This document shows, piece by piece, positions 1 to 64,000 of a stretch of 64,000 nt of DNA (its first letter is position 1; each line of letters begins with the position of its first letter). This DNA is from Bacteroidales bacterium (GTDB lineage: Bacteria; Bacteroidota; Bacteroidia; Bacteroidales; P3). The notes under the pieces are model-generated. The model was not told the origin of the DNA. It was given only the letters and a program-made list of their open reading frames with translations, and made no database searches. The stretch spans positions 55,086 to 119,085 of the forward strand of contig JAFTFL010000014.1 of the NCBI GenBank assembly GCA_017449525.1, in the 5' to 3' direction. Both the position numbers and the translations under genes were made by a program.

Positions 1-1
1 G

Positions 2-1924
2 AAGGGCAAACGGCTTATTGTGCCACTGGTGGGTCGCAGTGTGCCGGTGATAATGGACGAATATGTAGACCGCGAGTTTGGTACGGGTGCGTTGAAAATC
101 ACCCCGGCACACGATGTGAATGACTACAACCTCGGTTTGAAGTACGACCTCGAGACTATCAACATCTTCAACGACAACGGCACGCTCAATGAGGCTGGCC
201 AGCAGTATGCAGGCATGGACCGCTTTGCATGCCGCAAGCAGATTATGAAGGACCTTGAGGAGGCCGGACTGGTGGAGAAGGTGGAGGACTACACGAACAA
301 GGTGGGCCACTCCGAACGCACCGATGCCGTGATAGAGCCCAAGCTCAGCACGCAATGGTTTCTGCGTATGGACACCCTCGCACCGAAAGCCCTGGAGGCT
401 GTCGAGAGTGGACGTATACAGTTCCACCCCGAGAAGTTCAAGAATACCTATCGCCACTGGTTAGAGAACATCAAGGACTGGTGCATCAGCCGCCAGCTGT
501 GGTGGGGGCAGCGCATACCAGCATACTACTACGACCTGAACGGACACACCGAGACGGTGGTGGCAGAATCGGCCGAGGATGCACTGCGCCAGGCACGTGA
601 GAAGCGCCCCGACCTGCAGGCCGCCGACCTGCGCCAAGACGAGGATGTGCTGGACACCTGGTTCAGTAGTTGGCTGTGGCCCATGTCGCTCTTTGACGGC
701 ATCCGCAACCCCGACAATCCAGAAATAAAATACTACTATCCCACGGCCGACCTCATCACTGCCCCAGACATCATATTCTTCTGGGTGGCGCGCATGATTA
801 TGGCTGGCGAAGAGTATATGGGTGAGGTGCCGTTCCGCCATGTGTACTTCACTGGTATTGTGCGCGACAAGCTGGGCCGCAAGATGTCGAAGCAGCTTGG
901 TAACAGCCCCGACCCGATTGCCCTTATGGAACAATATGGTGCTGACGGGGTGCGTATGGGCATGCTCCTTACGGCGCCTGCGGGCAACGACTTGCCTTTC
1001 GACGAGAGTATCTGTGAGCAGGGGCGCAACTTTGCTAATAAGATATGGAACGCGCTGCGCTTGGTCAAGGGGTGGCCTGTCAGCGACGAGCTGAAGCAGT
1101 CGGCCGACTGCCGCGTCAGTGTGGAATGGATGGAGCAACGCATTGCAGCGGTGCTCGAAGAGATAGAGCACGACTTTGATGCCTACAGACTGAGCGAGGC
1201 ACTGATGAAGAGTTATAAGCTGGTGTGGGACGACTTCTGCTCGTGGTATTTGGAAATGATAAAGCCAGCCTATGGCAGCCCGATAGACCGCGAAACGATG
1301 AGCAGCACGCTCGACATTTTCGAGCGACTGATGTGTATGCTGCACCCTTTCATGCCATTCATCACCGAAGAGATCTGGCACCTGCTGCGCGAACGCTGCG
1401 AGCATGCGTCCATCATGATGGAGCACATGCCCACCTCGGTGTTCTACGACCAGCGGCTGCTCGACGAGTTTGCTACCGCTCAGGCCATAGCCACGGGGGT
1501 GCGCGGCTTGCGCAACAGTCGCGGCCTGTCGCCCAAAGAACCGCTTGCACTGATGCTGCTGAAGCACAGCGACGATGCGCCCCAGTGTCCCCGATTCGAA
1601 GGCATTGTGTCCAAGTTGGCCAACCTCAGTTCCATGGAGACAGTGCAAAGCAAGCCCGAGGGTGCTCTCTCATTCATGGTGGGCACCACCGAGTGTTTCG
1701 TGCCGATGAGCCAGGACATCGATAGGGAGGCAGAGCTGCAAAAGTTGCAGGCCGACCTGCAATATCAAGAAGGTTTCCTCGCCTCCGTTATGAAGAAGCT
1801 GAACAATGACAAGTTCGTCAACGGTGCTCCCGAGAAGGTAGTGGCCGTAGAGCGTCAGAAGCGAGCCGACGCAGAGCAGAAGATAGAGGCTATCAAAGCA
1901 CAGATGGCAGCATTACAGGCATGA
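2..1924 (+). CDS. valS: Valyl-tRNA synthetase, C-terminal part (5' end outside window)
   Basis: This cytosolic class I synthetase charges tRNA-Val. The open frame runs to the window edge (codons K-G-K-R-L-I-V before any start), so the N-terminal part with the HIGH motif is missing. The visible part begins in the editing domain (the GTGALKITPAHDVNDY stretch). It then shows the catalytic KMSKS loop as KMSKQ at about nt 881-895, followed by the anticodon-binding helical domain and a C-terminal charged coiled coil that ends KIEAIKAQMAALQA, typical of ValRS. The TGA stop overlaps the ATG of folC (ATGA at 1921-1924), which implies translational coupling. Identity is secure. Confidence 0.97.
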   Translation, partial: KGKRLIVPLVGRSVPVIMDEYVDREFGTGALKITPAHDVNDYNLGLKYDLETINIFNDNGTLNEAGQQYAGMDRFACRKQIMKDLEEAGLVEKVEDYTNKVGHSERTDAVIEPKLSTQWFLRMDTLAPKALEAVESGRIQFHPEKFKNTYRHWLENIKDWCISRQLWWGQRIPAYYYDLNGHTETVVAESAEDALRQAREKRPDLQAADLRQDEDVLDTWFSSWLWPMSLFDGIRNPDNPEIKYYYPTADLITAPDIIFFWVARMIMAGEEYMGEVPFRHVYFTGIVRDKLGRKMSKQLGNSPDPIALMEQYGADGVRMGMLLTAPAGNDLPFDESICEQGRNFANKIWNALRLVKGWPVSDELKQSADCRVSVEWMEQRIAAVLEEIEHDFDAYRLSEALMKSYKLVWDDFCSWYLEMIKPAYGSPIDRETMSSTLDIFERLMCMLHPFMPFITEEIWHLLRERCEHASIMMEHMPTSVFYDQRLLDEFATAQAIATGVRGLRNSRGLSPKEPLALMLLKHSDDAPQCPRFEGIVSKLANLSSMETVQSKPEGALSFMVGTTECFVPMSQDIDREAELQKLQADLQYQEGFLASVMKKLNNDKFVNGAPEKVVAVERQKRADAEQKIEAIKAQMAALQA

Positions 1925-3252
1925 CTTACGACGAAACGCTGAACTACATGTTTGCCAGTCTCCCGATGTATCACCGCATCGGCGCAGCGGCATACAAGGC
2001 CGACATCAAGCCTACGGTGGCCTTTATGGCACAATTGGGTAACCCTGAGCGCAGGTTTCGCTGCATTCATGTGGCCGGCACCAATGGGAAAGGCTCGGTG
2101 AGCCACTTCCTGGCCTCTACGCTGCAGGAGGCGGGTTACAAGGTGGGACTGTACACTTCGCCTCATCTTGTGGACTTCCGTGAAAGGATACGGGTGAATG
2201 GTTCCATGATTACCCGCGACGCGGTGGTAGACTTTGTAGAGCAGCATCGAGAGGCAATGGAACAGCTGCAGCTGTCCTTTTTCGAAATGACAGTAGGACT
2301 GGCATTCGACTACTTCGCACGCAGTGCCGTAGATGTGGCTGTGGTGGAGGTGGGCATGGGCGGCAGATTGGATTCGACCAATGTGGTGCATCCCGACCTC
2401 AGCATTATTACCAACATAGGGATGGACCACACTCAATTCCTCGGCATCACACTGCCGGAGATAGCACGGGAGAAGGCTGGCATTATCAAAGACGAGGTGC
2501 CTGTGGTAATAGGCGAAACGCAAGGCGAGACGGAACCCGTGTTTCGGGCTGCGGCTGCTGCGCATCATGCCCCCATCAGCTTTGCAGACCAAAAATGGAA
2601 CCTGCAGGTGGTCGGTGCTACGGTCGATGGTTTGGATGTGGCCATCTGCAGTGCTACGGGTGCAACTACGGAACAATTTCACTCGCCGTTGGCTGGTGCA
2701 TATCAGCGCAAGAACCTGATCACGGTGCGCGAGGCAGTGGAAGTGCTGCGCACAAACCGACTGTTTGACATCTCGGACACAGCACTGCGCAACGGCATAG
2801 CCCGAGTGCAAAGCAATACCCACCTACGCGGCCGTTGGCAAGTTATCGGCCAAAAGCCACTCACCATCTGTGAGACGGCACACAATGCAGACGGTGTGGA
2901 GGCAATGTTGGAGCGAATAGGAGAGATGCGCGGTTCGTTCAAGAAGTTGCGAATAGTATATGGCTGTGTGAGTGATAAGGACTGCGGCAAAATACTGTCC
3001 CTCATAGAGGAACGCCTGCATCAGTGGGGGGTCGATGCCGAGTGGTACTTCACTCAACCCTCCGTGCAACGGCGGATGCCAGTGGAACGGCTTACGGAAG
3101 AAGTGGCGAAACTGCACATAATGGGACAAAAGATTATCTCACCCAAAGAGGCATTGGAGATGGCTCGCGTGGATGCATCGCCAGACGACTTGGTGCTTGT
3201 TACAGGCAGCATTTTCTTAGTGGCCGACGTGTTGGGACAGGAAGAGAGTTGA
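1921..3252 (+). CDS. folC: Bifunctional folylpolyglutamate synthase / dihydrofolate synthase
   Basis: A Mur-ligase-family enzyme that adds glutamate to dihydropteroate and to folates using ATP. The 443-residue length is usual. The P-loop GTNGKGS lies at residues 53-59, followed by the family segment YTSPHLVDFRERIRVNG. The sequence EVGMGGRLDSTN then gives the second ATP/Mg motif, and the ligase C-domain carries ETAHNADG (the DxAHN-type motif). The start overlaps the valS stop by 4 nt, so the two are co-transcribed. The pathway partner folA is at the far end of the window. Confidence 0.96.
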   Translation: MTYDETLNYMFASLPMYHRIGAAAYKADIKPTVAFMAQLGNPERRFRCIHVAGTNGKGSVSHFLASTLQEAGYKVGLYTSPHLVDFRERIRVNGSMITRDAVVDFVEQHREAMEQLQLSFFEMTVGLAFDYFARSAVDVAVVEVGMGGRLDSTNVVHPDLSIITNIGMDHTQFLGITLPEIAREKAGIIKDEVPVVIGETQGETEPVFRAAAAAHHAPISFADQKWNLQVVGATVDGLDVAICSATGATTEQFHSPLAGAYQRKNLITVREAVEVLRTNRLFDISDTALRNGIARVQSNTHLRGRWQVIGQKPLTICETAHNADGVEAMLERIGEMRGSFKKLRIVYGCVSDKDCGKILSLIEERLHQWGVDAEWYFTQPSVQRRMPVERLTEEVAKLHIMGQKIISPKEALEMARVDASPDDLVLVTGSIFLVADVLGQEES

Positions 3253-3270
3253 GCTCCACAATAGGTAAAC

Positions 3271-3291
3271 TACACCTTAATATTATATATA
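3271..3291 (+). promoter_or_regulatory. TACACCT/AT-run motif upstream of glyS
   Basis: TACACCT is followed by an AT-only run ending in TATATAC, 16 nt before the glyS ATG. The same element precedes ileS, terC, lplA and the porin gene, and none of the five has a TAnnTTTG box nearby. It is either an alternative promoter or a leader element. If it is a promoter, the glyS leader would be very short. Confidence 0.55.
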
Positions 3292-3306
3292 CAAAGACAA
3301 CAGATC

Positions 3307-4839
3307 ATGGCAACAAATAATGAAGACCAATTCAAGAAGGTGGTAGCCCATGCAAAAGAATATGGGTTCATATTCCCGTCGAGCGAAATATACGATGGGT
3401 TGGCTGCAGTGTATGACTACGGGCAGTTGGGCACAGAGTTGAAAAACAACATCAAGCAGTACTGGTGGCGTGCTATGGTGCAATACCATGAGAACATAGT
3501 GGGCATTGACAGTGCTATCTTTATGCACCCACGCATTTGGAAGGCGTCAGGTCATGTGGACGCTTTCAACGATCCGCTCATTGACAATCGGGACAGCAAG
3601 AAAAGGTACAGAGCCGATGTGCTCATTGAGGAGCACATAGCCAAGATAGAGGATAAGATAGAGAAGGAGTGCGAGAAAGCACGCAAACGCTTTGGAGAAG
3701 CCTTCGATAGGCAGCAGTTTGTGTCGACCAATGCCCGTGTGCTTGAGCATCAAAAGCAAATAGATGAAATCAAGGAGCGCTACGGCCGCTGCATGAATGA
3801 TAATGACCTGACGGGTCTGAAGCAGCTCATCTTGGATTTAGGCATTGTATGTCCCATAAGTGGCACGCGCAACTGGACAGACGTCCGTCAATTTAATCTG
3901 ATGTTCGCCACCCGTATGGGGTCAGTGATTGACGACAGCGACACGCTCTATCTTCGCCCAGAGACAGCGCAGGGCATCTTTGTGAATTTCCTCAATGTGC
4001 AGAAGAGTGGACGCATGAAAGTCCCATTCGGCATAGCCCAGATAGGCAAGGCCTTCCGCAACGAAATTGTGGCAAGACAGTTCATATTCCGCATGCGCGA
4101 GTTCGAACAAATGGAAATGCAGTTCTTCGTACGTCCAGGAACTGAGCTGGAATGGTTCAAGTATTGGAAGGAAGAACGCCTGAAATGGCATCTCAGCCTC
4201 GGTTTGCCAGCCGACAGTTTCCGCTACCACGACCATGAGAAACTGGCACACTATGCCAATGCAGCTACTGATATAGAGTTCCGCTTCCCGTTCGGCTTCA
4301 AGGAACTTGAAGGGGTGCATAGCCGCACCGACTTTGATCTAAGTCGCCACAGTGAGTTCAGCGGAAAGAAACTTCAGTACTACGATGCCGAACTTGGCGA
4401 GGCGTATACACCCTACGTCATTGAGACCTCAATAGGGGTGGACCGCACGTTCTTGGCAATCTTCAGCCACGCCTTGAAGGAGGAACAACTGGAGGATGGC
4501 AGTACACGCACGGTGTTGAACCTGCCTCCGATGTTGGCTCCCTACAAGGCTGCAGTGCTGCCGCTGGTGAAAAAGGACGGTCTACCAGAGAAGGCTCGTA
4601 GCATTGTGGATATGCTGAAGTACGACTACATGGTTCAGTACGATGAGAAGGATGCTATCGGGCGTAGGTATCGTAGACAGGATGCCATAGGCACTCCATT
4701 CTGCATTACCGTGGATAATGATACGTTGCAGGACGACACGGTTACTGTGCGCCTGCGCGACACGATGCAACAGGAGCGCGTTGCGACGGCCAATTTGCAG
4801 CAATTCTTGAGCGACCATCTGCGCCCCAAGGTACAGTAG
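3307..4839 (+). CDS. glyS: Glycyl-tRNA synthetase (alpha2, class II)
   Basis: A single-chain dimeric GlyRS of 510 residues, the type also found in eukaryotes and archaea, not the bacterial alpha2beta2 form. It attaches glycine to tRNA-Gly. Visible hallmarks are GTRNWTDVRQFNLMF and LRPETAQGIFVNF (class II active site), FRNEI followed by the motif 2 loop, and EFEQMEMQFF. The C-terminal anticodon-binding domain contains APYKAAVLPLV and the DAIGTPFCITVD region. The ATG follows an AT-rich leader with no Shine-Dalgarno sequence. It is the last gene of the + cluster before a strong hairpin. Confidence 0.97.
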   Translation: MATNNEDQFKKVVAHAKEYGFIFPSSEIYDGLAAVYDYGQLGTELKNNIKQYWWRAMVQYHENIVGIDSAIFMHPRIWKASGHVDAFNDPLIDNRDSKKRYRADVLIEEHIAKIEDKIEKECEKARKRFGEAFDRQQFVSTNARVLEHQKQIDEIKERYGRCMNDNDLTGLKQLILDLGIVCPISGTRNWTDVRQFNLMFATRMGSVIDDSDTLYLRPETAQGIFVNFLNVQKSGRMKVPFGIAQIGKAFRNEIVARQFIFRMREFEQMEMQFFVRPGTELEWFKYWKEERLKWHLSLGLPADSFRYHDHEKLAHYANAATDIEFRFPFGFKELEGVHSRTDFDLSRHSEFSGKKLQYYDAELGEAYTPYVIETSIGVDRTFLAIFSHALKEEQLEDGSTRTVLNLPPMLAPYKAAVLPLVKKDGLPEKARSIVDMLKYDYMVQYDEKDAIGRRYRRQDAIGTPFCITVDNDTLQDDTVTVRLRDTMQQERVATANLQQFLSDHLRPKVQ

Positions 4840-4894
4840 GTGCTTGGATGTAGGTGTTCGGGTCGAAGTCCGAATGCTGAGATAGGCAACAGGA

Positions 4895-4952
4895 AAAAAG
4901 CACGTACCCACCGTTCTTAGTTATGAGGTAGCACGGTGGGTACGTGCTTTTT
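4895..4952. terminator. Bidirectional intrinsic terminator between glyS and the porin gene
   Basis: A perfect 19-bp inverted repeat (arms 4895-4913 and 4934-4952) with a 20-nt loop. A-tracts and T-tracts at the ends serve both convergent genes. Confidence 0.9.
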
Positions 4953-4976
4953 GTTCTATTGAACGTAATGGTGTGC

Positions 4977-6323
4977 TTAGAAATGGTATTCTGCAGACAA
5001 CATCAGACGCAGGTTTCCCACAGAACCCAAGGGGTCGACCACGTAGTGCTGTAACATGGTTGATGAGACGGGGGTACTAAGCATGGCGTAGTGTGCTTCA
5101 GTATATTCTGCTTCGAAATAGACATTGAAGTGGTCGTTGGCGTGGTAACCTATACGTGGCTGAATGCGCCATAATCGGTGTATGTCGTAGCCTCGGCCGT
5201 AGAACGTCGTATACGCAGGGTCAAACATTGTTTGGCCGAAGTTTGCTGCGTTGCCATAGGCAAGGAATAGGCCAGGGCGCCAATGACCGTTGGCACGACC
5301 GAAGTCCACCCATGCCAAGTGCCAAGCTTGGGTGTTGTACGAGAAAGAGTTTTGCGTGGGGGAAAAGGTCTCGGAATATCCGCCCATGGATGCTATTTCG
5401 CTCAGATTGTTGGCGTATAGATATTGGGCACGTAGGCTCCAGTTGCCCAGCGAGTAGCGCATAAAACAGGTGAGCGAGGGCGCGGAGACAAGGCCGCTGG
5501 TGGCATGGATGCCGAGCGAATCGCTGTAGGACGTACGGGGACGGAGCGTGATGAGATGGACACCTGCGCCCAACAACAACTGTTCAGAGCGATATCTTAT
5601 AGTAAGGTTGCTTTCGGGTAGTGGGCTGTGGCGCAAATACTGAGGGCTGCCGCCTTGTGGGCCGTCGCTCATATTGTCTAATTGTGAGGAGAGGGTGGCT
5701 GCAAAGTCCCAGCGACCCAGCCTGTAGTCGTAGCTTATCAGGCCTTGTCGACAATAGGGATGGAACGGAGCCCCCATATTCAAAGGGCGTGTGTTGGGCA
5801 TCACCTCGGCTGCTACCAAAGGGTGCCAGTATTGCCCCGCCAGCAGTTGGCTGTGAGTCCAGTTCAGTTGGAAATAGGCATGCCGTAGGCGTAGATTGTT
5901 GATTGTCGCATTGGTGGCACCTGTGAAGTCTCCTTCTATATAGGCGCGGGTGTGGGCTCCCATCATGTCTGGACCACTGATGTGGAGGCCAAGTCGTGCG
6001 GTAATGGCCAGCATATTCCACGATGCCACGTTGTTCAAGTCCCGTCCTTCGGCATCAGACTGCCAGCGTTGAGGGTAGAATAGCATCATGGTTTCGCGTC
6101 CCCCCACAACTTCGCGGCTGTCGGCATAGAAGTGAGGATTGACAAATCCCGACCAGCGTAAACGCCACGTGGCAGGTGTGCTGTCGGCTGTGGCGTAGAC
6201 GGGCGTTTTCTCGGTACTTCGGGTCGATAAATCTGATGGCTCTGAATGGGAGGCTGCCGCGTAGACTGCATTCGTAAGAAAGAGTAGGCCGAAGAGGAGG
6301 ATGGTCAGCGAGTGTTGTTTCAT
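4977..6323 (-). CDS. Outer-membrane beta-barrel porin-like protein
   Basis: A predicted secreted outer-membrane protein of 448 residues. I start it at the ATG at 6323 because this gives a clean signal peptide (MKQHSLTILLFGLLFLTNAVYA). The upstream extension is polar and unlikely to be translated. The mature part alternates hydrophobic and polar residues with many aromatic girdle residues, and the last strand ends AEYHF, the C-terminal aromatic signature of barrel proteins. Segments such as RAYIEGDFTGATNATINNLRLRHA resemble DcaP-like trimeric porins; that is a family-level guess. Substrate unknown. A TACACCT motif lies upstream. Confidence 0.72.
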   Translation of the reverse strand: MKQHSLTILLFGLLFLTNAVYAAASHSEPSDLSTRSTEKTPVYATADSTPATWRLRWSGFVNPHFYADSREVVGGRETMMLFYPQRWQSDAEGRDLNNVASWNMLAITARLGLHISGPDMMGAHTRAYIEGDFTGATNATINNLRLRHAYFQLNWTHSQLLAGQYWHPLVAAEVMPNTRPLNMGAPFHPYCRQGLISYDYRLGRWDFAATLSSQLDNMSDGPQGGSPQYLRHSPLPESNLTIRYRSEQLLLGAGVHLITLRPRTSYSDSLGIHATSGLVSAPSLTCFMRYSLGNWSLRAQYLYANNLSEIASMGGYSETFSPTQNSFSYNTQAWHLAWVDFGRANGHWRPGLFLAYGNAANFGQTMFDPAYTTFYGRGYDIHRLWRIQPRIGYHANDHFNVYFEAEYTEAHYAMLSTPVSSTMLQHYVVDPLGSVGNLRLMLSAEYHF

Positions 6324-6340
6324 CTTGGAAGTGGTATGAG

Positions 6341-6372
6341 GAGCATGCCACTCTGTCTTGGGTGGCATGCTC
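6341..6372. other. Hairpin upstream of the porin gene
   Basis: An 11-bp perfect inverted repeat (6341-6351 and 6362-6372) with a 10-nt loop, in the leader between the TACACCT motif and the porin start. There is no T-tract, so it looks more like a leader structure than a terminator. Confidence 0.5.
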
Positions 6373-6378
6373 CGTGTG

Positions 6379-6399
6379 CTATATATATTATAGGTGTAG
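6379..6399 (-). promoter_or_regulatory. TACACCT/AT-run motif upstream of the porin gene
   Basis: On the minus strand TACACCT is followed by TATAATATATATAG, about 56-76 nt before the porin ATG. It is the same element as at glyS, terC, ileS and lplA. Confidence 0.5.
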
Positions 6400-6450
6400 C
6401 GTGTGGTGTTTGGTGGCGATGAAAATGGCTCTGAGTATCGAGCGACGGTT

Positions 6451-7170
6451 TTACTTCTTGTTGTTGGCAATGGCCAGCATTACGCCGAGAGCTACGCCCA
6501 AAACGGCAGCGAAAAGCACCTGCCAAGTGCCCGGCAGGAGGAAGGTGATGGTATGGGCTGGGAACCAAAAGAGAGGAATGGTCTTCTTCAAAGTGAAGCC
6601 CCAGTGGCGTTGCCAGTCAATAGAGGAGAGCATTTCGCCCATGGGCATACGGCTCAGCAGCCCATTGACGGTGCCACCTGTGCGTAAAATGTGGATGTCG
6701 GTGCACTTGTGGAACGTCATCATGACTGGGGCGAAGATGCTGTTCATAGCAACGCTGATGCTAAAGGCTATGCCCACTTTGCCCCAGCTTAGCGGACCGT
6801 TGAAGGTCTCAACTATTGCGGCAATCGTCTCGCCTCTGTTCTCAGTGCAGCAACTTGCTATAGTGCCAAGCACCACAGGCATACCAGCTTTGAATACTGA
6901 CATGGCCAGGCAAATGCCCATTCCTAAAAAGCCCCAGACCATCATGCGTGGGACAACGCCGAAGCCAGGCTCGTTGTAGACCCCTTTGCGAATACGCAAT
7001 CCAATCATCTCTCCCAGGGTGGAGAGCAGGGCGAACTTGAAGAAGCTCATTACATACGGATAGGCATTGGTCAAATTCTTGAACCCGTCTAAGAATCCAG
7101 TTGCGGGAATGAAGAATGGTGCCAGTACTATGCAGACACATAGTATCAAAATTAGGTCTTGTCGTTTCAT
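6451..7170 (-). CDS. Conserved multi-pass membrane protein of unknown function
   Basis: 239 residues with about five to six hydrophobic segments: near the N-terminus (LILILCVCIVLAPFFIP), then about residues 38-60, 80-105, 130-155, and a C-terminal pair (ITFLLPGTWQVLFAAVLGVAL and onward). The C-terminal half, with an HK..D pattern before the last helices, weakly recalls Mpv17/PMP22-type proteins, but I cannot confirm that. It lies 83 nt downstream of the universal-stress-like gene on the same strand and probably shares its transcript. It ends with a short polar tail (ANNKK). Confidence 0.6.
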   Translation of the reverse strand: MKRQDLILILCVCIVLAPFFIPATGFLDGFKNLTNAYPYVMSFFKFALLSTLGEMIGLRIRKGVYNEPGFGVVPRMMVWGFLGMGICLAMSVFKAGMPVVLGTIASCCTENRGETIAAIVETFNGPLSWGKVGIAFSISVAMNSIFAPVMMTFHKCTDIHILRTGGTVNGLLSRMPMGEMLSSIDWQRHWGFTLKKTIPLFWFPAHTITFLLPGTWQVLFAAVLGVALGVMLAIANNKK

Positions 7171-7253
7171 TACTGTTATTAGTTTAGTTCTTTTGTGATT
7201 ACGTTGGTTTAGTCAAGTGTGTGCTGGTGCGAACCGTACGGCTCAAGAGCCCA

Positions 7254-8114
7254 TCAGTCGCAGAGTATAAAGAAGTCGTCTCGAGGATTTAGGTACATGA
7301 CGGGGATGTTATGCCGATTGACAATAGTGCGGTGCTCCTGCACCCCTATGATGTATTCCATCACGTCGCGTTCTGCTGTCGTTACCGAGACGATGAGGTC
7401 GTAGTGGCTTTCGGCTGCAAACTCGATGCCGTCCACATCGGCCCAATTGGCATGCTGCTGCATAATATGGGGCTTGAACGTTATGCCGAGGTTGGTATAG
7501 AATTTGTGTAGGAACTGCATGTTGGCGTACCATTTGCTTCGCAGCCCTGGGTCGCGGTAGTCGTAGTATAGAGTGTGGATGCTACTGCCGCCGAATCGGG
7601 CAAAGTAGCTCGACCAGATGAACTTCTCTTTGCTTTCGTGTTTGAAGTCGACGGTGAGCGCCACCGATGCGGGTGGTGTGCTGTCGGTTTTAGTCGTCTG
7701 TGCGGTGAGAAAGGCCACCTTGCAGTTTGCAAAGTTGCGGAGCAGTTGCTTCGGATGGGTGGGACTCTTGCGCGGTGCGGTGCGGTCCACCTGCGCCACA
7801 ATGGCGACGGCGTTGAGCAGCTCGGGCAGAGTCTCAATGATGTCGGCCGTTTTGCCTGGGATGATGCAGTAATTGGTGTCGGCATAGGAAGCTGCCACCG
7901 TGTCGCGTAGTGTGTGTATAGTCTGCTCGGCATCGTTCTGCGGGCAGGTGGCGAATGTGCTGTCGTTCACGTGAAGCAAAATCAGCCCCTTGTGAAGCAT
8001 CTGTGCCAATGCCACAGCGTGCGACACGACCACCTGTGTCTGGCTCAGGTTAGGTAGATAGGCTATGATGAACTGGTCGCGCTTTTCTTTGGACTTATCC
8101 TCGGTGGGTGTCAT
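7254..8114 (-). CDS. Universal-stress-protein-like protein
   Basis: 286 residues, consistent with two tandem Usp (alpha/beta, ATP-binding-like) domains. Domain 1 opens FIIAYLPNLSQTQVVVSHAV and continues with the typical KGLILLHV strand. Domain 2 starts near residue 150 and ends with a Usp-like NIPVMYLNP strand. The Usp G-2x-G-9x-G nucleotide motif is not clear, so ATP binding is doubtful. The start follows the end of the large T9SS substrate gene by 36 nt, and the next gene follows on the same strand. This suggests a surface-protein/stress operon, but the role is unknown. Confidence 0.6.
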   Translation of the reverse strand: MTPTEDKSKEKRDQFIIAYLPNLSQTQVVVSHAVALAQMLHKGLILLHVNDSTFATCPQNDAEQTIHTLRDTVAASYADTNYCIIPGKTADIIETLPELLNAVAIVAQVDRTAPRKSPTHPKQLLRNFANCKVAFLTAQTTKTDSTPPASVALTVDFKHESKEKFIWSSYFARFGGSSIHTLYYDYRDPGLRSKWYANMQFLHKFYTNLGITFKPHIMQQHANWADVDGIEFAAESHYDLIVSVTTAERDVMEYIIGVQEHRTIVNRHNIPVMYLNPRDDFFILCD

Positions 8115-8150
8115 GGGCTGTCGTGGTGTGGTAGGTTGTTGACTCGTGGT

Positions 8151-11100
8151 TCATCGCACAAGGGTTATGTCGCCCTTGAATCGGGTCTTCTTGTTTCCTT
8201 CGCAGGTAATATCGCAGATGTAGGTATATACGCCCGGCTGACACATGTTGCCGTTGTGCCGGCCGTCCCAGCACCGGCTGAGGTCTTTGCTCTCGTACAC
8301 CAGTTCGCCCCACCGAGTGAAGATGGCCATGTGGAACTCCTTGACCCAAGAACCTCGCACGCACAACTGGTCGTTCACTCCGTCTCCATTCGGGGTGAAG
8401 ATATTGGGGATGAAGATGTCGCTTTCGCCACATGCCACAGTGATGCAGGGTATCAGTAGTGAATCGCGGTAGTTGCAGCCGAGGCTGTCGGTAACGACTA
8501 CCGTGAAGGTGGTGCTGTCTTGCAGTGTGGCAGTAGGGCTGTGGGTCGACGCTCCAGAGAGTGGAGCTATTGGGGTCCAGGCATAACGTCCTTGGGGAAT
8601 TGGGGTAACGTGGAGGGTTGTGGACTCGCCGTCGAAAAGGCGTTCGTCGTCAGCCCATACGCGTATGCTGTCGAATGAGTGCTGACGAGCTATTACTATC
8701 GAGTCCATCACTTGGCATCCCTTGCTGTCGGTGGCGGTGATGATGGCTGTGCCTTCGCACAGGTGGTCGCAGGTGGCAGTGGTTGCGCCGTTCGACCACT
8801 GGTATGCGTACGGTGGCACGCCGCCAGAGGCCAGTGCAGTCGCGCTGCCGTTGCACTCCTCGGGGCATGTGATACGTCCCAGGGTGGCTCGCACGTTCAT
8901 GTCGGCATTCTCTACGATAACAGAAGTGTCGTAGTAGGTGCATCCGTTGGCATCCGTTACTTGTGCCACGTATCTACCAGGGCAAAGTCCAGTGCGCAGC
9001 GTGTCGTGGCTGTTGTCGTCCAGCCATGTTACTTGATAGGGAACGGCGTCGCCAGCGATGTGCAGTGCAATGAGTCCCGTGCACGATTCGAGGCAGAGCA
9101 CATGGGTCAAGTCGTGGCTAAAGGTGGGCGATGGGGCCTGGGCAATAGTGAAGGTGCGCGTGGTAGAGCAGCCTCGTGAGTCTTGTGTGGTGAGGGTGTA
9201 GCGGCCTGGGCAGAGCGAGTCGCAATGTTTTTTCGAACTCCATCCGTTGCCCCAGTTGTGCAGCAGTGGTGGCACGGCACCGGTGGTGAGCCCGATGGCA
9301 ACCTTGCCGTTGCAGGCCGATGGGCAGGTCTCGTCGGTGATGATGAGTGAGTCCATAAGGCCTTGAAAGTGGATGTGGATGCTGTCCAATGCAGTGCACC
9401 CCTGCAGGTCCTGCACCATGACGTATATCCAGCGCGTGGTATCTATCGGTATGTTGGCCACGGGTATTCGGGTGTCGCCGTTGAGGGTGTCGGTCAGCAG
9501 TGGTGAACTGGACCACACATAGCGTGAGCCGCCATGCTCCACGTTGACGTCCAGTCGCACGGGGGATGAGCAGGTCTCTGTGTCGCCCACTATGTGGAAC
9601 GAGGCGCGTCCCGCCGTAACCACTTGGTGAATGGTGTCGGTACAGGTGTTGCTACGCACCAGTAGAATGTAGTGGCCTGGTGCGCTCACCGAGGGGTTGG
9701 CGATGGTGCTGTCGCTCACTCCTGGGGTGATCCATTCGTAGGAGGCACCGAGTTGTGGTTTGATGCCGATGGGCAGGTTCAGCCCTGGACAGGTGGTGAG
9801 CGTGTCCAGGTGTTGGCTGTGGCTGCCCAGCACCATGACGTTTTGCTCCAGGGTGTCGGCTGTGCGGCATCCTATCGGGATGCGTGCTATGAGACGCACT
9901 GTGTATGAGCCTGCTTGGGTGTAGGTGTGGGAGGGGTTGGCTTCTGTACTGGTGGATCCGTCGCCGAAGTCCCACAGGTAGGATGTACCGCGGCCAGTGT
10001 TGTGGAAATGGATGTTGTATGGGGCGCATCCTGCTGGGGGTGGAACGAATTCTGCCACGGGAAAGTCGTCGGCGATGGTGATGCGGAAGAGTGCGTTATT
10101 GCAGTTGTTGCTTCGATTTTGTCGCGACCAGCTGCCTACGGTGGTGGGGAAGTTGCTGTAGGCTCCGCAGCTGGCACACACGGCCTCATAGAGTGTGGCG
10201 CACCTGTCGAAGCGGCTGGTGCCTCCGTCCACATGGTCGTTGCCGTTATACTGTTGGGCGTTGTGGGACTCGCCGAAGAAGGTGGCGTAGGTGAGTGCAG
10301 AGGCCGACTCGTCGATGCTCATGATGTAGAAGTCCTGTCCGTCGGAGGTCGACTGTAAGGCATCGGCAGTTACCTGCATGCCCCATGTACCAGTACTGTT
10401 CCACGGAATGGTCTGCCCGTTGAGGTAGTAACCGCAGAATTTTCGACCCCAGCCCACGGCGTAGACGCGGTTGCAGATGTCGGCCGAGAAGGCGGTCGGT
10501 GAGATGTTGGGCTCGCCACTACCAGTTCCGAACACGGTGCTCCACACGAGGGTGTCCAAGTTGGCGGTGAAGCGTGCCAGAAACTGTCCGCTGTTGGGCG
10601 TATTGTAGTTGGCGTTGTAGACCAATGTGCTGCCAGATGCCTTCGTTTGTCCAAAGATAAAAGCGTGGTTGCGCTTGCCTGTGCGCACAAAGTAGCACTG
10701 GTCGTAGGCCGATGACCCATAGAGCGAACTTGCCATCAGTTGGTTGCCGTAGTATGATATTTTGGACACAAAGCCGTCGGCCGAACCGCCCGCGTAGGTG
10801 GTTCGGTGGGCACGTGCCGTGGTGGGGAAGTTGGTAGAGGTGGTTCCCCCACACACCAGCAGGTTGTACTCATCGTCGGTATCCACGGAGTAGATGGCAT
10901 CGTTGCCCGACCCTCCGAGGTAGCTGCTCCAAAGCAGATGTTGCAAATTGTAGTCAAGCTTGAACACCACGCCGTCTTGTCCACCGCCGTTATTCGGCTG
11001 GAATGCGCCTGGAGTGGTCGGGAAGTCGGACGAATGGGTCGTTGTCCCAACGTATATGTTGTTAAGGTCATCGGCAATGAGCTCTCCTCGCGCGCCATCA

Positions 11101-12407
11101 CCGTAGTTGAAATAAAGACTGTCGTTGCCAAGCATCACGACACCGTTGCTTATGTTGTAGTACTGGCGGTAGTTTAGCCCGTCGTTTCCGCTCCCACCTA
11201 CAAGGGTGGAAGCTTGAAGTTGAGTACCATCGGCGTTGAAGCGGCACACAAAGATGTCGACTCCCGTAGGGTAGTTGATGGTGTTTGACTCGTAATAGAT
11301 GGGGTGGCCGCCGCGAAAGGTGGTCTGATATGCACCAGGGGTCGTCGGGAAGTTAGGAGAACCCGTGGTTCCAAAGATGACCAACTCGTCGAATGCATTG
11401 ACGAACATGCTGTGAGGCATATCGGCATTGGTGCCTCCGAGGTACGTGGCATACAGTCGTTGCGTACCGCTTGTGTCGAACTTGAATATGCCTACGTCGG
11501 CGTTGCCGTTGTAGGTGCTGTCGTATGCCCCGAGGGAGGTGGGGTAGCCGGTGTCGAACACCAACCCTGATGTGTAGGTCTGCTTGTAGGAGTCGTAGGC
11601 ACTGGTCGAGCCCCAGTTGTCGGCTGTTGAGCCAGTGTAGGTTGAAAAGTGTAGGTAAGGGTCAATGACAAGGGGGCGAGTGTGGTCGTATTCGCCCACG
11701 GCTATACTGACGGTGTTACCTCGCAGCACATAGTGTGAGGCAACTTCAACCTGCTGGTTGTTCACTACTTGATAAGCGTATGGCTTCAGCTCTACCACGT
11801 CGGAGACGATGGTGTGGAGCACCAAGTTGCCCCCCAGTAGCACTATTTTGTTCAGCCCTTCGTACTGCATGACTATCTGCGAGGGGTCGGCTCCTGGTGC
11901 TACTACGAAGTCGTATTTCAGCGCGTTGGTGGCGGAGTAGACCTTCATGTCCACTCCGTCGTAGAGTCCAGCGTAGTACACCGATGCGTACGACGTTACG
12001 TGCGAAGCCCAGCGTGCAGGGTCGTCGCCTATGTAGTAGTTGCTGTAGCCAGGCTGAGGATCATAGCCTGTGGGACTGACGGCCGAGGCTCCGACGAAGT
12101 GCAGCCTATAGGCGTGGCTGCGAAAACGTTCGGTTTCAGGTTTGGCGCGGTGGGAGGCAAAGGGGTGGAGCACTGGGTCGTGCACCACTATGGTGAAGCA
12201 TTTCTGCTCTGCAAAGAGGGCTGCACCTCGCATTTGTGCCTTGAACTTTATGTTGTGTTCCCACTGTCCGAGGTTTTCTTCGAAACTGACAGGCTGCCCC
12301 ACACCCAGCGTATCGCGCTGATTGCGCGCCGATAGGTGCCCTGCAGTGCAACACAGCAGAAGCCACACGGCGATGTGTAGGAGATGCTTTGCAGTACGAG
12401 GTTTCAC
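8151..12407 (-). CDS. Very large T9SS type B substrate: beta-propeller, PKD and SprB-like repeats
   Basis: A predicted surface or secreted protein of 1418 residues exported through Sec and then the type IX system. In order: a signal peptide (KPRTAKHLLHIAVWLLLCC), an N-terminal conserved domain containing FEENLGQW (DUF7948-like), repeated beta-propeller units (GGSGNDG, GGSGNDA, repeated NFPTT), a PKD domain (YLWDFGDGSTSTEANPSHTY), Ig-like segments, three SprB-type repeats that each begin with a Cys-rich CPxxCNG/CLESCTG turn, and a gliding-type C-terminal domain (FIPNIFTPNGDGVNDQLC) as the sorting signal. I chose the GTG at 12407 because it is exactly where the signal peptide begins and because a TAnnTTTG box ends only 5 nt upstream. 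The in-frame upstream extension would cross that promoter. Confidence 0.88.
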   Translation of the reverse strand: MKPRTAKHLLHIAVWLLLCCTAGHLSARNQRDTLGVGQPVSFEENLGQWEHNIKFKAQMRGAALFAEQKCFTIVVHDPVLHPFASHRAKPETERFRSHAYRLHFVGASAVSPTGYDPQPGYSNYYIGDDPARWASHVTSYASVYYAGLYDGVDMKVYSATNALKYDFVVAPGADPSQIVMQYEGLNKIVLLGGNLVLHTIVSDVVELKPYAYQVVNNQQVEVASHYVLRGNTVSIAVGEYDHTRPLVIDPYLHFSTYTGSTADNWGSTSAYDSYKQTYTSGLVFDTGYPTSLGAYDSTYNGNADVGIFKFDTSGTQRLYATYLGGTNADMPHSMFVNAFDELVIFGTTGSPNFPTTPGAYQTTFRGGHPIYYESNTINYPTGVDIFVCRFNADGTQLQASTLVGGSGNDGLNYRQYYNISNGVVMLGNDSLYFNYGDGARGELIADDLNNIYVGTTTHSSDFPTTPGAFQPNNGGGQDGVVFKLDYNLQHLLWSSYLGGSGNDAIYSVDTDDEYNLLVCGGTTSTNFPTTARAHRTTYAGGSADGFVSKISYYGNQLMASSLYGSSAYDQCYFVRTGKRNHAFIFGQTKASGSTLVYNANYNTPNSGQFLARFTANLDTLVWSTVFGTGSGEPNISPTAFSADICNRVYAVGWGRKFCGYYLNGQTIPWNSTGTWGMQVTADALQSTSDGQDFYIMSIDESASALTYATFFGESHNAQQYNGNDHVDGGTSRFDRCATLYEAVCASCGAYSNFPTTVGSWSRQNRSNNCNNALFRITIADDFPVAEFVPPPAGCAPYNIHFHNTGRGTSYLWDFGDGSTSTEANPSHTYTQAGSYTVRLIARIPIGCRTADTLEQNVMVLGSHSQHLDTLTTCPGLNLPIGIKPQLGASYEWITPGVSDSTIANPSVSAPGHYILLVRSNTCTDTIHQVVTAGRASFHIVGDTETCSSPVRLDVNVEHGGSRYVWSSSPLLTDTLNGDTRIPVANIPIDTTRWIYVMVQDLQGCTALDSIHIHFQGLMDSLIITDETCPSACNGKVAIGLTTGAVPPLLHNWGNGWSSKKHCDSLCPGRYTLTTQDSRGCSTTRTFTIAQAPSPTFSHDLTHVLCLESCTGLIALHIAGDAVPYQVTWLDDNSHDTLRTGLCPGRYVAQVTDANGCTYYDTSVIVENADMNVRATLGRITCPEECNGSATALASGGVPPYAYQWSNGATTATCDHLCEGTAIITATDSKGCQVMDSIVIARQHSFDSIRVWADDERLFDGESTTLHVTPIPQGRYAWTPIAPLSGASTHSPTATLQDSTTFTVVVTDSLGCNYRDSLLIPCITVACGESDIFIPNIFTPNGDGVNDQLCVRGSWVKEFHMAIFTRWGELVYESKDLSRCWDGRHNGNMCQPGVYTYICDITCEGNKKTRFKGDITLVR

Positions 12408-12411
12408 ATGG

Positions 12412-12419
12412 CAAAGATA
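12412..12419 (-). promoter_or_regulatory. TATCTTTG -7 box of the T9SS substrate gene
   Basis: A perfect TAnnTTTG match on the minus strand. Its last base is 5 nt before the GTG start, so transcription would begin at or next to the start codon (leaderless mRNA). Confidence 0.7.
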
Positions 12420-12542
12420 CGATTTTTTTTTGATACAGAAGTGAATGGGTGCCCCACGCGTGGTGTAGCGCGGTTCGAGATGTGGCAGCTGCGGACTGCT
12501 TACGCTCCCATCGAGCCGAAGACAGCGAGGCCGATGGGGCAC

Positions 12543-12710
12543 GATGCCGTACGGGCTGCGGTTCTACGCCGTACGGCACAGGCCGCTGTGCTGTACGGCA
12601 TACGCCCCTATGCCGTACGGCATTATTCCCTTACAACAGGGTGAACGATAGCACGGTGTGTAGATGCTGGGGTAGATGTCGTACGGCGGGTGGGTGCAAC
12701 GCCGTAGGCT
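12543..12710. repeat. 22-bp tandem repeat array A, GCCGTACGGC core
   Basis: GTACGG/GTAGG cores start at 12549, 12571, 12593, 12615, 12681 and 12704: steps of 22, 22, 22, 66 (3 x 22) and 23. Most cores are palindromic (TGCCGTACGGCA). The missing positions are degenerate. It lies upstream of the T9SS substrate gene. The rest of 12711-13011 holds no gene that I can support. Confidence 0.85.
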
Positions 12711-12833
12711 TCCACTCCAGAGGCTGAGGCGAAGGAGGCTTTGGCGCAAAGCAAAGGATGAGGGGGTAAAGTTGGGCAGCGAGGGAGCGAACGCTACAGG
12801 CCGAAGGTGTTATGCTGCTGCCCTTCGGCGGTG

Positions 12834-12841
12834 CAAAGGTA
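12834..12841 (-). promoter_or_regulatory. Possible TACCTTTG -7 box, no obvious gene behind it
   Basis: A minus-strand TAnnTTTG match. About 30 nt downstream the RNA would form a short hairpin (GCCGAAGG/CCTTCGGC) and then run into repeat array A. It could drive a small RNA or a long leader of the T9SS gene. Confidence 0.35.
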
Positions 12842-12928
12842 CGAAAAAAGAGCCGACCATGAACAGAAAGGAGTGGTGAAGCGTGTGGGTGAAACTCAGC
12901 ATGCAGGGCACCAGGTGGTTATATGGTT

Positions 12929-12990
12929 CAGCAGCGCACCCCGTCGGGAACCATGTGTCGAGAAGGCTCGTCCGTCGAGGTGCGCTGCTG
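12929..12990. terminator. Inverted repeat downstream of glsB-like gene
   Basis: A 12-bp perfect stem (12929-12940 with 12979-12990) and a 38-nt loop, just past the end of the minus-strand gene at 13012. It has no T-tract, so termination is only probable. Confidence 0.45.
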
Positions 12991-13011
12991 TGATTGGTGC
13001 GTCGCCGCGGC

Positions 13012-14202
13012 CTACTGCCCAGAGCGTTTGCGTCTGGACGTGTGGGGCTTCTGCTCCTTCACCTCGCGGCGATAGGCGCGCAGCTGCTTGCGGTGGTCTT
13101 GTCTCTCTTCGCGATGCTGACGTCGCTCGAGTCGACGTTTTTGTAACTTTTTCAGCTGCTTCAGCTCCTCGTGCTGGTCTGGATTGTCGGCCTTCTTGCG
13201 CCACCACGGCATGCGTCGCATATTGATTTGGAAGTAGTGCAGTCGGTCGAGCAACCGGTTGCGCATAGTGTAGCTCTCCATGTAGCGTGCGCGCTTGTCG
13301 GGGTAGATGTCGCGTAGCGTAACGAGGATGCCAGTCTCGATGGTGCCGCCCAGCTCGGGGCAGAGGGCGGTGCCGAAGGAGCGCATGGTGGGGGTCAGTC
13401 CCATGTAGGCATTGATGAGGGGCGGTATGGTGCAGCCGAGTGCGCGTACATTGCGCTGCAATATCTGGTAGTCCTCCTTGTAGTTAGCACCGTTGAAGAG
13501 GCTGTGCAGCTCGTTGTAGTCGCTCTCGATGGGCACGGCAATGTGGGGGTGCACCAGTCCGTCGGGGTCAGGGAAGTGCTTTTTGTAGAAGAAGAGTATC
13601 AGGTCGCGCGCCTTGCTGTTGAACTGGGGGTACATCGTAATCTTGCCGAAGAAGTAGCGCGTCTCAGGTACTTCGAGGGCCAAGGCGCCCAGTCCGTCCC
13701 ACAGGTTATCGAGTGAGTAGATGCCCTTTCGCAGATTGTTGCGTGGTTGGAAGTTGGGTTGGACGAAAGCACGCCCAAGCTCTACGGTGTAGGGCAGCAC
13801 GTTTTCCACAAAGTCGTCGGAGAAGTCGAAGATGGTGGCCGTTGGGGAACTGAAGGTGCCGTCGTCGCCCCGCTTGATGTTGCTGCCGTGGAGGAAGCGG
13901 TAGCCTCCCACGATTTCTTCGTCGGCGTCGCTCCACACAAAGAGCTGCTTATAACAGTAGGGCTCGGGCAGCAGGTCGTATTCGTCTATGTCGCAGGGGT
14001 TCCCACTGCCGCCTCCTTCGGAGGCAAAGGAGAGCTCCCGCAGGCGGCCAATCTCGCGCATGATGTTGGGCGAGTGGTGTGCCGTGGTAACGTAGATGCT
14101 CTTGTCTCCGTTATTGGTGCGGCGAATCAAGTTGCGGTTGGACAATTCTGCTTTGAGCAGGGCTCGGTCGACAGGGGGAATGATGTAACTTAAGTCGGTC
14201 AT
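13012..14202 (-). CDS. glsB: GlsB-like amino-acid N-acyltransferase (GNAT/hemolysin fold) with basic tail
   Basis: An acyltransferase of the OlsB/GlsB group, which joins a beta-hydroxy acyl-ACP to the amino group of an amino acid (glycine in Bacteroides). Conserved segments include the region GRLRELSFASEGGGSGNP, EIVGGYRFLHG, and ELGRAFVQPNFQ followed by LWDGLGAL, all typical of this family. Its partner O-acyltransferase lies immediately upstream (23 nt). Known Bacteroides GlsB/GlsA pairs make N-acyl and acyloxyacyl glycine lipids; whether the head group here is glycine or another amino acid is inference. Oddity: the last 60 or so residues form a K/R-rich, probably helical tail (for example KKLQKRRLERRQHREERQD) not needed for the fold. 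Confidence 0.78.
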   Translation of the reverse strand: MTDLSYIIPPVDRALLKAELSNRNLIRRTNNGDKSIYVTTAHHSPNIMREIGRLRELSFASEGGGSGNPCDIDEYDLLPEPYCYKQLFVWSDADEEIVGGYRFLHGSNIKRGDDGTFSSPTATIFDFSDDFVENVLPYTVELGRAFVQPNFQPRNNLRKGIYSLDNLWDGLGALALEVPETRYFFGKITMYPQFNSKARDLILFFYKKHFPDPDGLVHPHIAVPIESDYNELHSLFNGANYKEDYQILQRNVRALGCTIPPLINAYMGLTPTMRSFGTALCPELGGTIETGILVTLRDIYPDKRARYMESYTMRNRLLDRLHYFQINMRRMPWWRKKADNPDQHEELKQLKKLQKRRLERRQHREERQDHRKQLRAYRREVKEQKPHTSRRKRSGQ

Positions 14203-14224
14203 AATTGGGATTTGGAGTAGGATG

Positions 14225-15064
14225 TTAGGTTGTGAAAGGTGCGGCAGGGTTCTTCTCGAGCTTGTACACGTGTTGGCGCAGCTGCTCGGCCCATTCCTTG
14301 AAAGAGTGCTGGGGGGTGAATTGCGCTGCTTGAATGGGTTGGCCTATGGTCATGGTGATGCTGTCGCCTTCATGGGCGAACATTTCGGCTGGCAGCAGAG
14401 CCATCTCGATGTTGAACTTGATGCCAAGTGCTTTGCGCAAACGAGCCAGGACGTAGAAGCGTCGGCGATTGGTGGCGTTGAAGTGGATGGGGACAATGGG
14501 ACGCGCATTGCGCACGGCCTGCTTGACCACGGTGGCGTGCCATGTGAGGTCCTGCACCTTGCCGTGCACCAGTCGTGAGCAGGTGCCAGCTGGGAAGTAG
14601 AGAAGGGGTGTTTGGGCAGCAAAGACTTCGGTGAGGTTGCCCAGATTGCGCCCGTTTTTGTGAACTTTATCGATGGGGATAAATAACTGTGAGAGGCCAG
14701 GCATCGCCATGAGGAAGTCGTTGACCGGTACTTTCACGTCGGGTATCTTGCGGCCTATGGCGGCTATGAGTGCTAAGCCATCGGGGCCACCCAGTGGGTG
14801 ATTGGCCACAAAGATGGGCGAGCCGTCGGTGGGTATGTGTTCTTCGGCTACGACGTTGAGCTTGATGCGCAGCCACTCGATGAGTTGTTGTGCCAACTCG
14901 ACGCCCTGATAGTCGCGAGTGTCGTGCAGTGCTTGATTGATGCGTTCCACGCGGAGGATGCGCTCCAACAGGCTTACGGCCCAGCGTGGCAGGTCGAGGT
15001 GCTTCTCTTTCAAGATGGCACGAAAGTCGATGTGTGGCTCGGCAGGGGAAATGGTTTGGTTCAT
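14225..15064 (-). CDS. glsA: GlsA-like O-acyltransferase (PlsC family)
   Basis: A 279-residue membrane-associated acyltransferase that would add a second acyl chain to the 3-hydroxyl of the N-acyl amino acid made by the neighbouring GlsB-like enzyme. The catalytic motif is NHPLGGPDG (the H-x5-D variant of this subgroup), and FPAGTCSR is the acceptor/phosphate-binding equivalent. I start at the ATG at 15064 (MNQTISPAEPHIDF); the 14 extra upstream residues look untranslated. Both gls genes start after nearly the same CCAATTAT leader. It lies 60 nt after lplA and is probably co-transcribed with it. Confidence 0.78.
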   Translation of the reverse strand: MNQTISPAEPHIDFRAILKEKHLDLPRWAVSLLERILRVERINQALHDTRDYQGVELAQQLIEWLRIKLNVVAEEHIPTDGSPIFVANHPLGGPDGLALIAAIGRKIPDVKVPVNDFLMAMPGLSQLFIPIDKVHKNGRNLGNLTEVFAAQTPLLYFPAGTCSRLVHGKVQDLTWHATVVKQAVRNARPIVPIHFNATNRRRFYVLARLRKALGIKFNIEMALLPAEMFAHEGDSITMTIGQPIQAAQFTPQHSFKEWAEQLRQHVYKLEKNPAAPFTT

Positions 15065-15124
15065 GATAATTGGGGAAGTCGTGGTGCGAAAGGTGGTGGG
15101 CTGCAATAGTGCAAACGGTCTTGT

Positions 15125-16090
15125 TCAGGCCTCACTGTAGGCCAGTTTCACTATGTCGGCGGCAATAGGGGAGCAGCGCGAGCAGTCGGGCTGCGAAAGG
15201 GTGGAGGCTCCGCGCAGCAGCGAGGTGGCCTCGTCGACGGCCGCCACATCGAGGGAATCTGAGGCGACAACAGCCTCTTCGATAACGTTGCGCACCTGGT
15301 CGACGGTGATCGAAAGATCCACCAGCCCCCAGTCGTAGTTGCCCGAGCGTGTGGCACAGAACGAACGCCACTTGGCAAAGCGCCATTCGTCGCTGGCGAA
15401 TTGTTGGGTAAGGCGTACCACCTCATCGCAGGCGGCCAACTGGTCGAAGTCGACCAGGGTAGTTTCTTGTCCGTACACCTGTTGGAAAGCCTCTATCAGG
15501 TGCGGCACGATGTTGGTACTCGTTACTTCGGCAAGCTCGGACAGGTTGACCACTCGGCTGTGCACCGACGATACGCCATGCTTGTGCAACTTGGCAGGAT
15601 TGACGCGCAGGTAGCGCTGCATGTCGGCCACATTTCCCTTGATGAGGATGGTGCCGTGGTGCAGGTTTTGGAAGCGCGCTTTGCTGAAGGCATTGCCCGA
15701 AAACTTACGCCCATCGCACAGCAAGTCATTGCGTCCGCTCACTTCGGTGCTCAGCCCGTAGGCCGCCAGCGCGCGGCCGATGACGTTGAGCTGACGGGGC
15801 ACGTCGTAGTAGGCGTGGGGTATGACAAATGAAAAATTAATGTTGCCGTCGTCATGGTATACGGCTCCGCCCCCCGTGCTGCGCCGCATCAGGTAGCCAC
15901 CCTCACGCTCCAGCAACTCTACGTTGCACTCGGTGTAGGGGTTTTGGTTTTGGCCAATGACCACGGTGCGGTGGTTCTTCCACAAGTAGAGCGTGAGGAG
16001 GTCGGTATTGGGCTGTGCGAGCAGGTAGTTCTCTACTGCTACGTTGACAAACGGATTGGTTTGGGTGCTGATGATGGTTTGCAGCTGCAT
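15125..16090 (-). CDS. lplA: Lipoate--protein ligase
   Basis: 321 residues. It attaches scavenged lipoate, through lipoyl-AMP, to lysines of 2-oxoacid dehydrogenase E2 or glycine cleavage H protein. The N-terminal catalytic domain shows VVIGQNQNPYTECN and the signature RRSTGGGAVYHDDGNINFSF, then the conserved GRNDLLCDGRKFSGNAF region and HHGTILI. The C-terminal accessory domain (about residues 240-321) is present. The ATG follows a TACACCT motif 25 nt upstream. It appears to be the first gene of lplA-glsA-glsB. Confidence 0.93.
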   Translation of the reverse strand: MQLQTIISTQTNPFVNVAVENYLLAQPNTDLLTLYLWKNHRTVVIGQNQNPYTECNVELLEREGGYLMRRSTGGGAVYHDDGNINFSFVIPHAYYDVPRQLNVIGRALAAYGLSTEVSGRNDLLCDGRKFSGNAFSKARFQNLHHGTILIKGNVADMQRYLRVNPAKLHKHGVSSVHSRVVNLSELAEVTSTNIVPHLIEAFQQVYGQETTLVDFDQLAACDEVVRLTQQFASDEWRFAKWRSFCATRSGNYDWGLVDLSITVDQVRNVIEEAVVASDSLDVAAVDEATSLLRGASTLSQPDCSRCSPIAADIVKLAYSEA

Positions 16091-16114
16091 AAGGTGGTTG
16101 GGGAGTTGAATTGA

Positions 16115-16137
16115 CTACATAATAATATAGGTGTAGT
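16115..16137 (-). promoter_or_regulatory. TACACCT/AT-run motif upstream of lplA
   Basis: The minus strand reads TACACCTATATTATTATGTAG, ending 25 nt before the lplA ATG. Confidence 0.5.
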
Positions 16138-16158
16138 AAGGGTGATGGGCTGGTGGAG

Positions 16159-17202
16159 TTAGAACTGGAGGCGCAGGGAGAGATAGTTCGGAGCCTGCCC
16201 GAGGTGGTAGTTGTTACGTGCGTAGCTGAACTCGAAGCGTTTGGTGCGGATGCCAATGCCGTAGGCAAAACCACTCAAATTCATATTGAGTCGGTCGGCA
16301 GCCTGTTGCTCCTTGGTCTGCCGGTGGTTGTATCCCAAGCGAAGGAACACTACGTTGTTCATGCTTAACTCCACGCCCACAGCCACGTGGCGCGCGAGGT
16401 TATCCCACGCGGAGGACAAGCGGCTCTCGGTGTAGGTCGTGTCGGCGTAGGGGTCATAGTGTGCGGTAGGGTTCAACGGGTCGTTGTAGCGCAGGTTCCA
16501 CCGTTGTAGGTTGGACAATTGCAGGAAGAAACGGAAGGGGGCTTTGGACAGTTTGTAGGACAAGGCGGCGGCCAACTCGAAAGGGGCGCGCTCGGTGGTC
16601 TGGTCGTACGACACGAGTTGGGTGCCGATGTTGCGAGCCATCACACTGGCTGCAAAGGTACGGCTGTCGCTGATGTAACTGCCTGCTACATCGGCTGCCA
16701 GCAGCAACGCAAAGTAGCCGTCGTAATTGGAGAAGACGGGCTTGAGGTCTACGCCGATGGTGTAGTTGGAGTCGATGGGAAGCGCCCATCCAGCTGTGAT
16801 GGCCAAGTCGCCTGCATGGAAATCGCCTGTGGTGTTCTCGTACTCATCATATCCGGCAAAAGAGCCGAAGTTGTAATGGCGTAGCGAGAGCGACAGCGTG
16901 CCGCCCCGTTGTAGGTGGTAGGCTCCGCTGATGCCAGCCAAATGCGCCCCGTTGAAGAGGTGCACGTAGGTCAGCTCCACCTGTTTGTGGTGTGCAGCAT
17001 TGAGGAGTGAAGGGTTGTCGATAGCGATGCCAAGCGAAGCGTTAGGCAGTGCTAAGATGTGCATGCCTAAGGCTGCCGTACGAGCAGAAGTGGGAATGTC
17101 CAGTACGCTGTAGGCCGACGAGCCCGCCACCTGGCCGTGCAGCACCGTGGCGGTCATTAGTGCCAACAGTAGGGCAAGTAGCCTATTTGTTCCAGACTTC
17201 AT
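16159..17202 (-). CDS. porQ: Type IX secretion system protein PorQ
   Basis: An outer-membrane beta-barrel accessory protein of T9SS, thought to work with PorU/PorV/PorZ at the cell surface. 347 residues from the ATG at 17202, which gives the signal peptide MKSGTNRLLALLLALMTATV and cleavage near HGQ. The mature N-terminus GSSAYSVLDIPTSARTAALG is the PorQ/PorV family signature. Barrel strands follow, and the protein ends SLRLQF with a C-terminal aromatic. The start lies inside the 3' end of the preceding WG-repeat gene (20-nt overlap), so expression is coupled. The T9SS cargo gene at 8-12 kb fits. Confidence 0.88.
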   Translation of the reverse strand: MKSGTNRLLALLLALMTATVLHGQVAGSSAYSVLDIPTSARTAALGMHILALPNASLGIAIDNPSLLNAAHHKQVELTYVHLFNGAHLAGISGAYHLQRGGTLSLSLRHYNFGSFAGYDEYENTTGDFHAGDLAITAGWALPIDSNYTIGVDLKPVFSNYDGYFALLLAADVAGSYISDSRTFAASVMARNIGTQLVSYDQTTERAPFELAAALSYKLSKAPFRFFLQLSNLQRWNLRYNDPLNPTAHYDPYADTTYTESRLSSAWDNLARHVAVGVELSMNNVVFLRLGYNHRQTKEQQAADRLNMNLSGFAYGIGIRTKRFEFSYARNNYHLGQAPNYLSLRLQF

Positions 17203-17692
17203 GTCCGTTTTTATCGAGGTATCCGGTACGCATCTTCCCAGCTTTGTCCTTTTGCCTGATGACGTACTTACCCCCCAGAATAAGGATTTCGTCGTACACG
17301 AAGTCGGTAACAAATATGCCCTGCACATTGATAAAAGCCCATTTGCCCTTGCGCCTGAGGGCGGCAAAATAAGCGGGGTAGTTGCCTTTGGTGTAGTCTA
17401 TCTCGCATACGGCCGCATCGTAGGCTATCTCCGTCAGTGGTTCACCGCTCATTCCGACGAAGCCCCATTTGCCCCCATTCGATACGGGATACATGCCGCC
17501 GTTGGTCTCATAGAGAAGACATGTGTATACAGGAGGGATGGCCCATTCGCCCTCGTTATCGACATAACCCCACAGTCCGTCTTCGGCGCGGCAGGGGTGA
17601 TAGCAGGGGTACACCTCTTGAGCCGAGAGGTGCAAGGTGCCGAGCGTCAGGCTTGCAATAAGGGTGAGACAGGCGACGAGGTGTTGTTTCAT
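17183..17692 (-). CDS. Secreted WG-repeat protein
   Basis: 169 residues from the ATG at 17692, which gives a clear signal peptide (MKQHLVACLTLIASLTLGTL, then HLSAQ). The mature part holds at least three WG beta-repeats: LWGYVDNEGEWAIPP, KWGFVGMSGEPLTE and KWAFINVQGIFVTD, with a degenerate fourth (RTGYLDKNGHEVW). The function of WG repeats is not established; they may bind ligands. Its 3' end overlaps porQ by 20 nt, which hints at a cell-surface or T9SS-linked role. Confidence 0.75.
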   Translation of the reverse strand: MKQHLVACLTLIASLTLGTLHLSAQEVYPCYHPCRAEDGLWGYVDNEGEWAIPPVYTCLLYETNGGMYPVSNGGKWGFVGMSGEPLTEIAYDAAVCEIDYTKGNYPAYFAALRRKGKWAFINVQGIFVTDFVYDEILILGGKYVIRQKDKAGKMRTGYLDKNGHEVWNK

Positions 17693-17783
17693 AGGGCTTC
17701 TGTTGAAGTTCGTTTGGGCTTCGGTTGTTGATGAAAAGCCATTGCCGACCGCAGTCGGCAATGGCTACTTGTAGAGGATTGTG

Positions 17784-19034
17784 TTATCTCTTCTTGTTGC
17801 GTTCGTGGCGCATCAGATGGCTTGGCTCCAATGCCATGCGGTCTGTCTCAAGCAAAGATGCTACGCCTTCGTCCACTTTGCGATGGGCTTCGCATGCCTC
17901 GCAGTGGCACTCCTCGTGGTATTCTCTTGGCTCCGTGTAGGTGGTTATTACGCCTTCGAAGTTGCGGAGGATGACCTTGTCGGGACTTTGCGAGATGACG
18001 TACTGCGGCATCACTGGGGTCTTGCCACCACCACCTGGGGCGTCAACGACGAAGGTTGGTACGGCATAGCCACTGGTATGACCACGGAGGTTCTCGATAA
18101 TCTCAATGCCTTTGCTGACGGGGGTGCGGAAGTGCTCAAGTCCCATACTGAGGTCGCATTGGTAGATGTAGTAGGGGCGAACGCGGTTGCGCACCAGTTC
18201 GTGCATCAGTTTCTTCATGACGTGTACACAGTCGTTCACACCGCGAAGGAGCACTGTCTGGTTGCCCAGAGGGATGCCTGCATTGGCGAGTTTGGCCAGG
18301 GCGGCTTCGGCCTCGGGGGTCATCTCGTTGGGGTGGTTGAAGTGTGTATTGAGCCAGATGGGGTGATACTTCTTGAGCATGTTCACCAGGTTGTCGGTGA
18401 TGCGTTGTGGGCACACTACTGGAGTACGGCTTCCCAAGCGCACTATTTCCACGTGGTCGATACGGCGTAGACGCGAAATGATGTATTCTAACTTCTCGTC
18501 GCTCACGCACAGGCAGTCGCCGCCACTAAGCAGTACGTCTCTTACCTGCGGGGTGCGCTCTATGTATTCCAAGCACTTTTCGATTTTCTCATTGGGGCTC
18601 TCGTCGTCTTTCTGTCCTGCAAAGCGACGGCGGGTGCAGTGGCGACAGTACATGGAGCACATGTCGGTGATGAGAAATAGTACGCGGTCAGGGTAGCGAT
18701 GTGTTAGGCCAGGAGCCGGCGAGTCCTCGTCCTCGTGTAGTGGGTCGTCCAGGTCGGCGGGGGCTATGTTGCACTCTTCGCCCTGAGGTATGCACTGGCG
18801 GCGCACTGGGTCGTACGGGTCGTTGGGGTCAATGAGACTCAGGTAGTACGGGGTGATGGCCATGCGGAATTTGCTCAGCGCCTTTCTGATGCCTTCGCCT
18901 TCTTCAGGGGTGAAGGAAAAGTATTTGCTCAGCTCTTCGTAGGTTTCAATACGGTTGCGTATCTGCCACTTCCAGTCGTTCCACTCTGCGTCGCTGACGT
19001 TGGGAAAGAGTTCCCTTCTGCGGTTTACTTTCAT
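17784..19034 (-). CDS. kamA: Lysine 2,3-aminomutase
   Basis: A radical-SAM, PLP-dependent cytosolic enzyme that converts L-lysine to L-beta-lysine, the first step of anaerobic lysine fermentation to acetate and butyrate. The 416-residue length is standard. The [4Fe-4S] motif is C126-x3-C130-x2-C133 (CSMYCRHC). LSGGDCL and the LGSRTPVVCPQRIT stretch are family hallmarks, and the C-terminal Cys-rich region CHCEACEAH is the zinc site. The partner kdd lies upstream in the same direction, separated by a hairpin. The kamDE, kce and kal genes are not next to it. Confidence 0.95.
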   Translation of the reverse strand: MKVNRRRELFPNVSDAEWNDWKWQIRNRIETYEELSKYFSFTPEEGEGIRKALSKFRMAITPYYLSLIDPNDPYDPVRRQCIPQGEECNIAPADLDDPLHEDEDSPAPGLTHRYPDRVLFLITDMCSMYCRHCTRRRFAGQKDDESPNEKIEKCLEYIERTPQVRDVLLSGGDCLCVSDEKLEYIISRLRRIDHVEIVRLGSRTPVVCPQRITDNLVNMLKKYHPIWLNTHFNHPNEMTPEAEAALAKLANAGIPLGNQTVLLRGVNDCVHVMKKLMHELVRNRVRPYYIYQCDLSMGLEHFRTPVSKGIEIIENLRGHTSGYAVPTFVVDAPGGGGKTPVMPQYVISQSPDKVILRNFEGVITTYTEPREYHEECHCEACEAHRKVDEGVASLLETDRMALEPSHLMRHERNKKR

Positions 19035-19070
19035 GCCAAATGTGGGTTGTGATTATCTGTTGTTGAAGTA

Positions 19071-19104
19071 CGGAAACAGAGGAGACATGTCCCCTCTGTT
19101 TCCG
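19071..19104. other. Intergenic hairpin between kdd and kamA
   Basis: A perfect 12-bp stem (19071-19082 with 19093-19104) with a 10-nt loop and no T-tract. It could partially terminate, or stabilise one half of the operon mRNA. Confidence 0.6.
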
Positions 19105-19123
19105 TGAATAATTGGTTGATGTG

Positions 19124-20197
19124 CTATGCGTAGAGTTCTTCGAAGATCTTGCGCAGCTCGGGGCATTCGCGCAGTTCTTGCAGGGTGAACTCTGCGTGGC
19201 CTTTGGTGTAGCCGTTGCCGATGATCATGTTCACGTCGGCACCGATGCCTTCTGCGCCCAGAGCAGCTTTGGTGAAGCTGGTGGCCATCGAGAAGAAGTA
19301 TACCACACCGTCGTCCTTGGTGCACAGCACTGCGGTCATTTCGCAGTCGGGCACGTTGACGCAGTTTATCGTTACGTCGGCCATCTTGCCATCAGTGAGG
19401 CGGCTGACGAGTTCGTTCACCTGTACTGGGGTCATGCCAGCGATGCTTTCCACCACGTCGCAGAAGCCGAGGTCCTTGATGCGTTTGGTGCTCTTGGGGC
19501 TGTTGGCGAGGCCGATGACCTTGCCCGTTACGCCTACGCGCTTCTTGGCTTCATAGCAGCACAGCATGCCGCTCTTGCCACCAGCACCCAAGATTACGAC
19601 ATTCTGGCCATACTGGCACAGCTTGGCGGTCTGAGCTGGTGCACCAGCTACGTCGAGTGCACTGAGAGCAAGTTTCTCGGGCATGTCTGAGGGGATCTTG
19701 GCATAGATACCGCTTTCGAACAGGATAGCCTTGCCCTTGATGTCAACCTGGTCAACGTCGGGACGGATGGCCAATATCTCGTCAATACGCAATGGCGTAA
19801 GGCTGAGCGATACGAGGGTTGCAATGCGGTCGCCTTCTTTCAGGTCGATTTTGCCCTTGAGGGCGTCGCCTATCTTCTCTACTTTGCCAAGCAACATGCC
19901 GCCACTGCCGGTGCGACGGTTGCGGTGCTTGCCTTGCAGCTCCACGTTGAGCAGCATCTCTTTCTTGATGCCTTCCAGCACCTCTGCTTCGTCGTTGGGG
20001 TTCTGAGCGTGCTCTTTTGCCCAATTGTGGATATCGGTGAAGCTGGCCGAGTCAATATTGAGGGTCTGTACATCAATGAGGATCTCGTTGTCATAGATCT
20101 CATCCATGTTGTTGTCGATTTTGTTGGCGGGCTGCGGTAGTACGCCTACTGGTTCAATCACACGGTGTGTACCGTACTTGTTGCCTTTTTTTTGCAT
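19124..20197 (-). CDS. kdd: L-erythro-3,5-diaminohexanoate dehydrogenase
   Basis: 357 residues. It oxidatively deaminates L-erythro-3,5-diaminohexanoate to 5-amino-3-oxohexanoate with NAD(P)+, the third stage of lysine fermentation. The N-terminus GTHRVIEPVGVLPQPANKID is characteristic. The Rossmann motif VVILGAGGKSGMLCCYEAKK lies near the middle, and the sequence ends with FTLQELRECPELRKIFEELY. It begins the kdd-kamA unit, with a TATCTTTG box about 75 nt upstream. Confidence 0.93.
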   Translation of the reverse strand: MQKKGNKYGTHRVIEPVGVLPQPANKIDNNMDEIYDNEILIDVQTLNIDSASFTDIHNWAKEHAQNPNDEAEVLEGIKKEMLLNVELQGKHRNRRTGSGGMLLGKVEKIGDALKGKIDLKEGDRIATLVSLSLTPLRIDEILAIRPDVDQVDIKGKAILFESGIYAKIPSDMPEKLALSALDVAGAPAQTAKLCQYGQNVVILGAGGKSGMLCCYEAKKRVGVTGKVIGLANSPKSTKRIKDLGFCDVVESIAGMTPVQVNELVSRLTDGKMADVTINCVNVPDCEMTAVLCTKDDGVVYFFSMATSFTKAALGAEGIGADVNMIIGNGYTKGHAEFTLQELRECPELRKIFEELYA

Positions 20198-20273
20198 AAC
20201 GTTTACTGATTATATTTGTTTACATTGTTGATTGGCAGTGTATAATTTCTATGGCTCAATGCCTACGCGTAGG

Positions 20274-20281
20274 CAAAGATA
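20274..20281 (-). promoter_or_regulatory. TATCTTTG -7 box of the kdd-kamA operon
   Basis: A minus-strand TAnnTTTG match with a leader of about 70 nt to the kdd ATG. A clear -33 TTG is not seen. Confidence 0.6.
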
Positions 20282-20547
20282 GCAATTTTTTCTCTTTTGA
20301 AGGCAGTTGTGGGGTGAACGACCTGCGGCGAAGGAGGTCTGCTGTGTGAATGCTGTCGGTGTAAGGTGTTGGGTGTATGTCTGCTGTGCATGGTTTCGAA
20401 AAGTGTTGATCGCGTTATTGGCTTTTTTGAGTACATTTGTCTTCTGAGTGTGGCACGTGAGGCCGAAGTTGCCTGCTGCTGTGTCGCAACTTGGCTCTCT
20501 TTCCCTTGATACGTAACTTCCAATGAAGGCTCTGTGCAGTGCCCAGG

Positions 20548-20735
20548 GGGTGGGTGTCGTACGGCATAAGGGGTGTGTGCTGTACGGCGTAGTGTATTCT
20601 CTCTAACTATATTACTTACGTTCATCTTGTTGTGTTGTAATCCTGCCGTACGGCGTAGGGGTAGATGCTGTTGTGGGCAAAGGTCTGTGCCGTACGACAT
20701 CGGACTTTCCCCCGTACGGCGCCACCCTGCGGTGC
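20548..20735. repeat. 22-bp tandem repeat array B, GTACGG core
   Basis: Cores start at 20559, 20582, 20648, 20692 (GTACGA) and 20714: steps of 23, 66, 44 and 22. It shares GTAGATGCTG and the GCCGTACGGC core with array A. It lies in the 800-bp gap between divergent kdd and the thioredoxin-like gene. Apart from the kdd promoter, I see no gene in 20282-20995. Confidence 0.8.
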
Positions 20736-20995
20736 CAGCAGGGGAGGCTGCGGTGTCGCAATTTGGCGTGCGTGGGGGCGGAACAGTAGCAGGGTGCCGA
20801 GGGTACAAAATTGTTCTTTTTTTTTTGGCCGAAGTGGAGTAAAGTGCGCATGTGCGTACAATAATGGAGACGTACGGCCGTTAGTGGGCTCGGTGTTGAA
20901 CTGGCAGTTGTTTCCAGCACACCATCAGGATAAAGATATGACGTGTAAATAGGTTGAATATGAAAGTACAGAGCATTAAAAATACAAGAACTACA

Positions 20996-21556
20996 ATGCG
21001 AAAATTAGTATTCTTTTCTCTCTTTGCCCTGCTGTTGGCGGGGGTATCTCAGGGGCAGGTGAAGTGGCAACCCGTTGAGCAGGCTGCCGCCACCGACTTG
21101 AAGACCAATCGGAAACTCTTTCTGATAGACTTCTCTACCTCGTGGTGTGGCTATTGCAAGAAGATGGACCAAGAGACCTTTACCGACCCAGTGGTGGCCG
21201 CCATCCTCAATAGATATTACATTCCAGTGCACTTCAACGCCGAAGGAAATGATACATTTACCTGGGCTGGCGTGAAGTATGCGGGCACCAATTCCCTCAA
21301 CAGCAAGACTAAAACTCCACACTCGTTTACGCGCGCTGTGCTGGGACAACGCATCGGATACCCGTCGTTTGCCATTTTCGGAGCGAACCAGTCGCTGGTG
21401 CAAATCCTTCAGGGTTACCAGTCTGCCTATGACTTCAGCATGCTGCTGTGGTACTTCTGCTCGGGTGATTATCAAAGATATCCGATGGAACGTTACCGAC
21501 AGGTTTTTGATAGCGAGATCAAGCCTGCCATGATGAAGCAGCTGGGGCTGAGGTAG
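20996..21556 (+). CDS. Secreted thioredoxin-fold protein
   Basis: 186 residues from the ATG at 20996, which gives the signal peptide MRKLVFFSLFALLLAGVSQG. Earlier in-frame starts (TTG 20954, ATG 20960) only add a polar leader. The thioredoxin-7/DUF255-like domain has the redox pair W50-C51-G-Y-C54 after FLIDFSTSW, and a cis-Pro equivalent in GYPSFAIF. It is likely a periplasmic disulfide reductase or chaperone; the partner is unknown. Its own promoter is not obvious; array B and a T-tract lie upstream. Confidence 0.82.
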   Translation: MRKLVFFSLFALLLAGVSQGQVKWQPVEQAAATDLKTNRKLFLIDFSTSWCGYCKKMDQETFTDPVVAAILNRYYIPVHFNAEGNDTFTWAGVKYAGTNSLNSKTKTPHSFTRAVLGQRIGYPSFAIFGANQSLVQILQGYQSAYDFSMLLWYFCSGDYQRYPMERYRQVFDSEIKPAMMKQLGLR

Positions 21557-21668
21557 CATGTGCCTGACAGGTAGCATGGCGTTCCGAACCCTCTTGTCAA
21601 CGGAGTTCCTGTGGCTGTCTGGCTATACCGAAGGGTGTAGCCCAAGGGGAGCCTGTGTGAAGAACCAT

Positions 21669-21688
21669 TACACCTAAGTATTATATAG
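21669..21688 (+). promoter_or_regulatory. TACACCT/AT-run motif upstream of ileS
   Basis: TACACCTAAGTATTATATAG lies 68-87 nt before the ileS ATG. It is the same element as at glyS, terC, lplA and the porin. Confidence 0.5.
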
Positions 21689-21755
21689 GGCACGCCGCAC
21701 GTGTAGTGCGCATTTTCAGAAGACTGTACATACACACAACACTACATCTCAACGC

Positions 21756-24700
21756 ATGAGTTACAAAGAATATAAACAACTGGACCTCTCACGTATAGGT
21801 GAAGAGGTGCGTCGCTTTTGGGAAACCAACCACACGTTCGAAGAGGGACAACGCTTGTCCGAAGGCCATCCTCACTTTGTGTTCTATGACGGCCCCCCAT
21901 CGGCCAATGGCAAACCAGGCATACACCATGTGCTGGCACGCACCATTAAGGACACCTTCTGTCGCTACAAGGCGCAGAAGGGTTTCCATGTGGAGCGCAA
22001 GGCAGGCTGGGACACACATGGCCTGCCTGTCGAACTGGGGGTGGAGAAAAACCTTGGGATAACCAAGGAGGACATCGGCAAGAAAATATCGGTAGATGAA
22101 TACAATCAGGCTTGCCGCACCGAGGTCTTGAAGTACAAAGACCTCTGGGACGAGCTGACTCGTCAAATGGGCTACTGGGTTGACCTCGAGCACCCGTACA
22201 TCACTTTCGACAATGAGTACATCGAAACTCTGTGGTTCCTGCTCAAGAAGCTCTACGACAAAGGCCTTCTTTATAAAGGCTACACCATTCAACCCTTCTC
22301 GCCTGCAGCAGGCACGGGGTTGAGCTCGCACGAACTTAATATGCCGGGATGCTACCGCGATGTCAAGGACACAACCTGTGTAGCTATGTTCCGCCTACAG
22401 CCAGGCCAACGGCTGCCGTTTGGATGCTCAGTGGAGTCGGGCGATGTCAGTGCAGTGGCCTGGACCACCACCCCGTGGACATTACCCTCCAATACCGCCT
22501 TGTGCGTGGGTCCATCCTTTGACTATTGCCTACTGCGCACAGTGAATCCCTATACGGCGCAGCCGGCCATCATCATCATGGCCTGTGCGCTGGTCAAGAA
22601 CTTCTTCAAGGTAGCAGACGGCGCTACGTTGGCTGTGGGGCTCCGCTCCGAACAGTCGCCAGCCGACTTCAAAACAGGTGAAAAGGATCTGCCCTACGAG
22701 GTGTTGGGTATCTGCAAAGGAAAAGAACTGGAGGGGCTGCGCTACGAACAGCTCATTCCCTGGGTGAAACCCAATGGGGACGCGTTCCGCTTCATACTGG
22801 GTGATTATGTAACGACCGACGACGGTACAGGTATAGTCCACATTGCGCCCACCTTTGGAGCCGATGATGACCGAGTGGCAAAGAAGGCCGGCATTGGTGC
22901 CCTGGTGATGGTGGACTGCGACGGAAAGCAGCAACCCATGGTAGATCGCACTGGCAAGTTCTTCCGCATGGCCGACCTCGATGCAACGTGGGTGAATACC
23001 AATGTGAACGGCGAAGCCTACGCAGCCTATGAGGGTAAGTACGTGAAGAATGCGTTTGACGATACTAAGACCGACAAAGACCCCTCGCTCGACGTGGAGA
23101 TAGTGGTCATGCTCAAAGGTGAAGGCAAACTGTTCCGCAGCGAGAAGCATACCCACAGCTACCCACACTGCTGGCGTACCGACAAGCCCGTGCTATACTA
23201 TCCGCTTGACAGCTGGTTCATCCGTACCACGGCAGTCAAGGAGCGGCTCATCGAGCTCAACCGTACCATCAATTGGAAACCCGAGGCCACAGGCAGCGGC
23301 CGCTTTGGCAACTGGTTAGAGAACATTGTGGACTGGAACCTCAGCCGCTCACGCTATTGGGGTACACCATTGCCCATTTGGCGCACAGAGGACGGACGTG
23401 AGGAACGTTGCATAGGCAGTGTCGACGAGTTGCGTCAGGCCATCGACGACGCTGTCAAGGCAGGTTTCATGACCTCGAACCCCTACAGCAGCCCCAACTA
23501 CAAAGACTTCGACCTGCACCGCCCTTACATTGATGGCGTTGTGCTGGTATCCCCCTCGGGCAAGCCCATGATGCGCGAACCCGACCTGATTGACGTGTGG
23601 TTTGACAGCGGCGCCATGCCGTATGCTCAAATCCATTACATGGGCGAGCCTTTGGGAGCCGACAAGTTCCCCGCCGACTTCATAGCCGAAGGCGTTGACC
23701 AGACACGTGGCTGGTTCTACACGCTCCACGCCATAGCCGCTATGTGCTTTGACAGTGTGGCGTTCCGTAACGTTATCTCTAACGGGCTGGTGCTGGACAA
23801 AAAGGGTAATAAAATGTCGAAGAGGCTGGGCAACGCCGTGGATCCCTTCGAGACGATTGCGAAGTTCGGCCCTGATGCTACGCGCTGGTACATGCTCACT
23901 AACAGCCAACCTTGGGACAACCTAAAGTTCGATACCGAAGGGGTGGATGAGGTGCGCCGTAAGCTGTTTGGCACGCTCTACAACACCTATAGTTTCTTTG
24001 CTCTCTATGCCAACCTCGACGGCTTTACATTCCGCGAGCCAATGCTCAAGAACGAGGAACGCCCCGAGCTCGACCGCTGGATTCTTTCTGAACTGAATAC
24101 GTTGGTGCAGCGCGTGGAAGCTGCCATGGAGGACTACGAGCCTACACGTGCTGGCCGTGCTATACAAGAGTTCGTGGACGCCAACCTCAGCAACTGGTAC
24201 GTGCGTCTGTCGCGTCGCCGCTTCTGGAAAGGCGACTATACGTCCGACAAGGTGTCGGCCTACCAGACACTGTACCTATGCTTGGAAACACTGGCACGTC
24301 TGATGGCACCCATTGCACCTTTCTTCAGTGAACGCTTATTCTTAGACCTCAATGAGGTAACGCACCGAGTGGATGCCGCTTCGGTGCACCATGCTACATT
24401 CCCCGAGGTTGATGCATCGTGCATTGATAAAGAGCTGGAAGCTCGCATGGAGCAGGCACAGCGCATCTGTTCGATGGTGCTTTCGCTGCGCAAGAAGAGT
24501 AATCTGAGAGTGCGTCAGCCGTTGGCCAAAATTACTATACCAGTGACCGACGAAGCCATGAGAATGCGTATCGAGGCCGTAAAGGCTCTTATATGCAGCG
24601 AGGTCAACGTGAAGGCGATAGATTTTCTGTCGAGCGACAACAATATGTTGGTTAAGCGTATTAAGCCCAACTTCAAGACACTGGGGCCCCGTTATGGTAA

Positions 24701-25172
24701 GATTATGAAGTCCATCAGTGTGGTCGTGGCAGGCCTGAGCCAAGAGTCAATAGGTCGTATTGAACGTGAGGGTAACCTGCTCATCGAAGTGGAAGATACC
24801 CAAGTGGAACTGCACCGCGACGACGTGGAAATTACCACGCAAGATATTCCAGGTTGGGTGGTGGCCACCGACGGCAATCTGACTGTGGCGCTCGACATTA
24901 CGTTGACAGATGAACTACGCAACGAGGGCATGGCACGAGAATTGGTCAACCGCATCCAGAACATACGTAAGGATGCCTTTGATGTAACTGACCATATCCG
25001 TGTGCAACTCCTGCACGGCGAGTGGGATGTGGCAGTGAAAGCGCATGAGGGTTATATCTGCAATGAGACGCTGGCCGACAGACTACTGCTGGTTGATGGT
25101 ATTGATGGTGAGGCGCAGCAGATTGAAATCATTGACGGTGTGGCTACGCAAATCAAAGTAGAAAAGGCTTAG
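21756..25172 (+). CDS. ileS: Isoleucyl-tRNA synthetase
   Basis: A class I synthetase of 1138 residues charging tRNA-Ile with isoleucine, with editing of valine. The HIGH-like motif sits in DGPPSANGKPGIHHVLART (about residues 45-63), followed by GWDTHGLPVE. The CP1 editing domain contains WTTTPWTLPSNTALC and the GTGIVHIAPTFGADD stretch. The KMSKS loop is KMSKR (nt about 23811-23825). The long C-terminal extension places it with the eukaryote-like (type 2) IleRS found in many Bacteroidota, a group often less sensitive to mupirocin; resistance here is inference. The next gene is dpp5-like, 115 nt on. Confidence 0.97.
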   Translation: MSYKEYKQLDLSRIGEEVRRFWETNHTFEEGQRLSEGHPHFVFYDGPPSANGKPGIHHVLARTIKDTFCRYKAQKGFHVERKAGWDTHGLPVELGVEKNLGITKEDIGKKISVDEYNQACRTEVLKYKDLWDELTRQMGYWVDLEHPYITFDNEYIETLWFLLKKLYDKGLLYKGYTIQPFSPAAGTGLSSHELNMPGCYRDVKDTTCVAMFRLQPGQRLPFGCSVESGDVSAVAWTTTPWTLPSNTALCVGPSFDYCLLRTVNPYTAQPAIIIMACALVKNFFKVADGATLAVGLRSEQSPADFKTGEKDLPYEVLGICKGKELEGLRYEQLIPWVKPNGDAFRFILGDYVTTDDGTGIVHIAPTFGADDDRVAKKAGIGALVMVDCDGKQQPMVDRTGKFFRMADLDATWVNTNVNGEAYAAYEGKYVKNAFDDTKTDKDPSLDVEIVVMLKGEGKLFRSEKHTHSYPHCWRTDKPVLYYPLDSWFIRTTAVKERLIELNRTINWKPEATGSGRFGNWLENIVDWNLSRSRYWGTPLPIWRTEDGREERCIGSVDELRQAIDDAVKAGFMTSNPYSSPNYKDFDLHRPYIDGVVLVSPSGKPMMREPDLIDVWFDSGAMPYAQIHYMGEPLGADKFPADFIAEGVDQTRGWFYTLHAIAAMCFDSVAFRNVISNGLVLDKKGNKMSKRLGNAVDPFETIAKFGPDATRWYMLTNSQPWDNLKFDTEGVDEVRRKLFGTLYNTYSFFALYANLDGFTFREPMLKNEERPELDRWILSELNTLVQRVEAAMEDYEPTRAGRAIQEFVDANLSNWYVRLSRRRFWKGDYTSDKVSAYQTLYLCLETLARLMAPIAPFFSERLFLDLNEVTHRVDAASVHHATFPEVDASCIDKELEARMEQAQRICSMVLSLRKKSNLRVRQPLAKITIPVTDEAMRMRIEAVKALICSEVNVKAIDFLSSDNNMLVKRIKPNFKTLGPRYGKIMKSISVVVAGLSQESIGRIEREGNLLIEVEDTQVELHRDDVEITTQDIPGWVVATDGNLTVALDITLTDELRNEGMARELVNRIQNIRKDAFDVTDHIRVQLLHGEWDVAVKAHEGYICNETLADRLLLVDGIDGEAQQIEIIDGVATQIKVEKA

Positions 25173-25287
25173 AGGACAGGAGTTGACTGGGACGATGTGT
25201 ACCGAAACAGGGATGTTGCACTGGTGTCAACATAGCGGCGCACAAGCATAGAAAAATTTCTATAGGGCAAAAATAAATCAATACAAT

Positions 25288-27396
25288 ATGAAGCACAGAA
25301 CAAAATGGACCACGGTATTGGCAGCAGTTGCACTGACTGTGGCAAGTTGTGGTGAAAAGAAGCAGGCTGATGAGGCTGCCGTAATAGAGAAACAGCAGTT
25401 CACGGCAACGAATGGGCAATTTACGCCCGAAGCTATGTGGCAGTTGGGCAAGATGGGTGAATATGCAGTCTCGCCAGATGGCACCAGAATGGCGTATGCC
25501 GTTACCTACTACGACATGGAGGCCAACAAGGGTAACGCCGAGTTGTACTTGGTGGAAGGCTTGAAAGACGACAAGCAAACAACCCGCAGGTTGACGAAGA
25601 CGGCTGCAAGCGAATGGAATCCTGTGTGGCAAGATGACAACACATTGCTGTTCTGCCGAGGCAACAAGGTAGAGGCTATGGATGTGGCCAGCGGCAACAC
25701 GCGTGTGGTTGCTGAGCGTGAACGGGGCTTTGAAGGGTTTAAGCTCTCGGCTGACGGCAGCAAAATGCTTTTTGTGAGTACGCTTCCAGCAGTGCGTCCG
25801 CAGCCCATAGAGAAGTTGTATGCAGGACTTGACAAGACCACAGGTCGCATCAATGAGGACTTGATGTACCGCCACTGGGATAACTGGGTAGATGAGTATC
25901 CTCATCTGTTCCTCGCTACGATGGACAATGGACGGGTGGTTGAATCCTCGGTGCACGACTTGATTGATAGCCTACCGTTTGAATGTCCGATGCGGCCGTG
26001 GGGAGGTGTGGAGCAGTTCTGCTTCTCGCCCGACGGTGCGAAAGTGGCCTATACCTGTAGAAAGAAAGCAGGTAAGGATTATGCACTCAGCACCAATAGC
26101 GATATTTATCTGTATGACATAGAACAAGGCTCAACGGTTAACATCAGTGAAGGCATCATGGGTTACGACCAAAACCCAGTGTTTAGCCACGACGGCAAAA
26201 GGATTGCGTGGGAGAGCATGGAGCGCGACGGCTACGAAAGCGACAAGTTGCGCCTTATGGTGCTGGACTTCGAGAGTGGCAGTATGGTGGACTATACAGC
26301 CAACTTCGATTATGGTGTGAGTGGTATAAACTGGAGTAATGACGATAGTGAACTATATGCTGTGGTGATGTACCGTGGCACCAACGAGGTGTTCGCCTTC
26401 AATGTGGAGACTCAGGCGGTGCGACAAGTAACGGACGGTATGCACGACATTAACAGTATCCAGCTTTGTGATGACAAAATATATGCACAACAGGTTAGTA
26501 TGTCGTATCCTGCTGAAGTCTATCGCTATACCACCACCACAGGTCAAAACGAAGGTGTCAACATTACCAATATCAACACAGAGGAGTTGGCTCAACTTCG
26601 TATGGGACGCACCGAAGAGCGCTGGATAAAGACTGTCGATGGCAAAGAGATGCTGGTATGGCTCATCTACCCGTATGACTATGATAGCACACGCACCTAT
26701 CCCGCACTGCTGTTCTGCGAAGGTGGCCCTCAAAGCATGGTGAGCCAGTTCTGGAGTACGCGTTGGAATTTCCAGGTGATGAGTGGTGCGGGCTACTTTG
26801 TTATAGCTCCCAATCGTCGTGGTTGTCCAGGCTTTGGCACTGCGTGGTGCGAGGAAATTAGTGGCGACTATGGTGGGTTATGCATGAAGGACTACATGCA
26901 GAGTGTTGATGTGTTGGCACGCGAGGTGAAACAGATAGATGCAGAACGTATCGGTGCTTGTGGTGCTTCGTTCGGAGCTTTCAGTATCTACTGGCTTGCC
27001 GGACACAATGAGAACCACCGCTTCAAGGCATTCCTTGCTCACAACGGCATGTTTAACTTCGAACAACAATGTCTCGAGACCGAGGAATACTGGTTTACCA
27101 ACTGGGATTTAGGTGGCCCTTACTGGGAACATAATGCGAAGACGGCGCATTCGTACAAGCAGTCGCCTCATTTATTTGTTGACCGTTGGAACACGCCTCT
27201 TTGTGTTGTACACAGTGAGTTCGACTTCCGCATAGTGGCTTCGCAAGGCATGGCAGCTTACAACGCAGCTAAACTTCGCGGACTGGATGCGCGCTACTTG
27301 TACTTCCCCGACGAGACCCATTGGGTTCTGCGTCCACAGAACAGTTTGTTGTGGCATCGCAACTTCATCGACTGGTTCGATACGTACTTGAAGTAG
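25288..27396 (+). CDS. S9 family dipeptidyl-peptidase 5-like lipoprotein
   Basis: A 702-residue serine exopeptidase that would release dipeptides from oligopeptides in the periplasm, feeding amino-acid fermentation. The N-terminus is a lipoprotein signal (lipobox VASC). Residues about 45-420 form the beta-propeller, and the C-terminal alpha/beta hydrolase domain carries the triad Ser561 (GASFG), Asp646 (SEFDFRI) and His678 (DETHW). The overall order matches Porphyromonas DPP5. A 7-bp palindrome (25248-25263) in the leader may be an operator. A strong terminator follows. Confidence 0.88.
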   Translation: MKHRTKWTTVLAAVALTVASCGEKKQADEAAVIEKQQFTATNGQFTPEAMWQLGKMGEYAVSPDGTRMAYAVTYYDMEANKGNAELYLVEGLKDDKQTTRRLTKTAASEWNPVWQDDNTLLFCRGNKVEAMDVASGNTRVVAERERGFEGFKLSADGSKMLFVSTLPAVRPQPIEKLYAGLDKTTGRINEDLMYRHWDNWVDEYPHLFLATMDNGRVVESSVHDLIDSLPFECPMRPWGGVEQFCFSPDGAKVAYTCRKKAGKDYALSTNSDIYLYDIEQGSTVNISEGIMGYDQNPVFSHDGKRIAWESMERDGYESDKLRLMVLDFESGSMVDYTANFDYGVSGINWSNDDSELYAVVMYRGTNEVFAFNVETQAVRQVTDGMHDINSIQLCDDKIYAQQVSMSYPAEVYRYTTTTGQNEGVNITNINTEELAQLRMGRTEERWIKTVDGKEMLVWLIYPYDYDSTRTYPALLFCEGGPQSMVSQFWSTRWNFQVMSGAGYFVIAPNRRGCPGFGTAWCEEISGDYGGLCMKDYMQSVDVLAREVKQIDAERIGACGASFGAFSIYWLAGHNENHRFKAFLAHNGMFNFEQQCLETEEYWFTNWDLGGPYWEHNAKTAHSYKQSPHLFVDRWNTPLCVVHSEFDFRIVASQGMAAYNAAKLRGLDARYLYFPDETHWVLRPQNSLLWHRNFIDWFDTYLK

Positions 27397-27432
27397 TAGG
27401 GGAGAGCAGAATTATAGATAGAGAACGAAACT

Positions 27433-27483
27433 GAAGCGGAATGGGTAAGTGAGACTTATTCATTCCGCTTCGGCTTTATTTTG
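27433..27483 (+). terminator. Intrinsic terminator after the DPP5-like gene
   Basis: An 18-bp hairpin (27433-27450 with 27454-27471, two G-U pairs, 3-nt loop) followed by GGCTTTATTTT. Confidence 0.92.
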
Positions 27484-27550
27484 ACCCTCCGTTGAAATTT
27501 GGGAAAACTCAAGGGTAACGAAGGCGTGTTTTCTCAGAGATATAACTTGC

Positions 27551-28138
27551 TCAAGGAGCAGGAGCAAAACTATACACCAGCCCACCTACAATGCCTCCCA
27601 CGAGCAAAGCCCATAGCGGGTTCACTTGCTTGTGCCATACGAAATAGATGGTGCAGGCAAAAAGAAGTGTAGATGTGATGAACTGGAGGGATAGAGCAGG
27701 CGTGCCAAAGTTGTCGATCGTCAACAGCGAACAGGCTGCGGCAGCAATGATGCCTATAACAGTGAGTCGGAGTACGGCCATAACGGTTTTGATGGATTTG
27801 TGTTCCTGAGTGTGGGAGAGAACTGCAAATAGCAGTAGCATAAGCGAGAAGGGGATAATCAGTACGGAGAGTGAGGCAAGCAAGGCTCCACACACGGCCA
27901 GTGGAATGTTGTAACCTGCGCTGATGACGGCTGTGTAGCCCGTGTAGGTGGCGACATTGATACCGATGGGACCTGGTGTCATTTGGCTGAGTGCAACGAT
28001 ATCGGTGAATTCAGTGGTTGTCATCCAGCCGTGGCGGTCTACTACCTCGTTCTCAATGAGAGCCAGCATAGAATAGCCTCCGCCGAAGTTGACGGCACCT
28101 ATCTTGAGAAAGGTTAAGAATAGTTGCAGGAATATCAT
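27551..28138 (-). CDS. chrA: Chromate transporter, second half-protein
   Basis: 195 residues, about five to six membrane segments, of the CHR family. Family hallmarks are FLKIGAVNFGGGYSMLALIENEVV and the TPGPIGINVATYTGY segment. It overlaps its partner by 4 nt (ATGA at 28135-28138), so the pair forms the two-chain type of chromate/anion transporter. The real substrate in anaerobes is uncertain, and chromate efflux is only the family name. Confidence 0.85.
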   Translation of the reverse strand: MIFLQLFLTFLKIGAVNFGGGYSMLALIENEVVDRHGWMTTTEFTDIVALSQMTPGPIGINVATYTGYTAVISAGYNIPLAVCGALLASLSVLIIPFSLMLLLFAVLSHTQEHKSIKTVMAVLRLTVIGIIAAAACSLLTIDNFGTPALSLQFITSTLLFACTIYFVWHKQVNPLWALLVGGIVGGLVYSFAPAP

Positions 28139-28680
28139 GGGAGCTCACGTTTGTTGCGCTGGGCTCCCCATAGGAAACCGCCAGCAATGGCAGCTACAAC
28201 GATCCATACGGGTGAAATATGGCAGAGAACGATGAGTAGCAGGGTGGCGAGGGGTATCCAACAGTTGCACCACGTGAGATGAGCTGACCGCGCAAGGGTG
28301 AAGACTGGCACGACGATGAGTGCTACCACCACGGGACGTAGCCCCATGAAAATGTGCTCAACGATGGCGATGTGATTCAGTTGGTGTGCCACAGCGGCAA
28401 TCAACAGGATAAAGATGATGGGCGCTGCTGCGCAGCCCAAAAGGGCAACGATCGCCCCTCGGGTGCCTTTCAGTTTGTAACCTACTGCTGTTGCCATATT
28501 GGCGATGAAGATGCCTGGCATGGACTGTGCCACAACCATGTAGTTGGTGAATTCCTCTTCGGTTATCCATCCATGGTTGTGCACTAACTCGTATTTTAAA
28601 GCAGGAATCATGGCAAAACCGCCCCCGATGGTGGTGGCTCCAACCTTGAAGAATGTGCCGAACAGACTACAATATTTCAT
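28135..28680 (-). CDS. chrA: Chromate transporter, first half-protein
   Basis: 181 residues from the ATG at 28680 (MKYCSLFGTFFKVG); an extra upstream start would add seven residues. The CHR signature is FKVGATTIGGGFAMIPALKYELV and the AQSMPGIFIANMATAVGY stretch, homologous to the partner gene. The two halves are expected to insert in opposite orientations and act together in the inner membrane. Divergent from terC with a 107-nt gap. Confidence 0.85.
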   Translation of the reverse strand: MKYCSLFGTFFKVGATTIGGGFAMIPALKYELVHNHGWITEEEFTNYMVVAQSMPGIFIANMATAVGYKLKGTRGAIVALLGCAAAPIIFILLIAAVAHQLNHIAIVEHIFMGLRPVVVALIVVPVFTLARSAHLTWCNCWIPLATLLLIVLCHISPVWIVVAAIAGGFLWGAQRNKRELP

Positions 28681-28721
28681 TCTGACCAGCGTTACAAGCA
28701 AATCGTTCGGAGAACGGAGAG

Positions 28722-28742
28722 ATACACCTTATATTATATATA
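28722..28742 (+). promoter_or_regulatory. TACACCT/AT-run motif upstream of terC
   Basis: TACACCTTATATTATATATAC ends 45 nt before the terC ATG, and matches the glyS copy except for one missing base. Confidence 0.55.
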
Positions 28743-28787
28743 CGCACGTAGTGAACTGTTGGGTATAGGACTAAAATTTCTACTGTC

Positions 28788-29840
28788 ATGACATCGCGAC
28801 TCCTCTTTTTTACACTCTTTATAGTGTTTATCTTGGTGATGATGGCGTTGGATTTGGGTGTGTTTCATAAAAAAGACCATGTTATCGGCATCAAGGAGGC
28901 CTTGACTTGGACTGGTGTTTGGGTCGCCCTCAGTCTCGGCATGGCGTTGATAATTCGCTTGCATGCCGAATGGATTCACGGTATAGGTAGTTATGAACAG
29001 TTGTTCGCTTATGCGAGTGGTACAGATCTGTTGCCAGTTGTGCAAAGTGCACAGGATTACCAGGCAGCGTTGGAAATATACCGTAAGGAAATGGCGACGC
29101 AATACTTAGCTGGTTATTTCTTGGAAGAGAGTTTGTCCATTGACAATATATTTGTCATGATTATGATATTTGTAAGTTTTGGAATAGAGAAGCAGTATTA
29201 CCACAGAATCCTCTTTTGGGGTATACTGGGTGCTATCGTGATGCGCTTCGTCTTCATATTTGCGCTTGGTGCATTGGTGCAGAAGTTCTCTTGGATTTTG
29301 GCTATCTTTGGGGTGATTCTTATATATAGTGGTGTAAAGATGTTTGCCAAAAAGACAGATGAAAAGATTGACACGGCGAACCACCCAGTAGTGCGTTTTG
29401 CAAGCCGGCATCTGCGCGCTACTGATTATACAGATGGGAACAAGTTCTTTACTCGCAGGGATGGCCTACTGTGTATGACTCCCTTGTTTTTGGTCTTGTT
29501 AGTGATCGAGTTCAGTGATATCATCTTTGCTGTAGACTCGATACCTGCTGTTTTTTCGGTAACGACGGATACATTCATTGTCTACTTTTCCAATATTTTT
29601 GCAATTATGGGGTTGCGATCGCTCTTTTTTCTGCTGAGCGACATTACGGATAAGTTCTGGATGTTGAAGTATGGACTGGGGGCGTTGCTATGTTTTGTGG
29701 GGGTGAAGATGTTACTGCACGAATTCTTCCATGTGAGTATTAGTACGGGCATGTCGCTGTGCGCCATATTGGGCATACTGCTATTGTCAATTCTTTTGTC
29801 GTTGTTAATACCACAGAAAGGAAGAGCTACTTTGGCGTAA
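28788..29840 (+). CDS. TerC/Alx family membrane protein
   Basis: 350 residues and about nine membrane segments. TerC/Alx proteins export or balance manganese and other metals, in some bacteria to supply secreted metalloproteins. Conserved acidic membrane motifs are ESLSIDNIFVMIMIFVSFG and LVIEFSDIIFAVDSIPAVF, followed by SNIFAIMGLRSLFFLL. It precedes yajC, 66 nt on. The DNA from here to the efflux operon is visibly more AT-rich than the flanking housekeeping genes. Confidence 0.93.
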   Translation: MTSRLLFFTLFIVFILVMMALDLGVFHKKDHVIGIKEALTWTGVWVALSLGMALIIRLHAEWIHGIGSYEQLFAYASGTDLLPVVQSAQDYQAALEIYRKEMATQYLAGYFLEESLSIDNIFVMIMIFVSFGIEKQYYHRILFWGILGAIVMRFVFIFALGALVQKFSWILAIFGVILIYSGVKMFAKKTDEKIDTANHPVVRFASRHLRATDYTDGNKFFTRRDGLLCMTPLFLVLLVIEFSDIIFAVDSIPAVFSVTTDTFIVYFSNIFAIMGLRSLFFLLSDITDKFWMLKYGLGALLCFVGVKMLLHEFFHVSISTGMSLCAILGILLLSILLSLLIPQKGRATLA

Positions 29841-29906
29841 TTTAAGTGGTTTGGAAAGAGAATGGTATAAGTTGAATAGATTAAAGAGATAAATACGATA
29901 GAGATT

Positions 29907-30188
29907 ATGATGTTACTCGCTATTTCTAATGGTGCAAAGACTGGCATTATGGTTGTGGCAATGCTGGTTGTATTCTATTTCTTCTTGATTAGACCGCAAA
30001 GCCAGACCGCAAAGAAAGAACAGTCGTATCGTGATGGCTTGAAAGTTGGCGACGCGGTGATGACGACAGGTGGAATACACGGCGTTATTACTGGAGTAGA
30101 GAAAGGGTATGTCTACGTTCAGGTAGCTCAAGGCGTGAAGGTTCGTATGAGTAAAACTGCTATACAGCCGCAGGTGTCGAACAAATAA
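29907..30188 (+). CDS. yajC: Preprotein translocase subunit YajC
   Basis: 93 residues, with one N-terminal membrane helix (IMVVAMLVVFYFFLIRPQ) ending in the family signature FFLIRPQSQ. The soluble part has LKVGDAVMTTGGIHGVITGVEKGYVYV. It joins SecD/SecF at the Sec translocon. The secDF genes are not adjacent here. Confidence 0.95.
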   Translation: MMLLAISNGAKTGIMVVAMLVVFYFFLIRPQSQTAKKEQSYRDGLKVGDAVMTTGGIHGVITGVEKGYVYVQVAQGVKVRMSKTAIQPQVSNK

Positions 30189-30310
30189 GGGAATCTTTTC
30201 CCATATTATAAGATTGAGGTAGGTAGTCTTTGGATAAATACGCCCTTCTCAGTTAATCAATATTAACAGCAGAAACCAATAAAACGCTGTTCGTTTTTTG
30301 AGTTTCTTTG

Positions 30311-30318
30311 TATCTTTG
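30311..30318 (+). promoter_or_regulatory. TATCTTTG -7 box of the TetR/efflux operon
   Basis: A perfect TAnnTTTG, 34 nt before the first ATG of the regulator gene; a T-rich stretch lies in the -33 area. Confidence 0.65.
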
Positions 30319-30352
30319 CGTCCTCTTTTTGAGAGGTAAAAAGTCGGTTTAG

Positions 30353-31033
30353 ATGTATAATCGGCTTTACAATAATGAGATGGAAAAAGAAGATACAAAG
30401 CGGAAAATAATCGAAGAAGCACTTGCTTTATTCCAATGTTATGGTTGTCGAAGGGTAACGATGGATCAAGTGGCGCAGCAATTGCACATATCGAAGCGAA
30501 CTATTTATGAGTGCTTTGAGACCAAAGAAGCCCTGCTAAAGGCCTGTTTGGAGTATATTGGAGAGGAGCAAGGAAACAAGTTTTGCGCACTTTTTGATGA
30601 GCTACAAGATCCGCTCTATACTGGGATTATGATGTTTCAGTACAACTTGGTATTTGTGAGCAAATATCAGAATTTGCTGGACGATATTAGGACGTATTAT
30701 TCATCTGCGTTCGACTTCTATGTCTCACAAAAGAAGGATTTGATTATAAGCCGTATGCATAAAGGTTTGCAGCACGCCTACGACGATGGACGTCTGCGAC
30801 GGGATGTAAATGTAGATATTTGTGCAGAATTCTTGCTGAACCTCCCCCGAATGAGTGAAAGTGTGTACCCCAATGATAAAGACGCAATGCGATCCTTTGC
30901 TAACACGGTGGGCTATTATGTGATGAGAGGAGTGCTTACAGAGGAGTCGATGGAGCGATACGACTTGTTGTCGCAGAAAGGTAAGGTTGCAATACGAAAG
31001 ATGCTTGATGATAAAGGCAACGATAAGTATTGA
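30353..31033 (+). CDS. TetR/AcrR family transcriptional regulator
   Basis: 226 residues. The N-terminal helix-turn-helix is IIEEALALFQCYGCRRVTMDQVAQQLHISKRTIYECFETKE, typical of TetR repressors, and the ligand-binding domain is all-helical. An alternative start at 30380 (MEKEDTKRK) is equally plausible. It is the first gene of an efflux operon (24 nt to the tolC-like gene) and probably represses it in response to a toxic ligand. The ligand is unknown. Confidence 0.88.
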   Translation: MYNRLYNNEMEKEDTKRKIIEEALALFQCYGCRRVTMDQVAQQLHISKRTIYECFETKEALLKACLEYIGEEQGNKFCALFDELQDPLYTGIMMFQYNLVFVSKYQNLLDDIRTYYSSAFDFYVSQKKDLIISRMHKGLQHAYDDGRLRRDVNVDICAEFLLNLPRMSESVYPNDKDAMRSFANTVGYYVMRGVLTEESMERYDLLSQKGKVAIRKMLDDKGNDKY

Positions 31034-31057
31034 ACGATATAAGTCTAAGAATTAAAT

Positions 31058-32449
31058 ATGAATTACTACAATAAACTACTTTTACGAAAGAGAATGAGAA
31101 AAATTTCAAAGCGGAGGATCATTGGATGCGCGGCAGTGGTGATGATGCTACTGTATGGTAGCGTGATGTGTGCGCAGACGGACACGACGAAGCTGATGCG
31201 CCTATCGCTCAGTGAGGCACAACAGTATGCACTTGAGCATAATTACACATTAAAGAATGCATCGCTCGACGTGCAAAAAGCCGAGGCTGCACGTTGGGAA
31301 AGTATTTCAAGCATGTTGCCACAACTGACGGGGAGTTTCGACTACAGCAATATGCTGGGTTACGAGATGAATATGAATGGATTTTCCATTCCGATGAACC
31401 CTAACGGAACGTACGGACTTACCGCTGCGGTAGCTCTTACCGGTGCTCAAGTTGTAGGTGCCATGCTGAGCAAAGTATCGCTTGATATGGCTAACATCTC
31501 GCGAAGACAGAGTATTCAAACTATTTATTCAAATGTAAAAAATATATATGTCTCCATTTTGGCTATGGAAGAAACAGTGGGGTTGCTCGATTCAAGTTTG
31601 GCTAATGTGGAACGATTGGAGAAGACAACGCAGGATGCTGTGAGAGTGGGTGCAGCAGAGCAGATAGATGCGGATAAACTATCTGTACAGGTGGCGTCGC
31701 TTCGCAACAGTATTCTGTCTACACGTCGTGCTCTGCAGATGTTGTATAACTCTATGTTGTTGCAGTTAGGTGCAGGTGTTGATACCGAGCTAGAGTTAAC
31801 GACTCCAGTGTCTGAACTGCTCAATATTGAGAACTGTACTCAAATGCTCAGCCGTGGTTTCGATATCAATAATAACTTCAACTACCAAACGTTACAGCAA
31901 GGTGAGAAAGCAGCAAAACAGCAGGTAACGCTGGCTTGGATGAATTACACACCCACTGTGTCGGTGTACTACCAGTATAGCAAACGAACTTATTTTGGCA
32001 AGGAGGAGGGCTTTAATATGACACCTCCGCAGATGCTTGGTGCACAAGTGAGTCTACCACTGTGGAAGAGTGGCTCGCGAATAGCATCGGTGAAGCAAGC
32101 CAAGGTATCTTATCAGGAAACGCTCAACAGCAAGCAGCAAGCTGAAGATGGTCTTCGCATCCAGTATCAGCAGTTGAGTTATGACTTGATTTCTGCGTTG
32201 GAGAGTTACCAGGTGCAATCCAAGAATCTTGATGTCTCCAAACGGGTTTTTGATAACTTGACGGAGAAGTATAAGTATGGTCGGGCAACAAGTTTGGAAA
32301 TTACCAATGCCAGTACCGATATCATCACGGCGCAGAGTAACTATATTGAGGCTGTAATGAATGTGATTTCAAGCCAAATTGCATTAGAAAATCTTCTGAG
32401 CGAAGAACAGTATGACAATGTAGTGTTGCCAGGAGAGAAAGAGAAATAA
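31058..32449 (+). CDS. TolC-like outer-membrane efflux channel
   Basis: 463 residues with a signal peptide. The upstream ATG at 31058 or the ATG at 31094 (MRKISKRRIIGCAAVVMMLL) could start it; cleavage is likely after MCAQ. The mature protein has the two-repeat outer-membrane efflux pattern: LSLSEAQQYALEHNYTLKNA, long coiled-coil helices, and a second repeat with the GAQVSLPLWKSGSR stretch and the YKYGRATSLEITNASTD turn. It forms the outer exit duct for the RND pump encoded two genes downstream. Confidence 0.9.
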   Translation: MNYYNKLLLRKRMRKISKRRIIGCAAVVMMLLYGSVMCAQTDTTKLMRLSLSEAQQYALEHNYTLKNASLDVQKAEAARWESISSMLPQLTGSFDYSNMLGYEMNMNGFSIPMNPNGTYGLTAAVALTGAQVVGAMLSKVSLDMANISRRQSIQTIYSNVKNIYVSILAMEETVGLLDSSLANVERLEKTTQDAVRVGAAEQIDADKLSVQVASLRNSILSTRRALQMLYNSMLLQLGAGVDTELELTTPVSELLNIENCTQMLSRGFDINNNFNYQTLQQGEKAAKQQVTLAWMNYTPTVSVYYQYSKRTYFGKEEGFNMTPPQMLGAQVSLPLWKSGSRIASVKQAKVSYQETLNSKQQAEDGLRIQYQQLSYDLISALESYQVQSKNLDVSKRVFDNLTEKYKYGRATSLEITNASTDIITAQSNYIEAVMNVISSQIALENLLSEEQYDNVVLPGEKEK

Positions 32450-32524
32450 ACCTTGCTGTTTTGTAGAACAGAGAAGAAATATACTATATAATGCATACGA
32501 TAATAAAATAAGCACAAACTTAAT

Positions 32525-33568
32525 ATGAACTACAAAGTCAAATTTATTTCTGTTGCACTACTTTCGATGTGCGTGGCTGCGTGTGGGGGAAAGAAGAGTG
32601 AGGAGACAGGTGTTACTGCTGGAAAACAAGAACAAACCGCTGCTGCCATTGTAAAGGTGCAGAAGTTGGAGAAACAGCGTATTGCAAAGGAGGTAGAACT
32701 ATCCACTACGTTGCAAGGCTACGAGACTCTCAATGTGTCGCCATCACTTACGGGGCACATAGAACATATATATGTTGAGGTGGGTTCTCGTGTCAACGCT
32801 GGACAGACGCTTGTCCGAATGGATCAGACGCAACTCAATACTTCGAAGATTAATTTGAATAGCACGAAGGTGGAACTTGACCGCGTGCAGGCCTTGTACG
32901 AGAGTGGCAGTATCTCTCAGCAAACGTATGACCAGACGAAAGCTGGCTACGACCAGTTGGCAGAGAATGTGAAGTTTCTTGAACAAAACACGTTCGTGAA
33001 AGCTCCGTTTAGCGGCGTAATCAGTGCCAAGAACTTCGAAGATGGTGAAATGTATACGGGTGCCCCCATTCTCACGCTGACACAAATCAGCAAATTGAAG
33101 GCACTCATCAATATTCCAGAGAGCTATTTCCCTCTTGTCAAACAAGGCATGAAGGTCAATGTGTTCTCGGAGATTTATCCAGAAGAGGCTTTCCCTGCAA
33201 CGATAGAAATAGTTTACCCCACCGTGGATGTAGCCAGTCATACGTTTCAAGCTAAGCTCAATATTCCGAATGCATCGCAGAAAATTCGTCCAGGCATGTA
33301 CGTGAAGACCAAATTGTCGCTTGGGGAAATTGATGCCTTGGTTGTACCGTATCAGAGTGTGTTGAAATTGACGGGTAGCAATGAACGCTATGTTTTTGTC
33401 AATAATGACGGTGTAGCACGTAGGGTTACCGTGCTGATGGGGCAGCGTTTTGACGATCAAATTGAAATAACACCCATCCAAGCTGGCGATTTGCAGGAGG
33501 GTGATGAGTTAGTCGTTGTAGGGCAGGCTAAACTGATTGATGGCAGCCTGTTGACGATAAGCGAATAG
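32525..33568 (+). CDS. RND efflux periplasmic adaptor (membrane fusion lipoprotein)
   Basis: 347 residues. Lipoprotein signal with lipobox VAAC. The lipoyl/barrel-sandwich domain (LSPSLTGHIEHIYVEVGSRV-like region, then FVKAPFSGVISAKNFEDG) flanks a coiled-coil hairpin (QTQLNTSKINLNSTKVELDR and onward), then beta-barrel and membrane-proximal domains. It bridges the RND pump and the TolC-like channel. Part of the same operon. Confidence 0.92.
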   Translation: MNYKVKFISVALLSMCVAACGGKKSEETGVTAGKQEQTAAAIVKVQKLEKQRIAKEVELSTTLQGYETLNVSPSLTGHIEHIYVEVGSRVNAGQTLVRMDQTQLNTSKINLNSTKVELDRVQALYESGSISQQTYDQTKAGYDQLAENVKFLEQNTFVKAPFSGVISAKNFEDGEMYTGAPILTLTQISKLKALINIPESYFPLVKQGMKVNVFSEIYPEEAFPATIEIVYPTVDVASHTFQAKLNIPNASQKIRPGMYVKTKLSLGEIDALVVPYQSVLKLTGSNERYVFVNNDGVARRVTVLMGQRFDDQIEITPIQAGDLQEGDELVVVGQAKLIDGSLLTISE

Positions 33569-33660
33569 TTGTTTACGTAGATGTGGATGCGCTGTAAGGA
33601 ATAATGTGTGAACTGAGGCGCATTCGAAACACATCTCTACAAATACAATCAAGATAAGGT

Positions 33661-36600
33661 ATGGCTATATATAAGACTGCTATTCAAAAACCAATTACCA
33701 CGGGACTTATTTTCGTGGCTGTGGTAATATTGGGACTTTTTTCCCTCACGCGCCTTCCGATTGACCAAATGCCAGAGATGGACCCTCCGTACATAACGGT
33801 CATGACCACATATCCAGGTGCAAATGCCAGCGAGATAGAAACCAACATTACTAAAATCATTGAGAATTCTCTCAACTCGGTTGATGGATTGAAAAACCTT
33901 ACGTCGAACTCGCGCGACAATATCTCGGTTGTTACGATGGAGTTTGAATGGGGAACCAATTTGGATGAGTCGCTCAATGACATTCGGTCGTATGTCGACC
34001 TTGTGTATGACAACTTGCCCGACGGTGTGAGTCGTCCAACCATCTTAAAGTTGAACAGCAGTGCCATGCCAATTCTTTCCTATGGTTTCACTGCTAAGGA
34101 GAGTTACTCGGGTCTAGAGAAAATCCTGGAAGATAATGTTACCAATGTGCTCAATCGTATAGATGGTATCGGTAACATCACCGTCAGTGGTGCCCCTGAG
34201 CGTTATGTTTATATTGACCTTGATGCTAAGCAACTTGATGCCTACGGTTTGTCGGTTGAAGTCGTGGGGAATGCTATCAGTACCAATAATCTCGATTTGG
34301 CCAGCGGCACTGTAAAGATGGGTAAGGAACAGTATCAGATGCGTGTCAAGGGCGAGTACGAAGAAAGTAGTGAGATTGCTGATATTGTCGTTGCTACCAT
34401 TGTGGGTAAACAAATCTTTGTGCGCGACTTGGCTACGGTGCGTGATACTATCAAGGATCTCTCTCTTGATGAGAAAATCAATAGTATGGATGGTGCCCGT
34501 CTGATTATTACGAAGCAGACAGGTGCCAATACAGTGGCTATTGCACGCAATGTGAATCGTGAGATGCAGAAGATCCAGAAGACACTGCCTCCGGATATTG
34601 AGCCCATTATGATTAATGATAACTCAACTAATATTATCAATGCTATTAACGGCCTAACGGAATCTATTTTCTATGCGTTGTTGTTTGTGGTGCTGGTTGT
34701 GTTGCTTTTTTTAGGCGACTGGCGAAGTACTATCATCATCGCTATCACTATACCCATTTCGTTGGTTACGGCATTTATTTACTTGCTGGTGGCCGATAGT
34801 TCTATCAATATCATTTCGTTGGCTTCACTGACGGTGGCTATAGGGATGGTGGTAGACGATGCTATTGTGGTGCTTGAGAACGTTACAAAACATGTGTCGC
34901 GTGGTGAAAGTCCACGCGAAGCAGCTATCTATGGAACCAATGAGGTATGGACTTCGGTCATTGCAACAACGTTAGTGTTAGTAGCAGTGTTCGTGCCACT
35001 CACCATGTTGCCTGGCATGGCAGGTATCTTTTTCAAGGAACTGGGCTGGATTGTAACTATTGTGGTGTGCGTGTCAACTACTACTGCTATTACGTTGACT
35101 CCCATGTTGTGTTCCAAAATGCTCAAGGCAAAACCGTTTTTTGCTAAGAAGAGCGATGCCGATGCCTATGAGGAGAAGCAGAGAAATAGAATGTTCTCGT
35201 TCGACAATACCATAGGCAAGGTATTCTCGGTCATTGAGGCTATGTATGCCAATGTGCTTCGGTGCTGTCTGCGCCACAAGTTGGTTACGTTGCTCATTGC
35301 TGTGGCTATTTTTGTGGTGTCAATGGTACCGTTTGTCCAGGGTAAAATTGGTATGGACTTCATGAAGGAGCAGGACGGTGGCTCTTTCAACGTTAACGTA
35401 GAACTGCAGCGCGGTACTCGTATTGAGGAAACGCTGAAAACGGCTCGCCACATTGAAGAAGACATCAAGACCATTCTGGGAGACGATTTAATCGTGCTTT
35501 CTACTTCGGCTGGGTCAAATGACGATGCTGGTTTCGCTGCCCTTTTCAATAGTACAACCAACAATAAGATAAGTATGCGGGTGCGTACTACCAAGAAGTA
35601 CGAGCGCAAAACCACCATTTTCGAAATGGCTGAGGCGGTGCGTAAGCAGTTGGCTACCTATCCGGAGATTATCAACTATCAGGTGTCTACCTCCTCGGGA
35701 ATGGGTGGTGCTGGTGGTAACAACCTTTCGGTCGAGGTGTATGGCTACGATTTCGATGAGACCAACGAGTTTTCGACTGCTCTTATTCGTAAGATACAAG
35801 ACAATGTGTCTGGTGCGCGCGACGTTAAGAGTAGTCGTGACGAGGATCGTGCTGAGTTGAAGATAACGTTCGATAAAGAAAAGTTGGCTTTCCATGGTTT
35901 GAATGGGTCGACGGTGGCTTTGTATGTGCGTAATCGAGTGAACGGTATGACGGCAGGTTATCTAAAAGAGGATGGCGACGAGTACAACATCGTGGTGCGC
36001 CTGCAGGAACGTTATCGCAGCAGTATTACTGATATTGAGGAGCTGTCCATTCCCACTACATCGGGGGCAATGATTAAGTTGAAGGAATTGGCTACGATAG
36101 AGGAATACTGGTGTCCACCTACCATTGAGCGCAAGAACCGTCAGCGATACCTCTCCATTGCAGTTACGCCCTACAAGACTTCGTTGCAGGAGTTAGCTGT
36201 GGGTGTGCAGCAAGTGTTGGATGAAATGGAGGTGCCGCAGGACATCCACGTGGTGTTGGCTGGTAGTTATGAAGACCAACAAGAGACGTTCAGCAATATG
36301 ATTTTGCTGGCTCTGCTTATTATCATGCTGGTGTATGTGGTGATGGCATCGCAGTTTGAGTCGTTCTCCAAGCCGTTCATTATCATGATGGCCATTCCTT
36401 TTGCGCTTACAGGTGTGGTATTGGCTTTGCTTATCACGGGCACTAACCTTGACATGGTGGGTGCGCTTGGTATTGTGTTGCTCATAGGTATTGTGGTGAA
36501 GAATGGTATTGTGCTGGTTGACTACATCAACCTGATGCGCGAGCGTGGTGTGGCTCTCAATGAAGCCATCGCCCTCAGCGGTCAGTCGCGTTTGAGGCCT

Positions 36601-36855
36601 GTTATGATGACGGCGTTCACTACCATATTGGGTATGATACCAATGGCTACCAGTCAGAGTGAGGGCTCTGAGTTGTGGACCACCATGGGTATTGTGGTGA
36701 TTGGTGGTTTGCTGGTTTCGACGTTGGTAACACTGATCGTGGTTCCCGTGCTCTACGGCGTGATGGAGCGCAAGGGCGACCGCGAGAAGGAGGAAAAAAT
36801 GCGCAAGCAGTTTGTATTTATGGAGATTGACCTTGAGAAGGCTGCGCAGCAGTAA
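33661..36855 (+). CDS. RND family efflux transporter (HAE1-type)
   Basis: 1064 residues, inner-membrane proton-driven multidrug pump. Twelve predicted membrane helices in two repeats. The proton-relay acids lie in GMVVDDAIVVLENV of TM4, and the matching lysine in GIVVKNGIVLVDYINLMRER of TM10. Periplasmic docking and porter loops follow TM1 and TM7. An extra hydrophilic stretch (KKSDADAYEEKQRNRM) links the halves. Substrates are unknown; the hydrophobic-drug class fits the HAE1 grouping and the absence of metal-binding signatures. Confidence 0.93.
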   Translation: MAIYKTAIQKPITTGLIFVAVVILGLFSLTRLPIDQMPEMDPPYITVMTTYPGANASEIETNITKIIENSLNSVDGLKNLTSNSRDNISVVTMEFEWGTNLDESLNDIRSYVDLVYDNLPDGVSRPTILKLNSSAMPILSYGFTAKESYSGLEKILEDNVTNVLNRIDGIGNITVSGAPERYVYIDLDAKQLDAYGLSVEVVGNAISTNNLDLASGTVKMGKEQYQMRVKGEYEESSEIADIVVATIVGKQIFVRDLATVRDTIKDLSLDEKINSMDGARLIITKQTGANTVAIARNVNREMQKIQKTLPPDIEPIMINDNSTNIINAINGLTESIFYALLFVVLVVLLFLGDWRSTIIIAITIPISLVTAFIYLLVADSSINIISLASLTVAIGMVVDDAIVVLENVTKHVSRGESPREAAIYGTNEVWTSVIATTLVLVAVFVPLTMLPGMAGIFFKELGWIVTIVVCVSTTTAITLTPMLCSKMLKAKPFFAKKSDADAYEEKQRNRMFSFDNTIGKVFSVIEAMYANVLRCCLRHKLVTLLIAVAIFVVSMVPFVQGKIGMDFMKEQDGGSFNVNVELQRGTRIEETLKTARHIEEDIKTILGDDLIVLSTSAGSNDDAGFAALFNSTTNNKISMRVRTTKKYERKTTIFEMAEAVRKQLATYPEIINYQVSTSSGMGGAGGNNLSVEVYGYDFDETNEFSTALIRKIQDNVSGARDVKSSRDEDRAELKITFDKEKLAFHGLNGSTVALYVRNRVNGMTAGYLKEDGDEYNIVVRLQERYRSSITDIEELSIPTTSGAMIKLKELATIEEYWCPPTIERKNRQRYLSIAVTPYKTSLQELAVGVQQVLDEMEVPQDIHVVLAGSYEDQQETFSNMILLALLIIMLVYVVMASQFESFSKPFIIMMAIPFALTGVVLALLITGTNLDMVGALGIVLLIGIVVKNGIVLVDYINLMRERGVALNEAIALSGQSRLRPVMMTAFTTILGMIPMATSQSEGSELWTTMGIVVIGGLLVSTLVTLIVVPVLYGVMERKGDREKEEKMRKQFVFMEIDLEKAAQQ

Positions 36856-36944
36856 CCTGTAGCGCAAATGAGCTTGGGGCGGTTCTGTATGTGCCGTCCC
36901 AAACTTGTGCCGACTTGAAACTCAACAATAAGATGTAAGATAGT

Positions 36945-37238
36945 ATGAAAGCAGTAATGATTATCTATAACCAGGCAAATACCGAGCGTGTGGAGTACAT
37001 GTTAGATCGCCTATTGATACGAGGATTTACCTACTGGGAAGATGTGCAGGGACGTGGCAGTGAGACGGGCGAACCTCATCGGGGCACACACACGTGGCCC
37101 GAGATGAATAGTGCCCTGTTGACGGTGGTCGACGATGACAAGTTGGAACCGCTGTTGACGGCTGTGCGCAAACTCGATCTGCGCAACACGGAGATTGGTG
37201 TGCGAGCCTTTGTGTGGGGAATCGAGCAAATGGTGTAA
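36945..37238 (+). CDS. Small PII/CutA-like protein behind the efflux operon
   Basis: 97 residues with an alternating beta-alpha-beta pattern starting MKAVMIIYNQANTERVEYML and ending with a beta-strand (GVRAFVWGIEQMV), consistent with a ferredoxin-like PII/CutA/DUF3240 fold. Similar small proteins are often found beside RND pumps, so a regulatory or metal-sensing role is possible but not shown. A hairpin (36874-36902) separates it from the pump gene. Confidence 0.55.
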   Translation: MKAVMIIYNQANTERVEYMLDRLLIRGFTYWEDVQGRGSETGEPHRGTHTWPEMNSALLTVVDDDKLEPLLTAVRKLDLRNTEIGVRAFVWGIEQMV

Positions 37239-37735
37239 TCGGTCGATGGCAGCCTTTCGTACAGGTGGTCGTACATTTAACTATGTTGGACGGTGTTTTT
37301 TTTGAGCGGACGTCCGACTCCGCTGACGAGGAACAGGGACTGTATTGGCGTCCCGTCAGCGAAAAACGTAAGGGGAGGCTTGCCGCGCATGGGGCCTTTC
37401 TACGTTTTCTATCTTTGTGTTTGTATCCCTCTGCAGCGCCATACCTCTTTTGGCACTCTCTTTATTACCACATTTGGCACTTCAAAGTTGAATTATAGAT
37501 TGCTGTATCTCTCTCTTCTTTTTTATGCTGATATGCATTATTTGCTTGATTGATGATTATTTGCATAATTTATTCTGTGTGTATTTTGCGGAATTCAGTT
37601 GGTAGATGATACTAAACGGGAACTTCGGGACGTTATGTCGAGCGGTGGCCCAGTGGGTGCGTGTAGTGTGCAAGGTCAACGGTTTCGTTGTACCAATCCG
37701 CCGTCAGCCGGGCTCCGTACACGAAATAGTCCGTT
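37239..37735. other. 497-bp intergenic region before the ZIP gene
   Basis: No gene supported. It contains inverted repeats at 37321-37328/37354-37361 (CGCTGACG) and 37363-37370/37401-37408. A TATCTTTG box (37410-37417, +) comes immediately after the second, and an AT-rich stretch from 37490 to 37600 follows. If the box is the ZIP promoter, the leader is about 310 nt. Confidence 0.5.
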
Positions 37736-38488
37736 ATGCAGCAAGTATTGATAAGTGCAGCAGGCCTGTTTATGGCTACCTTGGTAGGAGCTGTATTGGG
37801 CTTCGCTCTCAAAAGATTACCCCACCGTTGGAATGACTCCTTGCTGGGCTTCTGCGCCGGTGTAATGTTGGCCGCTGCCGTGCTGGGCTTGCTGGTGCCT
37901 GCTGTGCAAATGGCGGGACGCGAGCAGTGGTGGTTGGCAACCCTCGGCGTGGTGGCTGGCGCAGTGCTGCTCAATCTGATGGACGCGTTGACGCCCCACC
38001 TGCATAAGCTCACAGGCCTTGATCAGGAGGAGCATCGCAACAATGCGTCGCTCAACCGCATTTTGCTTTTCGTTTTGGCCATTGCTATTCACAAACTGCC
38101 CGAGGGAATAGCCACTGGCGTGGGCTTCAATGCCGACGATGTCAGCCACGCTTGGGCGGTGGCTTTCGGTATTGCGTTGCAGAACATACCAGAAGGCATG
38201 GTGGTCATTACACCGCTGTTGCTGGCCGGTGTCAAGAGGGGGCGCACGCTGTTCATCTCGATCTGTATAGCTTTGCTCGAGGTTGTTGGCGTGCTACTTG
38301 GTTACTGGCTGGGTGCGCTGTCGCGTCTCTGTCTACCATTTATGCTGGCATTGGCCGGAGGTGCCATGCTCTATGTTGTGAGCGACGAAATGATCCCTGA
38401 AACTCACGCCCATGGCCACGAGAAACCAGCTACTTTCTGCCTGCTGGCCGGCTTTATGCTGCTGCTTTTTTTGGAACAGATGTTATGA
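37736..38488 (+). CDS. ZIP family metal transporter
   Basis: 250 residues, eight predicted membrane helices. It imports zinc or other divalent metals across the inner membrane. Metal-site motifs are HKLPEG in TM4 and QNIPEG in TM5, exactly as in bacterial ZIPs. A small His-rich loop (ETHAHGHEK) sits before the last helix. The gene precedes mutS2 by 56 nt. Confidence 0.92.
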   Translation: MQQVLISAAGLFMATLVGAVLGFALKRLPHRWNDSLLGFCAGVMLAAAVLGLLVPAVQMAGREQWWLATLGVVAGAVLLNLMDALTPHLHKLTGLDQEEHRNNASLNRILLFVLAIAIHKLPEGIATGVGFNADDVSHAWAVAFGIALQNIPEGMVVITPLLLAGVKRGRTLFISICIALLEVVGVLLGYWLGALSRLCLPFMLALAGGAMLYVVSDEMIPETHAHGHEKPATFCLLAGFMLLLFLEQML

Positions 38489-38544
38489 AATGACGGTTTG
38501 TTGATCGAGGCACATGAAATAATCTACTATCACAATCAAACGAA

Positions 38545-41115
38545 ATGAACGACATAGAAGAACGTCTCGGCTTTGACCGTATTAAGCAGCTGGTGGCCGA
38601 CGAGTGTACCAACCGCTTGGCTCAGCATATGGCACTCCAACTGACCTTTAGCGCGGACTACGACGTGGTGGTGCGCGAGTTGGCCCTGTGCGAAGAAATG
38701 CGCCAAATCGTGATGTTTGGCAGTGATTTCCCCTCGCAGGATTTTATTGACCTCAGCGATGAGTTGCGCCGTTTGCGTCTGCCTGGAACCGTGATTGAGC
38801 AGGAAGAGATGATAGCACTAAAGCTGTCGCTCAGTACGCTCGGCGGCTGTCTGCGCTTTCTGCATCGCGACGAAGCTGAGCCCTATGTGCAGTTGCGCCA
38901 ACTGGTGGCTGATGTGGAGGTGGATGCCGACTTGGCGCGGAAACTTGACCGACTGCTTACCGACAGCGGTGAACTGGCCGACAACGCGTCGCCAGAACTG
39001 ATGGATATTCGTCGCACGCTGCAGCGTCGCCAGCTGGAACTTGACCGCCGTGTGGCACAATGTTTACAGCGTGCCAAAGTGCAAGGCTGGGCTGCAGCCG
39101 ATGCAGAAGCTACCATACGCGACGGACACCCCGTCATACCATTGCTCGACACCCACCGGCGTAAGATGCATGGCCTTATCCATGACGAGTCAGCCACTCG
39201 TCGCACCGCTTACGTAGAGCCCGAGGAGGTGGTAGAACTCAGCAATGACCTGAAAGAATTGCTCTTTGCCCAGCGGCGCGAGGAGCACCGCATCCGTGCC
39301 ACCTTCACCGAGCAGTTGCGCCCCTCATTACCCACCCTGAGCGAAGCCTATCGGGTACTTGCCTGCATCGATTTGGCGCGTGCCAAAGCCCGTTTTGCCC
39401 TCGGCATGAATGCCTATGTCCCCATCGTAGTTAACCAGCCACAGGCCGCTTGGCTCGAAGCGCGCCATCCCCTGTTGCAGCTTTCTTTGCGCCAACGCGC
39501 CAACCAGAATGCCTCGAAACATAAAGTCGATGGCTCTAACGATAAGGTGGATGGTGAGGCTGATACGGATAGCGTGATCCAACGAGTTGCTCAGAGCTGT
39601 TCGACAGAGCGCCGCGATAAGCCCACCGAGGTTGTGCCTTTTGACATCACCCTCGGATCCGACCAACGCATCATTATTATTTCTGGTCCCAATGCGGGGG
39701 GAAAATCGGTTTGTCTGAAAGCCGTCGGGTTGCTGCAGTATATGCTGCAATGCGGCCTGCCTGTAACCTGCCGCCCTACATCCGAATTTGGCATCTTTAG
39801 CTCGGTCTTCATCGATATTGGAGATAGCCAAAGTATTGATGACGACCTCAGCACCTACACTTCCCACCTGCAGCATATGAAGCAACTGCTTGCCACGGCC
39901 GACGCGCGCTCCCTCTTCCTGCTTGATGAGTTGGGCGGTGGCACCGAGCCCCGCTTGGGTTGCGCCATTGCCGAGGCCACGCTCGAAAGCTTGTGCCATC
40001 GCGGATCCTATGGAGTTGTAACTACTCACTTCGCTGACCTCAAGCTGTTGTCCGATCGGTTGCCCGAAGTGGTCAACGGCGCTATGCTTTATGACACCGA
40101 GCATATGTGCCCACTATTTCGCCTCTCTATAGGCAACCCTGGCAGCTCCTTTGCGTTCGAGATAGCGCGTAGCATAGGCTTTCCTGCCGACGTGCTGGCC
40201 GAGGCCTCCACCAAAGTGGGTACCACGATACTCAACTTTGAGCAGCAGCTACAGCAGCTCGAAGCCGACAAGGAGGAACTGCGCCGTCAGCGCACCGAAC
40301 TGCAAATGAAGGATGACCTGCTCAACGAGGTCATCGGCAAGTACAATCGGCTTAGCGAGCAGCTTGAAAGCCGTCGGCACGTTCTCCTCAGCGAGGCACG
40401 CCAACAGGCACGCACCATTCTCAGCGAAGCCAACCGTACAGTGGAGAACACCATTGCCTCTATACGTATGGTTCAGGCCGAGAAAGAACGTACCCTGCAA
40501 GCGCGAAAACAGCTCCAAGAAGCAGCAGACTGTGTGGCTGCCGACCAAGTGAAAGCCGACAACGAAAGGCAGCTCGCACTGCAACGACGCGCGAAAACGA
40601 CCCCCTTGGCCACGGCTACTTTGGCCGACGACACTATGCGAGGTATCCCCGCACCAGGCGACATTGTCCGTATCGACGGGCAGGATACCTTTGCACAGGT
40701 GATAGCCGTGAAAGGTAAGAAGGCCACCGTCGAAAGTCGCTCCGTGCGCATGACCATTCCGCTCGACCAGCTGACTAAAACGTCTAAGAAAGCCCTACCG
40801 CCCGAGCCCCACAAGACCAAGTCCACCACCTTCGCCTCGGTCTATGACAACCTCAACGACAAGCGTGCCGCTTTCAACCCGACCCTCGACCTGCGTGGAT
40901 ACCGTGGCGACGACGCATTGGCTGAACTACGGTACTTTGTAGATGAGGCCATGCTTCTCGGCGAGAAGCATCTGCGTATACTCCACGGAAAGGGCTATGG
41001 CATACTGAAAACCCTTATCCGCCAGTGGCTGCACAGTTGCCAAGACGTGCAGGAATTCCACTCTGAGCAAGTCGAATTGGGCGGCGACGGTATCACTGTG
41101 GTCGTTCTGAGATAA
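38545..41115 (+). CDS. mutS2: Endonuclease MutS2
   Basis: 856 residues. MutS2 suppresses recombination and, in some bacteria, splits collided ribosomes. The MutS core domain is followed by the ATPase: Walker A GPNAGGKS, then FLLDELGGGTEP (Walker B/signature) and VVTTHFADLK. A coiled coil follows, and the C-terminal Smr nuclease domain has LDLRGYRGDDAL and ILHGKGYGILK. Oddity: just before the ATPase is a hydrophilic insert with a short internal duplication (KVDGSN/KVDGEA, about nt 39520-39570). Confidence 0.95.
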   Translation: MNDIEERLGFDRIKQLVADECTNRLAQHMALQLTFSADYDVVVRELALCEEMRQIVMFGSDFPSQDFIDLSDELRRLRLPGTVIEQEEMIALKLSLSTLGGCLRFLHRDEAEPYVQLRQLVADVEVDADLARKLDRLLTDSGELADNASPELMDIRRTLQRRQLELDRRVAQCLQRAKVQGWAAADAEATIRDGHPVIPLLDTHRRKMHGLIHDESATRRTAYVEPEEVVELSNDLKELLFAQRREEHRIRATFTEQLRPSLPTLSEAYRVLACIDLARAKARFALGMNAYVPIVVNQPQAAWLEARHPLLQLSLRQRANQNASKHKVDGSNDKVDGEADTDSVIQRVAQSCSTERRDKPTEVVPFDITLGSDQRIIIISGPNAGGKSVCLKAVGLLQYMLQCGLPVTCRPTSEFGIFSSVFIDIGDSQSIDDDLSTYTSHLQHMKQLLATADARSLFLLDELGGGTEPRLGCAIAEATLESLCHRGSYGVVTTHFADLKLLSDRLPEVVNGAMLYDTEHMCPLFRLSIGNPGSSFAFEIARSIGFPADVLAEASTKVGTTILNFEQQLQQLEADKEELRRQRTELQMKDDLLNEVIGKYNRLSEQLESRRHVLLSEARQQARTILSEANRTVENTIASIRMVQAEKERTLQARKQLQEAADCVAADQVKADNERQLALQRRAKTTPLATATLADDTMRGIPAPGDIVRIDGQDTFAQVIAVKGKKATVESRSVRMTIPLDQLTKTSKKALPPEPHKTKSTTFASVYDNLNDKRAAFNPTLDLRGYRGDDALAELRYFVDEAMLLGEKHLRILHGKGYGILKTLIRQWLHSCQDVQEFHSEQVELGGDGITVVVLR

Positions 41116-41122
41116 AAAAGAT

Positions 41123-41153
41123 TTGGCTGGTCGGAATAAAAGGCGTACCTTTG
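41123..41153 (+). promoter_or_regulatory. Promoter with TTG -33 and TACCTTTG -7 boxes
   Basis: TTG at 41123-41125, 20-nt spacer, TACCTTTG at 41146-41153: the best full Bacteroidota promoter in the window. It drives the lipoprotein gene through a leader of roughly 195 nt. Confidence 0.75.
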
Positions 41154-41352
41154 CAAACAGAATGGCTGGCAGTCCCTGTCAACCTACTGACAAAGAAACT
41201 GAAAAACGCGGCTCGGATGCCGAACAAAGAAAGATAGTAAAATAAGACAGATGACACGGTCAGACCGCCGGATGTAGAATGTTAAAACCAGCTTGACGAC
41301 CGAGTTAAAGCTGACAATAGAAAACAAAACTAGAACAATAAAACATCTTACC

Positions 41353-41784
41353 ATGAAGAAGTTTCTTTTCCCCTTGGCAGTTGTAGTCGTCCTGTTGTGC
41401 GCCTCGTGCCGAGACAAAGCCCACATCATGACAACGTACTACCAAGTGCACCGCGAGTATTGGACACCGATGACTTATCCCGATGACCTCAGCCTCACCG
41501 CCTACTATTACGCCAAGTTCGAAGCACCAGACATCACCTCGTGGGTGATTGACAACGGTGTCGTGAACTGCTACTACTACAACGACGGACTGCAAGAGCC
41601 ATTGCCCTACACCACTTATAATTTAGATACAGCATCGGGCGCTCTCTACTCCGAGCGGCTGGAGTTTGACATGGAGCCGGGCTATGTATACTTCATCCTT
41701 AAGGATAACGACTTTGCTACGGAGAACTCCATCCGCAATATTCCCACAGTGAATATTCGTATGACAGTCATTGAGAACTACTAA
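41353..41784 (+). CDS. Small lipoprotein of unknown function
   Basis: 143 residues from the ATG at 41353: signal MKKFLFPLAVVVVLLC and lipobox CASC. The mature part is rich in tyrosine and aspartate, with beta-strand-like segments (TAYYYAKFEAPDITSW, then DNGVVNCYYYNDG). I recognise no family, although the pattern recalls Bacteroidales lipoproteins of beta-sandwich type. It has its own promoter and a strong hairpin after the stop, so it is monocistronic. Confidence 0.75.
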   Translation: MKKFLFPLAVVVVLLCASCRDKAHIMTTYYQVHREYWTPMTYPDDLSLTAYYYAKFEAPDITSWVIDNGVVNCYYYNDGLQEPLPYTTYNLDTASGALYSERLEFDMEPGYVYFILKDNDFATENSIRNIPTVNIRMTVIENY

Positions 41785-41812
41785 GTTCTCGTCTTCGAAG
41801 AATGATTGATTA

Positions 41813-41860
41813 CAGTAAGGGGAGGGCTGATGCTGCACGGCATCAGCCCTCCCCTTACTG
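41813..41860 (+). terminator. 20-bp hairpin after the lipoprotein gene
   Basis: A perfect 20-bp stem (41813-41832 with 41841-41860), 8-nt loop. The tail is only weakly T-rich. Confidence 0.75.
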
Positions 41861-41867
41861 TGGTATT

Positions 41868-41972
41868 TATGCTCATAGAACCCTGTCTTTCCTCTCAGAA
41901 AACCTCATATTGACCCTCTAGGTGCTTTATGCTCCCATTCAAGGAATCCTATATTACCTCTCAGGTAACCTT
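41868..41972. repeat. 22-bp tandem repeat array C, left flank of the decayed island
   Basis: CTCA-type cores at 41872, 41894, 41916 (CTCTA), 41938 (TTCAAGG) and 41960, all exactly 22 bp apart. The unit is roughly TCCnTCTCAnGGAA plus an AT-rich tail. The same unit type reappears as array D at the other end of the island. Confidence 0.75.
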
Positions 41973-41974
41973 TT

Positions 41975-42211
41975 ATGCCGAGAACAAAGAGTGTACGACG
42001 CACCATCAACGCCACGACTGGTGTAAGCCGTATGTATCAGACTTCCTCTGTCGCTTCTGGTACTCACTATGGGTGTAACCCTGGCAATGGCCAATTCTCC
42101 AACCAGCTTCGCGCTTCTGGACGGAGCACTGTCGGACGTGGCGGCCAGACGGTCTCTCGCCGCCAGCGTTACTACGACCTCCGCGTTTCCATGGGTTTGA
42201 GTGGGGGCTAA
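41975..42211 (+). CDS. Small basic Ser/Gly/Arg-rich protein
   Basis: 78 residues, strongly basic, with no signal peptide or membrane segment (MPRTKSVRRTINATTGVSR at the start, LRVSMGLSGG at the end). I recognise no family. It is likely real: the start sits right after array C and AT-rich leader bases, and a textbook intrinsic terminator follows the stop by 27 nt. It is the only intact gene in the island. Confidence 0.55.
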   Translation: MPRTKSVRRTINATTGVSRMYQTSSVASGTHYGCNPGNGQFSNQLRASGRSTVGRGGQTVSRRQRYYDLRVSMGLSGG

Positions 42212-42238
42212 TCTACCAACCAAAGTGCCAAGGATTGT

Positions 42239-42273
42239 AGGAGTGCGCGGCGTGCCGCGCACTCCTCTTGTTT
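42239..42273 (+). terminator. Intrinsic terminator after the small basic gene
   Basis: A 13-bp GC-rich perfect stem (42239-42251 with 42254-42266) followed by CTTGTTTT. Confidence 0.88.
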
Positions 42274-42314
42274 TCATCTTAAAAATCAAGAAATATGCCA
42301 AGACAGAAATCAAT

Positions 42315-42546
42315 ATGAACCATACAGAGCAGGCCGCCCGCATTGAACGTGAACTGTTGAATAGGGGCTACGGCGGAGCAAGTGCGAGATTTTCTTGCGT
42401 TGAGGACGTATTAGCCAGATACACGAGCAACATATGGCGGACTATTGGTGGCGATTGCAAGACGTGGTTACTGGTTTTACGATGATGCAGTAGACCCAGA
42501 CCGCGCAGTGCCTCGGAATGTGTATATGGGGCTAACCGCAGTTTAA
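42315..42546 (+). pseudogene. Frameshifted remnant of an unknown island gene
   Basis: Reading in three successive frames restores a plausible protein: frame 0 gives MNHTEQAARIERELLNRGYG and then EDVLARY, the next frame gives EQHMADYWWRLQDVV, and the last gives RGYWFYDDAVDPDRAVPRN then VYMGLTAV and a TAA at 42544-42546. Two indels are therefore needed. Family not recognised; the context suggests phage or mobile-element cargo. Confidence 0.5.
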
Positions 42547-42548
42547 AG

Positions 42549-43074
42549 ATGTCAGGAGATAGTGGAGATAATTACCAGTATCAAGCATTGCATGGGGCAG
42601 GAGCGAAAATTCGTTCCGTACTTTCTGGTATTAAGCGGCAGGGGTCTCAACGATACAGTCGTTTGCAATAGAAAGAGTTGATGGTAGGATGGTTCAGTAC
42701 GCTTCAGACAACAATATCCCACTCGCTTCAAAATCCATTTATTTGTCAGCAAAAGCATTTTTACACGCGAGACGGAATAGTAAGCGGACGAAAGGATTTG
42801 TGATTGCTGATAAAGATTTCTTGGATTTCCCTATTAGTCGTCGTTCAATGGAATTGTACTTTGATAAGACTGGCAAAAATCCTGCATTTGTATACACCGA
42901 TAGAAAGTCAAATTTATAGTTCACCCGAACTACGAAATGACAGTGAAAACCTCAAAGGGGAAGAAAAAAGTTGTCCGCGTAAATCTTATTACCGATAGCA
43001 AAGTTACAGACCCCAAAGAGTTTGATAACACAGGTAAATACGATAGAATTACTCAAGGGAAAAGAAAACGCTGA
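42549..43074 (+). pseudogene. Frameshifted phage-type PBECR-like nuclease remnant
   Basis: Fragments resembling the phage/plasmid Barnase-EndoU-ColicinE5-RelE-like nuclease (PBECR) superfamily. A first piece lies in one frame (42549-42671). A second (42689-42919) contains SFAIERVDGRMVQYASD upstream and KSIYLSAKAFLHARR, and ends FVYTDRKSNL-stop. The continuation KFIVHPNYEMTVKTSKGKKK lies in the -1 frame and runs to TGA at 43072-43074. Restoring one A in the GAAAG run at about 42903 gives a natural join (TDRKVKFIVHPNY). An A-AAT-TTA heptamer sits directly before the in-frame stop; see findings. The family call is from memory of motif layout. Confidence 0.5.
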
Positions 43075-43222
43075 ATAGCGGCAGAATCGAACTGCTACAC
43101 ATATCTTACGACATGCCGCCTTTACCATACATCACGGATCTACTCTTCAGCGTTTTTCGTTTTCGAAGTTACATTTTTTTTGCTCGCCAGCAGTCAGAGG
43201 AGTGTATTGTGTTTAACTTTTG
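43060..43222 (-). ncRNA. Possible structured small RNA with cloverleaf-like fold
   Basis: A minus-strand TATCTTTG box (43226-43233) would start an RNA of about 160 nt. Its 3' part folds as a closing stem (43065-43075 with 43146-43156, 11 bp perfect), an arm with a tRNA-like T-loop (GCAG-TTCGATT-CTGC), a CATGT/ATATG arm and a CCG/CGG arm. It ends CGTTTTCTTTT, which is terminator-like. The anticodon arm does not fit a tRNA. It overlaps the end of the nuclease remnant. Speculative. Confidence 0.3.
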
Positions 43223-43225
43223 AGG

Positions 43226-43233
43226 CAAAGATA
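43226..43233 (-). promoter_or_regulatory. TATCTTTG -7 box inside the island
   Basis: A perfect minus-strand TAnnTTTG with no protein gene behind it; no clear -33 TTG. Confidence 0.4.
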
Positions 43234-43314
43234 GCCTTGTTCCGCTTGACGTTGTGGCACCATATTTCAGATGCGTAATATACGTTTTATGTACTTCGTG
43301 AAAGGGATTAACAC

Positions 43315-43806
43315 GTGGAGTGTTTCCTCGCTTTTTCCGTCCCACGTTACAGCAGTGTCGAGGTGGTGCAGGAGTTACACTGGAATTTATCGTATCTGCG
43401 GTGCGGTGGAATGTATTGCACACCCGACCCAAAGCAGAAACTATACAAATTACGCGATGTGGTGAACGAAGTCAAAGAAGAGTATGGCAACCTGCCTGTC
43501 TATCTCGGAATGAAGAATGCAGACAGTATGAACCGAAGACTGATGCTGAATACCTACGAGGCGAACCATTACACCAATGCAGGGCTTGCCTATCCGCTTG
43601 CCACATGGACACAGAAAGAGGTTCTCGCCTATATGCAGCAGCGTCGATTGCCTACACCAATAGACTACGGAAAGAATACATCGGGTGGCATAGGTTTCAA
43701 TCTTGATTGTTATTTGTGGATGGAAAAGAATGCTCCAGCAGACCTACAGTGAATGTATCAAGTATTTTCGATGTCGCAGCGTATCTTGCTTGAGTATCAT
43801 CACAAT
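43315..43806 (+). pseudogene. PAPS-reductase-like protein, remnant with in-frame TGA
   Basis: The C-terminal part of a phosphoadenosine-phosphosulfate-reductase-family protein of the kind carried by phages and mobile elements: DPKQKLYKLRDVVNEVKEEYG, VYLGMKNADSMNRRLML, GLAYPLATWTQKEVLAYM, then LDCYLWMEKNAPADLQ. A TGA at 43750-43752 interrupts it, and the same frame continues MYQVFSMSQRILLEYHHN, which completes the domain end. The N-terminal half with the nucleotide-binding SGGKDS-type motif is absent. Truncated and nonsense-mutated. Confidence 0.6.
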
Positions 43807-43824
43807 AGCCCCAAAGTCCCAGTG

Positions 43825-43974
43825 TTTCCTCTCAGATTGCCCCATACGCCTACAAATGTGGCCATGTGTTCCTTCTCAAAGAACGTTGTATTCCATCTCA
43901 GGGAACATAGGTACCCCCTAAGATGGAACATTGCATTCTTTCTCATGGAATACGCTATTCCATGAGAAAGAATG
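43825..43974. repeat. 22-bp tandem repeat array D with a 19-bp perfect palindrome
   Basis: CTCA cores at 43831, 43875, 43897 and 43942 (steps 44, 22, 45) with a degenerate or inverted unit in between. The last two units form a perfect inverted repeat (43934-43952 with 43956-43974, 3-nt loop), which may also terminate the minus-strand operon ending at 44015. Confidence 0.75.
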
Positions 43975-44014
43975 TGCTCAAATAAGTGTAGGTGGGTTGG
44001 TTGGTGAGAAGCCG

Positions 44015-44422
44015 CTATTCGTCAAGATACTCAACCAACTCCTCGTCGAATTCTTTCAGAGCCTCGTCCAGTTCACTTCGCATTTCACTCATGGCTTTGT
44101 CGCTGGCGCGCTTCATTTTGTCAACGCGTTCTTCGGTGAATATCTCGCCAAGTCCTTGAAGATAGCTGTTCCCCAAGTGGTGTAGAAAGTCAAGGCCACC
44201 ATGAGTATTAATGTTTGCAATGCGGGCTGTTTGCTCGTCGGTCAACCGACGGTCTTCCAACTTGTCGAGAATTTTGGAAGCGGCCTCGTAGTCGTGTTGC
44301 TCAATGGCTTTTTCGTAGCGGTCAATCAGGTGGTTTGTACTCGATTTGCACGATGTTGAGGTTAGGCCGAGCACAAGCACAGCGCAGACTGCCATGACGA
44401 GACGAACGGTTCTGTATTTCAT
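44015..44422 (-). CDS. Lipoprotein at the end of the tubulin-like/VWA operon
   Basis: 135 residues from the ATG at 44422: signal MKYRTVRLVMAVCAVLVLGL and lipobox TSC. The mature part is mostly helical and acidic (a repeat-like DRYEKAIEQHDYEAASKILDKLE, then a C-terminal EALKEFDEELVEYLDE). I recognise no family. It lies 31 nt after the transglutaminase-like gene and is the last of five co-directional genes, so it is probably the envelope-anchored part of that system. Confidence 0.7.
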   Translation of the reverse strand: MKYRTVRLVMAVCAVLVLGLTSTSCKSSTNHLIDRYEKAIEQHDYEAASKILDKLEDRRLTDEQTARIANINTHGGLDFLHHLGNSYLQGLGEIFTEERVDKMKRASDKAMSEMRSELDEALKEFDEELVEYLDE

Positions 44423-44453
44423 AGTTGATAACGTGTTATGGTTTGACAATTCT

Positions 44454-46211
44454 TTAGTTGAGGAACAGCACGTCGGCAATGTCTTCTTTACGAGTAGAGG
44501 CCATGTCGCCGATGCGGAATCCGTCGCCAGTGGTTTCGCAGAAGAAGTAGGGTAGACCGTCTTTCGAGAGGATGGCGTTGCTGCATCGAGCCGTCATCAA
44601 GGAGGTGTCGGCATCTTTGAATGCCACGCCTACTGCGGCATGGTTCTGTGTGATGACGTATGCCGTTTTGAACCCAGCCTCTACAAAAAGGCTGGCGGCC
44701 AAAACGGCCTTGCAGTCGCAGTCTCCTCGCCTGTCGCAGATGGTCTCATCGGGGTAACGGGCATAGTCGGTAGGGTGGCCTATCTCAGCGCAGTCTTCGT
44801 CGTAGGCATATACAATGTTGGGTTCTTGTGCAAAATCCAATAGCAACTGTAGTTGTTCCAGTTGTGTAAGACCGATGTGTTGGCTCTCATAGTTGACGTA
44901 TGCCACAATCTTGTGCACCAAGCGGCGGTCGGTATATCCTTTGAATAGTTTTTCTACGGCCTTGATATGAGGTAGTGAGTTGGCGCGGAAGGGGTTTTGC
45001 TGACGCAGTGTCTCGATGGCCTGCATGTCCAATCTCAGAGATAGTTGTGCTTGTAGCTGATGTGTAGTACTGTCGAGCGTCCACTGGTACAGCTCGTCGT
45101 GGTATCGTTCAGGGTCAGGATTCTCATCGTCGGGGTCGGGCATGCGAGCCTCGCCATCACCGCCAGTACGGTATAGTTCCATACGCCACGGCTCGTGTGA
45201 GCAGTAGCGCTTGTTGCCTCTCACCCCGATGGCCAGCGCTGCCATCAGCGGGATGAAGTAGTAACTGCCTGTATAGGCGGCCAAGAGCATGGCAAGGTCA
45301 AGACACCACAGGATGGCGCGGTTCATCTTTTGTAGACCTGTATTGCGATTGAGCAGTTGCAGGCGGTAGTTGAAGTTGTGGCTCTTGAAAGACTGCTCTA
45401 TCTTAATCTGTCTCACTATCCACCATACGAGAAAGAAGCATAGGAACGTACCTGTGGTGAAGCCCAGTCGTACGCCCAGCACCGACACTTGGATGGGGTT
45501 GATGCCTACCGCGTAGATGAGGAAAAACAGTGGGGTGTAGAGCATAGCGGACAGGAGGGCAACGTCGTGCCATGCTGCTTTCGTATTGGGTCGGTTTTCC
45601 TCCTCATTGCGTTCGGTCAACGGCATATAGAGCAGTGCGAAGGCACCTACGCGAGCGGAGGGTGTTATCTCGTTGGGACGAGTCTTGAAGCGACCAGTCT
45701 CGGTAATTGTGCCCACTGCCACATGGTTCCCAGCGGCGTCCTGCATCATCAGCAGGGAGTGCGCCACCAGCCATAACTCGTACCAATGTCGTGTACCCTT
45801 GGTACTTGGTTTTTCGTGCTGATTTGCTATGTAGCCTATGGTAATATTCGCTGCATTATATATGGTACCATCTACGCCGACCGCCCCCAAAGTGGTCATC
45901 GTATCGGCCAGTTCTTGAGCCATCGGGTCCTTTTTGACGATGATGGTGGCATTGCCCTGCCCAGCGCGTTGCGAGTAACCCACTTCTCGCAATGCCACTG
46001 GTTTCCCGTGGTCATAGAGGGGAAAACTGTTGTCGGCCTGGTGGCGCACGCTAACGGTGTTGCTCATGCCAAGTTGGGTGCTGCATGTGCATACCGCACG
46101 CTTGCGCAGCAGTCTGATGGCGGTAGCCACAATGCCAGCCAGCGCCATGAGCGAGCCAGCACTAAGCAGCAAATTGGTTGGGGTGAGGAGGTGTTGCCAC
46201 GTATTTGTCAT
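44454..46211 (-). CDS. Membrane protein with transglutaminase-like domain
   Basis: 585 residues. One N-terminal membrane helix (about 13-35), a soluble stretch, four or so helices between about 215 and 340, then a C-terminal domain. The C-terminal domain resembles the transglutaminase/peptidase core: Cys in DRRGDCDCKAVLAASLF (about 500), His in VITQNHAAVGVAF, and a following Asp candidate in ETTGDGFRIGD. It could be a cysteine protease, amidase or cross-linking enzyme; activity is inference. Fourth gene of the operon, 29 nt after its neighbour. Confidence 0.68.
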   Translation of the reverse strand: MTNTWQHLLTPTNLLLSAGSLMALAGIVATAIRLLRKRAVCTCSTQLGMSNTVSVRHQADNSFPLYDHGKPVALREVGYSQRAGQGNATIIVKKDPMAQELADTMTTLGAVGVDGTIYNAANITIGYIANQHEKPSTKGTRHWYELWLVAHSLLMMQDAAGNHVAVGTITETGRFKTRPNEITPSARVGAFALLYMPLTERNEEENRPNTKAAWHDVALLSAMLYTPLFFLIYAVGINPIQVSVLGVRLGFTTGTFLCFFLVWWIVRQIKIEQSFKSHNFNYRLQLLNRNTGLQKMNRAILWCLDLAMLLAAYTGSYYFIPLMAALAIGVRGNKRYCSHEPWRMELYRTGGDGEARMPDPDDENPDPERYHDELYQWTLDSTTHQLQAQLSLRLDMQAIETLRQQNPFRANSLPHIKAVEKLFKGYTDRRLVHKIVAYVNYESQHIGLTQLEQLQLLLDFAQEPNIVYAYDEDCAEIGHPTDYARYPDETICDRRGDCDCKAVLAASLFVEAGFKTAYVITQNHAAVGVAFKDADTSLMTARCSNAILSKDGLPYFFCETTGDGFRIGDMASTRKEDIADVLFLN

Positions 46212-46240
46212 GGTCTGTAATCCTTATAGCAGGAGCTCAT

Positions 46241-48760
46241 TCAGTTGGTTGTAGCATTCAGAAGTTGGTCTATTAGGGTGCGTTGTTCTTCCGACAGCGA
46301 GAGCAGATGGGATGCTATGGCATGCGGACGTGCCGAAGAGGCGAAGTGGTGGGTGAGTAGGTCTGCCCATCTCACCAGGTCAGCCTCCTCAATACGGGTG
46401 TGGCATCTGGTGTTGCCGTCTATTGGGTCGCAGGGGGCAGTGGCTAAAGCCAACAAGTGGCTGTCGAGCAACTCATCGCCAGTGGCAACAGTCTCTACAC
46501 TGCTTTGTATATCGGTCTGCCGTTGAAAGGCTGCGCAATTGTTCTTCAGTAGGGGTGCTGTGCTATTGGCACTCACAAAGAGTTGTAGTTTTGTGTTGTG
46601 AAGGTTGCTTATCATCATGCCGTTGATACTACTCATGCGGAACAGTGGCATCAAGTCGATGTGGTCGGCATACTGTGCGCAGAAGTCGGCAATGTTCGCG
46701 GCCGTGTTGCACAGCAGGCCTTGAAGTAGGGTGTCGGCTTCGTGGGCAAAGGTGTCTATCGGTGTTCGCTCCGCATCCTTTTCAGCGTGGAACCAGTCGC
46801 GACACGAGCCACATGCAAATACTTTGCGCAGAATGCGGCGTGTTTCAGTGGTAGTGAAATCGCTGACGCGAACCCGTTCGCCTTCAGAGGTGAGGATTGC
46901 GGCCTGTGCGGGCGAATTGTTGTCGAAAACGGGGATCTTGCAGAACGCCCCCCCGATCAACGGCTGGTTGAAGCGCGTGTGTGGCATTGGGGTTGTGGAG
47001 TCCGTTTTGGTGGTGCTGGCCGCCTCTGCCCGTCGACCAAGGAACTCTTTCAGTTCGCTGTTGCGTTCAGTCAGTTTGCTGCAGAGGTCGGCTATGCGGC
47101 TGTAGGCTGCAGAGGCCTGCTCTGCATAAAAGGTCGATAACTTCTGCTCTGCATTGTAGAGCGTGCGAATAAGCATCCGCTGCTTGTACTGGCGCACCCG
47201 TTTGTGGTGCATTCGTACGGTGAACCCAATGTGGACTACAAATGGTATCAGCAGTAGGATGGGGCCCCATAGCCAGGGCAGGTCGGACAGTACGCCCAGG
47301 TCGACAAATCGGGGCGAAAGCCAACGCAGCAGGGGCAATCCAAGCAGACACAGAGCTATGCCCAACAGCAGGCTTCTGCTTAGGCTCCCCAAGAAGGTGG
47401 GTTCATTCTTCAGCTCTTCTGCCAGGTCGCGCACGATACGCTGCTGCTCCATCTCTGGTTCGCCGTTGCGACATTGCTCGTAGAGTCCTTGATGTCGGGC
47501 TGGTATCTTGATGATGTCGGGCTTTACGTCGCGCACACTCGTTTCGTTGTTGTGAATTCGTTCCGTCAGCAGCGACAGGAAGTGCTGTTGTTGGCTGAGG
47601 GTGGGGTGGGTGGTCAACTGGGCAGCCAATATATCATAGGTAGTCTCGCTGATGAGTCCCGCAGCCTGCTCCACAAACCTGTTGGCATTGCTCTCTATGA
47701 CGTGGCCGAACTTTTGGGTGAGCATGAACTCCGTTAGCTGTGCATTCTCAAGAAGTTGGGCAGGCATGAAGCGCAACTGTTTGTGGAAGTACTGTGGCCA
47801 CAGCTTCGGATTGAGCAAGTCTCGTATGGGGTGGGGCGAACATTCCTGCATGATGTGGCCAGCCGCATCGGCTATGTCATGGCAGTCGGTCTGCAGTTCC
47901 TTATGCAGCCTATCGGGGTCGATATGATTACGCAGGTGTAGCAGAAGTGCCTCGCTGTCATCCCCCGACATGGACTTCTCGTCAGTGGCGGCCGTGCTGA
48001 GGTGCTGCCACAGTTCGTCGGTTGAGGCTCTGCGGTGCAATTCGGAATGGTAGTATACCGAAGCAGCACCGACCGACAGCATCAACGGCTTGGATGACGA
48101 TTGCCTAATGATGCGGTTCGGCTGCATATCGTCATGGCAGTAGGTAGCCACGAGGTATTGCAGCAACAGTTCGCTGCGGTCGCTACTGTTCAGTTGCTCA
48201 TAGAAGCGAGTAGAGGAGTATTGATTCTCCTGATAAATAGTGAGAATGCGGTAGCATGCTTCGGCATCGGTCAGGGTATTCAACTCCTCAAGTAGAATGG
48301 CGCAACGTGTCCGGAGCGTCCGGTCTTCTATTTGGTTGACCGTTTCGGGCAGGAACAGGAATCCATATAGTTCCAATCCTCGGTTGGCGTGGTCGGACGA
48401 AATGCGTGCCCGTCTGCATTGCAGCAGTGCGGGCAGCAGATGAAACAGTTGTTGAGACTGCTCCTCCACGGCATTGCCCAGTACGCACACTTGTAGGTTG
48501 GTGAACTTTAGACCCTGTGCACGAAGTCGGTTCACACAGGCTTGCCCCTCTGAGGTAATCCAATTTAATGCAGCGCGATAAAAATCGAGACTGTCAACGT
48601 CGTGCACTTTGTCCTCGGACGACAAGGCCGTGTACTGGTCGCTCCACGATGAGTAGTACCAGTATTTATGTATTGACACATCACAGGCTTGCAGCAACTG
48701 CTGCAAGCCTTGATTGTCTTGGGTCGACTGGTTGAGGTTGATTATCCAAAGTGGCTGCAT
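46241..48760 (-). CDS. Large two-helix membrane protein of unknown function
   Basis: 839 residues. The first 455 are soluble (opening MQPLWIINLNQSTQDNQGLQ; possibly an alpha/beta domain with a receptor-like strand VCVLGNA). Two membrane helices follow at about 463-483 and 496-516, then a basic coiled coil and a C-terminal domain with two CxxC-like cysteines (ACGSCRDW). No signal peptide, so the bulk is cytosolic. No family recognised. It lies directly after the tubulin-like gene (33 nt) and could anchor its polymer to the membrane; that is inference. Confidence 0.62.
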   Translation of the reverse strand: MQPLWIINLNQSTQDNQGLQQLLQACDVSIHKYWYYSSWSDQYTALSSEDKVHDVDSLDFYRAALNWITSEGQACVNRLRAQGLKFTNLQVCVLGNAVEEQSQQLFHLLPALLQCRRARISSDHANRGLELYGFLFLPETVNQIEDRTLRTRCAILLEELNTLTDAEACYRILTIYQENQYSSTRFYEQLNSSDRSELLLQYLVATYCHDDMQPNRIIRQSSSKPLMLSVGAASVYYHSELHRRASTDELWQHLSTAATDEKSMSGDDSEALLLHLRNHIDPDRLHKELQTDCHDIADAAGHIMQECSPHPIRDLLNPKLWPQYFHKQLRFMPAQLLENAQLTEFMLTQKFGHVIESNANRFVEQAAGLISETTYDILAAQLTTHPTLSQQQHFLSLLTERIHNNETSVRDVKPDIIKIPARHQGLYEQCRNGEPEMEQQRIVRDLAEELKNEPTFLGSLSRSLLLGIALCLLGLPLLRWLSPRFVDLGVLSDLPWLWGPILLLIPFVVHIGFTVRMHHKRVRQYKQRMLIRTLYNAEQKLSTFYAEQASAAYSRIADLCSKLTERNSELKEFLGRRAEAASTTKTDSTTPMPHTRFNQPLIGGAFCKIPVFDNNSPAQAAILTSEGERVRVSDFTTTETRRILRKVFACGSCRDWFHAEKDAERTPIDTFAHEADTLLQGLLCNTAANIADFCAQYADHIDLMPLFRMSSINGMMISNLHNTKLQLFVSANSTAPLLKNNCAAFQRQTDIQSSVETVATGDELLDSHLLALATAPCDPIDGNTRCHTRIEEADLVRWADLLTHHFASSARPHAIASHLLSLSEEQRTLIDQLLNATTN

Positions 48761-48793
48761 GGGGTAGGTGAGGTACTGACCGTTGTTGGTTGC

Positions 48794-51700
48794 TTATTGG
48801 TTGATAAAGTCGTTGTAGCGCGTCATGCGGTGTGTAATGCTGTCAAGCAGTTCCTCCACCAGTTTGCGCTCATCCAAAGAGATGTCTTCTGTCAGCCGCT
48901 GTTGTAGCGTACTGCACAGTTGTTGCCGAGACTCTTCAAAGTGTGCCAGAAGCAGGTCGTGCTTGTGTTGGTTCAGCATGCTGATGAATTTTCTGAAGAA
49001 GTCCTCTATGTGGCTGTCGGCAAAGTGCTCTTTGAACGCGCGAGCTATGGTGACGTACTGTGATCTCGCGTTGTCGATGGGCACTGTGTAACCTTTGTCA
49101 ATGCGAATGGCTGGCTGCCCGTCATGGTCCTCTATCGAACTCAATGTTGCTATTCTGATGCTGTGCGCTTCTTGAGTAAGAGGGGAGAAAGCATAGCGGT
49201 CCTTCTCGTATTCACTTGGCTTGTACATATAGTCGACAAAGCTGTGTTGCATCTTGTCGAGCAGCATTAGGCGCAGTAGCGTGGTGAGCGACGGGTCTTC
49301 GGTGCGAGGCAGCTGCAGTTTCTCTGCTTCGCCTCCGCTCAGTGCAAACTGCTTGTGGAAGTGGTAGAACTCTTTGTCTTGGCAGGCTTTGTACTTGTTG
49401 CGGATGAAGTCATACGTACGGTAGTAGTTGAACGACATGCCGAGTTTGACGGCTATGATGTACATGAGCGACTTGTCGGCCGAGGGAATGAAGCGCTGGT
49501 TGGGTCGTCCAGCAAAGCCGAAGATGTTCTTTGCCATGTTCTCCGTCTGTGCTACGCAGAACTCACGTTGTTCGAGCGTGCTCTCCATCTGGTTGATGTT
49601 GTAGGAGAAGAATAGTGAGGGCTTCAGTTGCTTCACTATGGTGTCGCGTTCGGTCTGGGGCAGGTTGTCATACATTTCTGCAAGGCCGCTGTCGTTCCAC
49701 CGTGTATAACTGTCCTTCTTGGTCATCAATTGGTTAAACACTTGCTCAGACATGGTCAGCACATCCTCAATATTCTTTTGTGCTCCGATGTTGCGGTTGA
49801 TGAAGAGTTGACGGCGCGTAATGGTCTGCTCGTCTTGCTTCACAATGCTGATGTAGTTGTTTTGTTCCAGTTGTTTTCCGAGGTTCAAGAAGATGTTGTC
49901 CAGGATGTGCTGCAGGCTGTCGCTGCCCTCGCGTACCGGACGATAACCCTCTTGAGGGATAAGCTCAGTGGTGCGATGCACTACGTCGCAGTATATATTG
50001 CTGAAAGGATTCTCTTTTTCCCACCCGTTGTCGTCCACGAAGGTGCAGATGTTTGGTAGGTAAACCGAGGTTACGTCGTCCTTAGCCGAGCGGAATTTCT
50101 GTGCCAATCCTTCTCTGTAGCGATAGCGAGGTCCTTCGGGATTGTTGAGCATCTCCTCTGCCGTCTTGTTGAGGCGGCGTATGTGCAGCAGGATGTCATC
50201 GAGAATGCCGTCGTCGCCGTGGCAGAGAGCACTGAGCATTTCGAAGCACATGTCGTACACCTTGTCTTCCATCATGCTTCTTATCATCTGCGAGGAGCGC
50301 ATGTAGTATTCCTTCACTTGATTGCTGTTGCTCATCTGATTGGCAATGCCAATGCGCTGCATGAGGTTGCCCAAAGCCTCGCCGAGCGAGGTGTGTTCGG
50401 CGTCTTCGCGCAGGGTGGCCAGGTCTTCCTCCTGGGGGCGGGGTGTCTTGCCTGCTACGAGGGTTTGGTACACGTCGTAGAATTCTTTACCTTTCTTGTG
50501 GTAGGTCTGGCACAATTTCTCGCACATGTCGTCGAGATGGCGAAATGTAGTGCCGGCGTAGCGCAAGCCGTAACGCTCTATGTATTCCTCGGCACGGTCC
50601 CACAACTCGGTGCGCAGCGCCTCTTTGATCTGGGCGGTGAAGTTTTCATCCTGTGCAAAGAGTCGGGGCAACTTGTCGGTGATACGCTTGGCATCATCAA
50701 TGGAGGTGTCTGGAAGCCGTGTTTTGAATTTATCGCCGTCCATGAAGTAGTCCTCAGAGTACTCCCGTTCGCGGAGCTCGTGGGCGCGCGACAGGAAGTG
50801 TCCGAGCAGCGAGGTGTGTTTGTCGCGGTCGAAGATGAGACGGCGTATGATGGCATCGAAAGTCGTCTTGGAGGCCTCGGTGGCAACCTCTTCTTTCGGT
50901 TCGCTGCCGACAATGCCGTACTGCAGCATTTCGTATTGAATGCGCAGTTTCCAGTATTCGTCAAACTCGGCCACCGGTTTCTTCAGTGCCACATATCCCA
51001 TGGGCAGCAAGAAGCACTTGTCCTCATGGCCCAGTTGGGCACCGTCGCGGTTGTTGTCCATGAAGGATTCAAATCCAGTGGCACCTTCGCCTTCGTGCAC
51101 ATAGAACAGCATCTCGGCGGTGTTGGAGTACATTTTGCTGAGACTACCCATATTGTTGCCTGTCTCGGTCTGGTAGTCTACGGGTATGCAGCACTCGAAG
51201 GGGCGGTAGGGGTACTGCGTGTCGATGGTGCTGTAACCGTCGAGGAGTGCCAAGCGGTGGAAGAGGTGGCTGTGTTGTGGGTCTTTGGACCAGCACTGGA
51301 TGCTCTCCAACTCGTTCATGACTGCAAAGGCGTTGTTGGGATACCGCTCGTTGTGCGAGTTGTGGTCGATGAAGCATTGGGGCATGTAGAGCACGAGGCA
51401 CACCTTGGGGTCGCCTGGGTCAATGCTCGACTTGTGTATCATGTTGACGTAGTACAGCACATCGTTTACTATGCCGCTTCCTGTTCCGCCAGCGCAGCTG
51501 CACACGACCCAGTAGCATATTTGGTCGCGTTGAGAAGCATTGCTTTCAATCGTGCTGAGGCTACGGATGTCGGCGCGCAGTTTGTCGCAAAATTCTCCTG
51601 CCATGCGGGCAAAGGCGGTGCGCGATTTCAAGCGGAACGCACCAGCACCGAACTGTAGCGCCCGGTCGTCCATACGGAACGCAACGTTCTCGCTGCAGGC

Positions 51701-52024
51701 CTCGGTGATGCGCTGGTTCATCTGCTCGTTTGGGGCATTCTTGGCTTGGCGGTAGATGGCGGCGGGGTTCTGTTGCCCGAGGTTGACCAGCTCCTCGGTC
51801 GATATCATCTTTTTGCGCCCTGTTTCGTAGACGTCGCGGTACTTGCGGTTCTGCCTGTCCAGCTCTCCTTCATCGGTGTCGACGAAGAGGAACCGGTACT
51901 TGTCGTCCATACGGCTCACACGGTCGTCGGTGTTGGCCATACGCTGGTATACCTTAAATTTAACTGCGGCTACGGTCTCGCATCCCGAGCCTCCAAGTCC
52001 AATAAAAATGTGCTTCTTTGCCAT
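48794..52024 (-). CDS. Tubulin/FtsZ-like GTPase (Tubulin_2 type)
   Basis: 1076 residues. The N-terminal domain has the tubulin-family glycine motifs: FIGLGGSGCETV at about 7-18 and the tubulin signature GGTGSG at 179-184 (in CSCAGGTGSGIVND), with an FLFVDTDEGEL strand between. It is much longer than FtsZ (about 380), with some 700 extra helical residues downstream. Family knowledge: FtsZ-like proteins of this kind occur in loci with VWA proteins and are proposed to remodel membranes. Here the VWA gene is immediately upstream (13 nt), supporting one system. GTPase activity and polymerisation are inferred from the motifs only. Confidence 0.82.
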   Translation of the reverse strand: MAKKHIFIGLGGSGCETVAAVKFKVYQRMANTDDRVSRMDDKYRFLFVDTDEGELDRQNRKYRDVYETGRKKMISTEELVNLGQQNPAAIYRQAKNAPNEQMNQRITEACSENVAFRMDDRALQFGAGAFRLKSRTAFARMAGEFCDKLRADIRSLSTIESNASQRDQICYWVVCSCAGGTGSGIVNDVLYYVNMIHKSSIDPGDPKVCLVLYMPQCFIDHNSHNERYPNNAFAVMNELESIQCWSKDPQHSHLFHRLALLDGYSTIDTQYPYRPFECCIPVDYQTETGNNMGSLSKMYSNTAEMLFYVHEGEGATGFESFMDNNRDGAQLGHEDKCFLLPMGYVALKKPVAEFDEYWKLRIQYEMLQYGIVGSEPKEEVATEASKTTFDAIIRRLIFDRDKHTSLLGHFLSRAHELREREYSEDYFMDGDKFKTRLPDTSIDDAKRITDKLPRLFAQDENFTAQIKEALRTELWDRAEEYIERYGLRYAGTTFRHLDDMCEKLCQTYHKKGKEFYDVYQTLVAGKTPRPQEEDLATLREDAEHTSLGEALGNLMQRIGIANQMSNSNQVKEYYMRSSQMIRSMMEDKVYDMCFEMLSALCHGDDGILDDILLHIRRLNKTAEEMLNNPEGPRYRYREGLAQKFRSAKDDVTSVYLPNICTFVDDNGWEKENPFSNIYCDVVHRTTELIPQEGYRPVREGSDSLQHILDNIFLNLGKQLEQNNYISIVKQDEQTITRRQLFINRNIGAQKNIEDVLTMSEQVFNQLMTKKDSYTRWNDSGLAEMYDNLPQTERDTIVKQLKPSLFFSYNINQMESTLEQREFCVAQTENMAKNIFGFAGRPNQRFIPSADKSLMYIIAVKLGMSFNYYRTYDFIRNKYKACQDKEFYHFHKQFALSGGEAEKLQLPRTEDPSLTTLLRLMLLDKMQHSFVDYMYKPSEYEKDRYAFSPLTQEAHSIRIATLSSIEDHDGQPAIRIDKGYTVPIDNARSQYVTIARAFKEHFADSHIEDFFRKFISMLNQHKHDLLLAHFEESRQQLCSTLQQRLTEDISLDERKLVEELLDSITHRMTRYNDFINQ

Positions 52025-52037
52025 GTCTATGAGTATT

Positions 52038-53642
52038 TTATTTCTTGCTCCAATTGACGGTATATTGAGGGATGCCGTTCTCCTTCACTTTGATGGAGGT
52101 GCGGTTGCCCATGCGAAGCGTGCCGTTGGGCTTGCAGCCCTCGCCTCGCAGGCTGCGTACTACGTAGTGTGGATTGCTGAATAGGTGGATGATAGGCGTT
52201 GCGGCCGAGGCTCTGCGCACTGCTATTTCAATCTTCCATTCTACGGGTGCGCTGATGTCGCCCCCCTGTCCGATGGTGAGTTTCTTGCGCCGGCGCACTG
52301 GATAGGGTGGCACCAGTTCAGTGTCGTTCTTCCACACGCTGAATGAGCCCGTGATGTAGGTGCGGCGATTGCGTGCTGATTTGACCAGCATCACGATGAT
52401 GTAGAGTAGTATGAGCAGTAGGCAGATGATGAAAGTGCGCCAGGTGAGTGGGTAGTTGAACACGCGGCCATGCAGGGCTACGGTGGTGGTGTAGGTGGGG
52501 TGGGGCGTTGCGAGCAGCTGTTCCAACTCTTGGCTGTAGGCCACATGGCAGGTGGCTCTAAGGCGTAGGGTGTCGTCTACCGAGCTGAATCTTGGGCGCA
52601 GCCAGCTGCGGTTGTCCTGAATGATGCGGCCGATGCGCTCCACCGTGGTGGGGTGGTCGCCCAGTTGTACAGGCAGGGCGCAGTTGTCGTGGCGGCAGCG
52701 CACCTCAAAGTGTTGCCGCCCGTTGCTGCAGGCTATGCTGTCCAGCACCAGGTTGTTGAATACCTGGTTGGGGTGCCACGTGATGTTGCTTAGCGTTAGG
52801 TTGCCGTCGCGGTCCACTTCGGCGGAGGCACTCATGCGCGTGTCGGTGAGCATGCCTCTTATTATCTGTCTGAACCTATCCTTAAGCATATCGTTCTTGT
52901 GCATGTTGAACCAGTTGGCCAGTGCTTCACCAGTGGTGATGTCCTGCCGTTCGGGATTGAACGAGGCGAACACGGAGAGTACTCGGTCAATGTGGGTGGC
53001 GCGACCTGGCAGGTTTAGGGCTACGATGTTGACGTTCTTGTTCTGTAGCTGTAGGTCGGCTTCTTGCCTACGGGTTTGCCAGTCGGCTGCGCCGCGTCGT
53101 TCGGCTGAGGGGTCGTCTTCAAAGTCAGTGATAATGAAGACGAATTTCAAGTCGTTGCGCCCTGTGCGACTGAGGTCTTTCAGGAGTGCCTGTACCATGT
53201 TGTCGAGGTCGGTGTGGTTGTAGAACCGTTCGCGCTCCTGTTTCGAGGTGGGTTTGTCGTAGAGGTGGTCGGCATACTGTGCCAGGCCTTTGCGCATGTC
53301 GGCGTTGAGCGTGCCGCTGCCGCCGATGTCTATTTTGGCTTCGCCCCCAAACTTGATGAGGCTGACGTGGTCGCCGTCGGGCAGGGCACCGAAGAAGTCT
53401 TTCAGTGCTGGCACCAGTATGTCGCGGTAGCGGTCCATAGTGCCCGATACATCGATGGCGAACACATAGTCGGCATTTTGGTTGCGCAGCTCCTCGCCAA
53501 ACTGTTGCATCAGCTGCGGATAGTCGCGCTTCAACACCTGCAACCCATCCTGCGCATGAGTTGGCGTGGTGATGAGCAGGAACGAAAAAACTACTGTGAG
53601 CGAAGTGAAAAAGCGAAAAACGTGCCTCATGATTTCCTTCAT
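52038..53642 (-). CDS. VWA-domain transmembrane protein, first gene of the tubulin-like operon
   Basis: 534 residues from the ATG at 53642, chosen because it opens a signal peptide (FRFFTSLTVVFSFLLITTPTHAQ). Longer in-frame starts exist, including 53780. The VWA domain starts near residue 58 with an intact MIDAS (DVSGT, Asp64-Ser66-Thr68) and FVFIITDFEDD as the later acidic motif. A membrane helix lies at about 400-420 (FIICLLLILLYIIVMLVK). A 114-residue cytosolic C-domain follows, beta-rich, possibly FHA-like (KKLTIGQGGDI). Predicted topology places the VWA domain in the periplasm and the tail beside the tubulin-like protein. Confidence 0.8.
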   Translation of the reverse strand: MKEIMRHVFRFFTSLTVVFSFLLITTPTHAQDGLQVLKRDYPQLMQQFGEELRNQNADYVFAIDVSGTMDRYRDILVPALKDFFGALPDGDHVSLIKFGGEAKIDIGGSGTLNADMRKGLAQYADHLYDKPTSKQERERFYNHTDLDNMVQALLKDLSRTGRNDLKFVFIITDFEDDPSAERRGAADWQTRRQEADLQLQNKNVNIVALNLPGRATHIDRVLSVFASFNPERQDITTGEALANWFNMHKNDMLKDRFRQIIRGMLTDTRMSASAEVDRDGNLTLSNITWHPNQVFNNLVLDSIACSNGRQHFEVRCRHDNCALPVQLGDHPTTVERIGRIIQDNRSWLRPRFSSVDDTLRLRATCHVAYSQELEQLLATPHPTYTTTVALHGRVFNYPLTWRTFIICLLLILLYIIVMLVKSARNRRTYITGSFSVWKNDTELVPPYPVRRRKKLTIGQGGDISAPVEWKIEIAVRRASAATPIIHLFSNPHYVVRSLRGEGCKPNGTLRMGNRTSIKVKENGIPQYTVNWSKK

Positions 53643-53831
53643 TTTTCTGAGCAATTTTGTTGCGTCAAGCCATTTTGTCTGTGCGTGTGCTGCATTTTTT
53701 GCACGAGGTTGTGTGTTGTTCGACACCTCTGTATGTGGCTGTTCTCTCTTTGTGTGTCTGGATTGTACATCCTCTGACATGCTGTTGTTTGGCGTGTTGG
53801 AGGGGGTAATGTGCTGCACAATATGACAATG

Positions 53832-53839
53832 CAAAGATA
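53832..53839 (-). promoter_or_regulatory. TATCTTTG -7 box of the VWA/tubulin-like operon
   Basis: A minus-strand match, with a leader of about 185 nt to 53642 or about 50 nt to the alternative ATG at 53780. Confidence 0.6.
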
Positions 53840-53882
53840 ACGAAAATAAATGATATATGGTTCGGAAATGGTTTTAAATGTG

Positions 53883-53890
53883 TACCTTTG
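53883..53890 (+). promoter_or_regulatory. TACCTTTG -7 box, divergent from the VWA promoter
   Basis: A plus-strand TAnnTTTG, 390 nt before adeC and upstream of array E. It may give a long-leader transcript or a small RNA. Confidence 0.4.
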
Positions 53891-54077
53891 CATCGTGGGT
53901 CGCCGTGGAGGGCAATGCCGTTTTGCGGCGCAGTCCTGCACTTTGCCTCGCAGCGCATCGTAGATGTATTGTCATGGACAACGAGGGCGGTGGCGTACGA
54001 GAGTTGGGGTTGGTGCTGTTCGGCATCGACCCCTTGTTGTTTCTTTTCGGTTGTATATTATGTGGTTGTGCGGATAT

Positions 54078-54162
54078 GATGCCGTACTGCATCGGGGCTT
54101 ATGCCGTGCGGCATGGAGTCGGATGTCGTACGGCTGGGGGGTGTTGGCTGTACGGCGTGGGA
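54078..54162. repeat. 22-bp tandem repeat array E, GCCGTACGGC core
   Basis: Cores at 54084 (GTACTG), 54106 (GTGCGG), 54128 (GTACGG) and 54150 (GTACGG), exactly 22 bp apart. The adeC -7 box starts 46 bp after the last core, about two periods. The remainder of 53891-54195 holds no supported gene. Confidence 0.82.
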
Positions 54163-54195
54163 AGGACGCGCGCTCATGGCACGCAATAAAAGTCG

Positions 54196-54203
54196 TATCT
54201 TTG
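54196..54203 (+). promoter_or_regulatory. TATCTTTG -7 box of adeC
   Basis: A perfect TAnnTTTG; about 70 nt leader to the adeC ATG. Confidence 0.62.
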
Positions 54204-54279
54204 CAATCCGTAAAACAGTTCGCTTCGGCATCCTTCACGGCACGGTCCAAACTGCCGAGCAGAACGTGCATAACAACTT

Positions 54280-55971
54280 ATGAACAACGACACCAAGACT
54301 TCCTCCCCTGCGTCGCCGCAGTGCGTGCGAGGGAATATTGTGGACATTCAGCACCGCACCATCCGTCCATCCGTCCTCACGGTGGCTGGTGGCACTATTC
54401 AATCTATCGAGCCGCTGCCGGCCGAGGTGGATAGCCGCCTGCTGCCCTATGTGCTGCCGGGCTTCATCGACGCGCACATTCACATAGAGAGCACGCTGCT
54501 CACTCCTTCGCATTTTGCGCCGTTGGCGGTGGCTCATGGCACCGTGGGCGTAGTGGCCGACCCCCACGAAATCGCCAACGTGATGGGTACTGATGGGCTG
54601 CGTTTCATGTTGAGCGATAGTAAAAAGACGCTGTTCCACTGCTGCTTCATGGTGCCGAGCAGTGTGCCGAGCACCGCTTTCGAAACGGCGGGGGCATCGC
54701 TGTCGGCGGCTCAGACGGCGCGTCTGCTTCAGAAAGAGGATTACTACGGTTTGGCCGAAATGATGAACTACACCGGCGTGCTATCGGCCGATGCTGAGGT
54801 GATGGCCAAATTGGCTGCGGCGCAGGCATGTCACAAGCCGATTGACGGCCATGCGCCTGGGCTGCGTGGCGACGAGGCTCGTTGATATGTGGAGGCTGGC
54901 ATCTTGACCGACCACGAATGCACCGCACTGCCCGAGGCTCAAGAGCGCATAGCCCTGGGTATGAAGATCCTGATCCGCGAGGGCTGTGCCGCACGCGATT
55001 TCGATGCCCTCATGCCGCTCTTGGCACGCTACGACAAGGAACTGATGTTCTGTACCGACGATGCCTATCCCGACGACCTGCAGCAGGGACACATCGATGC
55101 GCTGGTGCGTCGCGCCATTGCGGCTGGCATGCCGTTCTGGAATGTGCTGCAGGCTGCCTGTGCCACCCCCGTGGCACATTACGGGCTGCCCATCGGCCAG
55201 TTGCGCGTGGGCGATAGTGCCGACTTCATTGTGGTGGACAACTTCCGCAGTCTGACTATACTGAATACTTATATTGGTGGCACGAAGGTCTATGACAGGT
55301 ACGAGGGCGTACAGCCTGCTTTGCATGTGCGGACGCGCCGTACCACGGCCGCGTTGCCCAATAATTTCAAGGCGCGGCCAGTGGGTGTGGCAGACTTGCA
55401 GGTGGAGGCCACTGGCAGCAAGATGCGCGTCATAGCGGCACACGAGCGTAGCCTGCTCACCGACGTGCTGACCGTCGCACCTCGGGTGGAGGCTGGCTAC
55501 GTGTTGACCGACACGCGCAAGGATGTGCTGAAACTGGTGGTGCAGAACCGTTATGAGGAGGCTGCGCCGCAGGTGGCGTTCATTCACGGCTTTGGGCTGA
55601 AGCGCGGGGCCCTTGCATCTACCATTGCCCACGACAGCCACAACATTATTGCTGTCGGGGTGTCGGACACCGACTTGGCTGCGGCTATCAATGCGCTGGT
55701 GTCCAGCAAAGGAGGCATGGTGGCAGTGTGTGGCGATAGGCAGGAGTTGTTGCCCCTGCCCGTGGCTGGCCTGATGAGCGACGAAGAGGGAACGGAAGTG
55801 GCGCGTGTGCACGCGCGGCTGAGGACGATGGCTCAACACATGGGCTGCCGGTTCGAAGCACCGTTCATGACGTTGGCCTTCATGGCGCTGCCCGTTATCC
55901 CGCGGCTGAAACTGACCGACCGCGGTCTTTTCGATTCGGAGCACTTCTGCTTCACCCCCTTGTTTTGCTGA
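54280..55971 (+). pseudogene. adeC: Adenine deaminase interrupted by one in-frame TGA
   Basis: Adenine deaminase (amidohydrolase) turns adenine into hypoxanthine. The frame is intact over 564 codons except for a TGA at 54883-54885, within DGHAPGLRGDEAR-stop-YVEAGILTDHEC. Homologues usually have Arg or Asn at about this place, so a CGA-to-TGA transition is the simplest cause. Both sides are otherwise well conserved: metal-binding HIHIEST, DPHEIANV, EMMNYTGVL and the C-terminal GGMVAVCGD. Either a recent pseudogene, a read-through case, or a sequence error. A downstream start could only give an inactive C-terminal fragment. Confidence 0.85.
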
Positions 55972-55999
55972 CAAGGTTTGCAAGCAGCCTAATAGAAGC

Positions 56000-56038
56000 A
56001 GCAAGGGGCGATGTAACAGCGTTACATCGCCCCTTGCT
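56000..56038. terminator. Bidirectional hairpin between adeC and atoE
   Basis: An 18-bp perfect stem (56000-56017 with 56021-56038), AGC loop, between convergent genes. Confidence 0.85.
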
Positions 56039-56105
56039 TGAGTAGGAGTATGAGTCTCGTGCCTCTGCGGTGCCTCCGCAGGGGGCATTCTGTGCAGTTA
56101 GTGTG

Positions 56106-57458
56106 CTACAAGGCCCACAGTAGCAGTCCAGAGCAGATGACTACGCCCGTGGCCAAGAGGTCAATGAGACAGAAGCCCATAATGTCGCGCGCATCGAGTT
56201 TGGCTATGGCCAGCGCAGGCAAAGCCCAGAAAGGCTGAATGAGGTTGGTCCACGCATCTCCCCAGGCTATGGCCACACCCGTAAGGCCTGGATCGACTCC
56301 CAAGTTGGCTCCAGCGGCGAACATAATAGGGGCTTGGATGGCCCAGTGTCCGCCACCAGAGGGTACGAACATGTTAAGGACCGCTGCACATAAAAAGGTT
56401 AGGAGCGGATAGGTAACGGGAGTAGAAATAGAGATGCAGGCATTGCTGATGACTGTGCCGAGACAGATGCCGCTTGCCCCAACGCCCGTGATGATGCCCA
56501 TGATACCAGCATAGAACGGAAACTGTAGGAGGATGCCTGCCGCCCCCGACACCGATTGGCCAAAAGCTCTGACGTAGGCCAACGGCGACCCATGGAGCAG
56601 GAGCCCACAGAAGAGGAATATCATAATCACCACACCCAGATCGAAGGTGCCCCCCTGCACGAATAGCCGTATCACCACGTAGGCCAACCCCAGCAATCCC
56701 AGTAGCCAAGCCAACAAGCGGCTCTGCTCCATGCGCTCGGCAGGTGTGGTAGGAGTCTTGCTCCTCACTTCGGAAGGCTCGGCCAAGAGCTGCGGGTCGA
56801 CGCTCACCACTCGGTCGGCGTGGGGGTGCATCAGCATGTTGACCACCGTCAGCACTGCAATGCAGACAACTACCATCACCAGATTGGGCAGTGCCAAGAT
56901 GGTGTGCGAAACGGGAATGGCCCCAGTGAGTATGCCTCCCGTCGCTTGAGTCAAGGCTTCGCCTGGGGTGGCCATCGTGAGCGGAATAGAACCGGAAAGG
57001 CCAGCATGCCATACCACAAAACCGCTGTAGGCCGACGAGATGAGTAGCCGGTAGTCTACGCCTTTGAGCCGCAGGGCGATCTCTTTGGCGAATATCACCC
57101 CAACGATGAGGCCGAACCCCCAGTTGAGCCAACAGGCTACAGCCGAAATCACGGTAACCAAAGCAATAGCGGCTACGGGTGTTTTGGGCAACGAGGCTAA
57201 GGCTTGGATGGCACGCTTGATGGCGGGTGCTTTGGCCAGAGTGGAACCACACACCAGTACCAGTGCCATCTGCATGGCGAAGGCCAGCAGCCCCCACACA
57301 CCGCCACCCCAGTGGGCAACCACCTCGAGGGGTGTCTGATGGCAGATGGGCATGGCCAAAAGTGCAGCGACAAATGTGAGGATAATCGCAAAAACAAAAG
57401 GCTCGGGCAACCACCGCTGCACGACCTTTACACAGACATTGATAATCTTCTGAAACAT
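56106..57458 (-). CDS. atoE: Short-chain fatty acid transporter (AtoE family)
   Basis: 450 residues from the ATG at 57458 (MFQKIINVCVKVVQRWLPEP), a start shared by the family; the open frame further upstream is not coding. It has about eleven membrane helices and family motifs NWGFGLIVGVIFAKE, WHAGLSGSIPLTMATPGE and FVPSGGGHWAIQAP. AtoE proteins move acetoacetate, butyrate and similar acids, which fits an organism that ferments lysine to butyrate and acetate. The promoter overlaps an inverted repeat. Confidence 0.9.
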   Translation of the reverse strand: MFQKIINVCVKVVQRWLPEPFVFAIILTFVAALLAMPICHQTPLEVVAHWGGGVWGLLAFAMQMALVLVCGSTLAKAPAIKRAIQALASLPKTPVAAIALVTVISAVACWLNWGFGLIVGVIFAKEIALRLKGVDYRLLISSAYSGFVVWHAGLSGSIPLTMATPGEALTQATGGILTGAIPVSHTILALPNLVMVVVCIAVLTVVNMLMHPHADRVVSVDPQLLAEPSEVRSKTPTTPAERMEQSRLLAWLLGLLGLAYVVIRLFVQGGTFDLGVVIMIFLFCGLLLHGSPLAYVRAFGQSVSGAAGILLQFPFYAGIMGIITGVGASGICLGTVISNACISISTPVTYPLLTFLCAAVLNMFVPSGGGHWAIQAPIMFAAGANLGVDPGLTGVAIAWGDAWTNLIQPFWALPALAIAKLDARDIMGFCLIDLLATGVVICSGLLLWAL

Positions 57459-57488
57459 GGCTTCGAGTTTATCTTTCCTTGTAAACGG

Positions 57489-57513
57489 GGTGCAAAGATA
57501 AGGATTTTGCACC
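57489..57513 (-). promoter_or_regulatory. atoE promoter (TATCTTTG at 57493-57500) inside an inverted repeat
   Basis: The -7 box lies on the minus strand, with a leader of about 30 nt. An 8-bp palindrome (GGTGCAAA 57489-57496 and TTTGCACC 57506-57513) overlaps it, a possible operator. Confidence 0.55.
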
Positions 57514-57680
57514 GTTTGGCTGTACGACACCTCTTGTACATCTGTGGCGCGAGGGGGAATGAAGCGTGGGGTGGCGGTGTGGAGTGGAGAACAGGACATA
57601 CAATAATTTATGTAGCGGTGCGTTTCACCGACTCTTGCCCAGTGTGGCACAAATTGTTCTATAATATAAGGAATATAGTA

Positions 57681-58736
57681 ATGAAAATGGCAAGATGGGC
57701 TGCGGTCTTCGTTCCTGTGGTGTTGGGACTGGTGTTGGCCTGCGGAGGAGCAAAGCAGGATGACCCAACGGAATGGGACACTTCGAGCGAGGAGGAACTT
57801 TGGGGAGAGGCAACGGAGGAAGAGGCAATTGCCGAGGAAGAAGCGAAGGAGCACACCGCGGTAACGCTTGACATGCTGCTGGCTGCACCAGTCGAAGTTG
57901 AATTTCAATGGTATCAATACATGGACAGCACCGAGATGGACGATGCGGCGATGAAGCTCCTATGCCGCATTATGTCGATGTACGAGTTGTGCAGCACAGC
58001 GGCTGATGACTGGGTGTGGTGCCAGGCGGTCGATACGCTGGCGCACCAGTTCATGAGGGAGAAGAAGGTTTACCTTTCGCAGCCGCAGGAGTTCGAGACA
58101 GCAATAGCTGCCGCAAAACACCAGATTGATTGGTATGGCTTCGGTAGTCAATTGGAGATGAACCTCTATTCCACGGTGGATGCCCGATTAGACTACCTGC
58201 GTGTGGTGTACAAGTATAGGCAGATGGCTGCCTATTGGAGTTTGGTCGATAAGTTGAAGAAGATGCCCAAGTTACTCTTTGAAGAGTTCAGTGCATGGCA
58301 CAACTGGGCTACCGCTCAGTACCAGGTATATCATCGTGAGAAGACTGAGGGTTTGCCCTACTATTCCATGCTGCCTATAGAGCTGAATGCTTACGCCCAA
58401 TGGTTGACAGAGAACCGCATGCGTATGCTATCTGTGGAGGAAGAGGTGATAGAGTGTGGCACTGTGTACAAGCAACAGGGCAAGACCGTAACGGGCGAAC
58501 AGTGGCAAAAGGTGCGTGCAGCGCACGCCTCCGACACGGCCGCCCTTGATGCTGCCGAGCAGTGGATAGCAGCACGGCAGCGTATCGTGCGCTACTTTTC
58601 GACACAGAAGACTGCGTATCAGGGAAGTAACTACAAGAAAATATCTGAGTCGTATGACTGTATAACGGCCGATATTCACAGCCGCATTGCTGGCACACTT
58701 GCACCAGTGGTGCCCGAGGAGTACTACGAGATTTAA
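57681..58736 (+). CDS. Acidic lipoprotein of unknown function
   Basis: 351 residues from the ATG at 57681: signal MKMARWAAVFVPVVLGLVL and lipobox LACG. Immediately after comes a Glu/Asp-rich low-complexity stretch (SSEEELWGEATEEEAIAEEE), then a mostly helical domain with many Trp/Tyr. No family recognised. The much longer open frame starting at 57204 is antisense to atoE and not used. Likely co-transcribed with the following nitroreductase (91 nt). Confidence 0.72.
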   Translation: MKMARWAAVFVPVVLGLVLACGGAKQDDPTEWDTSSEEELWGEATEEEAIAEEEAKEHTAVTLDMLLAAPVEVEFQWYQYMDSTEMDDAAMKLLCRIMSMYELCSTAADDWVWCQAVDTLAHQFMREKKVYLSQPQEFETAIAAAKHQIDWYGFGSQLEMNLYSTVDARLDYLRVVYKYRQMAAYWSLVDKLKKMPKLLFEEFSAWHNWATAQYQVYHREKTEGLPYYSMLPIELNAYAQWLTENRMRMLSVEEEVIECGTVYKQQGKTVTGEQWQKVRAAHASDTAALDAAEQWIAARQRIVRYFSTQKTAYQGSNYKKISESYDCITADIHSRIAGTLAPVVPEEYYEI

Positions 58737-58827
58737 GCCCCTAAAGCAGCAGACTACGGGCAGGCTCTGCTCGGAGCTGACTGCAAGGCAGGAGAACGGA
58801 AAAACCGAAAGACAACACATATAAAAT

Positions 58828-59361
58828 ATGGAATCGAACATCGTATTGGAATGCTTGCGCACAAGGCGCAGCATCAGAAAGTACAGCCCACAGCAGATTA
58901 CCGATGAGGAACTGACCGCTGTCCTCGAGGCTGGAACCTACGCACCCACAGGTAAAGGGCTTCAAGACCCCTGGATTGTGGCGGTGCAGAAGCGCGAACA
59001 GATAGAGACTCTCGTACGCATGAACGCCACAGTCATGGGAGTAGAAAGCAACCCGTACTACGACGCACCGACGATTGTGCTGGTCTTTGCCTCCTCGCCC
59101 GACAAGTGGGCCAATGGCATTTTAGATGGCACATTGGTGCTTGGCAACATGATGACAGCAGCTCATGCACTTGGGCTCGGAGCCTGCTGGATTAATAGAG
59201 AGCGTGAGATGTTCGCCACCGAAGAGGGGCGCGCCCTAATGAAGCAGTGGGGACTGCCCGACGGCCTGGTGGGAGTGGGAGCACTCTCGCTGGGTTATCC
59301 TGCCGGCACTCCCAAGCCGCAACCAGCTCGCAAGGAGAACTACTTCCGTATAATCCGTTGA
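58828..59361 (+). CDS. Nitroreductase family FMN oxidoreductase
   Basis: 177 residues, the short single-domain type. It begins with the family motif RTRRSIRKYSPQQITDEEL and has the APTGKGLQDPWIV loop for FMN phosphate, GNMMTAAHALGLGACWI, and a C-terminal GYPAGTPKPQPARK. It reduces nitro or quinone compounds with NAD(P)H; the natural substrate is unknown. It is followed 17 nt later by an MBL-fold lipoprotein. Confidence 0.93.
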   Translation: MESNIVLECLRTRRSIRKYSPQQITDEELTAVLEAGTYAPTGKGLQDPWIVAVQKREQIETLVRMNATVMGVESNPYYDAPTIVLVFASSPDKWANGILDGTLVLGNMMTAAHALGLGACWINREREMFATEEGRALMKQWGLPDGLVGVGALSLGYPAGTPKPQPARKENYFRIIR

Positions 59362-59378
59362 ATATTAAAGAACCATAT

Positions 59379-60236
59379 ATGATGACAAAGAGAACTTCTT
59401 GTCGGCTATCCCTGTTGACGTTGGTAGCCCTGCTCCTGCTGGGGGCATGCAAAGGCCGTATTCAACCGAAGATGCCGCTCGACTCCACAGCCGTGAATAC
59501 TGAAGGTGTCGTGCGTGAACCCCACGAGGGTTTTGAGCTGATTACCATTCAGGACAAACCGTCACGCGCCACGCGCGACCTCTTTGCATCCTACCCTGCA
59601 GAGCTGATAGATTCACTGCTGCCAGCCGAAGGTATAGCGACAGGCATCAACTGCTTCTTGATTGCCAATGACCATATCACAGTGCTGGTGGATGCAGGCT
59701 TAGGGAGTGAGGCTGGTGGGGTGTTGTTGGAGAAGCTGGCAGCCCTTCATGTGCGACCCGAGAAGATTGATGCTGTACTGCTGACGCACTTCCACCCCGA
59801 CCACATTGGCGGGCTGTTGCACAATGGGGGCCCAGCGTTCCCGACGGCGCACATCTACGCTTCGGTGCCCGAGTTTGAAGCCTGGACACAGGGCGAGCTT
59901 GCAGCAAGAAACGAGCAGGTGATGGCTATGCTCAGCAATTATGCAGAGCGGCTACATCTATTCATGGATGGAGATACGCTGATGGACCACATTGTAGCCC
60001 ATCTCGCACCTGGCCATACGCCCGGACACACCCTTTTCGAGAGGGGCGATGTGTTGATTGTGGGCGACATGTTCCATGCGGCTCCGCTGCAAACTGCTTG
60101 CCCAGAGCTGTGCGCACGCTACGACATGGACACCGCTCAAGCGGTGCAAAGCCGCGTCAAGTGGACGCAATATGCACGGCAGCACCAGCTCACGATAGTG
60201 GGCATGCATGTGGCCTTGCCAGGTGTGGTGCAGTAG
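59379..60236 (+). CDS. Metallo-beta-lactamase-fold lipoprotein hydrolase
   Basis: 285 residues from the ATG at 59379: lipobox LGAC, Cys24. The MBL zinc motif is THFHPDHIGGL (HxHxDH), with GLGSEAGG before it, LAPGHTPGHTLF as the next His ligand and VGDMFHAAP giving the bridging Asp. The layout resembles lactonase/arylsulfatase-like MBL enzymes acting in the periplasm. Its stop (60234-60236) touches the stop of the convergent GNAT-HD gene with no gap. Confidence 0.87.
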   Translation: MMTKRTSCRLSLLTLVALLLLGACKGRIQPKMPLDSTAVNTEGVVREPHEGFELITIQDKPSRATRDLFASYPAELIDSLLPAEGIATGINCFLIANDHITVLVDAGLGSEAGGVLLEKLAALHVRPEKIDAVLLTHFHPDHIGGLLHNGGPAFPTAHIYASVPEFEAWTQGELAARNEQVMAMLSNYAERLHLFMDGDTLMDHIVAHLAPGHTPGHTLFERGDVLIVGDMFHAAPLQTACPELCARYDMDTAQAVQSRVKWTQYARQHQLTIVGMHVALPGVVQ

Positions 60237-61373
60237 TCAAGGTTGTGATTTGAGGCAGTGAAGATATGCCTCATCAAAAGCGGCACGTAGTGCGTCGTGG
60301 TCGGCAATGATGGCTCGCAAACGGCGTAACCCTTCAGCATTAGGAGAGTCGGGCAGCCACAACTGCAGATAGCCCCCTTCAGCATACTTCTCTTGGAGAT
60401 GATGGACAACGCGTTCCCACTGCCCCTCCTTGTCGAGCGAGGGGTGGTGGGAACGGCCGTATTGCACGGTGCGTAGAATGATGTCGCGCGGGTCGATGTG
60501 GCGGTCGGCTTCGGCCGTAATGCAACCGTAGATGCTGCGTGGGGCTGTCGTGGCAGAGGCGCGGTGGTCTTCGGCTGCTTGCGCAATGATTTCAATCTGC
60601 TGCTCCGAGAACCAATGCCGCAGGTTGTGGTCGGCGCGAATGATTTGCCCAGAGAATAGGTGGTGCTGCTCGCGGTTGTGGCGCAGGCCAGTGTCGTGGT
60701 AGGCGGCCGCAGCATAGGCAATGTTGGGATTGACGCGGTTCGCCTGCGCCATGGCGAGTGCTGCGGTGATGACGGTGAGGGCGTGCGACCTGTTGTGCGC
60801 TGCGTCGAACGAGTCGTACTTGGGCAGCACGGTGTGCTCCACATAGTGCTGCAGGCTTAGGCACACGTGTGTGGGTAGCAGGCGCTGATAGGCCAGTCGA
60901 GGGGTGCCGTCGTCGACGGTGATGATACCTCGGTAGACAAAGCCCCATTTCTCCACGATGTGCTGCATGATGCGGTTGTCGGCATGGGTGTCGACCCGCA
61001 GGCTGGGGGCTTGGCTGTCGCACCATGCCAGACAGGTGTCGCCCACCCCGTGGTGGCCGTCAGCGCAGGCCACTCGGTGAAGGGTGGCATAGGGCACGGA
61101 GGGTTCGTCCCAGCTGCCCTCTTTGATGTCGGCATAGGTGGGCTCTTGACCCGGGGCGAGCACGAAAGTGCCGATGGCAGTGCCGTCTTCCTCAATGAGG
61201 TAGGATACGCCGCGCGCCATGTCTTCCAACAGCAGTTGGCGCGATGGATAACGGTCGCTCCACTGCGTGGGGTTGCCACTGCGCCGCATAACGCTGCGCG
61301 AGTGGGCATACATGCCGAGCATGGTCTCCAAGTCGGCAGGAGTGGAGGGGCGTATGATGCGCTGGGCAGTCAT
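60237..61373 (-). CDS. GNAT acetyltransferase fused to an HD phosphohydrolase domain
   Basis: 378 residues with two domains. Residues about 1-165 are GNAT-like (IIRPSTPADLETMLGMYAHS, then SYLIEEDGTAIGTFVL and LRVDTHADNRIMQHIVEKWGF as the acetyl-CoA-binding segment). Residues about 170-378 are an HD domain (AHNRSHALTVITAALAMA and AAYHDTGLRHN, with the HD pair in YHDTG, and AEDHRAS). Substrates unknown; separately these domains acetylate small molecules and hydrolyse phosphoesters or nucleotides. The gene follows bcp by 9 nt and is probably co-transcribed. Confidence 0.8.
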   Translation of the reverse strand: MTAQRIIRPSTPADLETMLGMYAHSRSVMRRSGNPTQWSDRYPSRQLLLEDMARGVSYLIEEDGTAIGTFVLAPGQEPTYADIKEGSWDEPSVPYATLHRVACADGHHGVGDTCLAWCDSQAPSLRVDTHADNRIMQHIVEKWGFVYRGIITVDDGTPRLAYQRLLPTHVCLSLQHYVEHTVLPKYDSFDAAHNRSHALTVITAALAMAQANRVNPNIAYAAAAYHDTGLRHNREQHHLFSGQIIRADHNLRHWFSEQQIEIIAQAAEDHRASATTAPRSIYGCITAEADRHIDPRDIILRTVQYGRSHHPSLDKEGQWERVVHHLQEKYAEGGYLQLWLPDSPNAEGLRRLRAIIADHDALRAAFDEAYLHCLKSQP

Positions 61374-61382
61374 GAGGCGGGC

Positions 61383-61826
61383 CTACAGCAATTGGTCGGT
61401 GTGGTGCTTGGTATCCACCTTGCCAATGGCGTTGATGATGACACCTTGCTCACTGATGACGTAGGTGGTGCGCAGCGTGCCGAGGCTGGTTTTGCCGTAC
61501 ATTTTCTTTTCGCCCCAAGCCTCATAGGCCTTCAAGATGACGCAATCGGGGTCGCTAATCAGGTGGAAAGGCAACTCGTACTTTGCGATGAAGCGTTGGT
61601 GCGATGCGGCCGAGTCCTTGCTCACGCCCAGTACTTCGTAGCCCTCGTGCAGAAAGCGGTGGTAGTTGTCGCGCAGGTCGCACGCTTCGGCTGTGCATCC
61701 GGGGGTGGAGTCCTTCGGATAAAAATAGAGCACGAGCTTACGCCCGGCATAGTCGCTCAGTTTGATGAGTCGTCCGTTTTCGTCGCATCCTTCAAAGTAA
61801 GGTGCTTGTGTCCCAATGGCTAACAT
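61383..61826 (-). CDS. bcp: Thioredoxin-dependent thiol peroxidase
   Basis: 147 residues, peroxiredoxin Q/BCP type. The peroxidatic Cys is in FYPKDSTPGCTAEACDLRD (Cys44), with Cys49 five residues later as the resolving Cys. It reduces H2O2 and lipid peroxides. A TACCTTTG box lies about 30 nt upstream of the ATG. Opposite in direction to hydF. Confidence 0.95.
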   Translation of the reverse strand: MLAIGTQAPYFEGCDENGRLIKLSDYAGRKLVLYFYPKDSTPGCTAEACDLRDNYHRFLHEGYEVLGVSKDSAASHQRFIAKYELPFHLISDPDCVILKAYEAWGEKKMYGKTSLGTLRTTYVISEQGVIINAIGKVDTKHHTDQLL

Positions 61827-61854
61827 GTGGTAGTTTCGTTTTGATTGTCGGGTG

Positions 61855-61862
61855 CAAAGGTA
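61855..61862 (-). promoter_or_regulatory. TACCTTTG -7 box of bcp
   Basis: A perfect minus-strand TAnnTTTG; leader about 25 nt. Confidence 0.65.
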
Positions 61863-61938
61863 GTATTTTTTTAGGGAGGAGCATACTATTCTGAGCGTTT
61901 GCCGTTTCTACCCCGTCAGACCAGTGCACACATTTCTC

Positions 61939-63144
61939 ATGAAGGGCAACGAACTGAAACCACGCATAGGTGTCTTTGGCCGTCGCAATTATGGCAAGAG
62001 CACGCTCGTCAATTTTATTACCAACCAGCAAGTATCTATTGTAAGTCCTACCGCAGGCACCACAACCGATGCGGTGCGCAAGACGATGGAGATAATAGGT
62101 GTGGGCCCTGTGGTGTGGGTCGACACGGCTGGTGTCGATGACTGCGGAGAACTTGGACTGCAACGCGTGGCTGCATCGCGCGAACTGCTGGGACAAACCG
62201 ACCTGGCGCTCATCGTGGTGTCGCACAACGAGTGGGGCTACCCCGAGCAGCAACTGGTGGATGCCTGCCGCGGCGCAGGTGTGCCCATGCGCTGCATCTA
62301 CACGTTGGCCGACCAGTATCCGCCCACGGATAGTTTCCTCGGCATGCTGCACGAAACAGTTGGGCAAGATCCCTTTGTCTTCACGGCCAAGCAGCCGTCA
62401 TTGCGCGCCCCGTTACTGCAGGTCGTTCGCGAATCGTTGCCCGAGTCTGCCTATGCCGTTAAAAGTCTGCTCGGCGATGTGCTGAGGGGCGGCGATAATG
62501 TGGTGCTGGTTACCCCAATTGACGAGGCTGCGCCCACGGGCAGGCTGATTTTGCCCCAAGTGCAAGTGATACGCGACGTGTTGGACTGTGGGGCGGTGGC
62601 CACCGTGTGCAAGGAGACCGAGTTGGAACGCACATTGGCCCTGCTTCGTGAGCCTCCGCGCCTGGTCGTCACGGACAGTCAGGCGTTTGCCCTGGTGGAC
62701 AAGGTAGTGCCCCCTTCGGTTGCGCTCACATCGTTCAGCATCGTCTTAGCGCGTGCCAAAGGGCTCTTCGACGAATATGCAGCAGGCACATGTGCCATTG
62801 CGAACCTGAGGGAGAGCGACCGCGTGCTGATGCTCGAATCGTGCACCCACAACGTTACGTGCGACGACATAGGGCGCGTCAAGTTGCCCGCCTTGTTGCG
62901 CAAATTTACAGGCAAGGATATTCGCTGCGAAGCCGTGGCGGGGCTTTCCCGTCTCGACAGGCCGCTGACCGACTACGCGTTGGTCATACAGTGCGGAGGC
63001 TGTGTGGCAAGTCCGAAGCAACTCGTGTCGCGGCTATCACCAGCACTGCAAGCAGGCATACCAGTCTCCAACTACGGCATGGCCATTGCCTATATGAATG
63101 GCATCTTCGACCGTGCTATGCAGCTATTCTCCCCGCACCAGTAA
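61939..63144 (+). CDS. hydF: [FeFe]-hydrogenase maturation GTPase HydF
   Basis: 401 residues from the ATG at 61939 (MKGNELKPRIGVFGRRN); an upstream GTG would add five residues. The GTPase domain has the P-loop GRRNYGKS (14-21) and TAGTTTDAV as switch region. The C-terminal cluster-binding domain has CTHNVTCDDIGR followed, 47 residues after the His, by CGGC, matching the CxH-x(46-53)-CxxC rule. HydF is the scaffold on which the diiron subcluster is assembled with HydE and HydG; those genes are not in the window. folA follows 43 nt downstream. Confidence 0.93.
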   Translation: MKGNELKPRIGVFGRRNYGKSTLVNFITNQQVSIVSPTAGTTTDAVRKTMEIIGVGPVVWVDTAGVDDCGELGLQRVAASRELLGQTDLALIVVSHNEWGYPEQQLVDACRGAGVPMRCIYTLADQYPPTDSFLGMLHETVGQDPFVFTAKQPSLRAPLLQVVRESLPESAYAVKSLLGDVLRGGDNVVLVTPIDEAAPTGRLILPQVQVIRDVLDCGAVATVCKETELERTLALLREPPRLVVTDSQAFALVDKVVPPSVALTSFSIVLARAKGLFDEYAAGTCAIANLRESDRVLMLESCTHNVTCDDIGRVKLPALLRKFTGKDIRCEAVAGLSRLDRPLTDYALVIQCGGCVASPKQLVSRLSPALQAGIPVSNYGMAIAYMNGIFDRAMQLFSPHQ

Positions 63145-63187
63145 TACCACTTCCCCCTTTATTTGTATAATCAACACCGTACAGCAC

Positions 63188-63715
63188 ATGAATTTACAGC
63201 CCACTCGCCCACACCTCGGACTCATTGTGGCAATGGCCGAAAACCGCGCCATAGGTAAAGATAACGACCTCTTGTGGCACCTCTCTTCCGACCTCAAACG
63301 GTTCAAATCCATAACGATGGGGCACCCCATTATCATGGGACGAAACACTTATTTCTCGCTGCCTCGCAAACCCCTCCCTGGGCGACGTAACATTGTGCTC
63401 ACGCACGCCCCAGCCTCGCTCGTTGAGGGAGCGGAGGTGGCGGCCAGCGTGGCTGAAGTGCTGCACCTTGTGGCCGATGAGGAGATGGCGTACGTCATCG
63501 GAGGAGCCTCCGTATATGAGCAACTGCTTCCATTCGTCGACATCTTGGAAATTACCCAAGTACATGCCACATTCGACGCTGATGTATTCTTCCCCATCAT
63601 TGACCACTCCGAGTTCTCCCTCGTACAAGAAGCAGGTCCAATTACCGATGAACAGGCCGCACTCTCGTATTCCTACCAAACCTACCACCGTAGGCCGCAC
63701 CCCCAACACCCGTAA
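63188..63715 (+). CDS. folA: Dihydrofolate reductase
   Basis: 175 residues from the ATG at 63188. Classic DHFR: LGLIVAMAENRAIGKDNDLLWHL, LKRFKSITMGHPIIMGRNTY, and VIGGASVYEQLLP. It reduces dihydrofolate with NADPH, the partner step to folC. Oddity: the last residues (RRPHPQHP) are encoded by the first unit of the downstream 22-bp repeat array, so the natural C-terminus appears to have been replaced or extended by the repeat. Confidence 0.95.
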   Translation: MNLQPTRPHLGLIVAMAENRAIGKDNDLLWHLSSDLKRFKSITMGHPIIMGRNTYFSLPRKPLPGRRNIVLTHAPASLVEGAEVAASVAEVLHLVADEEMAYVIGGASVYEQLLPFVDILEITQVHATFDADVFFPIIDHSEFSLVQEAGPITDEQAALSYSYQTYHRRPHPQHP

Positions 63716-63925
63716 GCCGTACCCCCAACATTTCGTAGGCCGTACACCTAACGTCCGTAGGTCGTCCATCCAACACCCGAAGGCTGCACACCTAACATTT
63801 TGTAGGTTGTTTTTCCAACACCCGAAGGCTGCACACCTAACATTTTGTAGGTTGTTTTTCCAACACCCGAAGGCTGCACACCTAACATTTTGTAGGTTGT
63901 TTTTCCAACACCCGAAGGCTGTATG
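63688..63925. repeat. 22/23-bp tandem repeat array F, with three identical 45-bp double units
   Basis: Cores G(T/A)AGGC/GTAGGT start at 63690, 63712, 63735, 63757, 63779, 63802, 63824, 63847, 63869, 63892 and 63914: steps of 22 or 23, alternating from 63779 on. This makes a 45-bp double unit present three times without change from about 63776, then a partial unit. Units read (C)CGnAGGCnGnACACCTAACA. No spacers, so it is not CRISPR. After 63925 nothing else is seen apart from a lone TGTACGGC at about 63978. Confidence 0.92.
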
Positions 63926-64000
63926 TTCATATTCAGTTGGGCATGCTGTGCAGTGCAGTAGGGCAGAAAGTACTTTCCTGTACGGCGAGTAAAGGAGAGC

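Follow-up and report, generated by a model that had tools for sequence, protein, structure and literature searches.

A rare gut-bacterial gene cluster, whose order is held in distant relatives, encodes a tubulin-like protein with a GTP-binding loop, a periplasmic VWA protein and, by its predicted model, a second tubulin-fold protein that a hairpin anchors to the inner membrane. The cluster appears to be a variant of the VWA-FtsZl1 pairing already described by Makarova and Koonin (PMC2875224), and the membrane pseudo-tubulin, as modelled, would be one of the differences. It may encode a cytoskeleton acting across the cell envelope.

The gene cluster and its candidate promoter

The cluster lies in a window of 64,000 nucleotides, by which we mean the whole stretch of DNA that was analysed. 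All five genes were found where a preliminary description had placed them, on the minus strand with intergenic gaps of 13, 33, 29 and 31 nt. The features referred to below are as follows.

44015..44422, minus strand: lipoprotein, 135 residues from an inner ATG; lipobox TSTSC, by eye
44454..46211, minus strand: multi-TM protein, 585 residues, with a C-terminal transglutaminase-like (TG-like) domain; family matches to DUF553 and Transglut_core, topology by hydropathy and charge
44535..44720, minus strand: TG-like motif residues C498, H524 and E559, from alignment columns
46241..48760, minus strand: putative membrane pseudo-tubulin, 839 residues; modelled tubulin fold without GTP loops, its helical insertion carrying a TM hairpin
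47216..47395, minus strand: predicted TM hairpin in the pseudo-tubulin, around residues 456-515; hydropathy and charge, model helices 456-481 and 495 onward
48794..52024, minus strand: Tubulin_2/FtsZl1 protein, 1076 residues; Pfam PF13809, 2.3e-32, 113.1 bits against a cut-off of 27
51473..51490, minus strand: GTP-binding T4 loop GGTGSG, residues 179-184; motif in alignment
52038..53642, minus strand: VWA protein, 534 residues; Pfam VWA_2, 3e-07, 31.3 bits against a cut-off of 27
53439..53453, minus strand: MIDAS motif DVSGT (DxSxT), residues 64-68; alignment columns, with T and D further downstream in the protein
53832..53839, minus strand: candidate operon promoter, Bacteroidota-type -7 box TATCTTTG, upstream of the VWA gene; within 43900-54400 the minus strand has no other TAnnTTTG

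All topologies were derived from hydropathy and charge, not from a trained predictor, for rows 1-14 of each family. The VWA gene starts at 53642, with the ATG from which the signal peptide begins; the open frame itself extends to 53834. TAnnTTTG is the -7 motif of Bacteroidota, and its one occurrence upstream of the VWA gene fits the earlier claim of a single promoter for the whole operon, which is only suggested. A sigma-70 promoter scan stayed at chance level (6 found against 6.6 expected). Searches of NCBIfam with the five proteins, and of viral contigs, gave nothing useful, and sequence searches of the PDB gave nothing beyond one weak VWA match (0.009).

Distribution and gene order

In an order-wide Pfam survey the operon type was found only in the window's own genome, other Tubulin_2 loci having different neighbours; a system this rare is not essential to the group as a whole. 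Scanning with the tubulin type of the operon returned 47 loci. Near-identical pairs (L099/L100, L115/L116, L128/L133 and L132/L134) were counted separately, and the counts are therefore of loci, not independent events; at L105 the tubulin is missing from the ORF cluster, though tblastn finds it. Because the loci were collected with the operon's own tubulin type, conserved order means order within that type.

Within it, strand and order were the same at every locus that showed both members of a gene pair: VWA-tubulin in 45/45 (gap of -60 to 120 nt in 43, median 30 nt), tubulin-pseudo-tubulin in 42/42 (41, median 18 nt), pseudo-tubulin-TG in 43/43 (39, median 4 nt) and TG-peptidase in 32/32 (31, median 3 nt). 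The distant relative L154 encodes a peptidase-like protein, a VWA protein, a tubulin and a pseudo-tubulin consecutively. The conservation of order on which the preliminary description had staked its case was seen among loci of this tubulin type, and the opposite result was not. On the evidence of sequences and predicted models, the parts kept together as one operon are a GTP-loop tubulin, a pseudo-tubulin (model only), a VWA protein, a TG-like protein and, at most loci, a peptidase-MA-like protein.

The tubulin-like protein and a putative membrane-anchored partner

The 1076-residue protein had been read as tubulin-like from its GGTGSG motif, and this identity is confirmed by the Tubulin_2 match, far above cut-off, together with a predicted model that has the tubulin fold. 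The T4 loop is nearly invariant across 47 tubulins, with G179, G180, T181 and S183 in 47/47, G182 in 45/47 and G184 in 44/47. Structure model and fold searches both support the fold, whose loss on structure prediction was not seen; in the model the tubulin fold is whole, but interrupted at about residues 375-680 by a helical insertion. With the GGTGSG loop and a VWA gene in the same operon, the proposed link to the FtsZl1/VWA systems that Makarova and Koonin described stands.

For the 839-residue protein the preliminary description had noted two TM segments. These are seen, and its model goes further: the structure model taken with fold searches gives a tubulin/FtsZ fold, by which the protein would be a second tubulin anchored in the inner membrane. 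With Foldseek alone, this model had no match that reached E 0.001; its best tubulin-family match scored 0.015 (probability 1.00), with helical pore-forming toxins ranking higher at 0.005. Pfam found no match for the protein, and hhalign of the pseudo-tubulin against the operon's tubulin, whole and by domain, detected no similarity (probability <4% in all tests), so that the evidence for a second tubulin is a single predicted model. In an alignment of 44 pseudo-tubulins inspected by eye, the T1 and T4 signature loops were not found at the expected places, and a GGSG or GGTG pattern occurs in three of the 44, at 528-559 only.

The VWA, TG-like and fifth proteins

The VWA protein was described as having an intact MIDAS, a signal peptide and a TM segment, and all three hold, with the VWA_2 match above cut-off and both the DxSxT motif and the later T and D present. 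By hydropathy, a signal peptide is followed by a periplasmic VWA domain, one TM segment near residue 403 and a tail of ~110 residues predicted to be cytosolic. In the 44 rows that include the MIDAS region (the other 3 of 47 are without it), both Asp and the first Ser are present in 44/44, S or T at the third position in 43/44, and the T/S in 44/44.

The window's TG-like domain, searched alone, falls below the Pfam cut-offs (DUF553, E 0.055, 13.4 bits against 20.5; Transglut_core, E 0.28, 11.9 bits against 23). At the family level, among 33 members including the window's and at E 0.1, DUF553 matches 23/33 (best 4e-08) and Transglut_core 16/33 (best 2e-05). The TG cluster held 47 rows, of which three were dropped (FGE-sulfatase proteins L107 3-1034 and L130 4936-6384, and L120 8801-9346, a fragment that lacks the domain); the remaining 44 include the window's protein. 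Across these, the Cys498 position is Cys in 16, Ser in 21 and another residue in 7, while H524 is kept in 40/44 and E/D559 in 44/44. The Cys/His core that had been noticed is present, together with the acidic residue, in the window's own protein. Because the Cys is replaced in 28/44, we reject enzyme activity as the conserved property of the domain. Hydropathy and charge predict, with uncertainty, that the TG-like domain is cytosolic.

The fifth gene is a different matter. Its lipobox is seen, as reported, but in 32/47 loci the usual fifth partner is a peptidase-MA-like, membrane-anchored protein, whose place the lipoprotein holds here, and the lipoprotein was rejected as the conserved partner. 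A search of the window's genome, run without a positive control, found no peptidase-MA-like gene. On the suggestion of a Bacteroidota version with different partners, which is supported in part, the operon type occurs once in the order-wide survey, and a Bacteroides (B. caccae) FtsZl1 was already in the 2010 alignment (PMC2875224).

The window's lipoprotein resembles small lipoproteins (k6) at 7 other loci weakly, at 18-25% identity. With a lipoprotein profile run among 621 ORFs, the k6 relation scored E 2e-4 and was outscored by an ORF of L083 at 2e-6. That ORF is 149 residues long and lies beside a Tubulin_2 gene.

Proposed function and alternatives

We give about even chances to the reading that the cluster encodes a machine spanning the envelope, a GTP-controlled scaffold with two tubulin-fold proteins at its core. 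Parts on both sides of the inner membrane, as originally supposed, are indicated by a periplasmic VWA domain, a soluble tubulin and, by hydropathy, TM proteins. The GTP-binding tubulin would assemble upon the membrane pseudo-tubulin, which could act as template or cap and tether the polymer to the inner membrane. The metal site of the VWA domain might bind a periplasmic ligand, its state being relayed through the TM segment to the cytosolic tail and so controlling assembly; in the other direction, the polymer could move or cluster the VWA protein. The TG-like domain and the peptidase-like protein may bind or process clients, one on each side of the membrane. The outcome would be the positioning or remodelling of an envelope structure and not cell division, because an ordinary FtsZ is encoded elsewhere in the same genome (PF00091, 3.8e-40). 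A more specific form of the proposal, to which we give somewhat less than even chances, is a two-subunit tubulin, with a soluble GTP-binder and an integral inner-membrane pseudo-tubulin forming a membrane-embedded polymer or ring gated by the periplasmic, metal-dependent VWA domain; the hidden architecture of FtsZl1 proteins would then be the split fold (N-half, a helical insertion of about 300 residues, C-half).

An unlikely alternative is an anti-phage or anti-competitor conflict system resembling the GAP1-N2 systems, in which the VWA protein would sense a trigger and free a controlled assembly, with the peptidase-like parts as effectors. The distribution is rare and patchy, divergence is strong (36 relatives are 21-36% identical to the window's tubulin), and firmicute and actinobacterial tubulin plus vWA systems have been published as proposed conflict systems (PMC7159879); for the related vWA-MoxR systems, frequently inactive peptidase domains are described. 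Flanking genes are shared by three loci whose tubulins are of two different types, and a few flanking proteins match PADLOC models. Against this, the five proteins themselves have no PADLOC match below E 0.001, and Pfam shows in the five genes neither the GAP1-N2 hallmarks, P-loop GTPase and zinc ribbon, nor any other listed conflict-system domain. A scan of 136 of the 220 flanking proteins, made without a control set, gave 12 PADLOC families at 1e-10, all but one of them matched by a single protein and that one by 2; among the 25 commonest of 166 flank Pfam families are acetate kinase, PTA, sigma-70 and ATP synthase c, and neither a transposase nor an integrase is found there. On this flank content, again without a control set, a defence island was set aside for now. 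The G+C content of the operon is like its surroundings, and plasmid and phage collections yield 3 weak matches, two of them plasmid, all to the tubulin domain only.

The membrane-remodelling or vesicle system first proposed for FtsZl1, whose polymer would bend the inner membrane, also has a low probability in our estimate. It shares the protein family and the VWA partner (PMC2875224), and a direct membrane anchor on the modelled tubulin-fold subunit would suit it. The GTPase, kinase and OmpA-like partners of the original proposal, however, are absent from the five genes by Pfam, none is a shared domain in the relatives' four partner families, and no gene content indicates vesicles; the explanation also overlaps with the envelope machine, and sequence does not separate the two. 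TubZ-like segregation of DNA or plasmids is very improbable, given two membrane partners, only two weak plasmid matches and no DNA-binding gene recognisable by Pfam among the five.

The envelope-machine reading bears on two questions raised in the FtsZl1 paper (PMC2875224). The authors left open whether FtsZl1 proteins retain those parts of tubulin that filaments require, and a reviewer wondered how an FtsZ-like protein in the cytosol could cooperate with periplasmic partners. Our models suggest an answer to both: the fold may be whole although an insertion divides it, and another tubulin-fold subunit may sit in the membrane. Membrane association itself is not new, that paper noting a Sulfolobus FtsZ-like protein with N-terminal TM helices; a membrane-embedded tubulin-fold partner was not found described in the open-access literature searched. 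If true, the proposal offers a concrete protein pair to purify and a new mode of tying tubulin to membrane.

Comparison with known systems

Sll0445-Sll0447 of Synechocystis also include a Tubulin_2 protein and represent another operon type, with FtsA-like and DivIC-like neighbours; pilus assembly and photosystem proteins are described as putative interaction partners of Sll0445, whose mutant shows impaired phototaxis and photosystem II electron transport (PMC9880817). Also comparable are the Bacteroidales loci L070 and L071, where Tubulin_2 is preceded by a protein with a signal peptide, a DxTxS site and one TM segment, and followed by a membrane protein with a cysteine-peptidase-type domain. 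The VWA assignment there is weak, with no Pfam match in L070 and relatives L086 and L088 at 0.005 and 0.042. These loci differ in having C1 papain (7e-18, 3e-16) in place of the TG-like domain, and they form a separate branch of the tubulin tree. That tree has 63 rows; five near-copies and all rows shorter than 600 residues were omitted from it, as were several further Tubulin_2 loci, among them L059, L067, L068, L073, L075 and L089.

The GTPase-centred GAP1-N2 systems (eLife 2020, PMC7159879), as described there, share one or more tubulin-domain proteins, a membrane vWA protein with its domain outside and, in related systems, peptidase-like parts; here, in a Bacteroidota host, no P-loop GTPase, GAP1 or FNIII protein was recognised among the five genes. 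The nearest likeness is to the FtsZl1-VWA neighbourhoods (PMC2875224), which have the N-terminal tubulin domain with GGTGSG in proteins of ~1000 residues, an adjoining VWA gene, membrane partners and a conventional FtsZ as well. This operon is without the GTPase, kinase or OmpA partners that are frequent there, though not obligatory, and has a TG-like partner, in most loci of its type a peptidase-MA-like one, and, as modelled, a further tubulin-fold protein with a membrane anchor. In the C-terminal domain of FtsZl1, where similarity to tubulins was not detectable in 2010 according to that paper, the model here shows a C-terminal tubulin domain.

Operon layout

The operon spans positions 44015-53642 and consists of five genes, separated by intergenic gaps of 13 to 33 nt:

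Gene 1, minus strand: VWA protein, 534 aa, signal peptide and one TM segment
Gene 2, minus strand: Tubulin_2 protein (FtsZl1), 1076 aa, Pfam match at 2.3e-32
Gene 3, minus strand: 839-aa protein, two TM segments, no family assigned
Gene 4, minus strand: multi-TM protein, 585 aa, weak transglutaminase-like (TG-like) signal
Gene 5, minus strand: lipoprotein, 135 aa

A single Bacteroidota-type -7 box lies upstream of the VWA gene, first in the operon, as a candidate promoter element. G+C content is 54.0% in the operon versus 53.1% in the window. On the plus strand nearby are an adenine deaminase frame, named by eye (54280-55971), whose one in-frame TGA (54883-54885) marks either a pseudogene or a sequencing error, and a fragment (43315-43752) that by eye appears to resemble a PAPS-reductase-type protein.

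Conserved gene order and distribution

An alignment of the window's tubulin type was searched against genome_contigs, in which each of 84,980 species is represented by a single genome. The search yielded 47 loci, most of them MAGs whose names give Bacteroidales families; ruminants, deer or horses appear in many of the titles. With gene pairs assigned by BLAST clusters and counted in loci showing both clusters, VWA and tubulin genes share a strand in 45 of 45 loci (gap -60 to 120 nt in 43; median 30 nt), tubulin and 839-type genes in 42 of 42 (41; 18 nt), 839-type and TG-type genes in 43 of 43 (39; 4 nt), and TG-type and fifth genes in 32 of 32 (31; 3 nt). The operon is conserved within its tubulin type. 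Profiles made without window sequences recover the window's first four genes. L154, a more distant relative of the same phylum, has consecutive genes for a peptidase-like C-terminus (2e-11), VWA (7e-35), tubulin (3e-67) and 839-type protein (8e-10), with E values for a search of 621 ORFs. Three loci bearing names of other phyla, L139 (Methanomethylophilaceae), L140 (Heimdallarchaeota) and L123 (Fibrobacter), are MAGs with operon genes of the window's type, representing either transfer or wrongly binned contigs.

The operon is rare, and its parts co-occur. Within the family, Pfam Tubulin_2 has matches at E 0.001 in 27 of 190 genomes, 20 of which exceed the cut-off, and in the order it matches 20 of 393 (16 above the cut-off); at E 1e-10, the window's tubulin type is found in one of 393 genomes of the order, the window's own, and in two of 395 in the phylum, counting that one. 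The TG-type partner occurs in five of the family's 190 genomes. Four of these (G000, G207, G223, G279) are those with a window-type tubulin on a contig that continues; in the fifth, G198, the contig that encodes the TG-like protein carries no tubulin. G242 also has a window-type tubulin, on a contig that stops within that gene. In a tubulin tree whose sampling is weighted toward the window's type, and whose long branches call for caution, 40 window-type sequences form one branch (support 100/100) on a long stem, and the remaining larger operon types occupy their own. The ftsZ region of G000 is present twice (L006, L007; C7:2190-5678 and C14:228198-231686); the two copies are identical over 3,489 bases and probably reflect a duplication in the assembly.

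Partner proteins

Both Asp and the first Ser of the MIDAS are kept in 44 of 44 VWA proteins. The TG-like domain has Cys at the Cys position in 16 of 44 proteins, Ser in 21 and other residues in 7, with His in 40 and Glu/Asp in all 44. Hydropathy and charge predict that both termini of the 839-aa protein are cytosolic, that the VWA and peptidase-like proteins are periplasmic, and that the TG-like domain is cytosolic if the last two, closely spaced TM segments form a hairpin. In an 839-type variant at L143 (13643-16777, plus strand; gene also in L077), the C-terminus appears to be a VWA domain; VWA_2 matches one of 37 839-type members scanned at 3e-05, by eye the L143 variant. FGE-sulfatase domains occur in one of 33 TG-type proteins scanned, which clustering suggests is that of L105, and in two further proteins encoded close to the operon:

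L105 8922-12197, plus strand: TG-type protein, probable carrier of the FGE-sulfatase domain
L107 3-1034, plus strand: FGE-sulfatase protein
L130 4936-6384, minus strand: FGE-sulfatase protein

The usual fifth gene gives weak peptidase-type matches among 19 members (DUF2268 4, BSP 3, Peptidase_MA_2 2, SprT-like 2; best E 2e-4), and HExxH, counted by eye, is kept in 13 and lost in 6. This peptidase-like protein has no match in the window's own genome (94.65% complete). A small lipoprotein may recur across Tubulin_2 operon types, since a 149-aa ORF at L083 (11139-11588, minus strand), two genes from a Tubulin_2 gene of another type, matches the small-lipoprotein profile at 2e-6.

Other Tubulin_2 operons

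L070 (2547-6293, minus strand) and L071 (8188-11835, plus strand) represent another operon type, in which a VWA-like protein that has a signal peptide and a TM segment is followed by Tubulin_2, then by a 1215-1248-aa membrane protein. Because the last carries a papain (C1) domain, a cysteine-peptidase-type domain beside VWA and tubulin recurs. The commonest type among loci seen (L060, L061, L065, L066, L072, L079, L081-L083, L087, L089) has in order a small 3-TM protein (many loci), Tubulin_2, and protein clusters c5, c2, c4, c3 and often c1, with MORN weak in one c5 and PEGA clear in one c1 member. L070 shares flank clusters c18 and c19 with L075 and L077, and c38 and c36 with L077, although its tubulin system differs from theirs, possibly reflecting a hotspot or replacement in place.

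Proposed function and relation to known systems

The operon's parts and their linkage are observed, and the folds are predicted. In the mechanism we propose, the two tubulins would co-assemble, the VWA protein would gate the assembly, and the peptidase-like parts may act on clients. A conflict or defence system seems an unlikely alternative: proposed conflict systems contain similar parts, but PADLOC matches were few and ordinary genes many among the flank proteins scanned (136 of 220).

The VWA-FtsZl1 pairing, with a Bacteroides member, was published in 2010 (PMC2875224), where additional files list lineage-specific partners and the main text has no occurrence of "transglutaminase", "peptidase" or "protease". 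As far as that main text goes, the operon is therefore a variant of the published VWA-FtsZl1 kind.
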